Part shown: piece after piece, positions 1 to 64,000 of the stretch
Layout of the letters: the number at the start of each line of letters is the position of its first letter
How positions within the stretch are numbered: the first letter of the stretch is position 1
From: Paenarthrobacter ureafaciens
GTDB taxonomy: Bacteria > Actinomycetota > Actinomycetes > Actinomycetales > Micrococcaceae
NCBI RefSeq assembly: GCF_004028095.1
Contig: NZ_SBHM01000007.1
Coordinates: 930,001 to 994,000, forward strand
Direction: 5' to 3'
DNA: 64,000 nt
The notes under the pieces: model-generated
Told to the model about the DNA's origin: nothing
Seen by the model: only the letters and a program-made list of their open reading frames with translations
Database searches by the model: none
Made by a program: the position numbers and the translations under genes

Positions 1-915
1 GCGGAGCCTGCCGCTGAGGCCGAGCCCGCGACTGCCGCTATTCCGGTGGTTTCGGCGCACGTTGCCGCCGAGGCCGGGACCGCCCAGCCCAAGACGCCGG
101 CCCGGATCGCCGCTGACGCTACAGCCGCCGCCGGACTGGCCAGTCGCAAGACCGCCCGGGGCCAACACGACGGCGCACGCCCTGCGGCAGGACGAGCCGC
201 TGCAAGACGCAATGCTGCGAAGTCGGCCTTTGGTTCCTTTGCTTCCTCATCCTTCACCAAGGAACCCCACGCCGTCCTGACCAAGGCAGCGTCCGTGAAG
301 ACCATGAGCCAGCGCATGGCGGTGGTCGCCGGAGCACTGGGCCTGGTCCTCACGGTGGGAACGGTAAGCCAAGCCATGGACCTGCCGATCTTCGGCCAGG
401 ACACCCAAAACCAGGCCAGTGGCGCTAACAATTCCGGCGAAGGCCGGGCAACGGGCTCGGCCACTCCTGGCCCGACGCCGTCCTACTCCACCGCGTCCTC
501 GACGTCGGCCGCTACGACGGATACCGGGCAGTCCGCAGTCGAAGCAGCCTCTCCGGCAGCGGCAGCACCGCCGTCGTCCACTCCGACGCCGCAGGTTTCG
601 TTGGCCGACCCCAAGTGGATTCCGTCCAACGCCCCTTCGGCCGTGGTTCCGGTACCGGGCGTGACGTCGCCCGTTCCGAGTCAGCCGGCACCGCCGTCGG
701 ACAACATCACGGCGCCTTCGCCCAGCACGACGCCTTCAACGACGACGACGCCAACCACCACCCCAACGCCCACGCCGACGACGACGCAGACTTCCAAGCC
801 GCGGCCCAGCGACTCCCCGAAGCCGGGCTCCGCCCCTAAGTCCAGCGCACCGACGGAGGTTCCGAGCCTGGACGTGGACGGCCTGCTCGACGCAGCCAAG
901 GGGGTCCTCAAGTGA
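1..915 (+). CDS. Membrane-anchored Ser/Thr/Pro-rich protein, 5' end missing
   Basis: The frame is open from the left edge, so the true start lies outside the window. The visible 304 residues begin Ala-rich and positively charged. They are followed by one hydrophobic segment at about residues 107-127 (starting near MSQRMAVVAGALGLVL) and a long low-complexity tail of Ser, Thr and Pro, including a run of about 25 Thr/Pro/Ser residues. This is a type II anchored or long-signal exported protein with a wall-spanning tail. I recognise no catalytic domain. The frame is clearly coding by its GC-rich third positions, but function is unknown. Confidence 0.6.
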   Translation, partial: AEPAAEAEPATAAIPVVSAHVAAEAGTAQPKTPARIAADATAAAGLASRKTARGQHDGARPAAGRAAARRNAAKSAFGSFASSSFTKEPHAVLTKAASVKTMSQRMAVVAGALGLVLTVGTVSQAMDLPIFGQDTQNQASGANNSGEGRATGSATPGPTPSYSTASSTSAATTDTGQSAVEAASPAAAAPPSSTPTPQVSLADPKWIPSNAPSAVVPVPGVTSPVPSQPAPPSDNITAPSPSTTPSTTTTPTTTPTPTPTTTQTSKPRPSDSPKPGSAPKSSAPTEVPSLDVDGLLDAAKGVLK

Positions 916-1050
916 GCACCCGCATGCCCCGCACCACTACCCACATCGGCTGGCACGGCCGGTACTGCTGCAGCAGCCGGACGGCCACTTTCCGCCATCG
1001 GATGGGCCGCTGGAGCCACCAGCGGTTGCGCCGTTTCTGACGGGCGCCGC

Positions 1051-1094
1051 AAAAAAGCCAAGAAGGCAGGGACCCAGCAAGGGTTCCTGCCTTC
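1051..1094 (-). terminator. Rho-independent terminator for the AEC carrier gene
   Basis: A 14-bp stem (1062-1075 paired with 1081-1094, one mismatch, loop AGCAA) is followed on the minus strand by TTGGCTTTTTT (1051-1061). It lies about 80 bp past the stop of the minus-strand carrier gene. Confidence 0.75.
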
Positions 1095-1142
1095 TGTTCT
1101 GCCACCTGACTGTTCTGCCACCCGACTGTTCTGCCACCCGGC
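1095..1142. repeat. Three 16-bp tandem repeats
   Basis: Three consecutive copies of TGTTCTGCCACCYGRC lie at 1095-1110, 1111-1126 and 1127-1142. They are directly beside the terminator stem in an intergenic stretch. This is probably a slippage product with no evident function. Confidence 0.8.
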
Positions 1143-1173
1143 TCTTCCGCCCCCGGGTCGGTCACATGTTTCG

Positions 1174-2094
1174 CTACCCCAAGAGCCACGCGACCACCAG
1201 CAAGGCCCCCACGCAGAGCACTGTGGTCAGGAGGATGACGTCGCGCGCAACAACAGTGCCACGGCCGTACGGGGAAGCGAAAAGGAACACATTCTGTGCC
1301 GTGGGAAGCGCACCCATGATGACCACCGCCAGGAGGTGCTGCCCTTCGAGCCCGAAGACGAACCGCCCCAGCGCCCAGACCACCAAGGGCATCCCCACGA
1401 GTTTCAGGAGCGTCGCCACCACGGTTTCCACCCGGCCGTCGCCCTTCTGCAGCGGAGCGCGGCCCGCCAAGGACATCCCGAAGGCGAGCAGCACCATGGG
1501 AACGGCAGCTCCGGCCAACATATCGATGGGCCGCTGGACCAGTTCCGGAACCTCCCACCGGGTCAACGCCACCACCACACCCAGCGCTGACGCGATGATC
1601 ATGGGATTCCCCAACGGCTGCAGCACTACCCGCTTCCAGGGAATTTTCGCCCCTCCGGCCACACCAAGGATGGTGACATAGAAGGGCGCCAGGACCAGGA
1701 GTTGCACCAGCAGGACCGGGGCAACGTGCTGGGCCGTTCCCACCGCGTAGAGGGAAACGGGGATCCCGATGTTGTTGGCATTGGCATAGCTGCTGGCCAT
1801 GGCTCCCACGGCCGTTTCGGCAACGGACCGTCGGAAAAAGAGGAAACTCAGCAGGCAGTACATGAGGCCCATCGCGGCAGCAGACAGAAGGGCCAGCGGG
1901 GCGTCGACGCCGAGCGCGGCCCGTATGTCGCTCCCGGCCACCACGGTGAAGAGCAGCGCCGGGTTGGTGATGTAGAAGGCGGTGCGGGTCAGAGCAGCCT
2001 GCACTTCCGGGGCGAGCAGTTTGCACCGGACGGCCAGGTAGCCCACGGCAATGACTGCCGAAATGATGAGGATGCCGGAAACGACGCCGCCCAC
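1174..2094 (-). CDS. AEC (auxin efflux carrier) family transporter
   Basis: This 306-residue integral membrane protein has about ten hydrophobic segments in two five-helix halves, as in the AEC/BASS-like fold. The motif ASSYANANNIGIPVSLY in the first half and ALPTAQNVFLFA in the second half are the characteristic Asn-containing unwound helices of the family. Members export organic acids or related anions; the substrate here cannot be told. The start is GTG with an AAAGGGGG ribosome site just upstream. It is transcribed alone, with a terminator behind it. A small inverted repeat (GAGAAA-CCGC-TTTCTC, 2159-2174) lies upstream and could be an operator or the end of the neighbouring regulator transcript. 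Confidence 0.88.
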   Translation of the reverse strand: MGGVVSGILIISAVIAVGYLAVRCKLLAPEVQAALTRTAFYITNPALLFTVVAGSDIRAALGVDAPLALLSAAAMGLMYCLLSFLFFRRSVAETAVGAMASSYANANNIGIPVSLYAVGTAQHVAPVLLVQLLVLAPFYVTILGVAGGAKIPWKRVVLQPLGNPMIIASALGVVVALTRWEVPELVQRPIDMLAGAAVPMVLLAFGMSLAGRAPLQKGDGRVETVVATLLKLVGMPLVVWALGRFVFGLEGQHLLAVVIMGALPTAQNVFLFASPYGRGTVVARDVILLTTVLCVGALLVVAWLLG

Positions 2095-2226
2095 CCCGCC
2101 CCCTTTCGCATTGGTAACAGGTCCCGCTTGGAACGGTTTCCCTAGTTACTAATCCTGCGAGAAACCGCTTTCTCACCCTAAGCGTACGGGCAGGGGCTGT
2201 CCATCGGAGTTCATCCTGTGGCGCCT

Positions 2227-3441
2227 TTAGATTCGTGGCCTGAGCGCCCAGCGCCGGGCCTTCAGCGCGGCGTGAAGCTCCAGCCGGATGGCACCACTGA
2301 GGGGATCGGCTCCAATGAGTTGGCGGATCCTGCCGAGCCGGTTGTAAATGCTGCTGCGATGCAGATGGAGTTTGGCGGCGACATCCTGCACCGAACCGTC
2401 GTTGTCGTAGAGGAGCTCCAGGACGGGCAGGAGCTCACCGTTTCGATCCTGCCCTTCAAGGGTGCTGTAGTGGACGGAGCCCGTATCGTCCCAACCGCCG
2501 GGCGCCTGCAGGCGGTCGAAGAGTTGATAGACCCCCACCGACCGGCTGTCCACCAGCTCTCCCAGCGACGGTTCGACAGCCGCAGCCTGGGCAGCCACCT
2601 TCGACTGCCGGTACGCTCCCGCAAGCTGCCGGATCACCTGTATTGGTTCGCTGATGCCTAGGATGATGCGGTCCACCGAACGGCCGGCACGCTTGGCCAA
2701 CTCCAGTTGGTAATGCACCAGCACTTGCGCATGAACGGCCCGGCCGCCCGATTCACGGAAGAGGACCACCGAATGCGTCTCGGTCCCGGCGCTGAAGAGG
2801 GCAACATCGACGCCGATGGTGGACTGAAGCGCCGCGGAACGGTGGGTCAAGGTAGCGTCCAAAGGATCGACGCCGGACCCGGCACCACCGGCGTCCAGGA
2901 TGGTCACCACCTGCCAGGGGCCCTTGCCCTGGATCTCCTTCCACCCGGCCACCGCAGCCACCGCGTTGGATTCCCCTCCACAGGCGGAGAGGAACTCTTG
3001 CTCCCTCCGGCGGCGGAACTCGGACTCCGCCGTGTTCGAGTCCAGCAGCAAGGCCGCAAGCAGGTCCAACTCGTCACGAACGCCGGGCAGTTGGGTGAGG
3101 ATCGCCGTCGCACTTTGCTCCTCAAGGTCCTGCTGCACCCACAGGTAACCGACGCGGAAGCCGCGCACCAACAGCGGTACGCAAACGCGCCCCAGCATGC
3201 CCAAGTCAGGGTTGGCCGGAATCACAACGGGACGGACCGCCGTCGCGATACCGTGCGAAAGCTGCCAGGCGCTGACGTCGCTGGGCACACGCTTGCTGAG
3301 CAGGAAATTCACCCGGACGCGGTCCGCGTGGGACTGGTTGGAACTGTATGCAAGGAGGACACCATCAAGGTCCTCAAGGGACAATCCCCTGCCCAGCTTT
3401 AGCGCTACGCGTTCGACGAGTTGTTCAACGTCCTGCTGCAT
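2227..3441 (-). CDS. PucR-family transcriptional regulator, probable regulator of ald
   Basis: This is a 404-residue regulator. The C-terminal 60 residues ([20 protein letters not shown] followed by [13 protein letters not shown]) form the PucR-type helix-turn-helix, preceded by a central GGDEF-like region. The open frame extends 34 codons further upstream, but that extension is Cys/Arg-rich and unlike the family, so I start at the ATG giving [16 protein letters not shown]. It is divergent from alanine dehydrogenase across a 200-bp region with two palindromes. In Bacillus subtilis the PucR-family protein AdeR activates ald, so a role as alanine-responsive regulator of ald is the natural inference, not shown by the sequence itself. 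Confidence 0.85.
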
Positions 3442-3484
3442 CAAGAAAGCGTACCAACAGCAGGCGACACTTGACGCTCCGCTT

Positions 3485-3500
3485 CTCGACAAATGTCGAG
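3485..3500. promoter_or_regulatory. Candidate operator in the PucR-ald divergent region
   Basis: A perfect inverted repeat CTCGACA-AA-TGTCGAG lies about midway between the divergent starts. It is a plausible regulator site for pucR/ald control. No transcript evidence is available. Confidence 0.4.
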
Positions 3501-3513
3501 CACAGCCCTTGGT

Positions 3514-3525
3514 ATTCCGCGGAAT
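3514..3525. promoter_or_regulatory. Second palindrome in the PucR-ald divergent region
   Basis: The perfect 12-bp palindrome ATTCCGCGGAAT is centred 27 bp from the neighbouring inverted repeat. The different sequence suggests either a second regulator or a chance palindrome. Confidence 0.3.
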
Positions 3526-3640
3526 CCGCAGCCGGATCCACACCAGTCCATGTCACCTGCCTCACAGCCGGACCTATTCTGGAAGCACAGCCCACAGCAC
3601 AAAAACCGGCCTTAAGAGGCCGCTGACGATGGAGCCCCAG

Positions 3641-4759
3641 ATGATCATTGGCGTCCCCAAGGAAATCAAGAACAACGAATTCCGCGTAGCCATCACGGCC
3701 GCCGGCGTGCACGAGTTCCGCACCCACGGCCACACCGTCCTGGTAGAGCGCGGTGCAGGCCTCGGCTCCGGCATCACCGACGAGGAATACTCGATCGCCG
3801 GCGCGGAAATCGTCAACGACGCCGACGATGTCTGGGCCCGCGCGGACATGGTCATGAAGGTCAAGGAACCCATCAAGGCGGAATACCACCGCTTCCGCAA
3901 GGGCCTGATCCTCTTCACCTACCTGCACCTGGCCGCCGAGCCCGAGCTCACGGCCGAGCTCATCAACTCCGGCGTCACCGCAATCGCCTACGAAACCGTG
4001 CAGGAAGGCCGCACCCTCCCGCTGCTCGCCCCGATGTCCGAAGTTGCAGGCCGCCTCTCCGTGGTGGTTGGTGCTTCTTCCCTCATGGCCCCCGCCGGCG
4101 GCAAGGGCATCCTCATGGGCGGCGTCCCGGGCGTCCGCCCGGCCAAGGTTGTTGTCCTCGGCGCAGGCGTTGCGGGAACCAACGCCGCTGCCATGGCATT
4201 GGGACTTGGTGCTGATGTGACCATCATGGACATCAACATCAACCGGCTGCGTGAACTGGACGCCCTCTATCAGGGCCGCCTGAAGACCGTTGCCTCCAAT
4301 GCCTACGAGATCGAGAAGTCAGTTGTCGACGCAGATCTGGTCATCGGTTCCGTCCTGATCCCGGGCGCCAAGGCTCCCAAGCTGGTCACCAACGAACTCG
4401 TGTCCCGAATGAAGCCGGGCTCGGTTCTGGTGGACATCGCCGTGGACCAGGGCGGTTGCTTCGAGGACACGCACCCCACCACCCACCAGGAACCGACGTA
4501 CAAGGTCCACAACTCGATCTTCTACTGCGTTGCCAACATGCCTGGCGCTGTTCCGAACACCTCCACGTACGCACTGACCAACGTCACCCTGCGCTACGCA
4601 GTTGCCCTGGCCAACCTGGGCGTCAAGGCCGCCTTCGACCGCGACCCCGCTCTCGCAGCCGGCCTCAACATCGCCGCCGGCCACGTGGCTCACCACTCCG
4701 TCTCCGAGGCGCACAACCTGCCCCTCGTTGAGGACTGGCACACCCTGGTCTCCGCCTAA
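3641..4759 (+). CDS. ald: Alanine dehydrogenase
   Basis: This enzyme (372 residues, the usual length) catalyses reversible NAD-dependent oxidative deamination of L-alanine to pyruvate and ammonia in the cytosol. The N-terminus [18 protein letters not shown] is the AlaDH/PNT signature. The glycine-rich NAD site [22 protein letters not shown] is in the second domain, followed by the Asp of TIMDININ that selects NAD over NADP. I chose the ATG at 3641 because GGAG sits six bases upstream; an in-frame ATG at 3629 would add four residues. It is divergent from a PucR regulator and probably allows growth on alanine as carbon and nitrogen source. Confidence 0.97.
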
Positions 4760-4785
4760 CGGCTGAGCAAACCCGGGCAAGAAAA

Positions 4786-4825
4786 ACGGCGGGGTGCTGC
4801 TTCTACGGAAGCAGTACCCCGCCGT
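4786..4825. terminator. Strong stem-loop between convergent genes
   Basis: ACGGCGGGGT and GCTGCTTC pair with GAAGCAG and TACCCCGCCGT around a short TAC loop, directly after the ald stop. The T-tract is on the minus strand (GTTTTTC, from AAAAAC at 4782), so it may serve the convergent anti-sigma operon as well as ald. Confidence 0.65.
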
Positions 4826-4852
4826 CGTCTGTTCACCCCGCTGCGCCCCTAC

Positions 4853-4909
4853 CGAGATGGCAGTTAATGCCAATGCTTGAGGGAAACATTGGCATTAATT
4901 GTCATCTCG
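4853..4909. repeat. 23-bp imperfect inverted repeat
   Basis: The left arm 4853-4875 and right arm 4887-4909 match at 21 of 23 positions, with an 11-base spacer. The arms contain TGGCATTAATTGTCATCTCG-like sequence and are more AT-rich than the surroundings. No T-tract follows on either strand, so it is not a typical terminator. A related but weaker dyad occurs at 39028-39079. Confidence 0.7.
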
Positions 4910-4936
4910 CGGGGGGCTACTTCGCAGGGTTGGGGG

Positions 4937-5755
4937 CTACTTGGCGGGGTTGGCCGGAGCCTTGGGGACCTCCGGAACAACATGCGTGGGAACCGGCACC
5001 GGGATGTCGGACGGTTCAACCTTCGGTGGATCCAGCTTGGGGAGGTTTTCCGGGCTGACGGGCGGGGCGGGAAGCGGGAGTGCATTTCCCGGAACCGCCG
5101 GCCGGGCGGGTTCCTTCGCCTGTTCGTTGCCGTTGGGTTTCCCGGGTCCGGATGAGGGCGCTGCTGGGGGCGTGGCTCCGCCTCCCGGAACGGTGCCGGC
5201 CGATTCTCCGGGGACGCCCGATGCGGGTTGCGGCGAGTGTGAGTCCTGAACGGGGACGCCTGCCGGCTCTTCCTCGTGGGGCGCCTCGGCAGGAGCCTGA
5301 GCGGGCGCAAACTGGTCCACTACCGAGCCAATGGCCGCACCCCAGTGCTGGAATGTTCCCGCGATTCCGCCCTCTTGTGCAGCGGCGGCCGTGGCGCCGC
5401 CTGCCAGCGAAACCGCCACGGCAAGTCCCGTGAAGGCTGCGCGGCGCTTACGACGGCGGAGGGCCAGTTCGTCGCGGACAGCAGGTCTTGGGGTCGTGCC
5501 CGGTTCCGTTGCGGCTGCCGCCGACGCATCCGGTGAAGTGTCGACTGCGGTGAGTACCGCCGTCGTGGTTTCCTGCGCGCCTGCACTGCCGGTCATCAGC
5601 GCGCGCACAGCGTCCGACGGCGCCGGATTGGTGGCCGCGAGCGAACGAAGCTCCAGCAGTTCGGTGCGGATGTCCGCAGCATCGTCGACGCCGGAATCTG
5701 CCAGGAAGCGGTCAACGGAGGCCTCCGGGCGTTGCCGCTGAGGATGGTTGTTCAT
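4937..5755 (-). CDS. Candidate anti-sigma factor, single-pass membrane protein
   Basis: This 272-residue protein starts inside the stop of the ECF sigma gene (ATGA overlap), so the two are translationally coupled. The N-terminal 100 residues are soluble, begin MNNHPQRQRPEASVDRFLAD and are rich in acidic and Leu residues as in RsdA-like anti-sigma domains. One transmembrane helix is at about 107-127 after a cluster of Arg/Lys. The outer part (130-272) is Pro/Ala-rich. The layout of sigma factor followed by a coupled single-span protein matches SigD-RsdA in mycobacteria. Anti-sigma function is inferred from topology and position, not from a conserved motif. Confidence 0.7.
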   Translation of the reverse strand: MNNHPQRQRPEASVDRFLADSGVDDAADIRTELLELRSLAATNPAPSDAVRALMTGSAGAQETTTAVLTAVDTSPDASAAAATEPGTTPRPAVRDELALRRRKRRAAFTGLAVAVSLAGGATAAAAQEGGIAGTFQHWGAAIGSVVDQFAPAQAPAEAPHEEEPAGVPVQDSHSPQPASGVPGESAGTVPGGGATPPAAPSSGPGKPNGNEQAKEPARPAVPGNALPLPAPPVSPENLPKLDPPKVEPSDIPVPVPTHVVPEVPKAPANPAK

Positions 5756-6309
5756 GCGTGCTCGTTCCTTTGCGGTGTCCGCTGCGCCAATGCTTGTTTC
5801 CTCAACGCGGTCAGTGCCCTGCGTTGCAGTTGCTTGATGGCCCCTTGGGACTTGTCCATGATGGACGCTGTTTCTTCGACGGACAGGTCGGCTACCACGC
5901 GGAGTGCCAGGACTTCGCGGTAATCGTCGGGGAGTCCTTCCAAGAGGTGGATAGCCCCGAGGCCGCCGACAGCCTGTTCCTCGGCCGAAGGTGCGCTGCG
6001 GTGGTCAAGGTCGGCATCGTAGGGGGCCGCGTCAGGGGTGCGCTCCCGCCGGCGGTAGTGATCCACCATCCGCGCATGGGCCATGGAGAACAACAACGAC
6101 TTTGCCCCTTGCAGGCCGCCCTGAAGCGTGGGGATCCTGGGGTACAGGGCCAGGAACACATCCTGCGTCACGGCCTCCGCATCCTCAACACCCCGGGCCC
6201 GAAGGTATCCGAGGACGGGTCCGGAAAAGGTGTTGTAGGCAGCGGTAAAAAGCAGGCCAGGATCGTCCTGGTCTGCCTGGACATTCTCTTCAACCAATGG
6301 GTTCAGCAC
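5752..6309 (-). CDS. ECF RNA polymerase sigma factor
   Basis: This 185-residue protein has the two ECF regions in order: sigma2 (AAYNTFSGPVLGYLRARGVE then AVTQDVFLALYPRIP and the region-2.4-like MAHARMVDHYRRRER) and sigma4 (LEGLPDDYREVLALRVVADL then SVEETASIMDKSQGAIKQLQ). It binds core polymerase and directs it to a dedicated promoter set. The closest pattern is the SigD-like group of actinobacteria. The start is GTG. It overlaps the candidate anti-sigma by four bases. The Ala/Pro-rich exported-protein gene lies immediately upstream on the same strand and may be a target. Confidence 0.92.
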   Translation of the reverse strand: MLNPLVEENVQADQDDPGLLFTAAYNTFSGPVLGYLRARGVEDAEAVTQDVFLALYPRIPTLQGGLQGAKSLLFSMAHARMVDHYRRRERTPDAAPYDADLDHRSAPSAEEQAVGGLGAIHLLEGLPDDYREVLALRVVADLSVEETASIMDKSQGAIKQLQRRALTALRKQALAQRTPQRNEHA

Positions 6310-6385
6310 CCGCGGATGCCTCCATCCTGCGCAGCGCAGCGACGCGTTACAGCCCCCAAACCGTTGCGGCTGCCGTCCGTTACGT

Positions 6386-6432
6386 GGCGGGGCTCCGTGC
6401 CTGATCGCTCGGATCCGGCAAGAAGCCCCGCC
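6386..6432. terminator. Stem-loop between exported-protein gene and sigma gene
   Basis: GGCGGGGCT (6386-6394) pairs perfectly with AGCCCCGCC (6424-6432) around a 29-base loop. No T-run follows, so it may be an attenuating hairpin rather than a full terminator. Confidence 0.4.
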
Positions 6433-6455
6433 CTTAAACCGTAGCTGCCAGGTGC

Positions 6456-7169
6456 TTAGCGGACAGAATCGAGCGCTGCACCAGGGCCTGCGGGCAGGTC
6501 CGTGGGAACCTGGGAAGGCAGTGCCGGAGCTGCGGGAACCGCAGGAGTGGCGGGAACTGCAGGAGTTGCCGGTACGGACGGCGTGCCGGGAACTGCCGGA
6601 GTAGCCGGAACGGCCGGGACTACAGCCGAAACGGAAGCATCGGCGTCGGCGTTTGCTGTGGCGTCAGCCTTCAGTCCCGCGGCCTTGCCGGCGTCCACAA
6701 CAGCGGCACAGTGGGCCTCAACCTTGGCTTCGCCGCCGGCGTCGATGACCAACGATTCGTAGCCGGGGATCTTGGTGTCCGGCTTCAGTCCGCCGTTGAC
6801 GAACGCGGTGCACAGGCCAAATGCTTCCGGGGTGGCGGCGACGGCGTCGTTCGCAGCGGACTTGGCGGCAGCTACTGCGTCTGCGGCCTTGTCCTGACCG
6901 GCGGCCTTCGCCTCTTCGGCCGTAGCCTTGGCGGTCTCGACGGCGTCAGTCGCCTTGGCAGCAGCGGCTTCCGTTGCGTCGGTGGCCTGCTCGGTGGCCT
7001 GGCTTGCGGCGGGGGCAGGGGCGCCAACGAGCTCGTGGGCGCTCTGCTGGAGCTCGGTGGGGAGCGCGCCGTTGGCTGCAGCGACGCCGGTTCCACCGGC
7101 GGCTACGGCTCCGGCGGCCAGGACGCTCGCGGCGACTTTGCTCGAGGCGATGACAGAGAACAAGGACAT
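6456..7169 (-). CDS. Ala/Pro-rich exported protein
   Basis: This 237-residue protein has an N-terminal hydrophobic signal (about residues 8-32). An Ala/Thr/Lys-rich helical stretch follows (40-115) with alternating acidic and basic residues that could form an extended coiled region. A short domain with two Cys (around AFGLCTAFVNGGLKPDTKI and AEAHC-like sequence) comes next, and then a C-terminal Pro-rich tail made of repeats of VPATPAVP. Repeats plus signal point to a cell-surface or wall-associated protein. Lying just upstream of the sigma/anti-sigma genes, it is a possible regulon member. No known family recognised. Confidence 0.65.
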   Translation of the reverse strand: MSLFSVIASSKVAASVLAAGAVAAGGTGVAAANGALPTELQQSAHELVGAPAPAASQATEQATDATEAAAAKATDAVETAKATAEEAKAAGQDKAADAVAAAKSAANDAVAATPEAFGLCTAFVNGGLKPDTKIPGYESLVIDAGGEAKVEAHCAAVVDAGKAAGLKADATANADADASVSAVVPAVPATPAVPGTPSVPATPAVPATPAVPAAPALPSQVPTDLPAGPGAALDSVR

Positions 7170-7437
7170 TGAAGACCCTCCGAAAGTTTGGGAGATTGCC
7201 CCGGCAGCGACGTGTCCGCAGCCGGATGATCAAGGTGCGGACGCGGCCCGCACACCCTCTACATCGCTACGGACCCCGGCGAGGTTACGCATGGGTGAAA
7301 AACTTTTTGACGGAGAAGGAAACCCACAGGAGAGAACTGCCCATCGCGCGCCCCTCTGCCGACGGCTAGGCTCGGAGAACGGCCTTGCTGAACTCCTTGT
7401 CTGCGGCCGGATAACTTTCAACGCAGGGGGAGCTGTT

Positions 7438-8625
7438 GTGGGACAAGGTTTGATTGGCGCCGACGTCGCGGATCTTCGGCGGCTGTCCCAAGTGATGGAC
7501 GCCGAGGCGGACAAGATGGCAGCACTTCAACGGCAACTAACGTCGTTGGTCCATGACGGCCGCTACTGGCGCGGGCAGGACGCCGACCGCTTCCGAAGCC
7601 AGTGGAACAGCGAGCTCTCCCGGCGCCTTGCAGCGGCCGCCGCGTGCTTGAGGGCCAATGCCAGGACCCTCCGGACGAACGCCACCCAACAGGAGCTGGC
7701 CTCACGCGGGGACGCGTTCGTCGCCAGCAGCAGTTACTCCAACTCCAACGGCTTCACCGTTGACCCCGTCACCGTGGGCCCCTTGACGGTCGGCGCGGAG
7801 GGGTCTACCGGCGTGGAAGGCAGCAGCGAAGCACATGGCTCGCTCGGTCCCGCCGGAGTGGAATTCGGGGTGTCCGCGGACGGATCGGCAGGCAGTCGGT
7901 TCGTCATTACAGGCAGCGGGGAGTTCGGGCCCGTCAAGACCGTAACCACCAACGAAACGTTCGCCGGTGCGCGCGGGAACGGCAGCATCACCGGACACAT
8001 CCCGTTCGGCTTCAACTTCCTGGATGGCCCGGCCCTTAAGGCCACCGGCGAGGCCTTCGTCGGCATCGAGAACATCACCACCACCAAGAGCGAATTCTTC
8101 GACGGCTGGGTCAACAACACCTCCACCGTCCGGGCCATGACAGGCGCCGAGGCCAGCGCGCACGCCAACGCCGGCCCGTTCCTTTTCGGAGGCGGCGGCG
8201 AGGCCTTCGCCGGCCAGAAGGTGACCATGACCAATGAGACCGAGTTTGCCGGAGGCCTCTTCGGGGTAGGCCAAGGCGGGGAAATCCGGGGCGGCGCGTG
8301 GGCAAGTGCCGGTAGCGCCGAAGTCAGCAGCAGCAAGGCCGACGGCGTTACAGGCTCGGCCGCGAGCGCAGGCGTCGGCGCCGAGTTGACCCAGTCGCAG
8401 TACGTGGAGTTCCTGGGGCAGCGGCTCTCAACCTCCGGGACTGTTGCCGCCGGCGCCGGGGAGGGCTACACCTTCAAGGCTTCCATGGACGAAGACGGCT
8501 TCACGTTGGGCGTCGGTGCCAAGGTGACCGCGGAACTGGGCCTCGGAGCCGGGGCCGAAGTGAAGATCAGCCCGTCCGGCTTCAAGGATTCAGTCACCGG
8601 ATTCGTCGAGTTCCTGTCCAAGTAA
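7438..8625 (+). CDS. WXG-domain protein with glycine-rich C-terminal domain, candidate type VII substrate
   Basis: This 395-residue protein starts at a GTG preceded by AGGGGGAG; the longer open frame upstream lacks a ribosome site. Residues 1-90 look like a WXG100 helical hairpin: two amphipathic helices joined by RYWRGQDADRFRSQW, in which W44-R-G46 is the WXG turn. Residues 95-395 are Gly/Ala/Thr-rich and suggest a beta-structured domain with repeated xGxGxEAF-type stretches (GEAFVGIENITTTK, GEAFAGQKVTMTNETEF). No nuclease, deaminase or lipase motif is visible, so a toxin role is not supported. No ESX ATPase is nearby. It is followed after 25 bp by a small LpqN/PsbP-like gene, probably in one operon. 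Confidence 0.75.
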   Translation: MGQGLIGADVADLRRLSQVMDAEADKMAALQRQLTSLVHDGRYWRGQDADRFRSQWNSELSRRLAAAAACLRANARTLRTNATQQELASRGDAFVASSSYSNSNGFTVDPVTVGPLTVGAEGSTGVEGSSEAHGSLGPAGVEFGVSADGSAGSRFVITGSGEFGPVKTVTTNETFAGARGNGSITGHIPFGFNFLDGPALKATGEAFVGIENITTTKSEFFDGWVNNTSTVRAMTGAEASAHANAGPFLFGGGGEAFAGQKVTMTNETEFAGGLFGVGQGGEIRGGAWASAGSAEVSSSKADGVTGSAASAGVGAELTQSQYVEFLGQRLSTSGTVAAGAGEGYTFKASMDEDGFTLGVGAKVTAELGLGAGAEVKISPSGFKDSVTGFVEFLSK

Positions 8626-8650
8626 CCACTTCCCAGCGCGAAGGGCACCC

Positions 8651-9124
8651 ATGCCGTCCACACAGCTTTTCCCGTCAACAGCCTTCCCGGCATTCCCTTC
8701 CATCGCGGTGGATCCCCCGGAAGGCTGGACGCCCCGGGTGGTTCCTGACGCCGTCGGAGCTTTGATGGGCCCGGCGGTCCCCGGCAGCTACGTCCCGAAT
8801 GTGGTGATCACAGTATCCCGCCGCACCCCGGACTATGGATTGAAGGACATCGCAAAGTCCGTGGATGCTTTCCTTTCCACCCTCCCGGACGCTGTCCTGC
8901 TGGGCACCGAGCCCGTGGTGATCAACGGCAGGGACTGGCACATCAGGGAGGCCCGGTACACCCATCCCGATGCCGGTTCCCTGACCCAGTTCACGGCGGT
9001 GACAGTGGTTCAGCAGGATGTGGCAACCGACGTCGTCCAACTCACAGGCAGCTGCCGGGCGTCGGATGACAATCAGGACCTCAAAGCGATCTACGCCTTG
9101 GTCGCAAGCGCCGAGGTTGGCTAA
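8651..9124 (+). CDS. Small Mog1/PsbP/LpqN-like protein
   Basis: This 157-residue protein has no signal peptide or lipobox. Its alternation of strands and helices and phrases such as FPSIAVDPPEGWTPR, PNVVITVSRRTPD, GREWHIREARYTH-like sequence and LTQFTAVTVVQQDVATDVVQL follow the DcrB/Mog1/PsbP sandwich seen in mycobacterial LpqN proteins. That family assignment comes from pattern reading only. It follows the WXG-domain gene by 25 bp and is likely co-transcribed, so it may be a chaperone or accessory for it. Its 3' end overlaps the convergent oxidoreductase gene by four bases. Confidence 0.6.
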   Translation: MPSTQLFPSTAFPAFPSIAVDPPEGWTPRVVPDAVGALMGPAVPGSYVPNVVITVSRRTPDYGLKDIAKSVDAFLSTLPDAVLLGTEPVVINGRDWHIREARYTHPDAGSLTQFTAVTVVQQDVATDVVQLTGSCRASDDNQDLKAIYALVASAEVG

Positions 9125-10170
9125 ACGGCCATCTCCCTCGCCTGCTCGATCAACTTCAGCACCTCTACGGAGCCAGCCGGATCCACCGGCGGGGGAAGCA
9201 CGGAGGCCGCACCGCCGTCGTCGATCTTCTCCGCAAGCAGGCGGTAAAACTCAGGGTAGGCGCCGCGCTCGGTGGGAACAGGAGTTCTTTTGCCGTTGAC
9301 TTCCAGCGTTCCGTGTTTCGCGGAATCTTCGACGCCGTAGTCAGCGTCCGTGGGCAGGCCGCCTCCCAGCAGGAAGGGTTCCTGCGGGTCGGTTCCGAAC
9401 TTCACGAAGCCGCCGTCCGTGCCCAGGATACGGAAGCGCGGGCCGTGGAGGTGGCTGTTGAGGTTCAGCGTCACGTGGGTCACGACGCCGGACTCATGGC
9501 GGAGGACCAGGAAAACGTCATCGTCCGCCCGTTCCTGCGGCCTGCGGGCCGTGATCTCCGCGTAGTCGACCCGGGCGGGACCAAAGAACTGGACGGCGAG
9601 GTCCAGGACATGGGTGCCAAGGTCGAACAGGACGCCTCCCCCGTCTTCCGCCGTGGCGCCGGCTTTCCAGGCCTTGGAGATCTCCGGGGCCCAGCGCTCC
9701 ATCCCCACCTCGAACCGGGTCACTGAACCCAGCGTCCCGGCGTCGAGCAGTTTCCGCACGGTGAGCGCGTCGCCGTCCCAGCGGCGGTTCTGGTACACGG
9801 TGAGGACCCGGCCCGCTGTGCGGGCAAGGTCAATGAGTTCCTCGCCTTCGGCGCTGCGCACCGTGAAAGGCTTGTCGACGACGACGTCGAGGCCGGCTTC
9901 CAGCGCTGCTTTCGCGAGTGGAAAGTGCGTTGCGGGCGGTGTGCCCAGGACGATGAGGTCCAGATGCCCGGCCGCGTCGAGGATGTCCTGCGGTGTTTGG
10001 ACCACCGTTGCCTGCGGGTACCTCGTGTGCGCCAGCGCTTGGCGGCCGGGGTCCGACGTGGAAATCATGCTCAGCCGATAAGCAGGGTGGGCATCAATGA
10101 ACGGGGCATGGAAGACGCTGCCGGACAACCCAAAGCCGGCAACAGCGGTACGGATCGGTGAGGAAGCCAT
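9121..10170 (-). CDS. Gfo/Idh/MocA-family NAD(P)-dependent oxidoreductase
   Basis: This 349-residue enzyme has an N-terminal Rossmann domain (TAVAGFGLSGSVFHAPFI) and the family hallmark DKP in VVVDKPFTV, where Lys is the catalytic residue, followed by the alpha/beta C-terminal domain with GGGVLFDLGTHVLDLAVQFF carrying the catalytic-region His. Family members oxidise or reduce sugars, inositols or their derivatives; the YdgJ/IolU-type N-terminus (GxGLSGxVFHAP) fits a polyol or sugar dehydrogenase. It starts with ATG and is transcribed alone, with a repeat array directly upstream of its start. Confidence 0.9.
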   Translation of the reverse strand: MASSPIRTAVAGFGLSGSVFHAPFIDAHPAYRLSMISTSDPGRQALAHTRYPQATVVQTPQDILDAAGHLDLIVLGTPPATHFPLAKAALEAGLDVVVDKPFTVRSAEGEELIDLARTAGRVLTVYQNRRWDGDALTVRKLLDAGTLGSVTRFEVGMERWAPEISKAWKAGATAEDGGGVLFDLGTHVLDLAVQFFGPARVDYAEITARRPQERADDDVFLVLRHESGVVTHVTLNLNSHLHGPRFRILGTDGGFVKFGTDPQEPFLLGGGLPTDADYGVEDSAKHGTLEVNGKRTPVPTERGAYPEFYRLLAEKIDDGGAASVLPPPVDPAGSVEVLKLIEQAREMAV

Positions 10171-10188
10171 GTGCCTAGGCTACCGATC

Positions 10189-10348
10189 CTCTTTCACTTC
10201 CCGCCCCCTCCCGGGCCTTCCTCTATCACTTCCCCACCCCTCCCGACGGACGCTCTATCACTTCCCCACCCCTCCCGACGGACGCTCTATCACTTCCCCA
10301 CCCCTCCCGACGGACCCTCTATCACTTCCCCACCCCTTTTCAGCGACG
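10189..10348. repeat. Five 32-bp tandem repeats (array 1)
   Basis: The units lie at 10189-10220, 10221-10252, 10253-10284, 10285-10316 and 10317-10348. Units 2 to 4 are nearly identical and begin CTCTATCACTTCCCCACCCC; units 1 and 5 are diverged. There are no unique spacers, so this is not a CRISPR array. Array 2 at 10889-11048 has the same period in the opposite orientation. Confidence 0.9.
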
Positions 10349-10432
10349 CTCTATCTGGGCGGGCGCTATCCGGGGAGTCGGTGGGACATCGGGGAGCCGT
10401 ACACGTTGATGGGCAACGCCGTGCCGGGCAGT

Positions 10433-10628
10433 TCAGTACGCCTCAAGCCGGTGCGCTGACCGGAAGACAACAACCAGCTCGCTGTCCTCTATTTCGCAAA
10501 TCACTCGGGGGTCGCGGATCGTCCCGAAGGTCGGAAATGCCCAGCAGACGTCGTCGCCTGATAGCCGGGTCGAGCTTACGGATCTGCTTAGCAGCTGCTG
10601 CGGTGAACTCGATTCGATAGACGGTCAA
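10433..10628 (-). pseudogene. Degraded RelE/ParE-type toxin
   Basis: Translation from the TTG at 10628 begins MTVYRIEFTAAAAKQIRKLD, the start of a RelE-fold toxin, but after about 40 residues the frame leaves the family and soon stops. The family C-terminus continues in another frame as VICEIEDSELVVVFRSAH ending at TGA (10433-10435). The middle of the protein, where RelE has its strand-strand RVGDYR-type region of about 20-25 residues, is missing. A deletion with frame change therefore inactivated the gene. Its start overlaps the antitoxin stop (TTGA), the normal arrangement in such operons. Confidence 0.75.
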
Positions 10629-10838
10629 CGGTTAGTGCCGTTCTCCTTCAGCATCTCGTCAAGACCGATTCGAGTGCCGTCGTGCTTGGAGAGCCCGCAG
10701 GTCCGCCTCATCTTCGGGTAGTTCAAGTCGTTTCAGATCTTGGGCGCCGATCAAAACGGCCGCAACCTTGCCACGACGTGCGACGCTGATGCGCTCGTGC
10801 CCGTAGGCAGCGCGGTTGATGGTGTCCGAGATGTACAT
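10625..10838 (-). pseudogene. Degraded Phd/RelB-type antitoxin
   Basis: The core GHERISVARRGKVAAVLIGA and QDLKRLELPEDEADLRAL is the Phd/YefM family DNA-binding and dimerisation region. Near 10686-10694 the frame shifts. The expected tail, SKHDGTRIGLDEMLKENGTN, is encoded one frame over and ends at the TGA overlapping the toxin start. The N-terminal first strand is also short or lost: the frame upstream of 10838 runs into the repeat array. The antitoxin is thus broken at one or both ends, matching the broken toxin beside it. Confidence 0.75.
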
Positions 10839-10888
10839 GATGTACAGAACGCCTTTCCGCCCCGGAGCGGGAGCACGTCCTGTGAGGG

Positions 10889-11048
10889 GGATGTGAGAGA
10901 AGGATGCCCAAAACGCGGCGGGATGTGGGAGAGCGATCGGTGAAAGGGGGTGGGATGTGAGAGAAGGACCGGCGAAACGCGGCGTGATGTGGGAGAGCGA
11001 TCGGTGAAAGGGGGTGGGATGTGATAGAGGAACGCATGGGGAAGGCCG
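10889..11048. repeat. Five 32-bp tandem repeats (array 2), inverted relative to array 1
   Basis: The units lie at 10889-10920, 10921-10952, 10953-10984, 10985-11016 and 11017-11048, alternating between two subtypes so that there is also a 64-bp period. Read on the minus strand, the unit starts CTCTMYCACATCCCACCCC-like, matching array 1. The outer unit reads CCTCTATCACATCCC on the minus strand, against CCTCTATCACTTCCC in array 1. The stretch 10839-11178 contains no gene. Confidence 0.85.
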
Positions 11049-11103
11049 GGACTCCTCCGCGGGCCGTGGCACACACCAGCGGCTGCGGGAAATCCCGGCC
11101 TTC
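11041..11103. terminator. Stem-loop downstream of the peptide SBP gene
   Basis: GAAGGCCGGGA (11041-11051) pairs perfectly with TCCCGGCCTTC (11093-11103) across a 41-base loop. No T-run is present, so termination is only possible. Between it and the gene lie five copies of CAGATC (11115-11166). Confidence 0.35.
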
Positions 11104-11178
11104 TTCAGTTCAAGCAGATCGTTCAGATCCTGTCGAAACTGTCAGATCAAGCAGATCAGTCAGATCAGGCTTGACGGG

Positions 11179-12906
11179 TTACTTCTTGGCGCCCTTTTCC
11201 CAACCGATGGTGGTCCAGTCCGGAACGTTGGACAGGCTCTTGAACAGGGACGGACCGTAGTTGGCCAGGCCCGTACGAACGAACTGGATCTCCGGGCCGT
11301 TCAGGACGGTACCCATGGAGAAGTACTTCTCCATGTGCTTCTTCTCTACCTCCATGGCGGCCTTGTTGCGCTCGGCGTCGTCGGCAATGGTTGCAAGACG
11401 CTTGATTTCGGCGTCCAGCTCGGCGTCGCCCAGACCGTTCTCGTTGGTGGCTGAGTCGTAGTACTGCTTGACTGCGTCCGTGGCATCCGGGCCAACGGTG
11501 TAGCCGGAGATGGTCACATCGAACTCGCGACCGCCAACAACCTTGCCGAAGTCGGCGTCACCGCGCTGGTCGATGGAAACGTCCATGCCCGCAGCCTGGA
11601 GCTGCTTCTGCAGGGTCTGCGAAGTGGCGGCGGTGGTGGGATCGTCACCGAAGTTGGTGATGCTGAAGGCAACCGGGACGCCGTCCTTGGCCATGATGCC
11701 CTTGTCGTTCGGGGCGTAACCGGCGTCGGTCAGGACCTTCTTGGCCTGCTCGGCGCCGCCTTCCTTCACGGGGTAGTTGTCCTGGTAGTACTCGGAGAAC
11801 GGCATGAGCATCATGGAGCCCGAGCTCTCTTCGGACCAGTTCAGGCCGTTGAAGCGGACATCGCGGATGGCCTTGCGGTCGACGGCGGTGAAGATCGCCT
11901 TGCGTACTGCGACGTCGGTGAGGGCCGGACGCTTGGCGTTGAGGTTCAGGCCACCTGCGAAGAGGCGCTGGCCACGGCGGACCTCGGAATCCTTGGTGCC
12001 TTCGAGCTGCTTGTAACGGCCGAGGGTACGGCCGCTGGTTGCGTCGATTTCGCCGTTCTTGAAAGCTGCGATGGTGGCGCTGGGTTCCATCTGGCGCCAA
12101 ACGATCTTCTCGAGAACAGGCTTCTGGCCCCACCACTTGTCGTTCGGAACCATGGTGACGGTCTTGGCGGTGGTGTCGTAGTTTTCAACCTTGAACGGGC
12201 CGGCCATCCACTCGGGGTGCATCTCACCGGCGAAGCCCTTGTTGAAGATGTCCGGGGTGTTGATGGCCGGGTGGATCAGGCCGAAGAACAGGCCTTCCAG
12301 CGGGTAGACCGGCTGGGTGGTGGTGACGATGACTTCCTTGTCATTGGCTCCGGCCTTGACCGAGTCAACAAACGCATAAGCACCGGCGCTTACGATGTCG
12401 ATCGACGTGTCCTCGCCCTTGAGCATGTTCCACGTGTTCTCGAACGTCTTGACGTCGATCGGCGTGCCGTCGTTCCACGTAGCCTTGTCGTTGATCTTGA
12501 TGGTGATGGTCTGCTTGCCATCCTTGACTTCGCTCTTGACCTCTTCGCAGAAGTCCTTGTTCGGCTCTGCCTTGCCGTCGAAGTCGAGCTTCCAGCAACC
12601 GCCGATGCCGCCACTGTTAATGGAGGCCGTGTTCACCGGGGTCATGAGTGCGGACGTGTCCGCGCTGTTGCCCACGTTGGAGAAGCCGTTGAAATCCGGG
12701 CCGATGCTGCCCACGGCCAGGGTGACCGTGCCGCCCTGCTCCAGGTCCTTGGCTTCCTTGGCGTTGACGCTGATCAGCTTGCTGATGTCGCCGCCTGCTT
12801 CTTCGGCCTTCTGGGAGGCCGGACCCGACGGCGTTCCCCCGCCGCAGGCGGTCAGCATCAGCGCTGTTGCCAGTGCTACGCCGCCGATCGTCGTGTACTT
12901 CTTCAT
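11179..12906 (-). CDS. ABC transporter substrate-binding lipoprotein, oligopeptide family 5
   Basis: This 575-residue extracytoplasmic binding protein has a lipoprotein signal ending LMLTAC (lipid-modified Cys21). The body has the SBP_bac_5 features: KATWNDGTPIDVKTFENTWN, the docking motif near WMAGPFKVENYD, and VRKAIFTAVDRKAI. It would capture oligopeptides or similar solutes and deliver them to the two permeases encoded upstream. It is the last gene of a four-gene operon, 76 bp behind the ATPase gene; the gap and a good ribosome site (AAGGGC) may allow extra expression of this abundant component. Confidence 0.95.
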   Translation of the reverse strand: MKKYTTIGGVALATALMLTACGGGTPSGPASQKAEEAGGDISKLISVNAKEAKDLEQGGTVTLAVGSIGPDFNGFSNVGNSADTSALMTPVNTASINSGGIGGCWKLDFDGKAEPNKDFCEEVKSEVKDGKQTITIKINDKATWNDGTPIDVKTFENTWNMLKGEDTSIDIVSAGAYAFVDSVKAGANDKEVIVTTTQPVYPLEGLFFGLIHPAINTPDIFNKGFAGEMHPEWMAGPFKVENYDTTAKTVTMVPNDKWWGQKPVLEKIVWRQMEPSATIAAFKNGEIDATSGRTLGRYKQLEGTKDSEVRRGQRLFAGGLNLNAKRPALTDVAVRKAIFTAVDRKAIRDVRFNGLNWSEESSGSMMLMPFSEYYQDNYPVKEGGAEQAKKVLTDAGYAPNDKGIMAKDGVPVAFSITNFGDDPTTAATSQTLQKQLQAAGMDVSIDQRGDADFGKVVGGREFDVTISGYTVGPDATDAVKQYYDSATNENGLGDAELDAEIKRLATIADDAERNKAAMEVEKKHMEKYFSMGTVLNGPEIQFVRTGLANYGPSLFKSLSNVPDWTTIGWEKGAKK

Positions 12907-12982
12907 GGTGTGCCCTTCATGTTTACGACTGGAAAATCATTGCGAGTTGAGACCAGGGATTTTTTCAATGCGTCATGTGTCG

Positions 12983-15145
12983 TCAGGCATGCACCACCAG
13001 CATGTCGGCATCTATTTCTCCATCCGGGAAGAAGCATGCAAACTCCTGTTGCCCTTCTGAGGCCAAGGGCGGCTCCAGATTAAGGCACTTCTCCTGTTTG
13101 GACGGTGGAAGCGCTGCAAATACGGGGCAGCGAGTCGCAAAATTACATCCCTTGGGGGCGTCCAGGGGGCTGGGCAGGTCACCTTCGAGGATGATGCGTT
13201 CGCGGGTGCGTTCCACTTCCGGATCCGGCACGGGAATCGCGGACAGCAGGGCCCTTGTGTACGGGTGCCGGGGGTTGTCGAAGACGTCGTCCACGTCGCC
13301 GGTCTCCACGATCTTCCCCAAGTACATGACGGCCACCCGGTTGGAGATGTGCCGGACCACGGAGAGATCGTGTGCCACCATCAGGTAGCTCAGGCCGAGT
13401 TCGGCGCGGAGCTGGTCCAGGAGGTTGATCACGCCGGCTTGCACGGAGACATCCAGCGCGGACACCGGCTCGTCCAGGACAACGAGCTTCGGATTGACCG
13501 CGAGCGCCCGGGCGATGCCGATGCGCTGCCGCTGGCCACCGGAGAACTGGTTGGGGAACCGGTTCACGTGGTCCGGTTGCAGCCCCACCAGGCGCATGAG
13601 TTCCATGATCCGTTTCTTGACCGCCGCCTTGGGCATGCCCAGGTTCTCGAGCGGTTCGGCCAGCACCTCGTACACGGTGAACCGCGGATCCAGGGCTCCG
13701 GTGGGATCCTGGAAGACCATCTGCATTTCCTTGCGCATGGCCATCTTGGTCTTGTTGTCCGTGGCGGACTTGTTGCTGACGCCGCCGATCACCACCTCGC
13801 CCGTTTGCTCGGGGTGGAACTCCATGATTTCCAGGAGGGTGGTGGTCTTGCCGCAGCCCGATTCCCCCACGATAGAGAGACATTCACCTTCGCGGATGTC
13901 GAAGCTCAAGCCGTCCACGGCTTTGACCGTGCCGATCCGGCGCTTGATGAGGGCACCTTTGAGCAGCGGGAAGTGCTTTTTGACGTCCTTGAGTTCCAGG
14001 ACCTTTTCCCGCTCGACGCGGGGAACGCCGTCGAACTTCGATACCGGAAGCGGGGGCGCCTTGAAGATGCGGTGCGCGTCGGCGTCTCCGGCCAGTTTCT
14101 CCGACTTGATGCAGGCTGCCTGGTGGCCCTGGACAACTGCGCCATCGGGCGCCGTCACCGGCCACAGGGTTGGCTCGCCATCCAGGCATTCCTCGCTGGC
14201 CAGCGGGCAGCGGGGGGCGAAGGAGCAACCGGTGACGGGCAACGTGAGGTTGGGCGGCGTCCCTTCGATGGGCACCAGCGACTGTTTGGTGGCGGTATCC
14301 ACCCGGGGCACTGCCCCCAGGAGACCCAGCGTGTAGGGCATCCGGGGGTTGTAGTAGATGTCCTCCACGGTGCCGGTTTCCACCGGCTTACCCGCGTACA
14401 TGACCATGATGTCGTCGGCCATGCCCGCTACGACGCCGAGGTCGTGCGTGATCATGACGACGGCGGCCCCGGTTTCCTCTTGCGCGGTGTGAAGGACTTC
14501 CAGCACCTGCGCCTGAATGGTGACGTCCAACGCCGTCGTGGGTTCATCGGCGATGAGCACCCGCGGATCGTTGGCGATCGCAATGGCGATCATGACGCGC
14601 TGGCGCATACCGCCCGAGAATTCGTGCGGGAAGGCTTTGAGCCGGTCCTTGGGACTCGGGATGCCCACCATCCGCAAAAGTTCGACGGCGCGGGCTTCTT
14701 TGGCCTGTTTGCTCATGGTGGGGTTGTGGACCGTGAGCGCCTCGATGATCTGGTTGCCGACCGTGTAGACGGGCGTCAGCGAGGAGAGCGGATCCTGGAA
14801 CACCATAGCGATGTCATTGCCGCGGTGCTTGCACATGGCTTTGTCGCTCAGGCCCAGGAGTTCCTTGCCTTTGAATCGGACTGACCCGGTGATGTCCGCC
14901 GTTTCCGGCAGGAGGCCCATGATCGCCATGGAGGTGACGGACTTGCCCGAACCGGATTCGCCCACGATGCCCAGGGTCTTGCCGGGCATCAGGTCGAAAT
15001 CAACGCCGCGGACAGCGTGGACAACACCGTTTTCCGAGTTGAAGCGGACGTTCAGGTCGCGGACGCTGAGGACCGCGTCGCCGGGAGCGTAGAGGCCTGC
15101 ATCGTGGAGCCGTTCCGCGGGACTCTGGGAAATGTTGGTGCTCAT
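12983..15145 (-). CDS. ABC transporter ATP-binding protein, fused DppD-DppF type
   Basis: This single 720-residue chain contains two complete nucleotide-binding domains. The first (about 20-340) has Walker A GESGSGKS, signature FSGGMRQRV and Walker [13 protein letters not shown]. The second (about 380-710) has [18 protein letters not shown] and [11 protein letters not shown]. Each half ends with the oligopeptide/dipeptide C-terminal Cys-rich region ([29 protein letters not shown]), which in related ATPases can bind an iron-sulfur cluster. The fusion replaces the usual DppD and DppF. The ATGA overlap with the upstream permease shows translational coupling. Confidence 0.96.
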
Positions 15146-16131
15146 TTGCTGGCTCCCTTTGAGCTCTGTGTAGCTTCGACTGCTTTGCCGGAGTTTCGCT
15201 TGGCCCGGCCGATGGAACTGGAACTGGGGTCGAAAGCGTCACGGAGGCCGTCGTTCATCATGGCCAGCGAACCCGTCAGGAGGAACATGACCACCAACGG
15301 AACCCAGAACATCCACGGGAAGGAGGACACCTGGCCTGTTGCCTGGCCGATCAGGACACCCAGGCTGACGTCCGGGAGCTTGATGCCGATGCCGATGAAG
15401 GAGAAAGCTACTTCTGCCAGGACTGCTCCGGTGATGCCACGCGTGAAGTCGAGCACCAGGAGGGAGCCAATGTTGGGGACGAGGTGCCGCCACACAATCC
15501 TGCGGGAAGGGACGCCCATGTACCTGGCGGCCTTGACGTAGTCGCGCTGCATGAGGGACATGGACAAGGACCGCACCAAGCGGGCGGTGCCCATCCAGCT
15601 GAAGAACAGCAGGACGATGATCAGCAGCAGCCAACTGGGCAGGTTCTTGAGTCCGCCACCGCCGTTGGTGGCGACGGCGACAACCAGGATGGCGGGCATC
15701 ATGATCAACGCTTCGAGGATGAACAGCATGGTGGCGTCCACCTTGCCCCCGAAGAACGCCATGGTGCAGCCATAGACAGCGGAGATCAGCACGGAAAGGC
15801 CACCAACGATCAATCCGATGAAGATCGAGGTCCTGGTGCCGTCCACGATCAGGGCCAGGAGGTCGATGCCTGCCTGGGTGGTGCCGAAGAAGTGCTCGGG
15901 CGACGGCCCCATTCCGATGTTGAGGGGATCGATGGTGTCCTTGTCCCACGGGGTCAGGAACCCGCCAAACAGGGAGAAGAGGAACAGCGCCAGGAAGATC
16001 ACGAGGCCGGCCACGGCAGTTTTGTTCCGCATGAAACGACGGAAGATGATGCGCGACTTGCCGATCACCACGTCCTGGTCTGCAACGCGGGACTCGTCGA
16101 TTTCGGCGATGGGATCAATGATGTTGCTCAT
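15142..16131 (-). CDS. ABC transporter permease, DppC type
   Basis: This 329-residue inner-membrane permease of the binding-protein-dependent family begins with a soluble tail and a first helix (FRRFMRNKTAVAGLVIFLAL), followed by the OppC N-terminal domain and five more helices. The EAA loop that contacts the ATPase is in VKAARYMGVPSRRIVWRHLV. It pairs with the DppB-type permease to form the channel. It shares one base (TAATG) with the upstream permease stop and overlaps the ATPase gene by four bases. Confidence 0.95.
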   Translation of the reverse strand: MSNIIDPIAEIDESRVADQDVVIGKSRIIFRRFMRNKTAVAGLVIFLALFLFSLFGGFLTPWDKDTIDPLNIGMGPSPEHFFGTTQAGIDLLALIVDGTRTSIFIGLIVGGLSVLISAVYGCTMAFFGGKVDATMLFILEALIMMPAILVVAVATNGGGGLKNLPSWLLLIIVLLFFSWMGTARLVRSLSMSLMQRDYVKAARYMGVPSRRIVWRHLVPNIGSLLVLDFTRGITGAVLAEVAFSFIGIGIKLPDVSLGVLIGQATGQVSSFPWMFWVPLVVMFLLTGSLAMMNDGLRDAFDPSSSSIGRAKRNSGKAVEATQSSKGASK

Positions 16132-17114
16132 TACTGGACCCTCACTCGTGGATCGACCAGTGTGGTGGCGAAGTCGGCCAGGATGGCGCCGATCGCGAAG
16201 ATCACCGACCCGTAGGCCAGGGTTGCCGTGGCGACGTTAACGTCCTGGAGGCCGATCGCCTGGATGCTCCACAGCCCGATGCCGGGCCACGCGAAGATCG
16301 CTTCGGCGAAGAAACCGCCCGTGAAGATGGCCGGGATGGTGAACGCGATGCTCTGCGCTACCGGAATGAAGGACACCCGCAACGCGTGTTTGCGGATTGC
16401 TTGGTTGCGGGTGAGGCCCTTGGCGCGGGCTGTCCGCACGAAGTCGGCATTGACGTTGTCCAGCAGGTATTGCCGCTGCGCAATCTGGTATCCCGCCCAA
16501 CCGAAGATGGTCATCGCGAAGGTGGGCACGGCGTAGTGGGCCACAAGGTCAACGAAAGCCGGCCAGCCTGGGTCTATTCCCGGCGTCGAAATTCCCGTCA
16601 CGAAGAAGATGCGCTCCCCCACCGCCTCGTTGACGCTGATGGCACCCAGCTGCACCAGGAAGTAGGCGATCGGCGCGGGGAGAATGTGGACCAAGTAGCT
16701 GTAGGAGGTGATAACCCTGTCCGGGAACTTGTACTGCCGGGCTGCCGAGTAGACGCCCAGCGCAACACCGATGATGAGGGTCAGGATGATGGAGGCGATG
16801 AAGAGCCGGGTGGAGACCATCACGCGGTCCGCGAACTCGGCGTTGACGTACGCTCCGTTCGGGCTGCGGCCCCAATCCCAGCGTGTGATGATGCCGCCGA
16901 GCCAGTCCACGTAGCGCTGCCACGGGTTGGCATCCGGGTCCAATCCCAGTCCCCTGAACGACGCCGATACCTGTTCCGGGGTGGGCCGCGGAATCTTTTC
17001 CTGCTCGAGGAGCGCCGGCTTGAGCGTAGAGACAGCCAGGAAGTATCCCGCGCTGGTGGTCAGGAAGATCATGATCAGGTAGATTCCCGACCGCTTCAGC
17101 AGATATTTCAGCAT
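16131..17114 (-). CDS. ABC transporter permease, DppB type
   Basis: This 327-residue permease is the first gene of the peptide-transport operon. There is one helix at the N-terminus (LLKRSGIYLIMIFLTTSAGY), an extracellular insert of about 70 residues (SFRGLGLDPDANPWQRYVDW), and then five helices of the BPD_transp_1 domain. The EAA motif is VRTARAKGLTRNQAIRKHAL. The insert GDWGRS-like sequence (WDWGRSPNGAYVN) is typical of DppB/OppB proteins. Confidence 0.95.
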   Translation of the reverse strand: MLKYLLKRSGIYLIMIFLTTSAGYFLAVSTLKPALLEQEKIPRPTPEQVSASFRGLGLDPDANPWQRYVDWLGGIITRWDWGRSPNGAYVNAEFADRVMVSTRLFIASIILTLIIGVALGVYSAARQYKFPDRVITSYSYLVHILPAPIAYFLVQLGAISVNEAVGERIFFVTGISTPGIDPGWPAFVDLVAHYAVPTFAMTIFGWAGYQIAQRQYLLDNVNADFVRTARAKGLTRNQAIRKHALRVSFIPVAQSIAFTIPAIFTGGFFAEAIFAWPGIGLWSIQAIGLQDVNVATATLAYGSVIFAIGAILADFATTLVDPRVRVQ

Positions 17115-17446
17115 GTCGGGCGGCTGCCCTTGATCGTGGCAAAGCTCAAAGCTGGTCCTTCCGCGGTTACCGGCGGTGGCCGGTGTCAGCTACGAATTGG
17201 CGCAGGGATGTGTACCCCAAAACCCCTTCAGTGATCACCGGCCATGTATGGCATGGGTCACATTCACAAGGAAAACTACCACAATAACTGCTTCATATTT
17301 GGCCCGTTGCGCCCCGTCTTAACCCCTGCAGCCAGATCGTTATGAGCAGACTGCGTCATAAATGGAGGTGCTATGCCACTTACCGGCCCTGCCTCACCGC
17401 AGCCGACAGGGCGCGTTCCCTTGCTGAACGTGCCCGGATGCAGCCG
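17115..17446. promoter_or_regulatory. 332-bp region upstream of the peptide transporter operon
   Basis: This region holds the promoter of the minus-strand permease/ATPase/SBP operon. I see no clear riboswitch fold and no strong palindrome. A plus-strand 48-codon frame at 17373-17519 has a very good ribosome site (GGAGGTGCT before ATG) but overlaps the TetR gene's 3' end and encodes nothing recognisable. Confidence 0.4.
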
Positions 17447-18061
17447 TCAGGCTGACGGGACGAGACGGCGGACCAGCTCACCCCAGGAATCGGTGAGCCG
17501 CTTGGGCGAGATGCCGTGAACACGCACGTCATTGACGATCCGGTCAGGGTCCAGGGCCGCAATCAAGGCCATCGCCATCACCCAGGGATCGGGAATGCCC
17601 GCCTCCCGCAGCAGCATCTCCACGTGCCGGTGCGCGAGGGCGGTGGGTGGAGCTTCGAAACGGTTCCGGGTGGAAGCACCCGCGGCCTTCCACAGGTCAC
17701 CGTTCTCCAGAATGAAATAAATCCGACCCTCACCGAAGGCAACCAGGCGGTCCCGCGGCGGCGCGCCGGGGCCCAGCGGCGGCGGCCCGAACATGAAGCC
17801 GCGCTGGAATTCGGATTCGGAGTCGCTCAGCAAGGTCATCATCAGTCCGGCCCGGCTGCCGAAGCGCCGGAACACCGTCCCTTTGCCCACTTTGGCTTTG
17901 CAGGCCAGCGCATCCATGGTGAGCGCTTCAGCGCCAAACTCATCTACCAGCTCGCGTGCGGCGCTCAGCAGGCGCTCCCGGTTGCGCGCGGCGTCTCGCC
18001 GTTCGTGCGGCGATTCAGAAGGCACGTCGGGCCGGAGTGGGATGAAGCTCACATGAGTCAT
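17447..18061 (-). CDS. TetR-family transcriptional repressor
   Basis: This 204-residue regulator has an N-terminal helix-turn-helix (about 35-80; ALTMDALACKAKVGKGTVFR, FGSRAGLM) and a C-terminal ligand-binding helical domain. The frame stays open far upstream, but the extension runs opposite to the FMN-reductase gene, so the ATG giving MTHVSFIPLRPDV is the real start. It is divergent from the reductase, with a 20-bp dyad between the two. It probably represses the reductase (and itself) until a quinone or oxidant signal binds. Confidence 0.9.
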   Translation of the reverse strand: MTHVSFIPLRPDVPSESPHERRDAARNRERLLSAARELVDEFGAEALTMDALACKAKVGKGTVFRRFGSRAGLMMTLLSDSESEFQRGFMFGPPPLGPGAPPRDRLVAFGEGRIYFILENGDLWKAAGASTRNRFEAPPTALAHRHVEMLLREAGIPDPWVMAMALIAALDPDRIVNDVRVHGISPKRLTDSWGELVRRLVPSA

Positions 18062-18080
18062 TCTAGACCCCGGGAATAGA

Positions 18081-18100
18081 AAGCGGACCGTGGTCCGTTT
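18081..18100. promoter_or_regulatory. TetR operator between regulator and FMN reductase
   Basis: AAGCGGACC-GT-GGTCCGTTT is an almost perfect dyad (cores CGGACC and GGTCCG). It is 20 bp from the TetR start and 40 bp from the reductase start. The size and symmetry fit a TetR dimer. Confidence 0.65.
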
Positions 18101-18139
18101 AGTATCGGTGAAGGCCCAAAACCTACCAAGGAGACCACA

Positions 18140-18709
18140 ATGACCAAGAGCACCGTCCTCACCCTCGTCGGCAGCCTCCGTGCTGATTCCCACAACAAGA
18201 AGCTCGCCGAGGCCATCGCGCTGAACGCTCCGGAGAACGTTGACGTCCAGATCCACGGCTCGCTGGGCAACATCCCGTTCTACAACGAGGACATCGACGT
18301 CGACGGCCAGGTTCCGGCCGAAGCCGCCGCCCTCCGCGAGGCTGCAGCCAATGCTGACACCCTCCTCCTGGTCACCCCCGAGCACAACGGCACCGTCCCC
18401 GCATCCCTCAAGAACGCCATCGACTGGCTGTCCCGCCCGTTCGGCGCCGGCGCTCTCGCAGGCAAGCCGACCGCCGTCGTCGGAACCGCTTTTGGCCAGT
18501 ACGGCGGCGTCTGGGCGCAGGACGAAGCCCGCAAGGCCGTCGGCATCGCCGGCGCCAAGGTCCTCGAAGACGTCAAGCTCGCCGTGCCGGGATCCATGGT
18601 CCGCTTCGCCGAACTGCACCCGAAGGACGACGCCGAGGTCGTGGAACAGATCAAGGGCATCTTCGAGCCGCTGACCGCCGTTCAGGATGACGAAGCAGCC
18701 GCAGCCTAG
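18140..18709 (+). CDS. NAD(P)H-dependent FMN reductase family protein
   Basis: This 189-residue flavodoxin-fold enzyme (FMN_red family) begins with TVLTLVGSLRADSHNKKLAE, the FMN phosphate loop. VTPEHNGTVPASLKNAIDWL is the second flavin-contacting motif of the chromate/azo/quinone reductase group. It reduces FMN or quinones with NAD(P)H in the cytosol, commonly as oxidative-stress defence. AAGGAG sits eight bases before the ATG. It is divergent from the TetR repressor and ends in a terminator. Confidence 0.93.
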   Translation: MTKSTVLTLVGSLRADSHNKKLAEAIALNAPENVDVQIHGSLGNIPFYNEDIDVDGQVPAEAAALREAAANADTLLLVTPEHNGTVPASLKNAIDWLSRPFGAGALAGKPTAVVGTAFGQYGGVWAQDEARKAVGIAGAKVLEDVKLAVPGSMVRFAELHPKDDAEVVEQIKGIFEPLTAVQDDEAAAA

Positions 18710-18721
18710 TCACTCTTCCTG

Positions 18722-18764
18722 GTGCCCCCGTTCCGTCCACATCTACCGGACAGGACGGGGGCAC
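18722..18764 (+). terminator. Terminator after the FMN reductase
   Basis: A 17-bp stem with two mismatches (18722-18738 with 18748-18764) starts GTGCCCCCG and is followed by TTTGCGTTT. Confidence 0.7.
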
Positions 18765-18910
18765 TTTGCGTTTAGCGGCACCGTTTTCCACACCGTTCCC
18801 GCCCCGCGTGACCGAGTCTTGTCCGAACCGTCACCGTACCGGCATGTTGCCCACCTGCAAGGCGGCCTAACGTTTAAGGACAGGTGAACGGACAGGAGTG
18901 TGGGGCTGTC

Positions 18911-19846
18911 ATGCGTGCCGGGCTGGGGCTGCAGAGTACGACGGCGATCGCAGCCGCCTGCCTGTTGTTCAGTACGTGGGTGGCCGGCTGCGTGGCCGGC
19001 TGCACGGCGTCGCCTGAGGCGGTTTCGCCTTCCTCCACGCCATTCGTTTCGGCAGCAGGTTCTACCGGTCCGCAGAACCCGGACGAACCCGTCAGCAACA
19101 GCCTGGCCCCGCCAGTTTCGCCTGCCACACCGCAGCCGGATACCACCCCCAGGAACCTGCCTCCTTCTGGTGATCCCGGCCAGCCCTCAGCCCCCGGCCC
19201 GCTTCCGGGATCGGGCGGTGCTGTGTCCAGCGGGGCCGCTACGAGCGCGGCCGGAACGGGCGGCGGCGCGTCGGGCGGGGGCGGAACGGGCGCGGTCCCA
19301 GGTCCTTCGACCCCGACCGACACCAGCCAAGGCGCCAGCAGCCCGGCCGACCCGGGCACCGCCGTGGAGCCTTCCCCGGGACCATCAGCCAGCCCCTCAG
19401 CGGGCGGCGAGGCCGCGCGGGCAGCGGTAGTGCCCCCGCAGGTGGAGCCCGGCCCTGCCGTTTACTACGTGGCCATCAACGACGGCGGTTCCCGCGGTGT
19501 GCGGTTCGGCTGCAATGACAGCCTTGTCCCAGTCCGCGGTCCGGCGTCATCCGGCGATCCTTTGACCGTGGCCCTCGGCCGCTTGTTGGGCGCAGGGTTG
19601 CCCGTGGACAACGACGCCGCACTCTACGATTCCCTCGCGGCCTCCTCCCTGCACTTCGTCTCCGGTTATGTCAGCGGTTCCACGGTGGTGGTGAACCTGG
19701 GCGGGTCCATCCGGCCGGGCGGCGTGTGCGACATCCCCCGGATCGAAGCGCAGCTCACGCACACCGTGGTGGCTGCCAGCGGTGCAACGCGTGCCGAAAT
19801 CTACGTCAACGGCATGACCTTGGACGTCGCACTGAGCCTGCGGTGA
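18911..19846 (+). CDS. GerMN-domain lipoprotein
   Basis: This lipoprotein of about 311 residues begins with a hydrophobic segment ending WVAGC/CVAGC, a lipobox. A Pro/Ser/Gly-rich linker of about 150 residues crosses the wall. The last 100 residues (PLTVALGRLLGAGLPVDNDA, SGYVSGSTVVVNLGGSIRPG, EAQLTHTVVAAS, AEIYVNGM) match the GerMN fold found in spore-germination GerM and in LpqB. In non-sporulating actinobacteria such proteins are cell-envelope factors of unknown activity. An in-frame GTG at 18884 is an alternative start. Confidence 0.75.
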   Translation: MRAGLGLQSTTAIAAACLLFSTWVAGCVAGCTASPEAVSPSSTPFVSAAGSTGPQNPDEPVSNSLAPPVSPATPQPDTTPRNLPPSGDPGQPSAPGPLPGSGGAVSSGAATSAAGTGGGASGGGGTGAVPGPSTPTDTSQGASSPADPGTAVEPSPGPSASPSAGGEAARAAVVPPQVEPGPAVYYVAINDGGSRGVRFGCNDSLVPVRGPASSGDPLTVALGRLLGAGLPVDNDAALYDSLAASSLHFVSGYVSGSTVVVNLGGSIRPGGVCDIPRIEAQLTHTVVAASGATRAEIYVNGMTLDVALSLR

Positions 19847-19858
19847 CGTGGGCGGCGG

Positions 19859-20398
19859 TCATCCGGTGGCAATGGCCAGGACCCGACGGAGCGCCCACGC
19901 GACCCTGAGCAACGCCAGCGCGGAAGCGAAGGCAAAGACGAAAACCACGGCTTCCGGGATCCAGAGCCCCCTCGATTCATCACCTTCGAGGACCACAGTG
20001 ATAAGGGAAGCGATCAGGAGCAGTCCGAGCCCGGGGATCGCGAACAGGAACACCTCACCGATTTGGCGTCGGTGCGTGGGGGTGAGCTTCTCCAACGGCA
20101 GTTCACGTTGGCCGGGCGCTGATTTCTTCCCGAGGACGTTGATCAGCATGGAGACGCTGGTCAGCGTGAGGCCGGCTGTGGCACCGGCCATCGTCGCTAG
20201 GGTCTGGAACAGCGTCCGGCGGGCACCGGGTCCGACGCCCTCCAGGATCAGAGGCTGCCGGAACAGCAAAGCAGCAGCCATCCACAGGAGCACCAATATC
20301 AAGGCCCAGAGGTAGTCAGCCCTCGGATGGAGGAGGAACCACCGCCACAGGGTTCGACGCCTTCCGCGCCGCTCCACATCAACCTCGTACAAGCTCAT
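19859..20398 (-). CDS. Four-helix small membrane protein, partner of the upstream soluble protein
   Basis: This 179-residue protein has four predicted transmembrane helices (about 29-47, 62-90, 115-138, 147-172), a basic N-terminal tail (VERRGRRRTLWRWF) and a cytosolic loop KKSAPGQRELPLEKLTPTHR between helices 2 and 3. The start at 20398 lies 20 bp inside the upstream gene and has a GGAAGGGGG ribosome site, so the two are translationally coupled. No named family recognised. Four short helices with a soluble coupled partner is the layout of RexB, a depolarising membrane effector. That comparison is by architecture, not by sequence similarity I can prove. Confidence 0.75.
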   Translation of the reverse strand: MSLYEVDVERRGRRRTLWRWFLLHPRADYLWALILVLLWMAAALLFRQPLILEGVGPGARRTLFQTLATMAGATAGLTLTSVSMLINVLGKKSAPGQRELPLEKLTPTHRRQIGEVFLFAIPGLGLLLIASLITVVLEGDESRGLWIPEAVVFVFAFASALALLRVAWALRRVLAIATG

Positions 20399-21440
20399 GC
20401 CCGGCACCCCCTTCCCGGGAATCCGCCGTGACGCTTGGCGTCGACACACCAGCACTGGCGGCTTCTTTCGCAGCCATGGCCTCGCGCACCGCAGCCATCC
20501 CACCTGCGATCAGGTCCGGCACCAGGGCAGTGTCAGGCGAGCCCTGGACCTCGGGCAAAGTCCGTGCGAAGAATTCCTCGTTGTCCCGCGCTTGCTTGTT
20601 AAGTATGGAAACCGCCTGGGCAACGGATTTGGCGGGATCATTGAAGGCATCCGCATCCACCTCAACGTGCGAGATGAACCGTTCCTTGAGCAGATCGACA
20701 ACCTCACGATCGCCCGTCAGTGAATCTTTGCCCTCGGCCACCACGTAATCGAAATGTTCCACGGATCCCGCGTGCCGGAACTGCTCGATCAATTGATGGA
20801 TCCGTTCGCGGATGCGCTGTTTGTCTGCGGCCTTGCCGGACCGGCCGACGCTCAGCGAGATCCGGAACGTGCCCTCGGTCATCAGCCTCGACGCGCTGTC
20901 CAGGACATCGGCCCACTCGCCTTCCATGAGCTTTCCGGATAAACGCTCGGCCGGCAGCGCGAACTCAAAACGGCTTACTTCCAGCCGGCTGAGAATCTCC
21001 TCGACGTCCTCGCGCACCACCGGAACCAGACCGGGATCCAAGCCCAGCATCCCTTCCAGGTACTCCCCCATCCGCGAAGCGCGGGGGCCGTTGCCGCTCG
21101 TCAGCACGGCCACGACGTTTCGCTTCAAGAAAGCGAAATAGGTGGTTTCCAGGAGGTGGTCCCCCGGGGCCAACGGCAACGGCTTGCGGCGGCCCGATGG
21201 ATCCCCGACGCTGGGCAGGTTGGTGTCCCGCACCCGGTCAAGCAGCAGGACCGGATGCGGCGTAAAGGCGACAGCCTGGGCTACCAGGACGGTTCCATCC
21301 GGGGACACGTAGTGCCGGTCCGTGCCCGCGTGACGAGCCTGCTGAAGCACTTCAGCCAGCCGGCGCGCCGGAAACGGACGGCCGAGGTCATCGCCGTTCA
21401 CCTGCGCAATGCGCCAAAACTGGACGCTTCGCCTCGCCAT
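20379..21440 (-). CDS. Soluble protein of unknown family, candidate sensor of a two-gene RexAB-like system
   Basis: This 353-residue cytosolic protein starts at an ATG with GGAGG upstream. No transmembrane segment or signal is present. An N-terminal strand-rich half contains RRSVQFWRIAQVNGDDLGRP, a central ETTYFAFLKRNVVAVLTSGN-GPRASRMGEYL block, and then a second half with VDLLKERFISHVEVDADA. The order of a short strand, LExTxxxF-N-x-GP and later a xVDLL segment resembles soluble anti-phage proteins such as RexA or KwaB in broad outline, but I cannot assign it to either. It overlaps the four-helix membrane gene by 20 bp, so the two products likely act together. Confidence 0.7.
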   Translation of the reverse strand: MARRSVQFWRIAQVNGDDLGRPFPARRLAEVLQQARHAGTDRHYVSPDGTVLVAQAVAFTPHPVLLLDRVRDTNLPSVGDPSGRRKPLPLAPGDHLLETTYFAFLKRNVVAVLTSGNGPRASRMGEYLEGMLGLDPGLVPVVREDVEEILSRLEVSRFEFALPAERLSGKLMEGEWADVLDSASRLMTEGTFRISLSVGRSGKAADKQRIRERIHQLIEQFRHAGSVEHFDYVVAEGKDSLTGDREVVDLLKERFISHVEVDADAFNDPAKSVAQAVSILNKQARDNEEFFARTLPEVQGSPDTALVPDLIAGGMAAVREAMAAKEAASAGVSTPSVTADSREGGAGHELVRG

Positions 21441-21565
21441 CCATCCTCCTGGTTGCCCGCTATCCGAGCCCGGTTACCGGCTCCTTCTCTTGTTCCAAGC
21501 TATTGGTGGGGTCTGACATTAAAGGCGCGTGCCGCCGTCGTTCGCTTGCACTGGCGACGCCCGCA

Positions 21566-22414
21566 TCAGGGCACGTACTTCGGGGCCGCCGCGAACAGCG
21601 CGTCCATTTCGTCATGGCTGCGGGTGCCCGCCAGGCAGGACCAGTTGCCGTCACCCAGAACTTCTGTGGCGACGCGGGCCACCTTGGCATAAGCGGCCTT
21701 CGCTGTGTTGCCGCCTATGCTCACGCGCCGTACGCCGGCGTCGTGCAATTCCATGGGCGAAGGCGCGCCGAGCCCGCCCAACGCGTTCAGCGGCGCGGCA
21801 ATACCTGCGGAAAGCTGGTGCAAAGTGTGGAGATCCAAGACGCCCGGGACGAAGATGCCGTCGGCGCCCGCCTGCAGGTATGACGCCGCGCGTGCGAGCG
21901 TCTCCTCGTAAGCGGCATCGGGATAGGCCCCGGACAAGTACGTATCAGTGCGCGCGTTGATGTAGAGCGGGATCCCGCGTTCATCCGCCGCGGCCCGGAT
22001 CAGGGCGATGCGGCGGGATTGTTCCGCTATATCCGCGAGCGGTTCGGTTCCGGAGTCCTCGATGTTGATTCCGACGGCGCCGGCGTCCAGTACCGCGTTG
22101 ATGGTGGCGCGGAGTTCGTCGTCAGAACGTCCGTAGCCCGTTTCGATGTCCGCGGTGACCGGCAGGCTTGTCGCCGCCACGACGCGCCCCAGGACCGCCA
22201 TCGCCAGGCCCCACGGCACGTGGTCGCCGTCCCGGTAGCCCAGACTCCAGGAGATGGCGGAGCTTGAGGTGGCGATCGCCGTCGCACCCGCTTCCTGCAC
22301 CACCTTGGCCGAGGCTGCGTCCCAGACGTTCACCAAAATCAGCGGCGCGGGACCCGCCTGGTGAAGTTTATGGAACTGCTCGGCCTTGGTCACGGATGCT
22401 TGGTGCGAAGTCAT
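21566..22414 (-). CDS. Isocitrate lyase/PEP mutase superfamily enzyme
   Basis: This 282-residue TIM-barrel enzyme has PLILVNVWDAASAKVVQEAG at the first strand, PVTADIETGYG (metal-binding Asp and phosphate region) and VGINIEDSG, all diagnostic of the PEP mutase group. The lyase signature Cys loop (KKCGH) of true isocitrate lyase is absent, so it more likely acts as a carboxy-lyase or C-P/C-C lyase on a small 2-oxo- or hydroxy-acid such as oxaloacetate, 2-methylisocitrate or a phosphonate. It stands alone on the minus strand, divergent from the aminotransferase. Confidence 0.88.
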   Translation of the reverse strand: MTSHQASVTKAEQFHKLHQAGPAPLILVNVWDAASAKVVQEAGATAIATSSSAISWSLGYRDGDHVPWGLAMAVLGRVVAATSLPVTADIETGYGRSDDELRATINAVLDAGAVGINIEDSGTEPLADIAEQSRRIALIRAAADERGIPLYINARTDTYLSGAYPDAAYEETLARAASYLQAGADGIFVPGVLDLHTLHQLSAGIAAPLNALGGLGAPSPMELHDAGVRRVSIGGNTAKAAYAKVARVATEVLGDGNWSCLAGTRSHDEMDALFAAAPKYVP

Positions 22415-22518
22415 GAGTACATTCCAGCCGTTCGGGTTGACTCCGTAAAGCCCCGGCCAGCCGATTGGTTGAAAACAAACGTTGCACTATTGACAACCTT
22501 CGGGAGTATCCTGTCAGT

Positions 22519-23826
22519 GTGACCCACGAAACATTGAATGCCGACACCACTCTTCCCGCCGAAGCAATCGATGCCATTGAACGGGCAGCCACTGCGGCCC
22601 ATCCGCACGAGGGACTGTTTTCAGCCCGCGCAGCCAACATCAAGCAGTCAGCGGTTCGCGACGTCTTCGACATCTCCATGCAGCCCGGATTGGTCTCCCT
22701 CGCCGGCGGCAACCCGTACCTGCAATCGCTTCCGCTGGAAAAGCTGGGACAGACGGCGGCCCGGATCATTTCCGAGGAAGGAATGACCGCACTGCAATAC
22801 GGCGGCGGGCAAGGCACCGAAGAGCTCCGCCAACAAATCTGCGAAGTCATGGCCGCAGAGGGCATCAACGATGCCCGGCCGGAAAACGTGGTGGTCACCG
22901 CCGGTTCACAGTCTGCGCAGGACGTCGCCACCAAAGTGTTCTGCAATCCCGGCGATGTGGTGCTCGTTGAGAATCCGACGTACGTCGGCGCGCTGAACAC
23001 ATTCGAGGCTTACCAGGTGCAGGTGGAACCGATCGAAATGGACGACGACGGCCTGGTCCCCGAGGTGCTCGAGGCCAGGATCGCTTCGCTTCAGGCTGAG
23101 GGCAAGAGCATCAAGTTCCTCTACACCATCCCCAACTTCAACAACCCCTCAGGCATTACGCTGGCCGCAGAGCGGCGCCAGCGGATCGTCGAAATATGCC
23201 GCGCGGCGAATATATTGGTTCTCGAGGACAACCCCTATGGCCTGCTCCGCTTTGACGGCCACCCCATCGCACCCATGCGGGCGGCGAACCCGGATGACGT
23301 GATCTACCTGGGCTCCTTCTCCAAGATCTTTGCCCCCGGCTTGCGCATCGGCTGGGCCTTGGTCCCCGCCCACCTGCAGCGACGCTTCTACTTGGCTTCC
23401 GAGGCCGTCACCCTTTGCCCGCCGCCCCTCAACCAGATGCTCGTTTCCTCCTACATCCGCGAGTTCGACTGGCGCGGCCAGATCGAAACCTACCGGGCGT
23501 TGTACGCGGAGCGCTGCCGGGCCCTGCTTTCTGCTTTGGACGAGCACATGCCCGAAGGCCTTACCTGGACCAGGCCTGACGGTGGCTTCTTCGTTTGGGT
23601 GACCCTGCCGGAGGGTGTGGACACTTATCCCCTCCTCGGAAAAGCCATCGACGCCGGTGTTGTCTTCATCCCCGGCGCGGCCTTTTCACCCGCGGACGGC
23701 CCGTCCAACAAGTTGCGCCTGGCCTTCAGTGCCGTGCCCCCGGATACGATTGCCGAAGGCGTACGCCGCCTGGCACCTGTGCTTGCAGAGGCCATCCAAG
23801 CCAGCAATGAAGGAGCAGCGCTATGA
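22519..23826 (+). CDS. PLP-dependent aminotransferase, class I/II (MocR/LysN-like)
   Basis: This 435-residue fold-type I enzyme has a GTG start with GGGAG nearby; an in-frame TTG at 22465 would add 18 residues unlike the family. It carries ENPTYVGALNTFEAY, NFNNPSGI (substrate and PLP contacts), LVLEDNPYGLLRFDG and SFSKIFAPGLRIGW, where the Lys forms the Schiff base. The family includes 2-aminoadipate and aromatic or branched-chain transaminases; the exact substrate is open. It overlaps the UspA gene by four bases. Confidence 0.92.
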   Translation: MTHETLNADTTLPAEAIDAIERAATAAHPHEGLFSARAANIKQSAVRDVFDISMQPGLVSLAGGNPYLQSLPLEKLGQTAARIISEEGMTALQYGGGQGTEELRQQICEVMAAEGINDARPENVVVTAGSQSAQDVATKVFCNPGDVVLVENPTYVGALNTFEAYQVQVEPIEMDDDGLVPEVLEARIASLQAEGKSIKFLYTIPNFNNPSGITLAAERRQRIVEICRAANILVLEDNPYGLLRFDGHPIAPMRAANPDDVIYLGSFSKIFAPGLRIGWALVPAHLQRRFYLASEAVTLCPPPLNQMLVSSYIREFDWRGQIETYRALYAERCRALLSALDEHMPEGLTWTRPDGGFFVWVTLPEGVDTYPLLGKAIDAGVVFIPGAAFSPADGPSNKLRLAFSAVPPDTIAEGVRRLAPVLAEAIQASNEGAAL

Positions 23827-24251
23827 CCGGAGTAGTCATTGTAGGAGTTGACGGCAGCGAGACCGCCTTGAGGGCGGCGAAAGCGGCCCAGCAGCTGGCC
23901 ATCGGGCTCGGCGCCAACCTGCGCGTCGTCAGCGCCTTTGACACCAACCGGACCGAGGTTGTGGAAATCGGAACCGATCGATGGATCGTCTCCGACGCCG
24001 CCGAAGCCGAGGCAGTAGCCCGGGCCGTGGCCGAGCAACTTGCCGACGACCGGCTGGAAGTAACCTACTCCTCTGCCCGCGGTAAGCCGGGGGAGGCCTT
24101 GGTCAAAGAAGCCGAGATCCACGATGCGCGGCTCATTGTGGTGGGCAACCGACGCATGCAGGGCATCGGAAGGGTCCTGGGCAGCGTGGCAAACACGGTG
24201 GCGCACACGGCACCGTGTGACGTCTACATCGCCAAGACAGACGCACCGTAA
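23823..24251 (+). CDS. Universal stress protein (UspA family)
   Basis: This 142-residue single UspA domain begins GVVIVGVDGSETALRAAKAA. The nucleotide-binding tail VGNRRMQGIGRVLGSVANTV is a variant of the G-2x-G-9x-G-S/T motif, so ATP binding is likely. It is coupled to the upstream aminotransferase (ATGA overlap) and ends in a clear terminator. It is a stress- or starvation-linked protein with no defined enzymatic role. Confidence 0.92.
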   Translation: MTGVVIVGVDGSETALRAAKAAQQLAIGLGANLRVVSAFDTNRTEVVEIGTDRWIVSDAAEAEAVARAVAEQLADDRLEVTYSSARGKPGEALVKEAEIHDARLIVVGNRRMQGIGRVLGSVANTVAHTAPCDVYIAKTDAP

Positions 24252-24269
24252 AGCGAGCAGGATCACGCC

Positions 24270-24297
24270 GCCGGGTGGGCAGTCTCACCCGGCTTTT
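24270..24297 (+). terminator. Terminator of the aminotransferase-uspA operon
   Basis: GCCGGGTG (24270-24277) pairs with CACCCGGC (24286-24293), followed by TTTTGG. The outer bases ACGCC and GGCGT also pair. Confidence 0.8.
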
Positions 24298-24395
24298 GGC
24301 GTCTTTTGAGGCCGGCGAAAGTTGCAACCGTTATAAAATCGAGATGCCCCCAATGATGTGAGCCACCACTATTCTTTCGATTCCAGGGGATATTC

Positions 24396-24734
24396 TTGCT
24401 TACTTTGCAGCCTCGTCAGCGCGTTGGACACGACATCCTGCTGGCCCGCCACGGCAACAACATCAGCACCATGCATTTCGACCGCAGCAATGACCGCATC
24501 ATTGCCCTGCTGGACGACGGCTCCTGGGACAGCGCCCCCAACATGATCGCCCCGCAGCTGGACATGCCCGAGACCATCGGCAGCGTCTTCCGCAATGACT
24601 GGCGCTTTCTGTCCGTGGCCTGCATCGCCATGCTCACCATCGCGGCCGCTGCCATGGGCGTGAGCATTGAGCTCTCCAACCACATGTCCTCTTCGGACCT
24701 TCAAGCATTGCTGGTCAACTACCCGGCGTTCTAA
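24396..24734 (+). CDS. Small single-pass membrane protein
   Basis: This 112-residue protein starts with TTG and has GGGGA just upstream. It has a soluble N-terminal part with a beta-like stretch (STMHFDRSNDRIIALLDDGS), one transmembrane helix at about 71-91 (LSVACIAMLTIAAAAMGVSI), and a short tail. I recognise no family. Codon use looks real, but the rare start and shortness keep confidence moderate. Confidence 0.5.
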   Translation: MLTLQPRQRVGHDILLARHGNNISTMHFDRSNDRIIALLDDGSWDSAPNMIAPQLDMPETIGSVFRNDWRFLSVACIAMLTIAAAAMGVSIELSNHMSSSDLQALLVNYPAF

Positions 24735-24794
24735 AACCGCAGCACAGACCGTAAAGAGGGCCGGAGGCTTCCCGGGTCCGCTACGCTCCGGAGT

Positions 24795-25283
24795 ATGCCT
24801 TCTTCCTGGACTGTCCTGATTGCTGTGCACGCAGTGGCCGCCAGCTATGCACTCATATTTGGAGCCGTCAATCTGCTGCGTCGAACCAAAGGCGGCAGTC
24901 TCCATAGGATTGTGGGGCGAATCTGGGTTGTTGCCATGTACATCGTGGTGTTGACCTCATTCGGAATCCGAACCATAGACGGCGGATTCAACTGGCTCCA
25001 TGCACTCTCAGCTCTGACGTTTGGCACTCTGACCGCAGGGTTGTGGGCTGTAAGAACAGGGAATATTCGGGCCCACCGCAGCTTCATGACGGGTAGCTAC
25101 TTCGGTCTGATCGGCGCGTTCGTAGGCGTGCTGGCTGTGCCCTCGCGCCGAATCCCCCAGCTTGCCATCCATGAGCTTCCTCTGCTGGGATTGCTGATCC
25201 TGGTTCTGCTCGGCACAGCAGCCATGACGGTGCTGGGGCTCGCCCGGCTTCGCAAAGCGCAAAGGCCTCTCGGCGCCGGGTAA
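24795..25283 (+). CDS. DUF2306 membrane protein
   Basis: This 162-residue protein has four helices. The N-terminal HAVAASYALIFGAVNLLRR and KGGSLHRIVGRIWVVAMYIV place the conserved His and Gly of the family near the membrane, and NIRAHRSFMTGSYFG repeats that pattern. The family may bind haem-like ligands through these His residues, but its function is unproven. ATG start; no evident operon partner. Confidence 0.85.
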   Translation: MPSSWTVLIAVHAVAASYALIFGAVNLLRRTKGGSLHRIVGRIWVVAMYIVVLTSFGIRTIDGGFNWLHALSALTFGTLTAGLWAVRTGNIRAHRSFMTGSYFGLIGAFVGVLAVPSRRIPQLAIHELPLLGLLILVLLGTAAMTVLGLARLRKAQRPLGAG

Positions 25284-25333
25284 TCGGGCGCGGGTTCACT
25301 AGGGTGGAGGAAAGCCCTCAGGGAGGAACCCGC

Positions 25334-26731
25334 ATGGAAGCTGCTGCCGCCGATCGGCACTATGACCTGGTCATCATCGGCACCGGGTCCGGGAACTCCA
25401 TCCCGGGTCCGGAGTTCGAAGACCTGTCGATTGCGATCATCGAAGAAGCTTCATTCGGCGGCACCTGCCTCAATGCCGGCTGCATCCCGTCCAAAATGTA
25501 CGTTCACGTTGCAGACACGGCCCTGGAAATTGCTGAGTCCGGGCGGTTGGGCGTCCTGGCTACGGTCAACTCAGTCGACTGGCCGGGCATCGTAAGCCGT
25601 ATCTTCCAGACCCGCATCGATCCCATCGCCGCCGCTGGTGAGGAATATCGCCGCGGCCCCAGGACGCCAAACATCGACGTCTATGACCAACACGCCGTCT
25701 TCATTGGAGAGCGCACACTGCGCACAGGCCAAGGAACACACGGGAAAACCATCTCCGGTGACCGGATCGTCGTCGCCGCCGGCTCCCGGCCCTCAGTCCC
25801 GGAAGTCATCGCCGCCTCGGGCGTCCGCTACCACACCAGCGAAGACATCATGCGGCTGCCCGCACAGCCCAGGTCCGTGGTGATCATCGGCGGGGGTTCC
25901 ATCGCCATGGAATTCGCCCACGTCTTCGATGCCCTGGGCACCGACGTCACGATCATCGCCCGCTCGACGCTCCTGCGCCACCTCGACCAGGACCTCCACG
26001 ACCGTTTCAACTCCTTGGCCGCAGAACGCTTCGACGTCAGGGCGGGGAGAACCACCGTGGGCGTCGAAGAGACAGACCACGGCGTAAAGGTCCGGCTCGA
26101 CGACGGCTCGACCGCCACCGGGGAGGTACTGCTGGTAGCCACTGGACGGATCCCCAACGGGGACCGGCTGGACCTGTCTTTCGGCGGGATCGAGATGACA
26201 GAAGACGGACGCATCAAGGTGGACGAATACGGCCGCTCGACGTCGGCGCCAGGCGTCTGGGCCCTCGGCGACGTTTCGTCCCCCTACATGCTCAAACACG
26301 TAGCCAACGCCGAAATGCGCTCAGTCCGGCACAACCTGCTGAACCCCGGAAACCTGAGGAAGCTGCCGCACGACCACGTCCCCGCCGCCACGTTCACCCA
26401 TCCCCAGATCGCCACCGTCGGCATGACCGAGGACCAGGCCCGCGAACACGGGCACAACGTGACAACCAAAGTCCAGCACTACGGGGACGTCGCCTACGGG
26501 TGGGCACTGGAAGACACCACCGGGATCTGCAAACTCATCGCGGACCGCAGCACCGGAAAACTCCTCGGCGCGCACTACATGGGCCCGCAGGCTTCCACCT
26601 TGATCCAGCAGATGATCACCGTCCTCAGCTTCGACCTCGACGTGCGCGACTTCGCCTCCAAGCAATACTGGATCCACCCTGCGCTGCCCGAAGTCACCGA
26701 AAACGCCCTGCTCGGCCTCGAGTTCGACTAA
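25334..26731 (+). CDS. mtr: Mycothione reductase
   Basis: This 465-residue flavoprotein disulfide reductase keeps mycothiol reduced with NADPH in the cytosol. The FAD dinucleotide motif VIIGTGSGNSIPGPEFED is the mycothione reductase form, and the redox-active disulfide is GGTCLNAGCIPSK. The NADPH-binding motif is VVIIGGGSIAMEFAHVF, and the C-terminal dimer interface supplies the catalytic His in YWIHPALPEVTENALL. I start at the ATG with GGGAGGAA upstream; an in-frame GTG at 25304 would add ten residues. It is evidence that the host uses mycothiol. Confidence 0.95.
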   Translation: MEAAAADRHYDLVIIGTGSGNSIPGPEFEDLSIAIIEEASFGGTCLNAGCIPSKMYVHVADTALEIAESGRLGVLATVNSVDWPGIVSRIFQTRIDPIAAAGEEYRRGPRTPNIDVYDQHAVFIGERTLRTGQGTHGKTISGDRIVVAAGSRPSVPEVIAASGVRYHTSEDIMRLPAQPRSVVIIGGGSIAMEFAHVFDALGTDVTIIARSTLLRHLDQDLHDRFNSLAAERFDVRAGRTTVGVEETDHGVKVRLDDGSTATGEVLLVATGRIPNGDRLDLSFGGIEMTEDGRIKVDEYGRSTSAPGVWALGDVSSPYMLKHVANAEMRSVRHNLLNPGNLRKLPHDHVPAATFTHPQIATVGMTEDQAREHGHNVTTKVQHYGDVAYGWALEDTTGICKLIADRSTGKLLGAHYMGPQASTLIQQMITVLSFDLDVRDFASKQYWIHPALPEVTENALLGLEFD

Positions 26732-26848
26732 CCGGAATATTTTCGTGCCGGGCAAGCCCGGGACGTAGACTGCGACTATGCAGCTTTCAGGTCTTGCCCC
26801 AGATAATCTTGTCCGCCTGGATGCACCCCTACAGGATGGTGTGAAGCT

Positions 26849-27805
26849 GTGAGCGGGGGTCTGATTGCGCTGCTGGATGACGTCGCTGCACTGGCCCGCT
26901 TGGCCGCCGCCTCTGTAGATGATGTCGCCGCCGGCGCCGCGAAGGCCGGGGCGAAGGCCGCCGGCGTCGTCATTGACGATGCGGCCGTGACACCGCAGTA
27001 CGTGTCCGGGGTGGACCCGTCCCGGGAACTGCCCATGATCCGCAGGATCTTCTGGGGGTCGCTGCGAAACAAACTGCTGATCATCCTGCCGGCCCTGCTG
27101 CTGATCAGCGCCTTCATACCGGGAATCATTCCTGTGATCCTCCTGCTCGGGGGCACCTACCTCTGCTACGAGGGCGCCGAGAAGGTCTGGCACAAGGTGC
27201 GGGGCCATGCCGAAGCCGCCGACGCTCCGGCCCCGGACCGCGGGCCGGAAGCCGAGGCCAAAGTCACCCGTGGCGCCATCACCACCGACTTCATCCTGTC
27301 CTGCGAAATCATGGTCATCGCCCTGAACGAGGTCGCCGTCGAATCCCTCTGGGTTCGCGCCCTTATTTTGGTCGTCGTGGCCATCATCATCACCGTGGCC
27401 GTGTACGGGGCAGTGGCGCTCATCGTCAAAATGGACGACATCGGCCTCCACTTGACCAAGAGAGATGCCCCGGCCACCCAGCGAACCGGGCACCTGCTGG
27501 TCGCCGCAATGCCAAAAGTCCTCACCGTGATCACGGTGGTCGGAACGATCGCCATGCTCTGGGTTGGCGGACATATCTTGCTGCAAGCCAGCTACGACCT
27601 CGGCTGGCACCTGCCCTATGACCTGGTCCATAAACTCGAATCGCCCGTGGCTGAAATCCCCGCGATAGGCCGCGCCCTTGCGTGGCTGATCAACACTCTG
27701 TGTTCGGCGATCCTGGGCATCCTTTGGGGTTCCGGCGTCATGGTCCTGGTGCAGGCCGTCCGGCGTGTACTGCCGTTCGGAAAGAAGAAAAGCACTTCCC
27801 ACTAA
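26849..27805 (+). CDS. DUF808/YedI family inner-membrane protein
   Basis: This 318-residue protein has a GTG start. Its start SGGLIALLDDVAALARLAAA and the early phrase GAAKAGAKAAGVVIDDAAVTPQYV are diagnostic of DUF808, followed by about seven hydrophobic segments. The function of the family is unknown. It stands 117 bp after mycothione reductase on the same strand; a shared transcript is possible but not shown. Confidence 0.9.
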   Translation: MSGGLIALLDDVAALARLAAASVDDVAAGAAKAGAKAAGVVIDDAAVTPQYVSGVDPSRELPMIRRIFWGSLRNKLLIILPALLLISAFIPGIIPVILLLGGTYLCYEGAEKVWHKVRGHAEAADAPAPDRGPEAEAKVTRGAITTDFILSCEIMVIALNEVAVESLWVRALILVVVAIIITVAVYGAVALIVKMDDIGLHLTKRDAPATQRTGHLLVAAMPKVLTVITVVGTIAMLWVGGHILLQASYDLGWHLPYDLVHKLESPVAEIPAIGRALAWLINTLCSAILGILWGSGVMVLVQAVRRVLPFGKKKSTSH

Positions 27806-27829
27806 GGACGGAAGCCGTAAGATCAGGCT

Positions 27830-28219
27830 GTGGCGGCACCTGTGGATGTTCTCGGCCCGATCCTGGAAATGATGACCTGGGTGGGCTTCGTTCCCGGCGT
27901 GCCCCTTCTCATCGCGGCGTGGATCATTGCCAAACGCCGGTGCCAGTGGGACTCGGTGGAAGCGACGACGTTCAGCGCCGGAGGATTCACCGGACTCCGC
28001 TGGAACCGCCCGGATGGGAGCGAACGGCAGGTGCTTCTTGAAGCCGTCCTGCCTGCGGACGGGCGGAACCCTGTCCAGGTTCACTACGACACCTGCCATC
28101 CGGCCCGCTGGTCCCTGACCCCTCCCCGGCCCGACCGGACCGTCCTGCTCCTGGGGCTGGTTCTCACTGCCGTTGGTTTGTTGAGCACGATTGGCGGCTT
28201 TGTGCTGCTGTTCTTCTAG
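27830..28219 (+). CDS. Small membrane protein of unknown function
   Basis: This 129-residue protein has a GTG start, 24 bp after the DUF808 gene. One helix is near the N-terminus (residues 12-32) and one at the C-terminus (105-129), with a soluble middle of about 70 residues rich in strand formers (LRWNRPDGSERQVLLEAVLP). No family recognised. Probably a short transcript partner of the upstream gene. Confidence 0.65.
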   Translation: MAAPVDVLGPILEMMTWVGFVPGVPLLIAAWIIAKRRCQWDSVEATTFSAGGFTGLRWNRPDGSERQVLLEAVLPADGRNPVQVHYDTCHPARWSLTPPRPDRTVLLLGLVLTAVGLLSTIGGFVLLFF

Positions 28220-28293
28220 ATTTCGGAGAGCCTGCCGACGCCCGCTCGCATGTGGGGTGGTCGACCGGTACCGGCGAGTCGCATAATCGGTCC

Positions 28294-28620
28294 ATGGGTG
28301 AGCGGCTGACCGTGGAACTGGAGGATATCGGGAGTACGTCCTGGTGGGCCGGGATCCTGACGGTCCTGACATCGCAGTACGGCAGCAGACTCCTCCGCTT
28401 TGTGGCCCGGTCCAATGGACGCTCCCTTTATACAAGCGACACGTTCACCTCACCGCGCTCCTACCGGGATGGTCCGCCGGAGGAGACATACTCGCCCGGC
28501 ATGCGACAAGCCCTGGACCGGCTCCTCGAAGACCTCGCAAGGGACGGCTGGGAGCAAACAGGCAAAGGAGAGCATCCGTGGTCTCTTGTCTTCGAGCGGG
28601 GCCAAAGGCAGGGCCTGTGA
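28294..28620 (+). CDS. Small hypothetical protein
   Basis: This 108-residue soluble protein begins MGERLTVELEDIGSTSWWAG. It is rich in Trp and Arg near the C-terminus (LARDGWEQTGKGEHPWSLVF), which resembles small domains that end in a short strand pair. No family recognised. The stop overlaps the start of the next gene (GTGA), so they are coupled. Confidence 0.6.
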   Translation: MGERLTVELEDIGSTSWWAGILTVLTSQYGSRLLRFVARSNGRSLYTSDTFTSPRSYRDGPPEETYSPGMRQALDRLLEDLARDGWEQTGKGEHPWSLVFERGQRQGL

Positions 28621-29240
28621 CGAAGGCTGGTGACGCACCCGTGGGCTTCCTCCCGCGGTGGATCATCATGGTGGCGGCAGGGGAAGCACTCGGATTCCTG
28701 ATTCCAGCGAGCATGGGCGCTTGGCTGGGGTTGACCGGAGCCCCGGACACCGTGGTCTACCCGGCCATGATCGCCGCCGGCGCCTGTGAGGGCGCCTTGC
28801 TGGGGTACGGGCAGTGGCTGGGCTTCGGCCGCGGGGTGGTTTCGCGGGTTCCTTGGATCGTGGCCACCTCTGCCGGCGCCGCTGTTGCGTGGTCCCTTGG
28901 CATGCTCCCGGGCATCCAAGGGGGCTTGGACATCTCCTCACCGCCAACTCTCGCTCTGGTCACCGGTGGTGCGATGCTGTTGCTGGTGACAATTCCATCG
29001 CTGCAGTGGCTGGTTCTGCGCCGCGGCGGATCGCAAACCTTGCGCTGGATCCCGGTGAACGCCGGCGCCTGGGCAGCAGGCCTCCTCTGGACAATCGCAC
29101 CATCGCCGATCGTGGATGAGCGTACGCCCGCCCCGGTCATGATCTCCGTGTACGCAGTGGCCGGGCTCCTCATGGCGGTCACCGTCGCAGCACTCACCGG
29201 ACCAACGGCACGACGAATCGCGACAGGCCTGGCGCGGTAG
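28617..29240 (+). CDS. Six-helix membrane protein of unknown function
   Basis: This 207-residue protein has a GTG start that overlaps the preceding stop by four bases. It has about six hydrophobic helices, with a first segment FLPRWIIMVAAGEALGFLIP and later LLLVTIPSLQWLVLRRG. Nothing in its loops suggests a transporter motif. It is probably coupled to the small soluble protein before it. A convergent terminator follows. Confidence 0.65.
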   Translation: MTKAGDAPVGFLPRWIIMVAAGEALGFLIPASMGAWLGLTGAPDTVVYPAMIAAGACEGALLGYGQWLGFGRGVVSRVPWIVATSAGAAVAWSLGMLPGIQGGLDISSPPTLALVTGGAMLLLVTIPSLQWLVLRRGGSQTLRWIPVNAGAWAAGLLWTIAPSPIVDERTPAPVMISVYAVAGLLMAVTVAALTGPTARRIATGLAR

Positions 29241-29276
29241 CGTAGTGCCGCCTATCGAGGGCAATGGACGCGCGGC

Positions 29277-29310
29277 GCCGACCTCGCTTAAACGCCGACC
29301 TCGCTTAAAC
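29277..29310. repeat. 17-bp tandem duplication
   Basis: GCCGACCTCGCTTAAAC is present twice in a row (29277-29293 and 29294-29310) in the space between convergent genes. Confidence 0.85.
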
Positions 29311-29353
29311 AAAGCCGGCTGCACCGTTGCCTATGGCAAGTGTGCAGCCGGTT
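29311..29353. terminator. Bidirectional terminator between convergent genes
   Basis: AAAGCCGGCTGCAC pairs with GTGCAGCCGGTTT, and inside it TTGCC pairs with GGCAA, giving one long hairpin. A-rich sequence on one side and T-rich on the other fit use on both strands. Confidence 0.75.
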
Positions 29354-29370
29354 TGCATTCAAGGTCCTGC

Positions 29371-30966
29371 TTAGTCGAGCAGCAGCGCCGGTTCTTCCAG
29401 GATCGCTGCGACGTCAGCCATGAAGCGGGCCGACAAATCGCCGTCCACAACGCGGTGGTCGAACGAACCGCCCAGAGTGGTGATCCAGCGGGGGATCACC
29501 TCACCGTCCAGTACCCACGGCTTCTGCTTGATGGTTCCGAAAGCAATGATGGCAACCTCGCCCGGGTTGATGATCGGGGTTCCCGTATCAATACCCAGCG
29601 CTCCGATGTTGGTGATGGTCAGGCTTCCGCCCTGCATTTCCGCTGGCTGGGTCTTGCCGGCACGTGCTTTGGTGGCCAGTTCGTTGAGCGCCAAGGCCAG
29701 TTCCTTGAGGGAGAGGTCCTGGGCGTCCTTGATGTTGGGCACCATGAGACCACGCGGGGTCGCTGCAGCGATGCCCAGGTTCATGAAGTGCTTGATCTGG
29801 ATCTCGGCGCCGCCCTTGCCGTCAGCGTCGTCAACCCATGCCGCGTTCACGCTCGGGTTCCGGGCCGCTGCCCAGATGACGGCCTTGGCCAGGATGAGCA
29901 GCGGTGAAACCTTGATGCCCTCGAAGTCGCGGGAGGCCTTGAGCCGCTTCACGAACTCCATGGTCCGGCTGGCGTCGACATCCACAAAAATGCTCACATG
30001 CGGGGCAGAGAACGCTGAGTCCACCATCGCTTTGGCGGTTGCCTTGCGTACGCCCTTGACGGGTACGCGTTCGATTCTCTGCTCCTGCGGCTTCTTCGAG
30101 GCGCCCCAGAACGAATCGGCACCATCCAGCTCGGCATCGCGCTGTGCCTGGTAGCTGACCAAATCCTCCCTGGTCACTTCCCCGCGCTGGCCGGTGGCCA
30201 CGACGTCGGCAAGGTCGATCCCCAGATCACGGGCGAATTTACGGACCGGCGGCTTCGCCAAGACCCTGTTCACCAGCCCCGTGATGGTTCCGCCGATCAC
30301 GGCACCGCGCGAGGCCGCCGTTGGGGTTGTTCCCTGGACCGGAGACGCTTGCTGGGAGGCCGGAGCAGCGGAAGGCACGACGGCGGGGGCCGGGTGCGGC
30401 CGCTGCGGCACCGACGGTACGGCTGCTTGGGCGGCGAGGGCAGCCTGGTGGTCCTGGACGGTTCCTTCCGGGCTCTCCGCGACGGGAACAGCCGCCGTTA
30501 CCGAACGCTTGCGGGGACGGCGCTTGACGGCGTCCGCCTTCGGTCCGGAGCCAACCAAGGGGCCGCCGGCCGGTGCATCACCGCTGTCCGCCGGAAGCTT
30601 CCCGTACATGGGTCCGGCGTCCTGTACCGCGGACTGACCTGCGGATGGCTGGCTCTGGTTTGTTGAAGAGGCCGTTTCCCCACCCGCAGCAGGGGCTTGG
30701 GGCTGGGGAACTGCTTCGCCGGATTGGCCCTCGGAGACGGCCACGATGGGGGTCCCAACCTCCACGGTGATCCCTTCTTCCACCAAGAGCTCGGTGACCG
30801 TGCCGGCGTATGGAGAAGGCAGCTCAACGAGGGACTTGGCCGTCTCGATCTCGCAAAGGACATCGTTGATTGCCACAGTGTCGCCCGGCTTAACCTTCCA
30901 CGCCACGACCTCGGCCTCGGTGAGGCCCTCGCCAACGTCCGGCAGGTTGAATTTCTTTACAGTCAC
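29371..30966 (-). CDS. bkdC: Dihydrolipoamide acyltransferase (E2) of 2-oxoacid dehydrogenase complex
   Basis: This 531-residue protein has one lipoyl domain (residues 1-78, lipoyl Lys44 in [14 protein letters not shown]), a long Ala/Pro-rich linker, and the E1/E3-binding domain near 237-275 ([20 protein letters not shown]). The catalytic acetyltransferase domain ends with DHRVVDG (active His504). It transfers the acyl group from lipoate to CoA in the branched-chain (or pyruvate) dehydrogenase complex. A single lipoyl domain and this lipoyl motif resemble BkdC of mycobacteria. It is third in the operon with E1-beta and E1-alpha. The E3 component is not in this window. Confidence 0.93.
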
Positions 30967-31017
30967 AGTGGTCCTCGGTTTCCGTGCGCCCTCAGGAGGG
31001 GCTGGATCAGTGCAGGG

Positions 31018-31998
31018 TTAGTAGGCCAGGGAGCGGTCGAGCGCTTCGAGGATCTTGTCGATGTCCGGCAAGTAGTCCTCCTCAACCTTCGCCACCGGGT
31101 AGGGCATGTGGAATCCGCCCACGCGAATCACCGGGGCCTCCAGGTGCAGGAACGCCCGCTCGCTGATGCGGGCAGCGATCTCCCCGCCAATGCCGCCGAA
31201 CGTCGGGGCTTCATGGGCCACGATGAGCCGGCCGGTCTTCTTGACGGAAGCCTCCACCGTGTCAAAGTCCACCGGGGAAATCGAACGCAGGTCCACTACC
31301 TCGATGCTTCGGCCATCCTCGGCTGCGGCGTTGGCGGCAGCCAGGGCAACGGGAACCAAGGGCCCGTACGCAACAATCGTGGCGTCCGTTCCCTCCCGGA
31401 CTACGTGCGCCTTGAAGGGATCCTCCGACAGTCCGGCATCCTCCACATCAACGTCACCCTTGAGCCAGTAGCGGCGCTTCGGCTCGAAGAAAATCACCGG
31501 GTCCTGGCATTGGATCGCCTTCTGGATCATCCAGTAGGCGTCGTGCGGGTTGGACGGGGTAATGATGCGCAGGCCTGCAGTGTGCGCAAACAACGCTTCC
31601 GGAGACTCGGAGTGGTGCTCAATCGACCCGATTCCTCCGCCGTACGGGATCCGGATAACCACGGGCACCCTCAGCTTTCCCAAGCTGCGGGAATGGATCT
31701 TGGCCAACTGCGTGGTGATCTGGTTGAAGGCCGGGAAGACAAAGCCATCGAACTGGATCTCACACACTGGTGAGTAGCCGCGGAGTGCAAGTCCAATAGC
31801 TGTGCCCACGATTCCGGACTCGGCAAGCGGGCTGTCCACCACACGGTCCTCGCCGAATTCCTTGATGAGGCCGTCGGTAACCCGGTAGACGCCGCCCAGG
31901 TGTCCGATGTCCTCTCCCATGAGCAAGGACTTCGGATTGCTCTTCAGCGATGCGCGGAGGCCTTCGTTGATGGCCTTGGCGATGGTCATTGTTGCCAT
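31018..31998 (-). CDS. bkdB: 2-oxoacid dehydrogenase E1 component, beta subunit
   Basis: This 326-residue transketolase-like protein has TIAKAINEGLRASLKSNPKS at the start and GEDIGHLGGVYRVT carrying the conserved acidic residue that activates the thiamine pyrophosphate. With the alpha subunit it decarboxylates branched-chain 2-oxoacids (or pyruvate) and acylates lipoate. Its start shares one base with the E1-alpha stop (TAATG). The E1-alpha sequence nearby, together with BkdC, favours branched-chain substrates, but pyruvate is possible. Confidence 0.93.
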   Translation of the reverse strand: MATMTIAKAINEGLRASLKSNPKSLLMGEDIGHLGGVYRVTDGLIKEFGEDRVVDSPLAESGIVGTAIGLALRGYSPVCEIQFDGFVFPAFNQITTQLAKIHSRSLGKLRVPVVIRIPYGGGIGSIEHHSESPEALFAHTAGLRIITPSNPHDAYWMIQKAIQCQDPVIFFEPKRRYWLKGDVDVEDAGLSEDPFKAHVVREGTDATIVAYGPLVPVALAAANAAAEDGRSIEVVDLRSISPVDFDTVEASVKKTGRLIVAHEAPTFGGIGGEIAARISERAFLHLEAPVIRVGGFHMPYPVAKVEEDYLPDIDKILEALDRSLAY

Positions 31999-33182
31999 CA
32001 GTTGGATGCCTCCTCTTCGCTTTCAAACCCTGCCGAATACTCTTCGAACCACGCCAGTTCCTCCGCGATCAGCGGGTGCTGCTCTGCGTAGACGTTGGCG
32101 AAGGCGTCACGGATATCCGGAACCTCGAGGCCGTGGGTGGTGCTGCGGACGTACTTGGCAAGTTCGTCGCCGTCGGCTTTGACCTGTTCGAAGAAGGCGT
32201 CATCCGCGAGCCCTTCCGCGCGGAGGTACTTCTCCAGCCGCTCCAGCGGGTCCTTCTCCCGCCAGGCTGCTTCCTCGGCGGATTCCCGGTATTTGGTGGG
32301 ATCGTCAGCGGTGGTGTGAGCGCCGACCCGATAGGTGTAGGCCTCGATCAGCACGGGGCCCCGGCCCTCTCTTGCATGTTCCAGCGCCCATTCAGTAACA
32401 GCGTGGACCGCAATCACGTCATTGCCGTCAACGCGTATGCCCGGGAAGCCGTATCCCTTGGCCCGGTTGGCGAGGGGAACTTTGGTCTGCACTTCAGTGG
32501 GCACCGAGATGGCCCAGTGGTTGTTTTGGCAGAAGAACACCACCGGGGCGTTATAGGAGGCTGCAAAAACCATGGATTCGTGGACGTCGCCCTCGGAGCT
32601 GGCGCCGTCACCGAAGTAGGCGATGACTGCCGCTTTGGGGTCAGACGAATCGTGCGCTGCCTTCTGGTCCCGCTGGATGCCCATGGCGTAGCCAACGGCA
32701 TGCAGGGTCTGGGCGGCGAGAACCAAGGTGTAGAGATGGAAGTTGTTTTCGCGGGGATCCCAACCTCCATTGGAGACACCGCGGAACTGCCTGAGCAGCT
32801 CGGAGAGATCGACATTCCGGACCAGCGCGACACCGTGTTCGCGGTACGTGGGAAAAATGTAGTCCTGCGGCTGGCTCGCATGGCCCGAGCCGATCTGGGC
32901 AGCTTCCTGGCCCGTGAGCGGAACCCACAAAGCCAATTCACCTTGCCGTTGGAGGGCGGTGGCTTCCTGGTCGAAGCGACGGATCCGTGCCATGTCTGTG
33001 TAGAAGACGCGAAGCTTTTCCGGATCTATCCGCTTGGCGTAGTCCGAGAAGATGGAATCGGTGCCGAGCTGTCCGTCCGGGCCCAACAGCTGGACCATGT
33101 CTACAGCTTCTTCCGGCGCGACTGCCGCCGACGCCGCCGCCAGAGTCTGGTCAGCCCCGGAGGGCAGTTGTGTCGAGCCCAT
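31998..33182 (-). CDS. bkdA: 2-oxoacid dehydrogenase E1 component, alpha subunit
   Basis: This 394-residue protein carries the thiamine pyrophosphate motif GDGASSEGDVHESM ending in an Asn-containing stretch (QNNHWAIS). The substrate and phosphorylation loop region is TYRVGAHTTADDPTKYR. The gene leads the operon; upstream lies a perfect 42-bp palindrome. AAGGAG precedes the ATG. The complex oxidises branched-chain 2-oxoacids after Val/Leu/Ile transamination, which fits the neighbouring aminotransferase gene. Confidence 0.93.
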   Translation of the reverse strand: MGSTQLPSGADQTLAAASAAVAPEEAVDMVQLLGPDGQLGTDSIFSDYAKRIDPEKLRVFYTDMARIRRFDQEATALQRQGELALWVPLTGQEAAQIGSGHASQPQDYIFPTYREHGVALVRNVDLSELLRQFRGVSNGGWDPRENNFHLYTLVLAAQTLHAVGYAMGIQRDQKAAHDSSDPKAAVIAYFGDGASSEGDVHESMVFAASYNAPVVFFCQNNHWAISVPTEVQTKVPLANRAKGYGFPGIRVDGNDVIAVHAVTEWALEHAREGRGPVLIEAYTYRVGAHTTADDPTKYRESAEEAAWREKDPLERLEKYLRAEGLADDAFFEQVKADGDELAKYVRSTTHGLEVPDIRDAFANVYAEQHPLIAEELAWFEEYSAGFESEEEASN

Positions 33183-33233
33183 ACAGTCTCCTTGCTAGCC
33201 CCCGCCGTTCGCAGTGGCAATTCTGTCGCTGGG

Positions 33234-33275
33234 ATATATGCCCATTCAGGAATGCATTCCTGAATGGGCATATAT
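33234..33275. promoter_or_regulatory. Perfect 42-bp palindrome upstream of bkdA
   Basis: The 21-base half ATATATGCCCATTCAGGAAT followed by G meets its exact complement with no spacer. It lies 52 bp before the bkdA start and 59 bp after the HisC/Pat stop. Within it are two overlapping dyads, ATTCAGGAAT and ATTCCTGAAT, 12 bp apart, as if two dimers bind side by side. AT-rich ends could form the promoter -10. It is most likely a regulator site, with a possible second role as cruciform or hairpin terminator for the aminotransferase transcript. Confidence 0.75.
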
Positions 33276-33333
33276 TTTGGCTTTCGGTCCTTACTTTATA
33301 GGCAGTAGGTAGCGGTGGGACATTCGTTAACCG

Positions 33334-34452
33334 CTAGGAACCCTCCGGCGCCTTTGTATAACCTGCACAGAGCTGGAGGAATCTGCTGTTCGCTTCAACC
33401 TCGCCAATGCTTACCCGGACCCCCTCATCTCCGAAGGCGCGCACGGACAACGCCTGTTCCGCAGCCAACGCCGCAAACTCGCCACTGTTCGAACCCAGGT
33501 TCAGCCACACGAAGTTCCCTTGGGCATCCGGAACGAACCATCCGAGCTCCCTGAGCCCGTTGACAACGCGTTCACGTTCATCGACGAGGCTTTGTACCCT
33601 TTCCACAACCTGGTCGAAATTCTCCAAGGATGTGACCGCAGCGCGTTCCGCAATTTGCGAGACAGCAAAGGGAGTCGCCGTGACGCGCAGGTGTTGCGTC
33701 AGCAGCGGACCGGAAACGCTGTACCCGACGCGCAGACCGGCCAAACCGTGAGCCTTGGAGAACGTCCTCAGCACCACCACATTCGGGTATTTTCGGTAAA
33801 GCTTGATGCCGTCGACAGCTTCGGGGTCCCTGACGAACTCCTGATACGCCTCGTCGATGACCACCACGACGTTTGGCGGGACGGACTTGATGAATTGTTC
33901 CGTTTCCTCGGCGGTGAGGATCGGTCCCGTGGGATTGTTCGGCGTGCAGAGCAGAATGACTTTCGTGCGGACAGTAACAGCAGCAGCCATTGTCTCCAGG
34001 TCATGCCGCCCGTCCTTCAACAAAGGGATCTGGACGCTGGCCGCTCCCGCGAGGCCAACACAGATGGGGTAGGCCTCAAAGGAGCGCCACGCGTAGATCA
34101 CTTCATCAGGCTTGCCATCGTCGTTTTGACCGGCGAAGGTGGCGAGGATCTGGTTGAGGGCGCCAAGACTGCCTGCCCCTGTGACGACGTCGTCAGCGGG
34201 TATGTCGAGGAACTTCGCCAGCGCATTGCGCAGCTTGGTGGCCAGCGGATCCGGGTAGCGGTTGATGTCCGACTGGTCCGCGATTGCCTGCAACACTGCA
34301 GGAATTGGGGGCAGCGGGTTTTCATTGGACGACAATTTGTAGCTGGTGAGGCCCTCAATCGCGGCAGGAGGTTTACCCGCCGCGTATTTGGGAAGCCTGC
34401 CCACGACCGGTCGAGGGAGTACGCCCTCCGGTACGTTGTCAGAATTAGTCAT
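33334..34452 (-). CDS. hisC: Histidinol-phosphate/aromatic aminotransferase (HisC/Pat type)
   Basis: This 372-residue fold-type I transaminase has the substrate-entrance SSNENPLPPIPAVLQ, the NNPTG motif (TPNNPTGPIL) and FSKAHGLAGLRVGY with the PLP Lys. Actinobacterial members called Pat act on aromatic amino acids as well as histidinol phosphate; both are possible. It is alone on its strand just before the bkd operon. It could supply 2-oxoacids, but its usual role is His or aromatic amino-acid synthesis. Confidence 0.88.
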   Translation of the reverse strand: MTNSDNVPEGVLPRPVVGRLPKYAAGKPPAAIEGLTSYKLSSNENPLPPIPAVLQAIADQSDINRYPDPLATKLRNALAKFLDIPADDVVTGAGSLGALNQILATFAGQNDDGKPDEVIYAWRSFEAYPICVGLAGAASVQIPLLKDGRHDLETMAAAVTVRTKVILLCTPNNPTGPILTAEETEQFIKSVPPNVVVVIDEAYQEFVRDPEAVDGIKLYRKYPNVVVLRTFSKAHGLAGLRVGYSVSGPLLTQHLRVTATPFAVSQIAERAAVTSLENFDQVVERVQSLVDERERVVNGLRELGWFVPDAQGNFVWLNLGSNSGEFAALAAEQALSVRAFGDEGVRVSIGEVEANSRFLQLCAGYTKAPEGS

Positions 34453-34557
34453 GGCTTCAAGCCTACTTGCAGGTCATCGACGGTGAAGCGCGATAGGCAT
34501 TCGTTATTTATTGCCCGCAGCAGTGTCAACACAACGCGGTATGGAAGCATTAGGTGC

Positions 34558-34986
34558 ATGGGTTCCTTCATTGTTCGAGTCATCATCAACGGACTGGCCC
34601 TGTGGGTTGCCAGTTGGCTTTTGACAGGCCTGGAGATTTCCACGGCAGCAACGGAGAAGGCGGCAGCAAATGCCGGACTTACCAATAGTGCCGACACGGT
34701 GGGAATCGTCCTCGCTTATCTCTTCATAGGACTGATTTTCGGCGTTGTGAATGCCGTGGTCAGGCCGTTGGTCAAGCTCCTGTCCCTCCCGGTGACGATC
34801 CTGACTCTCGGTCTCTTCACGATCGTGATCAACGCGGCGATGCTTTACCTCACCGCATGGCTCAGCAGTTTTACGCCGGTGCATCTGACCATCGATTCCT
34901 TCTTCTGGACAGCTATCCTCGCCTCGATCATCATCAGCGTGGTGAGCTTGGTTGCCGGTTTGATCCCCGGAACCCGCAACCGATAG
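34558..34986 (+). CDS. Phage holin 4 superfamily (PF04020) membrane protein
   Basis: This 142-residue protein has four helices: GSFIVRVIINGLALWVASWL, then FIGLIFGVVNAVVRPLVKLL and SLPVTILTLGLFTIVINAAM, ending with one more helix. These phrases are characteristic of the YvlD/holin-4 group. Most chromosomal members are not phage lysis genes. No phage genes surround it, so it is an ordinary membrane protein of unknown function. The ATG at 34558 fits the family start. Confidence 0.85.
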   Translation: MGSFIVRVIINGLALWVASWLLTGLEISTAATEKAAANAGLTNSADTVGIVLAYLFIGLIFGVVNAVVRPLVKLLSLPVTILTLGLFTIVINAAMLYLTAWLSSFTPVHLTIDSFFWTAILASIIISVVSLVAGLIPGTRNR

Positions 34987-35003
34987 AGCATTTCAGGGAC
35001 GGC

Positions 35004-36362
35004 CTATCGAGGCCCGGATCCGGATCTTGACTCCGGGAGATGCGGGATCCGCAGGGCGGACCGTCCGTCAGGGGCAGGAACGGCGACCGGCGCGGGAGCC
35101 CGGACCAGCTTGAACCTGGAGACGGCCGCACCTGCACCGGAGCCAACTGCACCGGCAAATACAGCAGTAGACGCCACCAAGGACGGATCTTGACTGGCGG
35201 CTGCCAACTCGGCGCCTTCCGCATAATTGTCCAGGTCATGCCCCGGACCCAAGCCGGGGTCCTCTCCTTCAGGCACCCCAACGGGCTTTGTGAGCGTCAC
35301 CGTAGTTCTGTCCCTTGTCTCGGGATTCGCCTTCCCTTCGCTGCCCGGCACCCAATCCTGGGCGTGCTCGAAGTGAAGCACCGTGATTCCCGGCTCGGGA
35401 ATTATTTCCCCTGTGGGTGAGCCGGCCGTCAGCACGTACTTGAGGTCGAACTCCGCAAGAAATGCTTTGTTCTGGCTGAGGTTCATGGCATGGACTCCAC
35501 CCTGGCTGTGCCCGACGGCCACAACGTGGTCTCCACGTGATGCTCCCGCTTCCCGAAGGGCCTCGGCAATGGCCGGCACCACGTATTGGGAGTCATACCC
35601 TATGGCCTCAGCAATGCCGGCCTCATCCAATGGGTTAGACCCGCCCATGTTCTCCTGTTCGGGTTCGGTGCCTGGAATCATCACCATCCACGACGGCGCG
35701 CCACCGTTGTCCGTCCGGATGACCTCGATTTCGCCGTCCCCACGGGCGTGAATCTCCTGAATCCGCCGGAGCGCCCACGCCATGGACGGATCCACGGACA
35801 GCGTCTCCTGGCTAACCGGCTCAATGCCGACAGTTCTGGGCTGCAGACCTGGAAAGACCTCGGGATTCAAGGTCTCGCGCACCGATTCCCTGGCGGTATG
35901 GCCCTCGGGAACGACCCTGTTGACTATCTCCTCCGTCACGTCGCGCCCCAACGGCCAGGACCACGTAAATTCGTCGACGCCGACGAAATGGGGCCGTGCC
36001 TGCCGTTCTTCCGCGGCTTCGTAGTCGCGGGCGCTGGCACGGACGTCGGCGCTGACTTCCACCAGTTGGCGGCGTACCCGTCCGACGTGTTGCCGGCCGG
36101 CTGCCACAGCATCCACGGCAGCGGAGCCGGTGGCAAGTGAATCGTAGAGATACGGCTCCAGCGCTTCTTGGATCCGCTGCGTTTCGTCCTCGATGCCGAT
36201 CAGCTGTTGCACCAGTCCGTCCATCACCGCGACGCCGCTCAGAAGTTCTTCGAGCTGAAAAGAGATACCTCCGATTCCACCCCTGATTTTGAGGTATCCG
36301 TCCTGGGCCGGAGGAGTTGGCTGCGGTGCTGAACCGGCGCCGACAGGTGCTGCATCCGCCAC
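35004..36362 (-). CDS. WXG-associated alpha/beta hydrolase
   Basis: This 452-residue protein has a GTG start that shares one base with the preceding WXG-like stop (TAGTG). Residues 1-125 are helical with a LKIRGGIGGISFQLEELLSG start, like the N-terminal part of WXG100-related effectors. Residues 215-390 form an alpha/beta hydrolase: strand VMIPGTEPEQEN, nucleophile elbow GHSQGG (Ser286), and plausible Asp336 (HAQDW) and His375 (GPGHDL). No signal peptide is present. With the WXG-like partner directly upstream, export by a type VII (ESX-like) route is a reasonable inference. Lipase or esterase substrate unknown. Confidence 0.82.
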   Translation of the reverse strand: MADAAPVGAGSAPQPTPPAQDGYLKIRGGIGGISFQLEELLSGVAVMDGLVQQLIGIEDETQRIQEALEPYLYDSLATGSAAVDAVAAGRQHVGRVRRQLVEVSADVRASARDYEAAEERQARPHFVGVDEFTWSWPLGRDVTEEIVNRVVPEGHTARESVRETLNPEVFPGLQPRTVGIEPVSQETLSVDPSMAWALRRIQEIHARGDGEIEVIRTDNGGAPSWMVMIPGTEPEQENMGGSNPLDEAGIAEAIGYDSQYVVPAIAEALREAGASRGDHVVAVGHSQGGVHAMNLSQNKAFLAEFDLKYVLTAGSPTGEIIPEPGITVLHFEHAQDWVPGSEGKANPETRDRTTVTLTKPVGVPEGEDPGLGPGHDLDNYAEGAELAAASQDPSLVASTAVFAGAVGSGAGAAVSRFKLVRAPAPVAVPAPDGRSALRIPHLPESRSGSGPR

Positions 36363-36673
36363 TACTGATCCGCTTTCCGGGAGACACTGGCGCTTTGGGA
36401 GTGGCGAAGGATGGCAGCGGCAGCTGCCTCCAGGGACTCCCGCGCACGCTGGAGCTCCGAGGCATGAACTGCCACGGTTGCCCTGTAGGCGCGCCCCGCC
36501 GGTGATTGCCAGTCTTCCAACTGGGCCCGGCGCAGGGCGGCAAGTACAGTATCAGCCTGATCCACGCACGCGTTGGCCCGCCAAGCGAGCCTCTGGACTT
36601 CATGGCCGCGCGACGCGCACTCCAAGGGATCAAAGGCAGGCGGGGTGGCAGGAGGCATCAAGCCGACGCTCAT
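36362..36673 (-). CDS. WXG100-like small helical protein
   Basis: This 103-residue protein is of the usual WXG length. It has two helices separated by LEDWQSPAGRAYR, where W55-Q-S57-P-A-G60 takes the place of W-x-G. The second helix is Ala-rich. Members form hairpin dimers and are type VII secretion substrates or partners. The stop codon overlaps the next gene's GTG, so it is coupled to the hydrolase. No ESX ATPase or membrane genes are in this window. Confidence 0.75.
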   Translation of the reverse strand: MSVGLMPPATPPAFDPLECASRGHEVQRLAWRANACVDQADTVLAALRRAQLEDWQSPAGRAYRATVAVHASELQRARESLEAAAAAILRHSQSASVSRKADQ

Positions 36674-36841
36674 AGTCCGTTACTCCATTTTGTTGTGGTG
36701 GTGATCTGTGGACTTGACGCTACGGAGCCGCTGCGGGGGTCCGGAAGCGGAAACAAGGGCTATGTGGAAAACGCCGTGGGCTTCCACAGAGGCGGTGTCA
36801 CCAACTCGGGACCTCCCGCAGAACATGAAAGAATGGGCACC

Positions 36842-38248
36842 ATGGCTGAATCCCCCCGCGTGTCCCTCGCTTCCGAACCCCTCGCCCTTGGTGCCCTTGA
36901 TGGCCGCTACCGTGCCGCCGTCGCGCCCCTCGTCGATTACCTGTCCGAGGCGGCCCTGAACCGCGACCGCGTTCACGTCGAAGTTGAGTGGCTCATCCAC
37001 CTCACCAGCCAGTCGGTACTCCCCGGCGCCGGACCCCTCTCCGACGAGCAGGTAGGCAAGCTCCGGGCCATCGTCACCGGTTTCAATGCCGCATCCGTCA
37101 ACGAGCTGGCAGAGATCGAAGCCGTCACCGTGCACGACGTCAAGGCGGTCGAGTACTACATTGGCCGGCGCCTTCCCGAAATCGGGATTGAAAACCTTAC
37201 CGCGATGGTGCACTTCGGTTGCACGTCCGAGGACATCAACAACCTCTCCTACGCTGTAGGCATCAAGGGTGCCGTGGAGGACGTCTGGCTTCCCAATGCC
37301 AAGGCTCTGGTGGAGCAGATCCAAGCCATGGCGGAAGCGAACCGTGAGGTTCCCATGCTGTCCCGCACGCATGGCCAGCCTGCCACGCCGACCACCCTCG
37401 GCAAGGAACTGGCCGTCATAGCGCACCGCCTGAACCGCCAGCTTGAGCGGATCGCCAAGACCCACTACCTGGGCAAGATCAACGGCGCCACGGGCACGTA
37501 CGCTGCGCACGTCGCCTCCGTGCCCGGTGCTGACTGGGAAGCAGTCGCGAAGTCGTTCGTGGAGGGCTTGGGACTCACCTGGAACCCCTTGACCACGCAG
37601 ATCGAAAGCCACGACTGGCAGGCCGAACTCTACGCGGATATTGCACGCTTCAACCGCATTCTCCACAACGTCTGCACGGACATCTGGAGCTACATCTCCA
37701 TCGGATACTTCCGTCAGATTCCGGTTGCGGGAGCCACCGGTTCTTCAACGATGCCGCACAAGGTCAACCCGATCCGCTTCGAAAACGCAGAAGCCAACTT
37801 GGAGATCTCCAACGGCCTCCTTGACACCCTCGGGGCCACCTTGGTGACTTCCCGCTGGCAGCGCGACCTAACCGATTCCTCCTCGCAGCGCAACATCGGC
37901 GTCGCTTTCGGCCACTCCCTGCTCGCCATTTCCAACGTAGCCAAGGGCTTGAAGGCGCTTGACGTGGCAGAGGATGTGCTCGCTGCAGACCTGGACACAA
38001 ACTGGGAAGTCCTGGGCGAAGCGATCCAAATGGTGATGCGAGCAGAAGCCATCGCCGGCGTTGAAGGCATGGAGAACCCGTACGAGCGTCTCAAGGACCT
38101 CACCCGCGGCCAGCGCGTGGATGCGGCGCGGATGCAGGAATTTGTTCAGGGCCTGGGGCTCTCTCCCGAGGCCGAAGCCCGTTTGCTGGCTCTCACTCCG
38201 GGCAAGTACACGGGTATCGCCAACAAGCTGGTGGATCACCTGAAGTAA
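36842..38248 (+). CDS. purB: Adenylosuccinate lyase
   Basis: This 468-residue enzyme of the fumarase/aspartase superfamily removes fumarate from adenylosuccinate and from SAICAR, two steps of purine synthesis. The superfamily signature GSSTMPHKVNPIRFENAE holds the catalytic Ser of the flexible loop. The His residues of RTHGQPATPTTLGKEL and VHFGCTSEDINNLS also belong to the active site. An in-frame ATG three codons upstream is an alternative start. It is followed by a hairpin and a phosphatase gene. Confidence 0.97.
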   Translation: MAESPRVSLASEPLALGALDGRYRAAVAPLVDYLSEAALNRDRVHVEVEWLIHLTSQSVLPGAGPLSDEQVGKLRAIVTGFNAASVNELAEIEAVTVHDVKAVEYYIGRRLPEIGIENLTAMVHFGCTSEDINNLSYAVGIKGAVEDVWLPNAKALVEQIQAMAEANREVPMLSRTHGQPATPTTLGKELAVIAHRLNRQLERIAKTHYLGKINGATGTYAAHVASVPGADWEAVAKSFVEGLGLTWNPLTTQIESHDWQAELYADIARFNRILHNVCTDIWSYISIGYFRQIPVAGATGSSTMPHKVNPIRFENAEANLEISNGLLDTLGATLVTSRWQRDLTDSSSQRNIGVAFGHSLLAISNVAKGLKALDVAEDVLAADLDTNWEVLGEAIQMVMRAEAIAGVEGMENPYERLKDLTRGQRVDAARMQEFVQGLGLSPEAEARLLALTPGKYTGIANKLVDHLK

Positions 38249-38262
38249 CAAGCAGTCAGGCG

Positions 38263-38298
38263 CCGAAGACGGCAGGGCCCGCGCCCCGTCGTCTTCGG
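38263..38298 (+). terminator. Hairpin downstream of purB
   Basis: CCGAAGACG (38263-38271) pairs with CGTCTTCGG (38290-38298). No T-run follows, so it may only attenuate transcription into the phosphatase gene. Confidence 0.35.
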
Positions 38299-38346
38299 TC
38301 CTGAAGGCACCGAGGACCGACACCTACACGTGAGGAGCGGAGCACC

Positions 38347-39003
38347 ATGAAGCTCCTGTTGATCAGGCACGGACAAACCCCAGGCAACGTGGCAGGCCGG
38401 CTGGATACTGCGTTCCCGGGACCAGGGCTGACTGAACTCGGTGAACGGCAGGCCGCCGCGCTTCCCCAGGCCCTCAAGGACGAGTCCCTCGAGGGGCTGT
38501 ACGTTTCCACCCTCCAGCGGACACAGCGCACGGCAGGAGAACTTGCCAGGAACACCGGGCTGGACCCGGAGATGCTGGATGGCGTGCATGAAATCGAAGC
38601 CGGCGCCTTGGAAACGAACACGGACCATGAGTCCCACCTGCGGTACATGGGTACGGTCTTTGCCTGGTCCGGCGGTGATCTGGACCTTCGGATGCCCGGC
38701 GCCTACACCGGGCACGACTTCTTTGCCCGGTTCGACGCTTCGGTCGAAAAAGTGCTGGCCAACGGACACTCGACGGCGGCAATCGTCAGTCACGGCGCCG
38801 CGATCCGTTGCTGGGCCGCTCGCAGGGCCGTGGACATCGACACCAATTTCGCTGAGAGGCATCCCCTGCCCAATACAGGGATCGTTGCGCTCGAAGGCGA
38901 CCTGAAGACCGGCTGGCGCGTCCTCCACTGGGATCAAATGCCGGTGGGCGGACAGGCTCTCGCGGACAGGACCGCCGAGGACCCCACGGGCGAGGCACAC
39001 TAA
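38347..39003 (+). CDS. Histidine phosphatase family protein
   Basis: This 218-residue branch-1 phosphatase has catalytic His in LLIRHGQTPGNVAG, the second active-site region in HEIEAGALETN, and the second catalytic His in IVSHGAAIRCWAARRA. Members act as broad phosphomonoesterases or mutases; the phosphoglycerate-mutase-like group includes sugar and nucleotide phosphatases. GAGGAG precedes the ATG. It follows purB by 98 bp and could be cotranscribed. Confidence 0.9.
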   Translation: MKLLLIRHGQTPGNVAGRLDTAFPGPGLTELGERQAAALPQALKDESLEGLYVSTLQRTQRTAGELARNTGLDPEMLDGVHEIEAGALETNTDHESHLRYMGTVFAWSGGDLDLRMPGAYTGHDFFARFDASVEKVLANGHSTAAIVSHGAAIRCWAARRAVDIDTNFAERHPLPNTGIVALEGDLKTGWRVLHWDQMPVGGQALADRTAEDPTGEAH

Positions 39004-39027
39004 CGCCCGGCTGAGCAAGCTCAAACC

Positions 39028-39079
39028 AGCTGGCATTAGTTGTTGTTCTGAGCCCTCCTGGCAACCACAAATGCGAGCT
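39028..39079. repeat. 18-bp imperfect inverted repeat
   Basis: The left arm 39028-39045 (AGCTGGCATTAGTTGTTG) and right arm 39062-39079 match at 15 of 18 positions. The core TGGCATTAGTTGT resembles the arm of the inverted repeat at 4853-4909, hinting at a dispersed family. Confidence 0.45.
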
Positions 39080-39195
39080 ACTTGGGTAGCAGCAGTTCTC
39101 CCGGAACTAACGCGGAGGAAACACCGCGGTAACCACTCCTTCCTAGGATTAAGTCGCATCACCACCTCAGCGAAACGCAGCAAAGTGAGGCACAC

Positions 39196-39699
39196 ATGCA
39201 GACTAATCCCCGGCTCAACATCCGGCAGGTTGCCTGGTCGAACCCCGTTGGCGCCGACCTTCGGGCAGCACAGCAAGCAGAATTGGATGCGCGTTTCGGA
39301 AGCACGGACCACGAGCCCGGCCCTCCGCCGTCGGAAGCCGACACCGCAGTGTTCGTGGTGGCGTACGAGAAATGTTCCGGCCAGCCCCTCGGCTGCGGTG
39401 GACTCAGGATGCTGGATGACACCACGGCCGAAATCAAGCGGCTGTATGTAGTCCCGTACGCCCGGGGATCGAGGGTTGCCAGCTCCATCCTGGCTGCATT
39501 GGAAGCGCAGGCACACTCGAGGGGATTCAGCGTCATCACGGCCGAAGCCGGTTCTGCCCAGTCGGATGGGCGAAGTTTCTATGCAAGTTCCGGTTTTGAA
39601 GAGATCCCCAACTTCGGCCCCTATGTCGGCGCGGAGGAGTCGCACTGCTATTCCAAACGGATCGACTCCCACAGCGCCTCCCACACGGCCATGGCTTGA
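39196..39699 (+). CDS. GNAT-family N-acetyltransferase
   Basis: This 167-residue acetyl-CoA-dependent acyltransferase has the GNAT core strand AEIKRLYVVPYARGSRVASS, in which the P-loop-like turn (YARGSRVA) holds the pyrophosphate of acetyl-CoA, and the C-terminal FYASSGFEEIPNFGPY. The acceptor is unknown; these short proteins often modify small amines or peptides. It stands alone. Confidence 0.9.
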   Translation: MQTNPRLNIRQVAWSNPVGADLRAAQQAELDARFGSTDHEPGPPPSEADTAVFVVAYEKCSGQPLGCGGLRMLDDTTAEIKRLYVVPYARGSRVASSILAALEAQAHSRGFSVITAEAGSAQSDGRSFYASSGFEEIPNFGPYVGAEESHCYSKRIDSHSASHTAMA

Positions 39700-39801
39700 G
39701 CCGGGGGCCCGGCCCGGCTGCCTAGCCAGACCACGCCCAAAGGAACAGCTCAGGGAACGCAACATCCAGCGTTCGATGCCGCTCTTCGATAATCTCGCTT
39801 T

Positions 39802-40236
39802 ATGGAAAAAGCAGACATCACCTTCCGGACCCGCAAATGGGTTCGGCCCGAGGACCTCAACGCCAATGGCACGCTCTTTGGTGGCAGCCTGCTGAAGTGG
39901 ATCGACGAAGAGGCCGCGATCTACGCCATTCTCCAGCTGGGCAATGGCCGGGCGGTCACCAAGTACATCTCGGAAATCAACTTTGTAAGTTCAGCTGTCC
40001 AGGGTGACCTGATCGAAATGGGCCTGACCGCCAAACGCTTCGGCCGGACCTCGCTGACCATGCGTGCTGAAGTGCGCAACATGATCACCCGCCAGAGCAT
40101 CCTCACGATTGAGGAAATTGTCTTCGTCAACCTGGGACCGGACGGCCGCCCGCAGCCCCACGGCTACACCGAGATCACGTATGACCGCGACCGTATTCCC
40201 ACCCACCACCTGACCAAGACCCTCGAAGAGGACTGA
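39802..40236 (+). CDS. Hotdog-fold acyl-CoA thioesterase (YciA-like)
   Basis: This 144-residue enzyme has VRPEDLNANGTLFGGSLLKW, with the catalytic Asn/Asp-containing hotdog helix DEEAAIYAILQLG, and KYISEINFVSSAVQGDLIEM. The family hydrolyses acyl-CoA, often medium- or branched-chain, releasing CoA. It ends before a perfect 13-bp terminator. Confidence 0.9.
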   Translation: MEKADITFRTRKWVRPEDLNANGTLFGGSLLKWIDEEAAIYAILQLGNGRAVTKYISEINFVSSAVQGDLIEMGLTAKRFGRTSLTMRAEVRNMITRQSILTIEEIVFVNLGPDGRPQPHGYTEITYDRDRIPTHHLTKTLEED

Positions 40237-40278
40237 ACCAGCCGCCGTCGAGCGTGAAGACCACTGGCTCAAACGGGT

Positions 40279-40317
40279 GCCGGCGGCCGCAGAAGTGCGG
40301 CCGCCGGCCTATATTTT
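40279..40317 (+). terminator. Strong terminator after the thioesterase
   Basis: GCCGGCGGCCGCA pairs perfectly with TGCGGCCGCCGGC around a GAAG loop, followed by CTATATTTT. Confidence 0.9.
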
Positions 40318-40389
40318 CCGGCGACGGGAGTGAGTGCCGCCGGAACCTGTGGGGCGCCTTATGGGGGCGCCGGATGACAACGCCGGGTG

Positions 40390-41139
40390 TCAGCGCCGAT
40401 CGAAGGTAAGGCCGCCGGGAACCTGGAAGGTTGGCATGAGTTCGAGCATGCCGACGTTGACGTGGCGCGGAGTCTCGATGGCGTAGTCCAGTGCGTTCAC
40501 GATGTCGTCCGTGGTGAGCGATTCATAGCCTTCGTAGTAGGTCTTCCAGGCTTCTTCCATGGCCTCGGGAGTGCCGCCCATGTTCCGGCCGAAGATCTCG
40601 GTTTCCACCCGGCCGGGGCAGATCTCGGTGACGCGGATGCGCTTGCCCACGGTGTCGTTGCGGAGCTGGCGGGAGATCTGGTGCACCGCGGCTTTGGTGG
40701 CGTGGTAGACCGTGTGGCCGTAGAAGTTGTACACGCCGGCGATCGAGCTGATGTTGATCACGTGGCCGAGGTCGCGTTCCACCATGCCCGGCAGCACAAG
40801 TCGCGTGAGCTGGAGCAGTCCTCGCAGGTTCACGTCCACCAGTTCGTCAATGTCCTGCTCAGATGAGTCCAGGATGTTACCCGGGCGGGACACCCCGGCG
40901 CAGTTGACCAGGACATCCACGTTGAGGCCGCTGACAACGTCGGTGAGCGCGGCCGTGTCGGTCAGGTCCAGCACGTGCGGGACGGCTCCGGTGCGGTCGG
41001 CCAGTTCAGTCAGGCGGGCTTCGTTGCGGGCAACCGCGTGGACCGTCAGGCCGCGCTTGGCCAGGCGCTCGGCGATCGCCGCACCCATGCCGGTGGAAGC
41101 GCCGGTGACAAGGGCGGTGGTGTAGTCAGAAAAGGACAT
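40390..41139 (-). CDS. Short-chain dehydrogenase/reductase
   Basis: This 249-residue SDR has the NAD(P) motif TGASTGMGAAIAERL, NCAGVSRPG (structural Asn), active-site residues in ISSIAGVYNFYGHTVYHATK (Ser, Tyr, Lys) and a PG motif (CPGRVETEIFG). The oxidation substrate is not evident. It follows the MFS transporter by 100 bp and may lie in the same pxp operon, after a hairpin. Confidence 0.93.
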   Translation of the reverse strand: MSFSDYTTALVTGASTGMGAAIAERLAKRGLTVHAVARNEARLTELADRTGAVPHVLDLTDTAALTDVVSGLNVDVLVNCAGVSRPGNILDSSEQDIDELVDVNLRGLLQLTRLVLPGMVERDLGHVINISSIAGVYNFYGHTVYHATKAAVHQISRQLRNDTVGKRIRVTEICPGRVETEIFGRNMGGTPEAMEEAWKTYYEGYESLTTDDIVNALDYAIETPRHVNVGMLELMPTFQVPGGLTFDRR

Positions 41140-41193
41140 TGGTTCTCCAAAGGTGGGAAGGGGCGGACGCCGCCGTAGGGGCGACCGCCGAGG

Positions 41194-41220
41194 GGGTAGG
41201 GCCGTTTCCGGGCCCTACCC
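41194..41220 (-). terminator. Intercistronic hairpin between MFS and SDR genes
   Basis: GGGTAGGGCC (41194-41203) pairs perfectly with GGCCCTACCC (41211-41220), loop GTTTCCG. It lies in the 100-bp gap between two minus-strand genes, with no T-run. Confidence 0.5.
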
Positions 41221-41239
41221 GGCGGAAAGAGGACTGCGC

Positions 41240-42580
41240 CTAGGCGTCGCGCAGGGGTTCGTGGGCGCGGTCCTTGACCGTGCTGACGGCGATGAGCGTG
41301 CCCAAGGCCGTGACCACTGCGTAGAAGGCCGGCATGTAGATGTTGTTCGTGCTGCTGATCAGCCACGTCATCAGCAGCGGTGCGGTGCCGCCGAACAGTG
41401 CCGAGGAAATGTTGTAACCCACGCCGTAGGCGGAGTAGCGGACCCGGGTGGGGAACAGTTCGACCAGCAGGATATGGATGACTGCGGTGTGCCCGGCAAA
41501 GATGACGGCCATAATGCAGGCACCGAGGATGGCCAGGCCCATCTCACCGGTGGCGATCAGTGCGTAGGACGGGATGCCCAGCACTGCCATGCCGATTGCC
41601 GAGCCCGCGATGACCTTCTTGCGGCCGAGCCTGTCGGACAGGGCACCCATGAACGGAATCGCGATGCAGATGACCACCAGGCTGCAGGCCGTGACGAGCA
41701 GAGCCTCGCCGATGGTGAAGTTCAACTGCTTACCCTTCAGGAACGTGGGCATGTAGGAGAAGAGGACGTAGTAGCCGGAGCCGTTCATCAGCGGAATGAA
41801 GAGGGCCAACAGCATGGCGCGGCGGTGGACCGGGCTGGCGAGGGCTTCCTTGAGGGGGTTCTTGGACAGACCGCCCTCTTCCTTGAGCTTCTCGAAGTTG
41901 GGGGTGTCGTTGATGGCCTTGCGGATGTACCAGCCGATGATGCCCATGGGGATGGCGACAAGGAAGGGGATTCGCCACGCGAAGGAACCAAAGCCGCCGC
42001 CGTCGATGGCTGCCTGGGTAAGCCACGGCGACATTGCGTAGGCAACCAGGGTGCCGGTGAGGAGTGCGGCGAATGAGGCGATCTGGGCGTATGACGTGAT
42101 GACGCCGCGCTTGCCTTCAGGAGCGTGCTCAGCGAGGAAGGTCATGGCGCCGGCAGCTTCGCCGCCCACGGAGAAGCCCTGCACCAGGCGCAACAGCACC
42201 AACAAGATGGGCGCAGCGATGCCGATCGCTGCATACGGCGGCAGCAAACCAATACCGGCCGTGGCCACGCTGATCAGCATGATCACGAAGACAAGCAGCT
42301 TTTGCCTGCCGATCCTGTCCCCGAGGTAGCCGCAAACAATCGCGCCGAGCGGCCGGACGAAGAAGGACACGGCGTAGCCGGCGAACACGAACAACAGCGC
42401 ATTGTCCGGGTTTCCGGGGGCGAGGAATACCAGGGCCAGTGTTCCCGCCATGAAGGCGAAAATGCCGTTGTCGTACAGTTCCACGAAGATGCCAACACAG
42501 CCTGCGGTGACAACCTTGCGGGTTTGGCGGCTGGTGAGCCGCTCACGCTGCCCGGGGGCAGCATTGGTGCTTGCGGTCAT
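41240..42580 (-). CDS. MFS transporter, metabolite:H+ symporter family
   Basis: This 446-residue permease has 12 predicted helices. The opening CVGIFVELYDNGIFAFMAGT and the loop LGDRIGRQKLL (the GxxxDRxGRR motif between helices 2 and 3) define the MHS group (ProP, ShiA, citrate carriers). Substrates are organic acids or osmolytes. It lies 57 bp downstream of pxpC, so it is probably co-transcribed and could import 5-oxoproline or a related acid. No transport evidence exists. Confidence 0.92.
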   Translation of the reverse strand: MTASTNAAPGQRERLTSRQTRKVVTAGCVGIFVELYDNGIFAFMAGTLALVFLAPGNPDNALLFVFAGYAVSFFVRPLGAIVCGYLGDRIGRQKLLVFVIMLISVATAGIGLLPPYAAIGIAAPILLVLLRLVQGFSVGGEAAGAMTFLAEHAPEGKRGVITSYAQIASFAALLTGTLVAYAMSPWLTQAAIDGGGFGSFAWRIPFLVAIPMGIIGWYIRKAINDTPNFEKLKEEGGLSKNPLKEALASPVHRRAMLLALFIPLMNGSGYYVLFSYMPTFLKGKQLNFTIGEALLVTACSLVVICIAIPFMGALSDRLGRKKVIAGSAIGMAVLGIPSYALIATGEMGLAILGACIMAVIFAGHTAVIHILLVELFPTRVRYSAYGVGYNISSALFGGTAPLLMTWLISSTNNIYMPAFYAVVTALGTLIAVSTVKDRAHEPLRDA

Positions 42581-42637
42581 GACTTTTCCTTACTGAAATG
42601 AGCGTAGCAACGCCTTGGGGGTATTACGACAGGTTCT

Positions 42638-43651
42638 TTAGCTGCATGCCGCAACTGGTAGGTCCTGCCACTGGGGACGGCATCCGATGCCAAGGAGTCC
42701 GAAGACGGTGTTGACGGATTCGCGGAGGGTTTCCAGCTGTGCCCGCGAGCGTCGATGGGCGGCAGTTGCCTCCGCCACTGTGGTTTTCCGGAAGCGGACC
42801 TTGTCCCCCGGACGCGCCTGGGCCAGGACATCCAGTCCGGTGCTGGTGACCACGGCGAGCACTGGGTACCCGGCGGTCACGCCGCGCCCCCGGTGCAGGA
42901 CCAGCAGTTCCTCCTGTGAAGGAACCTCGACGGCGCCAACCGGCACACCGCGGGAAAGCACCTCGCTGTTGGAGGTTCTTTCGGGAAGTTCCCCGCCAAG
43001 CCGCAGGCCGATGTGGTTGCTGCGTCCGCTGACGGTGTACTCGGAGGAGAAGAGCAGTTCGCCGGATTCACCGAACTCGGCAACGTCCGGCCCGTCGGTC
43101 ACGTCGACCGCCAAGTCTGACCCCATGCCGGGCTTTTCAAGACCCAACCTGAAGAGGGGAAGGTCGAAGTAGGGCTGGCGGATGGGGCGTACGCTCTGCA
43201 GGGCAGCCAGGCTGCTCCCCTCTTTCAACTGCAGGCCGAAACCGACCACGGTATCCGGTGCCGCGCTCCCGAGCAGGGTTTCCGCCTCGACCGAGCCGTG
43301 GATCGCCATGTACGCCCGGAGGCCCCGATGGATTCCGCGGATGGAAACCGATTCGCCGGCGAGGACCGAAACGGGTTCCCATTGGCTCGCGGGTCGGCCG
43401 CCGACGGTCAGTGTCAGGGGCGCGCCCGTGACGGCGATCAACAGATCCGTGGTGGCCCTCATGCGGAAGTCCAATGCGGTGATCTCGATCAACGGCGCGT
43501 TATCAAGGTTTCCGGCCAGAATGTTGGCAGCACGGGCCGAGTACTGGTCCAAAGCGCCGTTGACCGGCAGGCCATAGCGGGGACCGCGTGTCCGGCCGAG
43601 GTCCGTGACAACGGAATTGCCCGGTTGCTGGATGAGAATCTCACCGCTCAT
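42638..43651 (-). CDS. pxpC: 5-oxoprolinase subunit PxpC (biotin-dependent carboxyltransferase domain family)
   Basis: This 337-residue protein of the AHS2 family begins ILIQQPGNSVVTDLGRTRGP, which with YGLPVNGALDQYSARAANIL is the family signature. PxpABC cleaves 5-oxo-L-proline to glutamate with ATP. PxpC and PxpB together do the phosphorylation and hydrolysis of the PxpA product. The start overlaps the pxpB stop (ATGA). Confidence 0.92.
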   Translation of the reverse strand: MSGEILIQQPGNSVVTDLGRTRGPRYGLPVNGALDQYSARAANILAGNLDNAPLIEITALDFRMRATTDLLIAVTGAPLTLTVGGRPASQWEPVSVLAGESVSIRGIHRGLRAYMAIHGSVEAETLLGSAAPDTVVGFGLQLKEGSSLAALQSVRPIRQPYFDLPLFRLGLEKPGMGSDLAVDVTDGPDVAEFGESGELLFSSEYTVSGRSNHIGLRLGGELPERTSNSEVLSRGVPVGAVEVPSQEELLVLHRGRGVTAGYPVLAVVTSTGLDVLAQARPGDKVRFRKTTVAEATAAHRRSRAQLETLRESVNTVFGLLGIGCRPQWQDLPVAACS

Positions 43652-44385
43652 GGCTGTGCCTCCCGTGCCAGCGGTTGCAGTTCCTGGCCGGCAAGGAGGG
43701 AAAACTCCTCGATGCCGATGCGGCGAAAGCGCAAGACGTCGCCAGGGGTGTAGGGAACCATGGGCTCACGGCGGATGTTGAGGACTGACAGAGGAGTTTG
43801 GCCGATGACGCACCAGCCGCCAGGGGCGACCGCTGGAGCGATGACCGCTTGACGGCCGGCAACTGAGACAGCGCCTGCAGGTACGCTCAGCCGGGGATCC
43901 TTCAAACGGGGAACCGGCTTAGGGAAAGCCGGACCGTCCATCATGGGGGAACCTGCGGGCGCTCCCAAGCAGCGGATGGTGTAGGTCTTTTCGATGTGGA
44001 GCCGGATGACGTCCTCCGTGGAGATGCCCTGATGCTCGGCAACCTTCTCCAGGTCCGGGCCGAACTCACCGCCGTAAACCACGGGAACATCGAATTCCCG
44101 CGGGGCCGCAGTGGACCCGGCAGCGCGTGCCAGTTCACCCAGGCCGAGCCTGACGAAGGCGCGCATCTGGCCAGCTGTTACCATCACGGGATCGAACTCC
44201 ACCAGGACGGAATCATAGGTGGGCACGGCGGCACGCAGCCCTTCCGCTCCGCAGTCTTCCAGCCAGTCAGCGAGGCGGTGGACGGTCAGCCAGTTGTCGT
44301 CGCTGGTTCCGGAAATCGCCACTACACGGAGCGCGGAGTCCCCTGATTCGTAGATCTCCGTGGGAGCCACCGTCAGTACCGGCAT
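43648..44385 (-). CDS. pxpB: 5-oxoprolinase subunit PxpB (AHS1 family)
   Basis: This 245-residue protein has YESGDSALRVVAISGTSDD, DSVLVEFDPVMVTAG and PGGWCVIGQTPLSVLNI, all AHS1 features. The ATG at 44385 sits one base after the pxpA stop; an in-frame ATG 19 codons upstream lies inside pxpA and is less likely. Subunit of the ATP-dependent 5-oxoprolinase. Confidence 0.92.
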   Translation of the reverse strand: MPVLTVAPTEIYESGDSALRVVAISGTSDDNWLTVHRLADWLEDCGAEGLRAAVPTYDSVLVEFDPVMVTAGQMRAFVRLGLGELARAAGSTAAPREFDVPVVYGGEFGPDLEKVAEHQGISTEDVIRLHIEKTYTIRCLGAPAGSPMMDGPAFPKPVPRLKDPRLSVPAGAVSVAGRQAVIAPAVAPGGWCVIGQTPLSVLNIRREPMVPYTPGDVLRFRRIGIEEFSLLAGQELQPLAREAQP

Positions 44386-44386
44386 G

Positions 44387-45166
44387 TCAGGCTGCCTTCC
44401 GCTTGGCGTCCATGACCTCAGCCAAGGGAGCAATTTGGACACCGGCTGCGACGAGCTCGGAACGAATCAAGCGGGCAAGTTCAACGGCGCCGGGGTTGTC
44501 GCCGTGCAGGAGGACGGTGTCAACGTTGATGTCCATGTCCACACCGCTGGCGCAGCGAAGCTTGCCTTCAACCACCATGCGAATGGTTCGATCAACAATC
44601 TCGCTGGGGTCGTGGAGTACCGCGCCGGGCTGGCTGCGGGGAACCAGCGTCCCGTCTTCCTGGTATGCGCGATCCACGATGCCGACGATCGCCACGTCCA
44701 GGCCGGCCGAACGTGCAGCTGATGCCAGTTCACCTTCCTGGGCAACCACAATCAATTCCTTGTCCACTTGGGCTGCAGCCTCTGCCACGGCCGATGCATA
44801 GTCGGCACGGACAGCCACGAGGTTCCCCAGACGGCCGTGTGGTGCGATGTGGGTGACTTTGGTTCCGTTGAAAGCGGCAAACCCGCTCAAGGCACCCAAT
44901 TGGTAGAGGACATCGTTCTGGACTTCGTGGGCGCTGAGGCCCATGTCCCTGCGGCCAAAACCCCTCAGGTCGGGAAAGCTGGGGTGCGCACCGATACCCA
45001 CCCCGCGGCGGACGCATTCAGCAACGGTGGCTGCCATGATGTCAGGATCACCGGCATGGAACCCGCAAGCGATGTTGGCGCTTGAAACGATCTCCAGAAG
45101 TTCGGAATCGTCGCCAACGGTGTACGCGCCAAATCCTTCTCCGAGATCCGCAACAAGATCAATCAT
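44387..45166 (-). CDS. pxpA: 5-oxoprolinase subunit PxpA (LamB/YcsF family)
   Basis: This 259-residue metal-site protein has DLVADLGEGFG and NIACGFHAGDPDIM (metal-binding His), and GVGIGAHPSFPDLRGFGRR is the family heart. The ATG with 5'-MIDLVADLG matches homologous starts; the frame is open 47 codons further up, but that part covers the promoter region. First gene of the pxpABC operon, transcribed away from the LysR gene. Confidence 0.93.
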   Translation of the reverse strand: MIDLVADLGEGFGAYTVGDDSELLEIVSSANIACGFHAGDPDIMAATVAECVRRGVGIGAHPSFPDLRGFGRRDMGLSAHEVQNDVLYQLGALSGFAAFNGTKVTHIAPHGRLGNLVAVRADYASAVAEAAAQVDKELIVVAQEGELASAARSAGLDVAIVGIVDRAYQEDGTLVPRSQPGAVLHDPSEIVDRTIRMVVEGKLRCASGVDMDINVDTVLLHGDNPGAVELARLIRSELVAAGVQIAPLAEVMDAKRKAA

Positions 45167-45461
45167 CGGGTTCACGTGCTTCTCTTTCCGTGGGTATAAC
45201 TTATGAATTTCCGAAAAAGGACAAAACCCATAAGGACTCATATTGCATTTCCGGGGAGCGTGGCTGACTTTCGGGTAATCCGAAACCTTCGCCAGAAGTT
45301 CTACCAAAAGTCTCGCACCCAGCCACAGCCCCGCACAAAGACCTAATAGCTATCCCGTAATAGCTCTGCGTTATGACGTGTAACACCCGGTCCTGTGACG
45401 CGGCTCCCGGCAGTTGCCGGCGCGGGTGTGGATATATTTGAACGACCAGAAAGGTGGATCC
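45167..45461. promoter_or_regulatory. Divergent promoter region of pxpA and lysR
   Basis: Two 8-base direct repeats TAATAGCT lie at 45344-45351 and 45358-45365 in front of the LysR gene. CTTATG (45200-45205) faces CATAAG (45229-45234) near pxpA. AAGACCTAAT (45338-45347) recurs in front of the aminotransferase gene at 48992. LysR sites usually contain a T-N11-A dyad; which of these is the site is not resolved. Confidence 0.4.
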
Positions 45462-46406
45462 ATGGACACGCGGAAGCTCTCATACTTCGTCCAGATTGTT
45501 GACTCGGGGAGCATCACCAAGGCTGCGGCGGCCCTCCATGTAGCCCAGCCGGCCCTCAGCCAGCAGGTATCGTCCCTCGAGAATGAGCTGAAGCAGCGCC
45601 TGCTGATCCGCAGCAAACAGGGCGTGCAGCCGACCGCCGCGGGCCATACCCTGTACCGCCATGCGCAGTCCATCCTTCGCCTGGTGGAACAGGCGCGGCA
45701 AGATGTGGCTACATCGGGCGCAGCTCCCTCAGGCCGGGTGTCCATCGCGATCGCCCCCTACAGCATGGCGTCCAGCCTGACTCCCCGGATCATCAGCGAG
45801 GTCAGCCGCCGGTACCCGGACATCGTGGTTCACCTGACCGAAATCTTCGGTGGTGTCCTGAGCGAAGCCATTAAGAACGGGCGCCTGGACATGGCGTTGA
45901 TCTACGAACCGGGCAAGATCCGCGGCGTCCAGTTCACCACCATGATCGTCGAGGACCTCCATCTGGTGGTGCATCCGGATGTGGACGTCAGCCAGGGCCG
46001 GGACACCGTGACGCTAGCAGAGGCGAGCACTGTGGGGCTCTTTCTCCCGGAGAAGAACCACACCCTTCGTCAACTGATCGAGAAGGGCCTGGCTGAACAG
46101 GACCTGCCGTTGAAGCTGGTGGGAGAGGTTGAATCCGTTCCGTCGTTGACGAGGCTCATCCAAGCCAATTTGGGAGGCACAGTCCTGCCGAAGTCTGCTG
46201 CCGATGCGCTCTTCCCCGATCAGGACTTCCAAGTGCTGCGCATCGTGGAGCCGGCCTTGCAGAGCAAGATCGCGCTGTGCACACCGGACCACGAGCCCCT
46301 GTCCGAGGCCGCCTCCGCAGTGCTGCTGGTAGTCAAGGAAATGCTCCACCAACAGCTGATCTCCAAGTACGGGACAGACCCCGTCCAACTGCCCGGGCAT
46401 CCATAA
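45462..46406 (+). CDS. LysR-family transcriptional regulator
   Basis: This 314-residue regulator has an N-terminal winged helix (MDTRKLSYFVQIVDSGSITK then AAAALHVAQPALSQQVSSLE) and the periplasmic-binding-like effector domain from about 90. It is of the group close to Nac/CynR, which respond to nitrogen signals. The ATG at 45462 has AAAGGTGG before it and gives a normal LysR start. Divergent from pxpABC, so it likely controls 5-oxoproline use. Confidence 0.92.
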   Translation: MDTRKLSYFVQIVDSGSITKAAAALHVAQPALSQQVSSLENELKQRLLIRSKQGVQPTAAGHTLYRHAQSILRLVEQARQDVATSGAAPSGRVSIAIAPYSMASSLTPRIISEVSRRYPDIVVHLTEIFGGVLSEAIKNGRLDMALIYEPGKIRGVQFTTMIVEDLHLVVHPDVDVSQGRDTVTLAEASTVGLFLPEKNHTLRQLIEKGLAEQDLPLKLVGEVESVPSLTRLIQANLGGTVLPKSAADALFPDQDFQVLRIVEPALQSKIALCTPDHEPLSEAASAVLLVVKEMLHQQLISKYGTDPVQLPGHP

Positions 46407-46527
46407 AAAAGCCTTATCCAGCCAGACATCTTTGGTCTTATTCAAATCCGTTTCAAGTTCCTAACATCGAATTAAGAACAAATTCGATACCAGCCCGGGC
46501 TACCGGGCACATTCAAAGGATAAAACG

Positions 46528-46749
46528 GTGAAAAAGATCAGCACCCTGGGATGGGTATCCAATCCAACGCACGGAGCAGCCACAGCCCGCACCGGATTCC
46601 ACTGCCCTCGAAATGGTTTCTGGCGCCCGGTGGGCGGAATCGGTGAACCTCTGTTTGTCTTTGAGGGCAGCCTGATGCCCCCGCACGGCGGCAACAGCAT
46701 CGAATGGCACCTTGTGGACACCCGTCCCGGCCACTCCGGACTCGACTAG
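46528..46749 (+). CDS. Small protein, weak YjzC-like resemblance
   Basis: This 73-residue protein starts with GTG, preceded by AAAGGATAAAAC. Its phrases RTGFHCPRNGFWRPVG, FEGSLMPPHGGNSIEWHLV recall YjzC-type small proteins (G-x-x-P-NG then a MPP-x-G-W end). The resemblance is weak. No second Cys for metal binding is visible. Probably real, given a good ribosome site, but function is unknown. Confidence 0.5.
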   Translation: MKKISTLGWVSNPTHGAATARTGFHCPRNGFWRPVGGIGEPLFVFEGSLMPPHGGNSIEWHLVDTRPGHSGLD

Positions 46750-46920
46750 AGCCCAGGCGGCCGGCACGCAGGGCTCAGACGGCAGGCAACTACGGCGCCA
46801 CGACCCGCAACTATGCGGGCGGGCGCCTTTCTGCTGCCCGGCACGCAGGGCACGCAAGCCAACCACCCGCCGTCGGTACGCCGCGCACCCAAACCGGCCG
46901 CCCGCCGTCGTACATCCAAC

Positions 46921-46960
46921 GACGAAAGGACCGGCCGCTTCCAAGGAATGCGGCCGGTCC
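46921..46960 (-). terminator. Terminator of the aminotransferase-rraA operon
   Basis: GGACCGGCCGC (46928-46938) pairs perfectly with GCGGCCGGTCC (46950-46960). On the minus strand it is followed by TTTCG. Confidence 0.7.
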
Positions 46961-47005
46961 GTTGCGCTGAGGCGACCAGTGCTGTGGCGACTAGCGCTGA
47001 GGTGA

Positions 47006-47680
47006 CTAGTCCTCCACCAGAAGGCCCTTCTGCTTGAGCTTCTCGGTGAGACCGCAGAGCTCAATGGTGTTGCCGCCGTCGTGGTAAAGCTTGATGAGCT
47101 CACGCTCGTGGTCATCACGGGCCTGGGACAGGGCGATGACTTCCTCGGCCTCTTCCCGGCGGACCACCACCACGCCGTCGGCGTCACCGCGCAGGATGTC
47201 GCCGGGGTAAATGATTTCGTCACCGAAAACCAGCGGGTGGTTGATGGGACCGAGCGTCTCCTTCACGGTGCCCTTGATGCAGACGCTGCCGGAGAACACC
47301 GGCAAACCAAGTTCGATCAGGTCATGGGTGTCACGGACGCCGGAGTCGGTGACCATGGCCGCGATGCCCTTGGCCTTCATGGCATTGCCAAGCACATCAC
47401 CGAACGTGCCCGCCTCGGCCATCTCCTGCGCGCCGACCAGCACAACGTCCCCTGCCTGGGCGTAGTGGATGGCCACTTGCAGCATCAGGTTGTCCTGCGG
47501 AGCGCACGCGACAGTGACGGCCGGGCCGCAGAAGGACATGGAGCGGTCGATCGGTTTGATGCGGGAGCTCAGCGCACCGCGGCGGCCCTGTGCCTCGTGG
47601 ATGGTCGCCGACGAGAACTTGGCCAGGCGGGCTACGACGTCCGCTTCGGGACGCTCGAACTTGGTTTTGACGTGGATCAT
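47006..47680 (-). CDS. RraA-family aldolase / oxaloacetate decarboxylase
   Basis: This 224-residue protein of the RraA fold has EAQGRRGALSSRIKPIDRSM, GPAVTVACAPQDNLMLQVAI and MVTDSGVRDTHDLIELGLPVF, where Arg-Asp coordinate substrate and the divalent metal. These are hallmarks of 4-hydroxy-4-methyl-2-oxoglutarate or 4-carboxy-4-hydroxy-2-oxoadipate aldolases, which also decarboxylate oxaloacetate. It lies 17 bp after the aminotransferase gene, so a shared transcript is likely. Confidence 0.9.
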   Translation of the reverse strand: MIHVKTKFERPEADVVARLAKFSSATIHEAQGRRGALSSRIKPIDRSMSFCGPAVTVACAPQDNLMLQVAIHYAQAGDVVLVGAQEMAEAGTFGDVLGNAMKAKGIAAMVTDSGVRDTHDLIELGLPVFSGSVCIKGTVKETLGPINHPLVFGDEIIYPGDILRGDADGVVVVRREEAEEVIALSQARDDHERELIKLYHDGGNTIELCGLTEKLKQKGLLVED

Positions 47681-47697
47681 GGTGTGTTCCTTAGTTT

Positions 47698-48906
47698 CTA
47701 GTTCAGTGCGTTCACGGCGTCGCGGATGGAGTCCACGCCCGCGTTGATGGTCTCCAGCGAGGTGGCGAAGGAGATCCGGAAGTAGGGGCCCAGGCCGTAA
47801 GACGAGCCTTGGATCACCGCCACGCGCGCGGCGTCCAGCAGGTAGAGGGTGAAGTCCTGGTCGTTGGCGATCACGCGGCCGTCAGGGGCGGTCTTGCCGA
47901 TCACCCCGGCGCAGTTCACGTAGGCGTAGAAAGCGCCCTCCGCGGGAGCGACGGACAAGCCGTTGATGGCATTCAAACCCTCGACGGCGGCATCGCGGCG
48001 TTTGCGGTAGACCTCCACGCTGTCCCGGACGAAGGACTGGTCCCCGTTCAATGCGGCGGCCGCGGCCGCCTGGCTGATGGACGACGGGCAGGAAGAGGTC
48101 TGCGACTGGAGTTTGTTCATCGCTGCGATCAGCGGCGCAGGGCCAACACCGTAGCCGAGGCGCCAGCCGGTCATGGCATAGGCCTTGGAAACGCCGTTCA
48201 CCAGCAGGATGCGGTCTTTCAAAGCCGGCGCAGCCGTGACCAGGCTGGTGACCCGGCCTTGACCGAAGTAGACCTCATCGTAGATCTCGTCGGTGAGGAC
48301 GAAGACGTGCGGGTTCTCTTCGAGGACCGCGCCGATGGCCTGGAGTTCCTCACGGGAGTAGACAGCGCCGGTCGGGTTGGACGGAGCGTTGAGGATGAGC
48401 CACTTGGTCTTGGGCGTGATTGCCTTGGCGAGCGCCCCCGGAGTGAGCTTGAAGCCTTCTTCCTCCGTGGTCTCGACGATGACCGGGGTGCCGTCGTTGG
48501 CAAGGACCATATCCGGGTAGGACACCCAGTACGGCGCCGGGACGATGACCTCGTCACCCGCGTTGAGGGAAGCCATCAGCGCGACATACAGAACCTGCTT
48601 GGCGCCGCCACCGATCGTCAGCTGGTTGGCCCCGTACGAGTGGCTGGTGTCCCGCTCGATTTTGCCGAGGATCGCCGCCTGCAATTCGGGGGTGCCGGTA
48701 ACCGAGGTGTACTTGGTTTCGCCCCTGTTGATGGCTTCAACGGCGGCAGCCTTGATGTGGTCCGGGGTGTCGAAATCCGGCTCACCTACCGTGAGGTCGA
48801 TGATCTGGACGCCTTCGGCTTTCAGTTCGCGCACACGGGCGGCCGCAGCGACGCTGGCTGAGGCCTTGATGCGGGTAACCCTCGACGCCGGCAGGAACTC
48901 GGACAT
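47698..48906 (-). CDS. PLP-dependent aspartate-type aminotransferase
   Basis: This 402-residue class I transaminase has DLTVGEPDFDTPDHIKAAAV, NAPSNPTGAVYSREEL, DEIYDEVYFG and LVNGVSKAYAMTGWRLGYG with the PLP Lys. It belongs to the AspC/prephenate aminotransferase group, likely making oxaloacetate or a related 2-oxoacid. It heads an operon with the RraA gene, an attractive pairing because RraA enzymes can decarboxylate oxaloacetate. Confidence 0.93.
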   Translation of the reverse strand: MSEFLPASRVTRIKASASVAAAARVRELKAEGVQIIDLTVGEPDFDTPDHIKAAAVEAINRGETKYTSVTGTPELQAAILGKIERDTSHSYGANQLTIGGGAKQVLYVALMASLNAGDEVIVPAPYWVSYPDMVLANDGTPVIVETTEEEGFKLTPGALAKAITPKTKWLILNAPSNPTGAVYSREELQAIGAVLEENPHVFVLTDEIYDEVYFGQGRVTSLVTAAPALKDRILLVNGVSKAYAMTGWRLGYGVGPAPLIAAMNKLQSQTSSCPSSISQAAAAAALNGDQSFVRDSVEVYRKRRDAAVEGLNAINGLSVAPAEGAFYAYVNCAGVIGKTAPDGRVIANDQDFTLYLLDAARVAVIQGSSYGLGPYFRISFATSLETINAGVDSIRDAVNALN

Positions 48907-49011
48907 GTCTCCTCCAGGAATGTGGAACTCAGGACGCGCGGATTCGCGTATCTCCTGTTTCGAGACTAGGTACTCGCGGGGTTCTCTGGATAAGACCTAA
49001 TGTGCGTGGAT

Positions 49012-49030
49012 TCATAAGGGGGACTTATGA
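49012..49030. promoter_or_regulatory. 7-bp inverted repeat upstream of the aminotransferase
   Basis: TCATAAG-GGGGA-CTTATGA is a perfect dyad, 106 bp upstream of the aminotransferase start, with AAGACCTAAT (48992-49001) beside it. Both features have counterparts in the pxpA-lysR region. Confidence 0.4.
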
Positions 49031-49193
49031 CGGTCTCCTCGAAGACGCGTGTTTCGGTGCCTGTTCCGGCGGTACGGGCTTCTTCCATGCGCTTTGCTTA
49101 TGGGTTCACTTGGTATTGGTATTTCCGCGCACCCAGCATCCCTGCCTACATTCGACAGGTCACCGGAGCCCACCCGTCGCAAGGAGAACCCTC

Positions 49194-49751
49194 ATGCCGA
49201 CCCCGACCATGGCCGGACAGCCGCGCCGCGCCGACCAGCAGGTCAAAGGCCGTTCAGCAACGGGACGGTACACGTACCGCGCAGGCTCCCCCGCGCGAAC
49301 ATCGTCGAACGCCAATGCCGGGCACGCCAAACTGGTTCACGCACTCGGAGTCCACCGCCAGCTCCTCTCCCACGCCGCCAGTTCCATCAGGACACTGACC
49401 TCTGCAAGGAATGAGTTGATTGCCCAGGCCGTGGAGGACGGAATATCAATTGCCACTATTGCTGCGGTCATCAGGGAGAACGCCAGGTCTGTCCGTACCA
49501 TCGCTTTGGCCTATGACGACCTCCACCTGAGCGGGGTCCCCCGCAAACTACAGCTGGAAGCCTTGAAGGCAAAGAACGACGCCCTCAAGGAAGCCGAGCG
49601 GCACCGGGACGTTATCCTGGAACGCCGGGAAGCACTGATCTCCATCGCCCTGCGCACCCAGGCCTGCGACGAGTTGGAGCTTGCGTCCCTGACAGGCCTG
49701 ACGCCGGACCACATTCGCCGTTCCGGCCGCAGCGTAGGACGCCCTGCCTGA
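49194..49751 (+). CDS. Hypothetical protein with possible helix-turn-helix
   Basis: This 185-residue soluble protein has an ATG preceded by AAGGAG at a good distance. The first 50 residues are basic and disordered. The middle part (NELIAQAVEDGISIATIAAV) could be a helix-turn-helix, followed by a long helix rich in Arg/Lys/Glu (ALKEAERHRDVILERREA) and a second short Leu-rich DNA-binding-like segment. It could be a small DNA-associated regulator; family unknown. Confidence 0.65.
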   Translation: MPTPTMAGQPRRADQQVKGRSATGRYTYRAGSPARTSSNANAGHAKLVHALGVHRQLLSHAASSIRTLTSARNELIAQAVEDGISIATIAAVIRENARSVRTIALAYDDLHLSGVPRKLQLEALKAKNDALKEAERHRDVILERREALISIALRTQACDELELASLTGLTPDHIRRSGRSVGRPA

Positions 49752-49796
49752 CCCGGAGGCGTTGAACACCGGGCGTGCGGCGGGTAGAACGGATGA

Positions 49797-50159
49797 ATGA
49801 GCGACGTGAATTCATGGATGGACCTGTACCTACGTGCCTGGAGCTCCAACGAGCCCGATGACATCCGGGCCCTTTTCACCGAGGACGCCATCTACAACAC
49901 CCGCCCGCACGACACCAGCGCCTGGCGGGGACATGATGCGATCGTCAGGGAATGGTCCGGCGACTCATCTGACAAGCCCGAAGACTGGACCTTCGAATGG
50001 ACGCTCCTTGGCCGCGACGGAGACACCGCCTTCGTCCAAGGCGTCACCACCTACCTCAACGGCGACCCGACCTACGACAACCTGTGGGTCCTCCGTTTCG
50101 CCAAGGACGGAAGGGTCCGCGAGTTCACGGAGTGGTACATGGCACGCAAATCCGGCTAG
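49797..50159 (+). CDS. Nuclear transport factor 2 / SnoaL-like protein
   Basis: This 120-residue single-domain cone-fold protein has MDLYLRAWSSNEPDDIRALF, WTFEWTLLGRDGDTAFVQGV and VLRFAKDGRVREFTEWYM, matching the SnoaL-like group. Such proteins are cyclases, isomerases or ligand-binding partners. Nothing identifies the ligand. Confidence 0.88.
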   Translation: MSDVNSWMDLYLRAWSSNEPDDIRALFTEDAIYNTRPHDTSAWRGHDAIVREWSGDSSDKPEDWTFEWTLLGRDGDTAFVQGVTTYLNGDPTYDNLWVLRFAKDGRVREFTEWYMARKSG

Positions 50160-50303
50160 CTAGACGCGCAGGTGCAGATTTTGCTGCATCATTCGCATGG
50201 TCATTGTTGAAACCGCGTCAAACACGGGGCCGCTTTCCGCGGGAACGAGGATGATCCAGCAAAAAGTGTTCATCTTGGGCGCAGCCTCCCGTAGGGTACC
50301 GGC

Positions 50304-51008
50304 ATGGACATCATCCTGGTTCCCGGTTTCTGGTTGGACGCATCGTCGTGGGATGAGGTGATCCCCGCCCTCGAGGACGCCGGCCACACCGTCCACGCCC
50401 TCACGCTTCCTGGCTTGGAATCGGCCGATGCACCTCGCGCGAACATCGGCCTGCGGACCCACATCGACGCCGTCATCCGGACCGTAGACTCCCTGGACGG
50501 CAAGGTGGTCCTGGTGGGGCACTCCGGGGGCGGCGCCATCATCCACGCCGTGGTGGACGCAAGGCCCGACCGTGTTGCCCGCGCAATCTACGTGGACAGC
50601 GGGCCTCTGGGCGAAGGCGGAGTCATCAACGACGACTTGCCTGCCGAAGGCGACGACATTCCGCTCCCGCCCTGGGAAGGGTTCGAAGAAGCTGACTTGA
50701 CCGATCTGGACGAAGACCTCCGTACAGCGTTCCGGGCGCGCGCCATTCCCCAACCAAAGGGGGTCGCAATCGAACAGCAGCACCTGCATGACGTGCGTCG
50801 TTACGAGGTTCCTGCCACGGTCATCGCCTGCGAGTTTCCATCATCCCTTCTCAACGAGATGATGGATGCAGGGCATCCGTTCACGGAGGAGCTCGCCCGC
50901 ATAAAGCACGTGGAACTCATCGACCTGCCCACCGGGCACTGGCCCCAATTCACCAAGCCGGCCGAACTGGGGAAGGCGATCCTCACAGCGGTTGAGCGGG
51001 CAGCCTAA
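50304..51008 (+). CDS. Alpha/beta hydrolase
   Basis: This 234-residue hydrolase starts DIILVPGFWLDASSWDEVIP. The nucleophile elbow GHSGGGAIIHAVVD (Ser in GHSGG), a short cap, and the C-terminal His in DLPTGHWPQF complete the triad. There is no signal peptide, so it is cytosolic. The substrate (ester, epoxide or C-C bond) is not evident. Confidence 0.9.
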   Translation: MDIILVPGFWLDASSWDEVIPALEDAGHTVHALTLPGLESADAPRANIGLRTHIDAVIRTVDSLDGKVVLVGHSGGGAIIHAVVDARPDRVARAIYVDSGPLGEGGVINDDLPAEGDDIPLPPWEGFEEADLTDLDEDLRTAFRARAIPQPKGVAIEQQHLHDVRRYEVPATVIACEFPSSLLNEMMDAGHPFTEELARIKHVELIDLPTGHWPQFTKPAELGKAILTAVERAA

Positions 51009-51012
51009 GCGA

Positions 51013-51435
51013 TCAGGGCTTCGGCCGGGTGTTGGTTGCAGGTCCCTCGGGTGCTGCGCCGCCTTCGTCCGTCCAGTCGCTTCCGGTGGTGTCATCGAGC
51101 GCTGGATCGGAGACGACGTCACCTTTGACCGTTGACGTCGTAGCAGGACGGTCCTCCGCACCGTTTGCTTCGTCACCCTTTCCGTCCCGGGTGCCGGGCA
51201 GGAAGGCCTCGGCCTTTTCCACCAGTTTCTTTCCCGTCGCGTAGAGGTTGTCCACGATCTCCGGAACAGATTCTTGGACCGTCTCGGCCACATGGTGCAC
51301 GTTTTCCTGGACCTCGGGGTTCTTCAGTACCTTCTCCGAACCGCCACGAAGGCGACGGTACACCTCCGGCCAGGACTTTGATCCCCAGATGTACCCCACC
51401 GCGACACCAGCGGCGAACATTACTTTCCCTTTCAT
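51013..51435 (-). CDS. YtxH-like small membrane-anchored protein
   Basis: This 140-residue protein has an ATG with AAAGGAG upstream. It begins with a short hydrophobic stretch GKVMFAAGVAVGYIWGSKSW and then a long charged helix, typical of YtxH general-stress proteins. The C-terminal third is acidic and low-complexity. It is convergent with the preceding hydrolase and near the CsbD and GlsB genes, suggesting a small stress cluster. Confidence 0.75.
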   Translation of the reverse strand: MKGKVMFAAGVAVGYIWGSKSWPEVYRRLRGGSEKVLKNPEVQENVHHVAETVQESVPEIVDNLYATGKKLVEKAEAFLPGTRDGKGDEANGAEDRPATTSTVKGDVVSDPALDDTTGSDWTDEGGAAPEGPATNTRPKP

Positions 51436-51632
51436 GGGACCACTCCTTTCGACGTGCAATTTCCTATGACACTAGCGGGTGTATATCTGCAGTGTCACGC
51501 CGGTTTCCGTTGCAGAACCCGGGGAGTGGAGTTAATGGCCATTTGCTGAATTGAAACATTCGACTAAACTTTGTTGCCAACCAGCGGAATCACCGCAGGC
51601 AATGAAACATCGCAACCCGAGGAGTTAAAACC

Positions 51633-51821
51633 ATGGGACTGGATGACAAGATCAAGAACGCCGCCGAAAACCTGGGGGGCAAGGCCAAGGAAAAGACCGG
51701 CGAGGCAACCGGAGACCGGGACCTCCAGGCCGAGGGTGCAGGCGACCAGGCCTCTGCCAACATCAAGCAGGCGGGCGAGAAGTTGAAGGACGCGGCCAGG
51801 GACGCCTTCGGCAAGAAATAG
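51633..51821 (+). CDS. CsbD family stress protein
   Basis: This 62-residue charged helical protein reads MGLDDKIKNAAENLGGKAKE, KTGEATGDRDLQAEG, the CsbD signature (a sigma-B-controlled protein in Bacillus). A GAGGAG ribosome site precedes the ATG. The function is unknown; it accumulates under stress. Confidence 0.92.
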   Translation: MGLDDKIKNAAENLGGKAKEKTGEATGDRDLQAEGAGDQASANIKQAGEKLKDAARDAFGKK

Positions 51822-51830
51822 GCTGTCACA

Positions 51831-51845
51831 CCCCGGGAACCGGGG
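51831..51845 (+). terminator. Short hairpin after csbD-like gene
   Basis: CCCCGG-GAA-CCGGGG forms a six-pair hairpin just past the stop. There is no T-run. Confidence 0.3.
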
Positions 51846-52158
51846 CTTCACAGTCCACTGCCGGACCGCAGAGACCATGCACCACGGGGCTTCGCAACAA
51901 AATAGTCAGGTTACTTGCTGTTTTTTCCGGGAGCGGCTAGCGTTGCAAGTGTAGTCCCGTGGTGGACCAGTCGACAGGAGTGCTCTTTGGTTGGGTTTCT
52001 AGATTTACAGTAATTCTCACGCCACTCCATTCCCCCATATGTCCGGGGTGAGAAGGAGGCAATTCTTCCACGCCCGGATGTTTGATTTCCCGACCCGATG
52101 AACTGAACCGCTTCGCAGAGTTCATGGAATCTCCATCAACAAGAAAGTAGGAGCAAAA
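51846..52158. promoter_or_regulatory. Upstream region of the GlsB gene
   Basis: This region contains no gene I can support and is more AT-rich than its flanks. It holds the promoter of the GlsB-like operon; AAGTAGGAG lies immediately before the start. I could not fix a sigma-B-type promoter with confidence. Confidence 0.35.
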
Positions 52159-52437
52159 ATGGGTTTCTTTGGTTTTCTTCTCCTAGGCCTTTTGGCAGGC
52201 GCAATTGCCAAGCTTATTCTTCCCGGACGCCAAGGCGGCGGCTGGCTGGTGACCCTCCTCTTGGGCGTAGTTGGCGCCCTGTTGGGCGGCTGGATCGGCG
52301 GCCTGATCTTCGGTGAGGGACTCACCGAATTCTTCGCCATCCGCACATGGCTTCTGGCTATCGGCGGCTCGATCCTCGTGCTGCTGGTCTACGGCCTGGT
52401 AACCGGACGTCGCACGCACCGGACGCACCATGGCTAA
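52159..52437 (+). CDS. GlsB/YeaQ/YmgE family stress membrane protein
   Basis: This 92-residue protein has three short helices: FLLLGLLAGAIAKLILPGRQ, GGGWLVTLLLGVVGALLGGW and a C-terminal helix. These are diagnostic of the transglycosylase-associated GlsB family. It overlaps the next small gene by eight bases. Confidence 0.92.
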   Translation: MGFFGFLLLGLLAGAIAKLILPGRQGGGWLVTLLLGVVGALLGGWIGGLIFGEGLTEFFAIRTWLLAIGGSILVLLVYGLVTGRRTHRTHHG

Positions 52438-52690
52438 CGGAACCACACCGAGCTCCGACCCGGAAGACATGGAAGGCCAGTACTCGGAGGGTAACTACGG
52501 GGACGCGGGAGCATCACCCGAAGCCCTCAAAGAGGACGCCGGCGGCGACTACACGGCTGGTGATTACGCGGAAAAGACCGTCCCGTCTGCGGATGCGGAG
52601 CTTGACGAGCGGAACACCGAAGACACCCCGGAGGATCGCCCCTTCTCCTCCGAGCCGGATGACGAAGCTGCAGGCACGGGTCACCCCTAG
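52430..52690 (+). CDS. Small acidic hypothetical protein
   Basis: This 86-residue protein is almost entirely disordered, rich in Asp, Glu, Gly and Ser. Its start is inside the GlsB gene end, so it is coupled to it. A perfect 16-bp terminator follows. Probably a stress-associated hydrophilic protein; no family. Confidence 0.65.
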   Translation: MANGTTPSSDPEDMEGQYSEGNYGDAGASPEALKEDAGGDYTAGDYAEKTVPSADAELDERNTEDTPEDRPFSSEPDDEAAGTGHP

Positions 52691-52716
52691 CGCTGCCCCT
52701 GACAAAAACTGAATAA

Positions 52717-52757
52717 GCAAGAACCCGGACGCACCAGGGGAGCGTCCGGGTTCTTGC
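52717..52757 (+). terminator. Terminator of the GlsB operon
   Basis: GCAAGAACCCGGACGC (52717-52732) pairs perfectly with its complement at 52742-52757. It is 16 bp with a nine-base loop. Confidence 0.85.
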
Positions 52758-52839
52758 TGTGCCTGACATTTTCGGGCACGGATAGTCGGGACGGAGCCCC
52801 AACCGGCGCCGTAGGGTGATTTTCGGAATGGAGGATCCC

Positions 52840-53706
52840 ATGCACGAATGGAACAGGGCTATCGAGCTCATCGAGCAGGACTTGGCTGCCGCCGTCGATA
52901 TGAAGGCTGTGGCGAGGACCGCCCTCACATCCGAGTATCACTTCAGGCGGATGTTCGCGTCCTTGGCCGGGATGCCCGTCTCGGAATACGTGCGCCGACG
53001 GCGCCTGACTGCTGCCACCGCTGAAATCATCGCGGGCGCCGGTGTGCTCGATGTTGCCGTCCGGTACGGTTACGGATCCGCCGAGGCATTCAGCCGCGCC
53101 TTCAAGGCGTACCACGGGTTGACGCCTTCGGACGCCCGGCGTCCCAACGCCGTCCTCCGTTCCCAACCTCAATTGAGGTTCCACCTCCGTATCGAAGGGA
53201 ACATAGACATGAAGCACCGCATAGTGAACAAAGCCGCTTTCCGGCTGGTCGGCCGGAAGACCAGGGTTCCGCTCGTCCATGAAGGGCCCAATCCGGCCAT
53301 CATTGAATTCCAGCGCAGCATCGACCCTGCCGTCACCAAGCGTCTGCTGGAACTGGTGGACACTGAGCCGACAGGCCCGGTCTCCGTGACAGTCAACATC
53401 GAGGAGTCCCGCAGCGAAGGCAGTGAACTGGACTATTGGCATGCCGTGGCCACCACGGGGCCGGCACCCGAGGGGTTTGACGTCCTCGAGGTACCGGCCG
53501 GGCAGTGGGTTGTTTTCGAAACCGAGGGAAAATTTCCCGAAGTCCTGCAGCGCATGTGGGCCGACGCAGCAACGGAATGGTTCCCTGCCAACCCGTACCG
53601 ATGGGCCCCGGGTCCGGAGCTCTTGAGCGTCAAGGCCCAGCCCGGCGGTACCCATGGCAGCGGGCAGTTGTGGATCCCCGTGGAACCGGAAGGGCAGCCC
53701 GCCTAG
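52840..53706 (+). CDS. AraC-family regulator with GyrI-like effector domain
   Basis: This 288-residue regulator has GGAGG five bases before the ATG. Two AraC helix-turn-helices (residues 10-110; TSEYHFRRMFASLAGMPVSE, YGYGSAEAFSRAFKAYHGLT) come first. The C-terminal 150 residues (YWHAVATTGPAPEGFDVLEV, VVFETEGKFPEVLQRMWADA) match the GyrI-like/BmrR ligand-binding domain, so it is a drug- or toxin-sensing type regulator. It is convergent with the isochorismatase gene, overlapping by four bases. Confidence 0.92.
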   Translation: MHEWNRAIELIEQDLAAAVDMKAVARTALTSEYHFRRMFASLAGMPVSEYVRRRRLTAATAEIIAGAGVLDVAVRYGYGSAEAFSRAFKAYHGLTPSDARRPNAVLRSQPQLRFHLRIEGNIDMKHRIVNKAAFRLVGRKTRVPLVHEGPNPAIIEFQRSIDPAVTKRLLELVDTEPTGPVSVTVNIEESRSEGSELDYWHAVATTGPAPEGFDVLEVPAGQWVVFETEGKFPEVLQRMWADAATEWFPANPYRWAPGPELLSVKAQPGGTHGSGQLWIPVEPEGQPA

Positions 53707-54248
53707 AACAACGCGAGGACTTCCTCCAAGGGAAGCACCCGCTGCCTGTACTCCCGCGTGAGAATCCGCAACACGGCTTCGGCGGCTTCGGCGTTCTCCG
53801 TGGCGATGGCATCTGCGGCATAGATGACGCGGATGTTGTGGGCAAAGGCGTCGGCCGCCGTCTGCGCGATGCAGTTATGCGCGGAAACTCCCGCCAGGAC
53901 CACGGTGTCCACCTCCCAGTTCCGCAGGCGCATCCACAGGTCTGTTCCCATGAAGGCGCTGTCGCGGGTCTTGACCATCTGGGGGAAGTCGGTTGTGAGC
54001 AGGCCGGGAACAAACTCGGCCTGCTCACTGCCCCGGAAAATAAAGCCCTGATCGTCATCGAGCATGTTCAGGCTCCACGTCGATTTGTCCCGCTCATGCT
54101 CGGTTCCAATGAGGAGAACCTTGGCTCCCGCCTCCCGCGCCCCGCTGGTCAGTGAGTTACAGGCAGCCACAACTTCCTCGCGTCTCTGCTTGAGGGCAGG
54201 GTCCTCGAAGAAGGCGTTTTGCATGTCAATTACCAGAACAGCGATCAT
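53703..54248 (-). CDS. Isochorismatase-family cysteine hydrolase
   Basis: This 181-residue hydrolase has the first Asp in LVIDMQNAFFED, the Lys in TRDSAFMGTDLW region, and the catalytic Cys in GVSAHNCIAQTAADAF with the cis-peptide Val-Ser before it. The family includes nicotinamidases and N-carbamoyl hydrolases; the substrate is not evident here. Confidence 0.9.
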   Translation of the reverse strand: MIAVLVIDMQNAFFEDPALKQRREEVVAACNSLTSGAREAGAKVLLIGTEHERDKSTWSLNMLDDDQGFIFRGSEQAEFVPGLLTTDFPQMVKTRDSAFMGTDLWMRLRNWEVDTVVLAGVSAHNCIAQTAADAFAHNIRVIYAADAIATENAEAAEAVLRILTREYRQRVLPLEEVLALF

Positions 54249-54278
54249 CAGCGCAGTGGCACCTCTCTTGTCGTGGAG

Positions 54279-55199
54279 TTAAAGGCCCTTGCCGCCCGTG
54301 ACGGGAAGCACGGCACCTGAAATGTAGGAACCCTCGTCGGAAGCGAGCAGAACGTATGCCGGGGCAAGCTCAGCGGGTTGGCCCGCGCGGCCCAGCGGGG
54401 TGTCCTGCCCGAACGACGGGAGCTTGTCCGGCCACTCGGTCGCCGGGATCAAAGGCGTCCAGATGGGACCCGGGGCAACAGCGTTGACGCGGATTCCCTT
54501 GGGGCCGAGTTCCTGTGCCATCGCTTTGGTGAAGGCCACCTGCGCCGCCTTGGTCATGGCGTAGTCCACCAGCTGAGCAGACGGGTTAAAGGCCTGGATG
54601 GAGGCGGTGACGATGATCGAGTCCCCCGGACGCAGATGCGGAATGGCCGCCTGCGCGGTCCACATCAGGGAGTAAAGGTTGGTCTTGAAGACCCTGTCGA
54701 ACTCCTCCGTCGGTATGGTCTCAAGCCCCTCGCGGTTCTTCTGGTAGGCCGCGTTAAGGACCACGATGTTGAGCACGCCGAATTCCTGGACTGTACGTTC
54801 CACGATCTCGGTTGCGAATCCTTCGTCACGCGAATCTCCGGGGAGCAGGAGTGCCCGCGCGCCGCACTCACGGATCCATTCCGCCGTCGAACGCGCATCT
54901 TCTTCCTCTTCCGGAAGGTAACTGATGGCGACGTTGGCACCCTCTCGCGCGTAGGCGATGGCCACCGCCGCGCCAATGCCGGAATCGCCGCCGGTGATCA
55001 ACGCCGTCTTGCCTTCAAGCCGGCCGTGGCCGACGTAGCTGGACTCACCGTGATCGGGCTGGGGCTCCAGGGGTTTGGTGAGGCCCGGTTGCTTCTGCTC
55101 CTGCTGCGGAAACTCCCCGGAGTGATACCCGCTGCGAGGGTCCTTCGGCGGAGCCGTGAGCTTGTGGTTTCCCTGCTGTTCCGGATCGCTTTGTGTCAT
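54279..55199 (-). CDS. SDR-family oxidoreductase (YghA-like)
   Basis: This 306-residue SDR has a long N-terminal extension (SGEFPQQEQKQPGLTKP) typical of stress-linked YghA/YhdF-type dehydrogenases, followed by TGGDSGIGAAVAIAYAREGA and YAMTKAAQVAFTKAMAQELG (Tyr and Lys of the active site), ending in GAVLPVTGGKGL. It is likely NADP-dependent reduction of an aldehyde or ketone. Confidence 0.93.
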   Translation of the reverse strand: MTQSDPEQQGNHKLTAPPKDPRSGYHSGEFPQQEQKQPGLTKPLEPQPDHGESSYVGHGRLEGKTALITGGDSGIGAAVAIAYAREGANVAISYLPEEEEDARSTAEWIRECGARALLLPGDSRDEGFATEIVERTVQEFGVLNIVVLNAAYQKNREGLETIPTEEFDRVFKTNLYSLMWTAQAAIPHLRPGDSIIVTASIQAFNPSAQLVDYAMTKAAQVAFTKAMAQELGPKGIRVNAVAPGPIWTPLIPATEWPDKLPSFGQDTPLGRAGQPAELAPAYVLLASDEGSYISGAVLPVTGGKGL

Positions 55200-55289
55200 G
55201 GTCCTGCCCCTTCAGAATCGGTTCACTGGTGCGCGACGCTTCACGTCCCACCCGGCTTGTACCCAGGGTGCCGCACTATGAAACTGCGG

Positions 55290-56093
55290 CTAGGTCCTCA
55301 TGGTCTTTGCCTTGACCATGAGGAACAGGCCATACGCAATCAGGCCCGCGGCCACGGCGGCAAGGAGGTACGGTCCGTAGGGCTGTTCCTTGAGGGCCTT
55401 AAGGCTGCCGTCCAACCCCGTTGACTGCTCGGGCCGGGCGGTAACAGTAGCGATGACCACAAGCAGCCCCACAAGAAGGAGCGCGAATCCCTTGGCGACG
55501 TATCCCACCGTTCCCACGGCTACTTGGAATTTCCGTGGTCCTTCGTGCGGCGAAAGGACGAGGTCCTTCTTGAACGACCTCGTGAAACCGCGCACCGCGA
55601 ACACAATGCCGGTGATCATGACGCCGGCTCCCGCAGCTATCAGAAACGCGACGCCCCAGGGAGATTGCATGAGGGTGGCGGTGAGGTCACTGCTGGATTG
55701 ACGGCTGTTGCGCGCCTGCCCAACGACGAAGGACATGATGGTCACGGCCACAAAAGCGAAGACCGCCGCTTGGCCTGCCTCGGAAAGGCGCTTGGAGAGC
55801 TTGGGATGGGACTGGTTGCGGTGGCCGAAGATAGCGTTGGACAACTGCCATAGAGCCAGGGCCGCGCAGGCAGCGAAACAGACCCAGAGCAGCAACGGGC
55901 CGAAGGGTTGGGCGGCCAATTCGGCGATGGCACCGGAAACATCCGCTTCGCCGCTGCTTCCAAAGGCCAAGCGCGCGGCGATGACACCGATCAGCACGTG
56001 AAGCAACCCGCTCACAGCGAATCCGGACCGCGCCGCAATTTCAAAGGGCCGCGAGTTCGAGGCTTCCTCGGCTGCGTCTGCGGCCTTCCGCAT
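55290..56093 (-). CDS. DUF1206 membrane protein
   Basis: This 267-residue protein has six helices in three repeated pairs, each starting with a SGFAVSGLLHVLIGVIAAR or VGYVAKGFALLLVGLLVVIA phrase. The internal triplication is the DUF1206 architecture. Function unknown. Confidence 0.9.
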   Translation of the reverse strand: MRKAADAAEEASNSRPFEIAARSGFAVSGLLHVLIGVIAARLAFGSSGEADVSGAIAELAAQPFGPLLLWVCFAACAALALWQLSNAIFGHRNQSHPKLSKRLSEAGQAAVFAFVAVTIMSFVVGQARNSRQSSSDLTATLMQSPWGVAFLIAAGAGVMITGIVFAVRGFTRSFKKDLVLSPHEGPRKFQVAVGTVGYVAKGFALLLVGLLVVIATVTARPEQSTGLDGSLKALKEQPYGPYLLAAVAAGLIAYGLFLMVKAKTMRT

Positions 56094-56180
56094 CTCTTCT
56101 TTGATGACAAGCCTCCTGATGACTTATGACTTGAACACCATGGTGCCACCGGAAGCGTGCCGGGGCCACGTGAGTGGTGG

Positions 56181-56408
56181 CTAGTAGCCGCAGACCGACT
56201 GGGGCCAAATGCTCCGGAGGCCGACGCCCAGGGGATTGAACTGCTCGCGGATCGAGGTGACTGCGCGGTCTTGACCGTCCACTGGGGCGTGCGTTCCGCC
56301 GGCAAGCTGTGCGGCATCCGTGCTTGATGAAGTGACGGTGATCTGGTCGGGCATTTCGGCAGTCCTTCCGGCAGGTTCCGCCAGCTCCTCGGCTGACACT
56401 TCAACCAT
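56181..56408 (-). CDS. Small hypothetical protein
   Basis: This 75-residue protein has a GAGGA ribosome site nine bases before the ATG. It is soluble and low in hydrophobic content, with a C-terminal phrase GVGLRSIWPQSVCGY ending in the last residues. No family recognised; it could be a peptide-like product. Confidence 0.4.
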   Translation of the reverse strand: MVEVSAEELAEPAGRTAEMPDQITVTSSSTDAAQLAGGTHAPVDGQDRAVTSIREQFNPLGVGLRSIWPQSVCGY

Positions 56409-56524
56409 CGGACGGGGTCCTCAAGAACGACGCCGGGTCATCTCAAGATTCGCTCAAGATCGTGGAAGGCCCGACGGCGACCGGCCGCCTGGGTGCGCGG
56501 CCGCCGTCGAGCCTCACTCACCGG

Positions 56525-59125
56525 CTACCACATCGCGTTGTGAAGCGGCGTGACGGTGAGGCTTTCGAGCCGGGCAGTCCCTCCCTCCGAAAACAGGGAC
56601 AATGTGTTCGCGCCCGCTGCCGGAAACACTTGGTCGGTCAGCGTAGCCAGACCGTCCTGCGCGAAGACCTCCACGGATGCCCTGTCCACATAGAGCCGCA
56701 GCCGAAGCCTGCCGTTGATCAGCTGGACGGGTACGTCATCCACAGAGGCGAAGGCCGGATGGAAACCTTCGTTGCCGGAGGCCGTCCTGTCGATGAAAAC
56801 GCGACCCGAACTTGTTGCGTAACCAACCTTGGTGGCCTCAGTTGAATTACCCAGGACCTTCAGCCCGAACGCCGATGCCGTCCCCGGGGAGAACTCCGCA
56901 TCCACCTGCACCACGTCCCCTGAAACGGGAAGGGTGCTGGTCCCCGGAGCGATGTCCTGCGCGGATGCGGTGTAGGCGGCACCTGTGTTCCTTAACGCGT
57001 CCACCTCCTGGACCACCTTCTGCGTGAGTCGCGGTCCCTGGGCGGTTTGGGTGAGCTGGACTTCGCGGGGCAACGCCATGGTTCCCCGCCACGTGCTTGT
57101 TGGCGTGGACTGCCCGTAGTCCCAGTTGTTCATCCAGCCCACCATGATCCGTTTGCCGTCGGGGGCGTTACTGAAGGAAACGGCTGCGTAGTAGTCCCGG
57201 CCCCAGTCCAACCAGTCGTGCTGTTCCGGCCGCGTGATGTCAGAGGCTACGAACTCGTCCGCGAGGATGTGGCCCCAACCGCCACGGTTGTTGTCGACGA
57301 TCCGGATGGTTGCCTCGCTTCCTTTGTAGGCGCTGACGTCCCAGGCCTTCCATTCCAGATGTTCGGAATTGGAACCGGTGGTGGTTCGAACGGCCTGTCC
57401 GTTGACCATGAGATTTACGGTGGTTTCACTGCTTCGCGGTTTTGCCGGCTCCGAACCGAGGACCATGTTGTCCAACGTCAGGTGGCCCCATGCCCCTGTG
57501 GCGTTGTCCACAATCCGGATGCGGGCTATTTGACCGTAGTACGGGGTTACATCCCAGTTCTTCCAGTTCATGTCACCCGAATTGCTGCCCGTGGTGCTTC
57601 GCACGGGCACGCCGTTGACCAGGAGTTCCACTTGGAGTTGGCCGTCCGTCCGGTTGCCGCCGCCCAGGAGGAACCCGATATTGGTGTTGGTGAGGTAGAA
57701 CTCCGGGGACGTGATTGTTCCGGTGTTGTTGTCAGCGTTGGGGCCGCCCTCGAATGTGTTGATGCGTTTGCCGATCGCGTACTCACCGCCAACGGTTGAC
57801 GGGTTTCTGGCTGCCTCAAAGTCTCCGGTCAGCTGCCAACCGGCCGCACTCAGGGTTCCCGGGTAATCGAAGCCGTCGAACAGGAGGTACCCGGGGGGTG
57901 GCGTGTTGCCGGGTTGCTCCCCTGCCTGCCGCGGGTGGTTTCCGCCACCGGCAAGGAAGTTGATGTAGTCCTTGCTGATCGTGAACGGATCGGATTCCAA
58001 GGTGCCTGTTGGGACATCTCCCCCGTTGAAGCCGTTCACCAGGCCGGCACCGATCGACCCGGTAACTGCCTGCTGACCCGTCAGAGTTCCGCTGGGCGGG
58101 GCTGTCCCCCACGGACCCCCGGGATTGGCGGGATCGTTGCTCACGTTCCATCCGCTGTAGCTTCCTCCGTTGAACCCCGCGAGCAGGGTTCCCGGTGGGG
58201 CCGCATCCACTGGATCAGTGGTTTCGGAGGTGAATGTTGTGCCGTCGAAGCTGCCTACGAAGTACTGACCCCCGCTGCCACCAGCCACGGATCCCGGGTT
58301 GATGTTGACCACCAGCACCCACTTGATGTTGTTCGGGTTCCCATCCACCGCGAGAGGGAAGAGGTCCGGGCACTCCCACTGCCCACCCGTCGCGTTGGCT
58401 GGTTCGAAGTCATCCAAGTACGTCCAGCTCTTAAGGTCTGTGCTCTTGTAGAACAAAACCCTGTGCTCGTTGGCTTCCACGGCGGACATCACCCAGTACG
58501 AGCCGGCTGCCCCTTGGTACCAGAACACTTTGGGGTCCCGGAAGTCCGTGGTGTTCCTGTTGAGGACAGGATTGCCCGAGTATTTGGTCCAGGTTTGGCC
58601 GCTGTCCGTGCTGTAGGCCAGGGACTGGGCCTGCTTGCCGGCCAGCGTGGGGTGGTTGCCGGTGAAGTTGCTGGTGTACACAGCCACCATCGGCGGATTC
58701 TGCAACGTCCCGAATCCACTGGTGTTCTGTGAATCAACCACGATTGAACCGGAAAAGATGTCCTCCGTAGCCTGTCCGCTGCCGTTGAAGGTTTGCGGGA
58801 TTGCGAGTGGCTGCTCGGTCCAGTGCAGCAAATCCGTGGACGTCGCGTGCCCCCAACTCATGTTGCCCCACGTGGTTCCGTAAGGGTTGTACTGGTAGTA
58901 CATGTGGTAGGTGCCGTTGTAGTAGACCAACCCGTTGGGATCGTTCATCCAGTTCTTGACCGGTGTGTAGTGCAAATAGGGACGGTACTGCTGGGTGGCG
59001 GGGTCGGGATCGCTGGCATGCGCCGGGGCGGGCGCGGCAGTCGCGGCCACCACCAAGGTGAATGAAGCAACGACGGCGGCCGCCGCCAACGCCGGCAGTC
59101 CACGTTTGGTGCGTCTTGTCATCAT
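56525..59125 (-). CDS. Secreted GH32 levanase/fructanase with inserted domains
   Basis: This 866-residue enzyme has a Sec-like signal (1-38). The five-blade propeller has nucleophile Asp62 (WMNDPNG), stabiliser Asp197 (FRDPK) and acid/base Glu251 (ECPD), the standard GH32 triad. Between the fourth and fifth blades is an inserted region (about 330-650) with two repeats of about 60 residues, each reading LLVNG or LMVNG, TTGSNS, WDVSxYxG and RIVDN. The propeller resumes with MVGWMNNWDYGQSTPTS, and a beta-sandwich C-terminus follows. It hydrolyses levan or inulin outside the cell. It lies 27 bp after the GH91 gene. Confidence 0.92.
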   Translation of the reverse strand: MMTRRTKRGLPALAAAAVVASFTLVVAATAAPAPAHASDPDPATQQYRPYLHYTPVKNWMNDPNGLVYYNGTYHMYYQYNPYGTTWGNMSWGHATSTDLLHWTEQPLAIPQTFNGSGQATEDIFSGSIVVDSQNTSGFGTLQNPPMVAVYTSNFTGNHPTLAGKQAQSLAYSTDSGQTWTKYSGNPVLNRNTTDFRDPKVFWYQGAAGSYWVMSAVEANEHRVLFYKSTDLKSWTYLDDFEPANATGGQWECPDLFPLAVDGNPNNIKWVLVVNINPGSVAGGSGGQYFVGSFDGTTFTSETTDPVDAAPPGTLLAGFNGGSYSGWNVSNDPANPGGPWGTAPPSGTLTGQQAVTGSIGAGLVNGFNGGDVPTGTLESDPFTISKDYINFLAGGGNHPRQAGEQPGNTPPPGYLLFDGFDYPGTLSAAGWQLTGDFEAARNPSTVGGEYAIGKRINTFEGGPNADNNTGTITSPEFYLTNTNIGFLLGGGNRTDGQLQVELLVNGVPVRSTTGSNSGDMNWKNWDVTPYYGQIARIRIVDNATGAWGHLTLDNMVLGSEPAKPRSSETTVNLMVNGQAVRTTTGSNSEHLEWKAWDVSAYKGSEATIRIVDNNRGGWGHILADEFVASDITRPEQHDWLDWGRDYYAAVSFSNAPDGKRIMVGWMNNWDYGQSTPTSTWRGTMALPREVQLTQTAQGPRLTQKVVQEVDALRNTGAAYTASAQDIAPGTSTLPVSGDVVQVDAEFSPGTASAFGLKVLGNSTEATKVGYATSSGRVFIDRTASGNEGFHPAFASVDDVPVQLINGRLRLRLYVDRASVEVFAQDGLATLTDQVFPAAGANTLSLFSEGGTARLESLTVTPLHNAMW

Positions 59126-59152
59126 TGACAGACCTTCCTTCTCAGCGACGGG

Positions 59153-60358
59153 TCAGGGGGTTGCCCGGAATGAGTAGGAACTCGTGTAATGCACAAACTC
59201 ACCCGCACCGCCGCTATCCAGCACCTTGGTCCCGGTGGTGGATCCGTCCAGCACTACCGTGTTCGCCGCTACCGAGGAGATGGTGTTATTGGCAGCGATG
59301 TAGTTGTTGGCGCCCGAGGCCACCAGGATGATGGTCGGTTTCTGACCTGAGGGAGTCACCGACCCGGAGGGTACGTCGTAGCTGAAATGGTTCCCTGTGA
59401 CGGTATTCCCGCTCCCGGCAACATGGACCAGGCCGAACAGGTCATCCAATCCGTTGTTGTAGGGCTTCAGCGGATCAAAAGGCTCCACCTGCCGGAGGAA
59501 ATGGTTGGCACCAATGAGGTTCTCAGTGCAATTGCCTTCAAAGTTCACCATCCCCGGGTAGAACGCGTGAAACCTGTTGGCCGTGATGGACGAACGAGTG
59601 CAGTCCTTGAAATGGACACTGCTCTTCCCGCGGGGAAATACGTTGTTGGCACTGACCAGAAGGCCCATATGGCCCTCGGCGAAAATGGAGAAGCCCACAT
59701 AGCCGGCGCCGATGAGGTTGTCAGTCACTTTGGATGCCTGCCCCGAGCCCGTGAGTTCGATGCAGCTCCCGCATTCAGCCAGGAAGTTGCCACTGACACT
59801 AAGGGCGTCCGTGTCCCGCACCACCAGCCCGTGCTCCAGGTAGACCATCCCCATTCCTTCAACCCGGCAGGAATCATTGGCCGAATCGAAGCGGATACCC
59901 GTTTTGCCGTTCACGTAAGAGTTCTGGTTCGAATTGAAGGACACACCGTCGAGGCAAAAATTCTGAAAGACAATGGAACTGAGTCGCGGGTCGCCGGTTC
60001 GGTAAACCCTGAAAGCTTCAGTGTTGCCGTCCGTGTTTTCGACTCGGATGCGGCTGCCGCCGGGGAAGATTTCGTGCCAGCTGGAGGTGTTGCCGGCGTT
60101 GTATCGGATGCTGCTGGACGTGAATCCGTGCCCTGAGCCGCGGATGGTGAGGAAGCTGATGTCCACGTTGACACGGGTTTTCAAGGAGTAGTCGCCCGGC
60201 GGGATGTAAACCACCGCGCCGGGTTTGGAGGCCTGATTGGTCTGCTGGGACTTCACGTCCGCGATGATGCTGTTGATGATGAGCCCGATGTCGTTATAGG
60301 GCGTGGCCGACGGATTCCCGGGGACCGACCAGGTGGTGACGTCGTAGACAGTGGTCAT
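59153..60358 (-). CDS. Inulin fructotransferase (GH91), lacking its own signal peptide
   Basis: This 401-residue right-handed beta-helix enzyme starts TTVYDVTTWSVPGNP, the beginning of mature Arthrobacter inulin fructotransferases, and continues through PYNDIGLIINSIIADVKSQQ, YIPPGDYSLKTRVNVDISF and SGNNVFPRG-like sequence. These enzymes turn inulin into difructose anhydride III (or I) plus oligosaccharides. Known members are exported with a Tat signal of 30-40 residues. Here the ATG with TGTGAGGAGAACACGCT before it begins at the mature region, so no signal is attached. Catalytic residues were not mapped. Confidence 0.9.
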   Translation of the reverse strand: MTTVYDVTTWSVPGNPSATPYNDIGLIINSIIADVKSQQTNQASKPGAVVYIPPGDYSLKTRVNVDISFLTIRGSGHGFTSSSIRYNAGNTSSWHEIFPGGSRIRVENTDGNTEAFRVYRTGDPRLSSIVFQNFCLDGVSFNSNQNSYVNGKTGIRFDSANDSCRVEGMGMVYLEHGLVVRDTDALSVSGNFLAECGSCIELTGSGQASKVTDNLIGAGYVGFSIFAEGHMGLLVSANNVFPRGKSSVHFKDCTRSSITANRFHAFYPGMVNFEGNCTENLIGANHFLRQVEPFDPLKPYNNGLDDLFGLVHVAGSGNTVTGNHFSYDVPSGSVTPSGQKPTIILVASGANNYIAANNTISSVAANTVVLDGSTTGTKVLDSGGAGEFVHYTSSYSFRATP

Positions 60359-60447
60359 AGCGTGTTCTCCTCACATCGTTGGGGGTACTGCTTTATGGCC
60401 GTGCGTTGACTGCTTGTGTGTTGCTTCTGTTGCCTTGATGCCGGGTT

Positions 60448-60642
60448 TTACAGCATTCCGATAATGGCCCGATGCCCTTGCGCGGCGTGGGTGCTTCCTT
60501 GGCTTTGATGCGGATTTGGCGTGTCCGGCTTGTTCTTAGCCAGGGCCTCCTTCGCTGAAAGTACGACGGCGGTTGCGGACAGTGCCGCTGCCGGGAACAA
60601 CCGGAGGATGCTCCTTCGGCTGAGGGGCTCGGATGGGTTCAT
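60448..60642 (-). CDS. Orphan Tat signal peptide ORF
   Basis: This 64-residue protein has SRRSILRLFPAAALSATAVV, a twin-arginine motif followed by a hydrophobic core and a cleavage-like ALAKNKPD stretch, then a His/Gln-rich tail. It looks like the export signal of a Tat protein with no body. It stands 89 bp upstream of the GH91 gene on the same strand. It may be a relic of the enzyme's original signal or a separate small exported peptide. Confidence 0.6.
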   Translation of the reverse strand: MNPSEPLSRRSILRLFPAAALSATAVVLSAKEALAKNKPDTPNPHQSQGSTHAAQGHRAIIGML

Positions 60643-60819
60643 GATTCTCCTTTGAACTTGTCGGTTGACTGGGCTTTGTACTGGGACAACAGGGAGTTAA
60701 CTGGGCTTGGCGCAACTGTCAGCGGGAAGCAGTGCACCCCTTTACGCCCGCGCACCCGTTCGTGGCAAGCGCCGCACCACTTCGCGCCGATCGCACCCCG
60801 GAGTTTGGCTGCGCCCGGC

Positions 60820-60930
60820 GGGTACGGGTGCGGCCCCGGGTAGAGGTGCGCCCCCGGGTACGGGTGCGGCCCCGGGTAGAGGTGCGTCCAGCGGGTACGG
60901 GTGCGTCCAGCGGGTACGGGTGCACACCCC
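60820..60930. repeat. Six tandem 18-19-bp repeats
   Basis: The units start at 60820, 60838, 60856, 60874, 60893 and 60912. The pattern GGGTACGGGTGCGGCCCC alternates with GGGTAGAGGTGCGCCCCC, so the array also has a two-unit period. Confidence 0.85.
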
Positions 60931-60995
60931 GCCAAAAGTGCAGCCCCGACGCCCCCAGAGCCCAGCCAAAACAGCGGCCGAGCCAGCCAAAATAT

Positions 60996-61013
60996 GCCAA
61001 AACGATTTGTCGA
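60996..61013. promoter_or_regulatory. Weak second copy of the operator sequence
   Basis: GCCAAAACGATTTGTCGA matches the right part of the palindrome site and its flank (GGCAAAACGATTTTTCAA, 61131-61148) at most positions. It could be an auxiliary LacI half-site. Confidence 0.35.
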
Positions 61014-61123
61014 GTGGCGTCGATCACTTTATGGCTTAGGAATTCAGGCCGTCAAGTGCCCCGAATTGTTTCGAAGAAGGCTGTTGACACATCGGCGCAA
61101 CTAGCTCTAATGTCGGTGCCAAG

Positions 61124-61140
61124 TCGTTTTGGCAAAACGA
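61124..61140. promoter_or_regulatory. LacI-type operator before the sugar SBP gene
   Basis: TCGTTTTGGCAAAACGA is a palindrome with TCGTTTT and AAAACGA arms around a GGC centre. It lies just downstream of the promoter-like TTGACA/TAATGT. LacI-family regulators of sugar genes use this size and style of site. No LacI gene is in the window. Confidence 0.55.
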
Positions 61141-61209
61141 TTTTTCAAGCCAACATCAGCTCCACCATCTCTCTGCAATTTCCGTTCAAGAGAAAGTGAG
61201 TCGACAGCG

Positions 61210-62496
61210 ATGTCCACTCGAAAGACCATTTCCAAGCTCGTCTCCCTCGGCGGGCTGTGCACCGCCGTCGCACTCGTTGCCACCGGTTGTGGCGCTGGCG
61301 GTGCCGCACCATCGTCCGGCGGATCGGGCGGCTCCAGCACTGTCAACGTGCTGGTGGAAGCCGGCGGCCACGCTGAGCTCACCGGCGTGGCAGAGCAATG
61401 CAAGAAGGACGCCGGCGTGGACGTGAACTTCGTCGAACTCCCCTACGACGGCATGTTCAACCGCCTCTCCAGCGAGTTCTCCTCCGGCAATGTCTCCTTC
61501 GACGTAGCTGCACTGGACTCCGTGTGGCTCCCCAGCTTCAAGGACGCCGTCCAGCCCATCGATGAGCTCTTCACCGACGAGGCAAAGAAGGACATTTTCC
61601 CGGCGCTTGTGAAGGAAGCGAACGTGGACGGCCACTTCATCGGCATGCCGGCCTGGACCAATGCCGAGATCATTCTGTACCGCAAGGACTTGTTCGAGGA
61701 CGCCAAGAACAAGGCGGATTTCCAAGCCAAGTACGGCTATGAACTGGCAGCACCCAAGACTTGGAAGCAGTACCAGGACATTTCCGAGTTCTTCACCAAG
61801 GACGGCATGTTCGGCACGGACGTGAAGGGTGCCGTGGAAACCGAATGGCTGGCACACGTGCTCCAGGCCGGGTCTCCCATGGTGCTGGACGAGAACAACA
61901 ACGTGGTCATCGACAACGCCGCCCACAAGGAAGCCCTGGACTTCTACGTGAGCCTCACCAAGTCCGCCCCGACCGGTGCTGCACAGGTTGACTGGGCGGC
62001 AGCGCAGAACCTGTTCAACCAGGGCAAGACCGCCATGACCCGCTTCTGGGCCCACGCCTACCGCCAGATCCCCGCGGATTCTCCCGTGGCAGGCAAGGTG
62101 GGTGCAGCTGCGATGATCGGTGGCAGCGCCGGCGTCGCGGGTGTCCCGGGACCGTGGTACCTGTCGGTTCCCAAGGCCACCAAGAACGCCGAGGCAGCTA
62201 AGAAGTTCGTCAAGTGCGCCTACGACTACAACAGCACGGGTATCGACTCCAAGCTGGGCCTGGCAGCACGAATCAGCGCCTTCGAGAAGTACCAGGACCA
62301 GCCGGGCTATGAGAGCTTCAAGCCGCTGATCGAGACCCTCAACGCCCCCGCCACGGCAACCCGTCCGGCAACGGCAAAGTGGCAGCAGATCGTGGACACC
62401 GTCCTGATTCCGTTGCTGCAGAAGGCCGTGGCCGGAGGCGACACCTCCGCCCTCCTGGCCGACGCCAAGAAGCAGGTCCAGGACCTCCTGAAGTAA
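61210..62496 (+). CDS. Sugar ABC transporter substrate-binding lipoprotein
   Basis: This 428-residue protein has a lipobox ALVATGC. It belongs to the family-1 (maltose-like) binding proteins, with ELPYDGMFNRLSSEFSSGNV, MPAWTNAEIILYRKDLF, and FSVPKAT-like hinge sequence (WYLSVPKATKNAEAAKKFV). With the two permeases next door it imports an oligosaccharide or the products of the fructan enzymes. The longer open frame upstream is not a coding extension. No ATPase is in the window; it may lie beyond, or an MsiK-type shared ATPase may serve. Confidence 0.93.
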   Translation: MSTRKTISKLVSLGGLCTAVALVATGCGAGGAAPSSGGSGGSSTVNVLVEAGGHAELTGVAEQCKKDAGVDVNFVELPYDGMFNRLSSEFSSGNVSFDVAALDSVWLPSFKDAVQPIDELFTDEAKKDIFPALVKEANVDGHFIGMPAWTNAEIILYRKDLFEDAKNKADFQAKYGYELAAPKTWKQYQDISEFFTKDGMFGTDVKGAVETEWLAHVLQAGSPMVLDENNNVVIDNAAHKEALDFYVSLTKSAPTGAAQVDWAAAQNLFNQGKTAMTRFWAHAYRQIPADSPVAGKVGAAAMIGGSAGVAGVPGPWYLSVPKATKNAEAAKKFVKCAYDYNSTGIDSKLGLAARISAFEKYQDQPGYESFKPLIETLNAPATATRPATAKWQQIVDTVLIPLLQKAVAGGDTSALLADAKKQVQDLLK

Positions 62497-62575
62497 AGAC
62501 TCCGCGGCCGGCACCACAAAGACCGTGCCGGCCGCGGCTCCAACCAGCAGAAAACAACCAGCAGAAAAGAAAACC

Positions 62576-63463
62576 GTGCGTATCTCCGATCGCCGCTTTG
62601 CCCTCTTCCTGATGACGCCCGCGGCCCTGTTCCTGGCCGTGTTCGTCGCCTACCCGCTGTTTCGCCTGGTGGCAGACAGCTTCTTCAAGATCTCGCCGAT
62701 CGCCGGCGGTCCCCGCGAGTTCGTGGGTTTCCAGAACTACGTCACCGCCTTCGCGTCCGAGGCCTTCACCAGTGCAGGCTGGCGGACCCTCGCCTACACC
62801 CTGGTGGTGGTGACCCTCGAGTTCGCGCTCGGGCTCGGCATGGCCTTGCTCTTCACAACGCTCGGCAAGAAGTCACAGATCTGGCGGACCGTCTTCCTTT
62901 ACCCGTTGATGATCGCGCCGATCGTGGCCGGCCTTCTGTGGAAGTTCCTGATGATCGACAACTTCGGCCTGATCGGAACCCTCCTCCACCAAGCCGGACT
63001 CCTGGAAAATCCCAACCAGATCGGCTGGTTGTCCGACCCCAACATCGTCTTGTTTTCGGTAGCGATCCCGGACATCTGGCTCACCACATCGTTCATGTGC
63101 CTCGTGCTGTTTGCGGGCCTGCAGAACATACCCGGTGACCTGATCGAAGCCGCCCGCCTCGACGGCGCACGCGCCCCGGCCCTCCTGTTCCGGATCATCA
63201 TCCCGCTGCTGCGACCCGTGATCGCCGTGGCACTGGTGGTCCGTGGAATCGACGCCGCCCGCGCTTTCGACACCATCCTCATCCAAACCAACGGCGGCCC
63301 GCAGTCGGCCTCCGAAACCATGAGCCTCCTGATCTACCGGACCATGATCCGCTTCGGCGATCCGGGTCTTGCGAGCGCCATGGGCACCATCTACCTCATC
63401 GCGATGCTCGCCGTCGCCTTCTTCGCGGTGGCCACCATCTGGCGGCCGGGAAAGGACACCTGA
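62576..63463 (+). CDS. Sugar ABC transporter permease (MalF type)
   Basis: This 295-residue permease has a GTG start with AGAAAAG upstream and six helices. The EAA loop is in IEAARLDGARAPALLFRIII. It forms a channel with the next permease. Its stop overlaps that gene's ATG (TGATG). Confidence 0.93.
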   Translation: MRISDRRFALFLMTPAALFLAVFVAYPLFRLVADSFFKISPIAGGPREFVGFQNYVTAFASEAFTSAGWRTLAYTLVVVTLEFALGLGMALLFTTLGKKSQIWRTVFLYPLMIAPIVAGLLWKFLMIDNFGLIGTLLHQAGLLENPNQIGWLSDPNIVLFSVAIPDIWLTTSFMCLVLFAGLQNIPGDLIEAARLDGARAPALLFRIIIPLLRPVIAVALVVRGIDAARAFDTILIQTNGGPQSASETMSLLIYRTMIRFGDPGLASAMGTIYLIAMLAVAFFAVATIWRPGKDT

Positions 63464-64000
63464 TGACCATGGTGAGCGCACCAAGCAAAGCCAGCCCGCC
63501 GGCGTCGAACCTTCCGGCTTCCCAGCCTCCGCGCAGGCGCCGCGGGGTCAACCGTGAAGGCCTCGAAGCAGGCCGCCGCAGCACCAGGACCATCCTGTGG
63601 ATACTGCTTGCGGCAGCCATGGTGCTTTACGGGTTCCCGTTCCTCTACTTGTTGTTCACGTCATTCAAGACGCCGATCGACACTATTGCAGTTCCGCCCA
63701 CCATCCTCCCCAAGGAATGGACGCTGGAGAACTACGTCAACGCTTTGGGCCGTGGCGGTGTGGTGGCATCGTTCATCAACAGCATCCAGACCGCGGTAAT
63801 CAGCACCCTGCTTTCACTGGTGCTGGCCATTCCTGCGGCTTACGGCATCACGCGCTACAAAACCCCGAGCGGCCGGGTGTTCATCATGGCCGCCCTGGTG
63901 ACGCGCATGGTTCCGCCGGTGGCGATCGGCATCCCGTTGGCGTCGATGATGGCCGCGGTGGGACTGGCTGACACTCCCATTGCACTGTCCATTGCGCACA
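63463..64000 (+). CDS. Sugar ABC transporter permease (MalG type), 3' end missing
   Basis: The ATG at 63463 shares one base with the previous stop. The first 179 codons are visible and the frame runs off the window. The first 45 residues are cytosolic and Pro/Arg-rich, followed by LLAAAMVLYGFPFLYLLFTS (helix 1) and KEWTLENYVNAL. The helices and the LVTRMVPPVAIGIPLASMMA segment are those of a MalG-type subunit. It completes the transporter core. Confidence 0.93.
   Translation, partial: MTMVSAPSKASPPASNLPASQPPRRRRGVNREGLEAGRRSTRTILWILLAAAMVLYGFPFLYLLFTSFKTPIDTIAVPPTILPKEWTLENYVNALGRGGVVASFINSIQTAVISTLLSLVLAIPAAYGITRYKTPSGRVFIMAALVTRMVPPVAIGIPLASMMAAVGLADTPIALSIAH

Follow-up and report, generated by a model that had tools for sequence, protein, structure and literature searches.

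A candidate RexAB-type gene pair at a fixed chromosomal site in the Paenarthrobacter clade

Two genes, here called SOL and MEMB, lie in a 64,000-nucleotide stretch of a Paenarthrobacter ureafaciens contig (the window; NZ_SBHM01000007.1, positions 930,001 to 994,000). An earlier note, made from the letters of the window, had described them as overlapping genes for proteins of 353 and 179 residues, each preceded by its own ribosome site. Both open reading frames were confirmed on the minus strand, together with their 20-bp overlap and the ribosome sites AGGAGG (SOL) and GAAGGGGG (MEMB); the coordinates are collected in Table 1. SOL appears soluble, its highest 19-residue hydropathy window being 1.50 and none reaching 1.6. 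The note had also given MEMB four helices. Three segments of MEMB exceeded 1.5 in the hydropathy scan, but the fourth candidate (approximately residues 64-88) reached 1.44; the orthologue at locus L022 shows four helices, and four are likely in MEMB too. Within hand-set segment limits, K and R residues number 7 at the N end, 6 in the loop after helix 2 and 2 and 1 in the outer loops.

Table 1. Features of the SOL/MEMB locus, in positions of the window
Feature	Position	Strand	Basis or remark
SOL, 353 aa soluble protein, RexA-like sensor candidate	20379..21440	-	ORF and translation
MEMB, 179 aa membrane protein, probably four helices, RexB-like effector candidate	19859..20398	-	ORF and translation
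SOL/MEMB overlap, 20 bp	20379..20398	-	ORF coordinates
SOL ribosome site AGGAGG	21445..21450	-	4 nt 5' of ATG
MEMB ribosome site GAAGGGGG, within SOL	20407..20414	-	8 nt 5' of ATG
SOL residues 69-262, part aligning with the phage family	20655..21236	-	hhalign
SOL residues ~94-131, weak alignment to lambda RexA 87-124	21048..21161	-	hhalign; approximate, profile columns taken as residues
MEMB helix 2 candidate, residues ~64-88, holding the part most similar among relatives	20135..20209	-	hand-set limits
MEMB helix 2-3 loop, residues 89-113, basic, presumed cytoplasmic	20060..20134	-	charge count, hand-set limits
Flank: PEP-mutase-family gene, bounds the empty site of relatives	21566..22414	-	Pfam PF13714
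Flank: Germane-like protein, other bound of the empty site	18884..19846	+	18.6 bits, under the Pfam cut-off of 23

Among named genomes, chiefly of Paenarthrobacter and near relatives, 22 SOL/MEMB loci were found, and gene order and overlap of the rexA-then-rexB type were present at every one of them. With starts chosen from alignments and start codons, the overlap is 20 bp at 16 loci, 4 bp at five and 23 bp at L049. Since the frames overlap at all 22 loci, the overlap is not due to chance.

Family models were applied to both window proteins. Pfam gave one match below the cut-off for SOL (E 0.06) and none for MEMB, NCBIfam matched neither, and DUF6731 (PF20505) left SOL and the other actinobacterial records unmatched. 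Sequence searches against solved structures returned nothing for SOL and a single match for MEMB (E 1.7). Profile searches of the PDB with SOL and its relatives (A5, A6) retrieved weak unrelated chains only, without lambda RexA. PADLOC, RexA and RexB models included, matched neither protein up to E 10, and the one weak match of SOL among PHROGs was to phrog_7651 (E 8e-4).

Kiwa combines a soluble protein with a small membrane protein, and this common plan could suggest a defence pair of an unrelated kind (Kiwa or another), or else two neighbours by chance. Both are very improbable: the conserved overlap and pairing argue against chance, and the PADLOC scan, in which we take Kiwa models to be included, was empty. 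On that scan Kiwa, proposed in the note as a looser parallel, was rejected as the identity of the pair, and so were the other PADLOC systems.

By profile comparison SOL can be placed firmly in a phage family (phrog_7651, partly DUF6731) which contains pairs in the lambda rex position. Actinobacterial SOL proteins aligned with the phage family in hhalign at E 1.4e-8 when the sets were small and at 2e-12 and 4e-13 when they were larger. None of 100 column shuffles scored above 24.9, as against 91.6 observed, and identity to the phage relatives is 13-20%. DUF6731 was above its cut-off in 7 of 20 records, always at the phage SOL gene. Run as an independent check against 39 genomes of relatives, phrog_7651 gave two matches only, both at the SOL gene, and missed two further SOL-holding genomes, the window's own included. 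A tblastn search of phages with SOL yielded a Vibrio phage as sole match (E 0.3), later upheld by profiles; with the SOL of Dietzia it yielded nothing. In viral contigs nine stretches fitted the pattern of actinobacterial SOL, none of them a true relative.

MEMB shows a weaker profile homology, to the membrane partners in this family (some of which match RexB), and is assigned to the phage family with rex-position pairs with moderate confidence. MEMB aligned with the phage partners (phrog_8552 type) in hhalign at E 4e-4, collinear over 120 columns. None of 60 hydropathy-preserving shuffles reached the score of 30.2, and two transporter families gave at most 19.2. The phrog_8552 model itself missed MEMB and also matched 2 of 14 controls; in 12 genomes or records it gave three weak matches, to the membrane-protein gene MEMB2 of another genus (E 0.011) and to places elsewhere in the genomes of the window (E 0.048) and of L049 (E 0.21).

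The phage partners in turn aligned with RexB at E 4.8e-4, with none of 60 shuffles as good. The PADLOC RexB model matched 4 of 19 non-lambda records, each time at the SOL partner of a phage, and none of 14 control genomes. It also matched the MEMB partner at L166, carried in another genus by a conjugative-type element (E 1.6e-6). Among the 15 records it missed are the phage partners of the E. coli type and every actinobacterial partner of the set, and the Dietzia and Arthrobacter partners tried gave no match to it either. Compared directly, actinobacterial MEMB showed no significant similarity to RexB (E 0.25-0.46) or to the bridging MEMB2 (E 0.19). A joint membrane profile scored 26.7 against RexB, but as one of 60 shuffles scored 131.7, far above the observed value, this comparison was set aside as evidence.

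Recurrence of the soluble-membrane pair in mixed genomes, which the note had looked for, was borne out on a plasmid near a restriction system, on a conjugative-type element and in phages, one of them tailless and the others tailed. On the plasmid, from Dietzia (L026, CP155441.1, 9376-10843), SOL is 38% identical and lies two small genes from a type I restriction system. It is annotated there as an oxidoreductase, and the annotated start of MEMB seems too late; an in-frame upstream ATG would give a 20-bp overlap with SOL. In another genus of the Micrococcaceae a distant SOL and MEMB (L166, 8916-10347) stand 4 bases apart among genes for ParA-like, ArdC-like and TraI/TrwC-like relaxase proteins, and because of these neighbours the pair is probably carried by a conjugative element. 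The SOL of L166 matched the PADLOC model PDC-M67A (E 1.1e-4, or 0.006 in a whole-genome search), whereas SOL of the window and its phage relatives did not (1 of 21 records matched). We take the PDC label to mean a phage defence candidate lacking functional proof.

In the tailless Vibrio phage SOL and MEMB share one base, and the adjacent gene is noted as an integrase/recombinase. In two E. coli elements SOL relatives sit between the lysis genes and Q. One phage relative (L051, ON470608.1, 3845-4786) carries the annotation portal (connector) protein; the name is likely wrong, since the place of the gene is between a holin gene and Q on the other strand. In IMG/VR 69 loci, many of them near-identical, encode SOL relatives of the Vibrio type. 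In 65 of these the start of a MEMB homologue is found no more than 400 bp downstream of SOL, the partners amounting to 31 distinct proteins; the search profile itself included six of the 69 loci. As for the other four, L121 runs out where its stretch ends, the frame of L120 is broken, and L122 and L123 belong to the AUS531phi type, in which the partner is present but opens outside the start limits used.

Two of the phage pairs occupy the position of rex in lambda. In Pseudomonas phage AUS531phi the pair directly follows a CI-type repressor (CI-SOL-MEMB), and in Haemophilus phage Aaphi23 the order is cro, cI, SOL, MEMB, the last two being ORF16 and ORF15, more distant relatives placed by similarity. 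The phage pairs of phrog_7651 and phrog_8552, exemplified by AUS531phi, the E. coli prophages and Vibrio phage 10N.286.54.F4_PE001, resemble that of the window in a soluble protein of about 290-350 residues followed by a small membrane protein. Their intergenic gaps are mostly 2-27 bases, and two overlap by 20. They differ in being carried by phages, where two adjoin CI and others are found between the lysis genes and Q or by an integrase-like gene, whereas the window pair is chromosomal.

The link of SOL to lambda RexA itself is suggestive. Alone, the SOL family aligned with RexA at E 0.04-0.08, and 7 of 100 shuffles of the actinobacterial set did equally well; with the joint SOL set none of 100 shuffles was as good, and with bridging sequences the alignment reached E 3.5e-4 at RexA 85-141, with none of 60 shuffles as good. 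The PADLOC RexA model matched none of the 19 non-lambda records. Plan and gene order are common to lambda RexA/RexB and SOL/MEMB, but RexA is a 279-residue protein, and the window pair has neither an adjoining repressor nor a direct model match. The likeness to RexAB drawn in the note is partly supported, through the relatives, five of whose partners match RexB while two pairs follow CI, and does not extend to matches of the window proteins themselves with RexA or RexB. A common origin of SOL/MEMB and lambda RexAB is likely on these profiles. Because the RexA model found nothing in the 19 records, actinobacterial MEMB and RexB were not significantly similar and the PDB searches missed RexA, we treat this origin as unproven, next to a firm placement of SOL and a moderate one of MEMB in the phage family.

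Unlike the defence island supposed in the note, the site of the pair in the window appears to have a metabolic setting. The neighbours with tested families are metabolic (PEP mutase, FMN reductase) and their order is kept in relatives; Pfam supplied the names PEP mutase and FMN reductase and the likeness to Germane, and aminotransferase, TetR, permease and Usp were read from sequence. No CI repressor stands beside the pair, the adjoining tested genes being those for PEP mutase, FMN reductase and the Germane-like protein. An origin of the site as a prophage or defence island is not supported by the neighbours examined, which are conserved in order and include no recognised prophage gene. At 21 of the 22 named loci the pair occupies one fixed place between an aminotransferase-like gene and the Germane-like gene. 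In 16 of the 21 a PEP-mutase gene lies between the aminotransferase-like gene and the pair; it is gone from the site in the other five (L041-L044 and L046), which keep the pair, so PEP mutase is no fixed partner.

SOL was found in 24 of 150 sampled genomes of the genus, the window's own included, and MEMB adjoins it in all 24. A draw of 396 genomes from the phylum gave at least one with SOL, the window's own genome only among the first five candidates scored per genome, and a draw of 295 from the family at least six, one of them in another genus, among the first seven; since scoring covered these first candidates, some SOL genes may have been missed in both draws.

The pair is present or absent as a unit. 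In five of seven SOL-less relatives, whose regions were chosen by hand, mostly by similar aminotransferases, the order aminotransferase - PEP mutase - Germane-like - FMN reductase - TetR is found with the pair absent, and 17-113 bases separate the aligned ends at these empty sites. L154 has neither the pair nor the Germane-like gene, and L155 shows two of the neighbours only and is uninformative. The Germane-like protein (18884-19846), absent along with the pair in L154, has a long Pro/Ser/Gly-rich stretch that is very variable among relatives.

SOL distances track those of three neighbour genes (Spearman 0.82-0.87, with 0.91 between two of the neighbours; 19 of the 22 loci, L049, L039 and L046 being omitted for differing or incomplete flanks), so the pair was inherited roughly with the clade. 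Against four orthologues dN/dS was 0.07-0.15 for SOL and 0.08-0.20 for MEMB, as compared with 0.04-0.14 for neighbour genes; the values for the pair are rough because dS is 1.3-2.0. The single fixed site, the near-vertical inheritance, the purifying selection and the lack of any recognised mobile gene adjoining the pair in the window could reflect a domesticated pair which now serves the host of the Paenarthrobacter clade, in membrane or DNA-damage physiology, and no longer acts on phage. We consider this unlikely, since relatives are carried by phages, a plasmid and a conjugative-type element and the pair is absent from the same site in related genomes, where it must therefore be dispensable. 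The note had set membership of a metabolic operon of the core genome against a role in defence; this was found by half, the position being fixed in the clade but 126 of the 150 genomes having no match and the pair no conserved operon partner.

CarolAnn gp44/gp43, a tested actinophage Rex-like pair of 370 and 178 residues with a 26-bp overlap, is close to SOL/MEMB in sizes and overlap, and gp43 has four predicted helices (PMC6426606). As a relative of SOL, gp44 was rejected, since its similarity did not exceed that of shuffles (24 of 100 as good). The pI of SOL (5.7) is lower than that of lambda RexA (8.6), but gp44, which binds DNA (PMC11077077), is equally acidic (5.6), so the acidic pI of SOL does not exclude DNA binding. 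RexABpp of Pseudomonas putida, likened here by description alone, consists of a soluble DNA-binding protein and a four-helix membrane effector encoded on the chromosome; it differs in belonging to a cryptic prophage, downstream of a CI-like gene (PMC12894663). In a small subpopulation of cells, overexpression of its RexA arrested growth and caused leakage, both dependent on RexB; no depolarisation was seen there and RexA-RexB binding is left unproven (PMC12894663). The charge layout of MEMB resembles that of Sbash gp31, in which substitutions in the helix 2-3 loop abolish defence (PMC6426596); this loop is basic in MEMB. Orphan RexA homologues outside prophages are mentioned for two bacteria (PMC11077077).

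The genes gp30 and gp31 of mycobacteriophage Butters overlap by 8 bp, as SOL and MEMB likewise overlap, and in that system the logic is inverted: gp30 suffices, and gp31 is said to restrain it (PMC7542560, PMC12894663). With the same anatomy, SOL could be the toxic or antiviral component, held at the membrane by MEMB until infection frees it. This is rather unlikely, as the RexB matches found among relatives suggest that the membrane protein is of the effector type, and the gp30 and SOL profiles show no similarity (E 0.53), on which ground gp30 was also rejected as a relative of SOL. Lambda RexA and gp30 aligned at E 0.026 over 26 columns.

Instead, SOL/MEMB is probably a divergent abortive-infection module of the RexAB type, in which a RexA-like SOL would trigger a RexB-like MEMB. 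The model follows the published systems, with RexA as the sensor and RexB as the component acting on the membrane (PMC11077077, PMC12894663, PMC6426596, PMC6426606, PMC7542560). We infer that SOL would be cytoplasmic, probably a dimer and probably DNA-binding, and that it would respond to a phage replication or recombination intermediate or to a phage protein. Activated SOL would act on MEMB, probably through the basic helix 2-3 loop. MEMB, with four predicted helices and both ends inside, would then open or damage the membrane, so that growth stops and the phage is unable to finish.

The RexAB plan is already known; its SOL/MEMB branch falls outside the models searched. What is new is a chromosomal pair, fixed in the clade and with no recognised prophage; a connection between phage genes of the DUF6731 type and Rex; and a distribution over phage, plasmid and conjugative elements. 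A 2026 paper (PMC12894663) counts only five described RexAB-like systems, and a survey (PMC9090908) places RexAB in Proteobacteria only, mostly on prophages, its authors cautioning on detection limits. A literature search of limited wording found no paper joining RexA, RexB and Arthrobacter and none naming DUF6731 or PDC-M67. There is perhaps an even chance that RexAB systems are part of a larger unrecognised superfamily (DUF6731/phrog_7651 with RexB/phrog_8552) which moves among plasmids, conjugative elements and phages with or without tails, has been domesticated in the Paenarthrobacter clade as a chromosomal immunity pair inherited vertically outside any prophage, and was missed by the defence models searched. 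If so, the unnamed family DUF6731 would gain a functional hypothesis, Rex-type immunity would extend to actinobacterial chromosomes, and a natural case of a phage exclusion pair kept by its host would make the question of the Rex trigger testable outside a prophage.

Two minor observations were made on the syntenic block. In L153 (NZ_AP024648.1) the block and the pair are borne by a 1.35-Mb replicon filed as a plasmid, which may for this reason be part of a chromosome. The FMN-reductase gene (18140-18709) has a far lower dS (0.34-0.41) than the other genes compared against the same four genomes (0.59-2.02), perhaps owing to strong codon selection.
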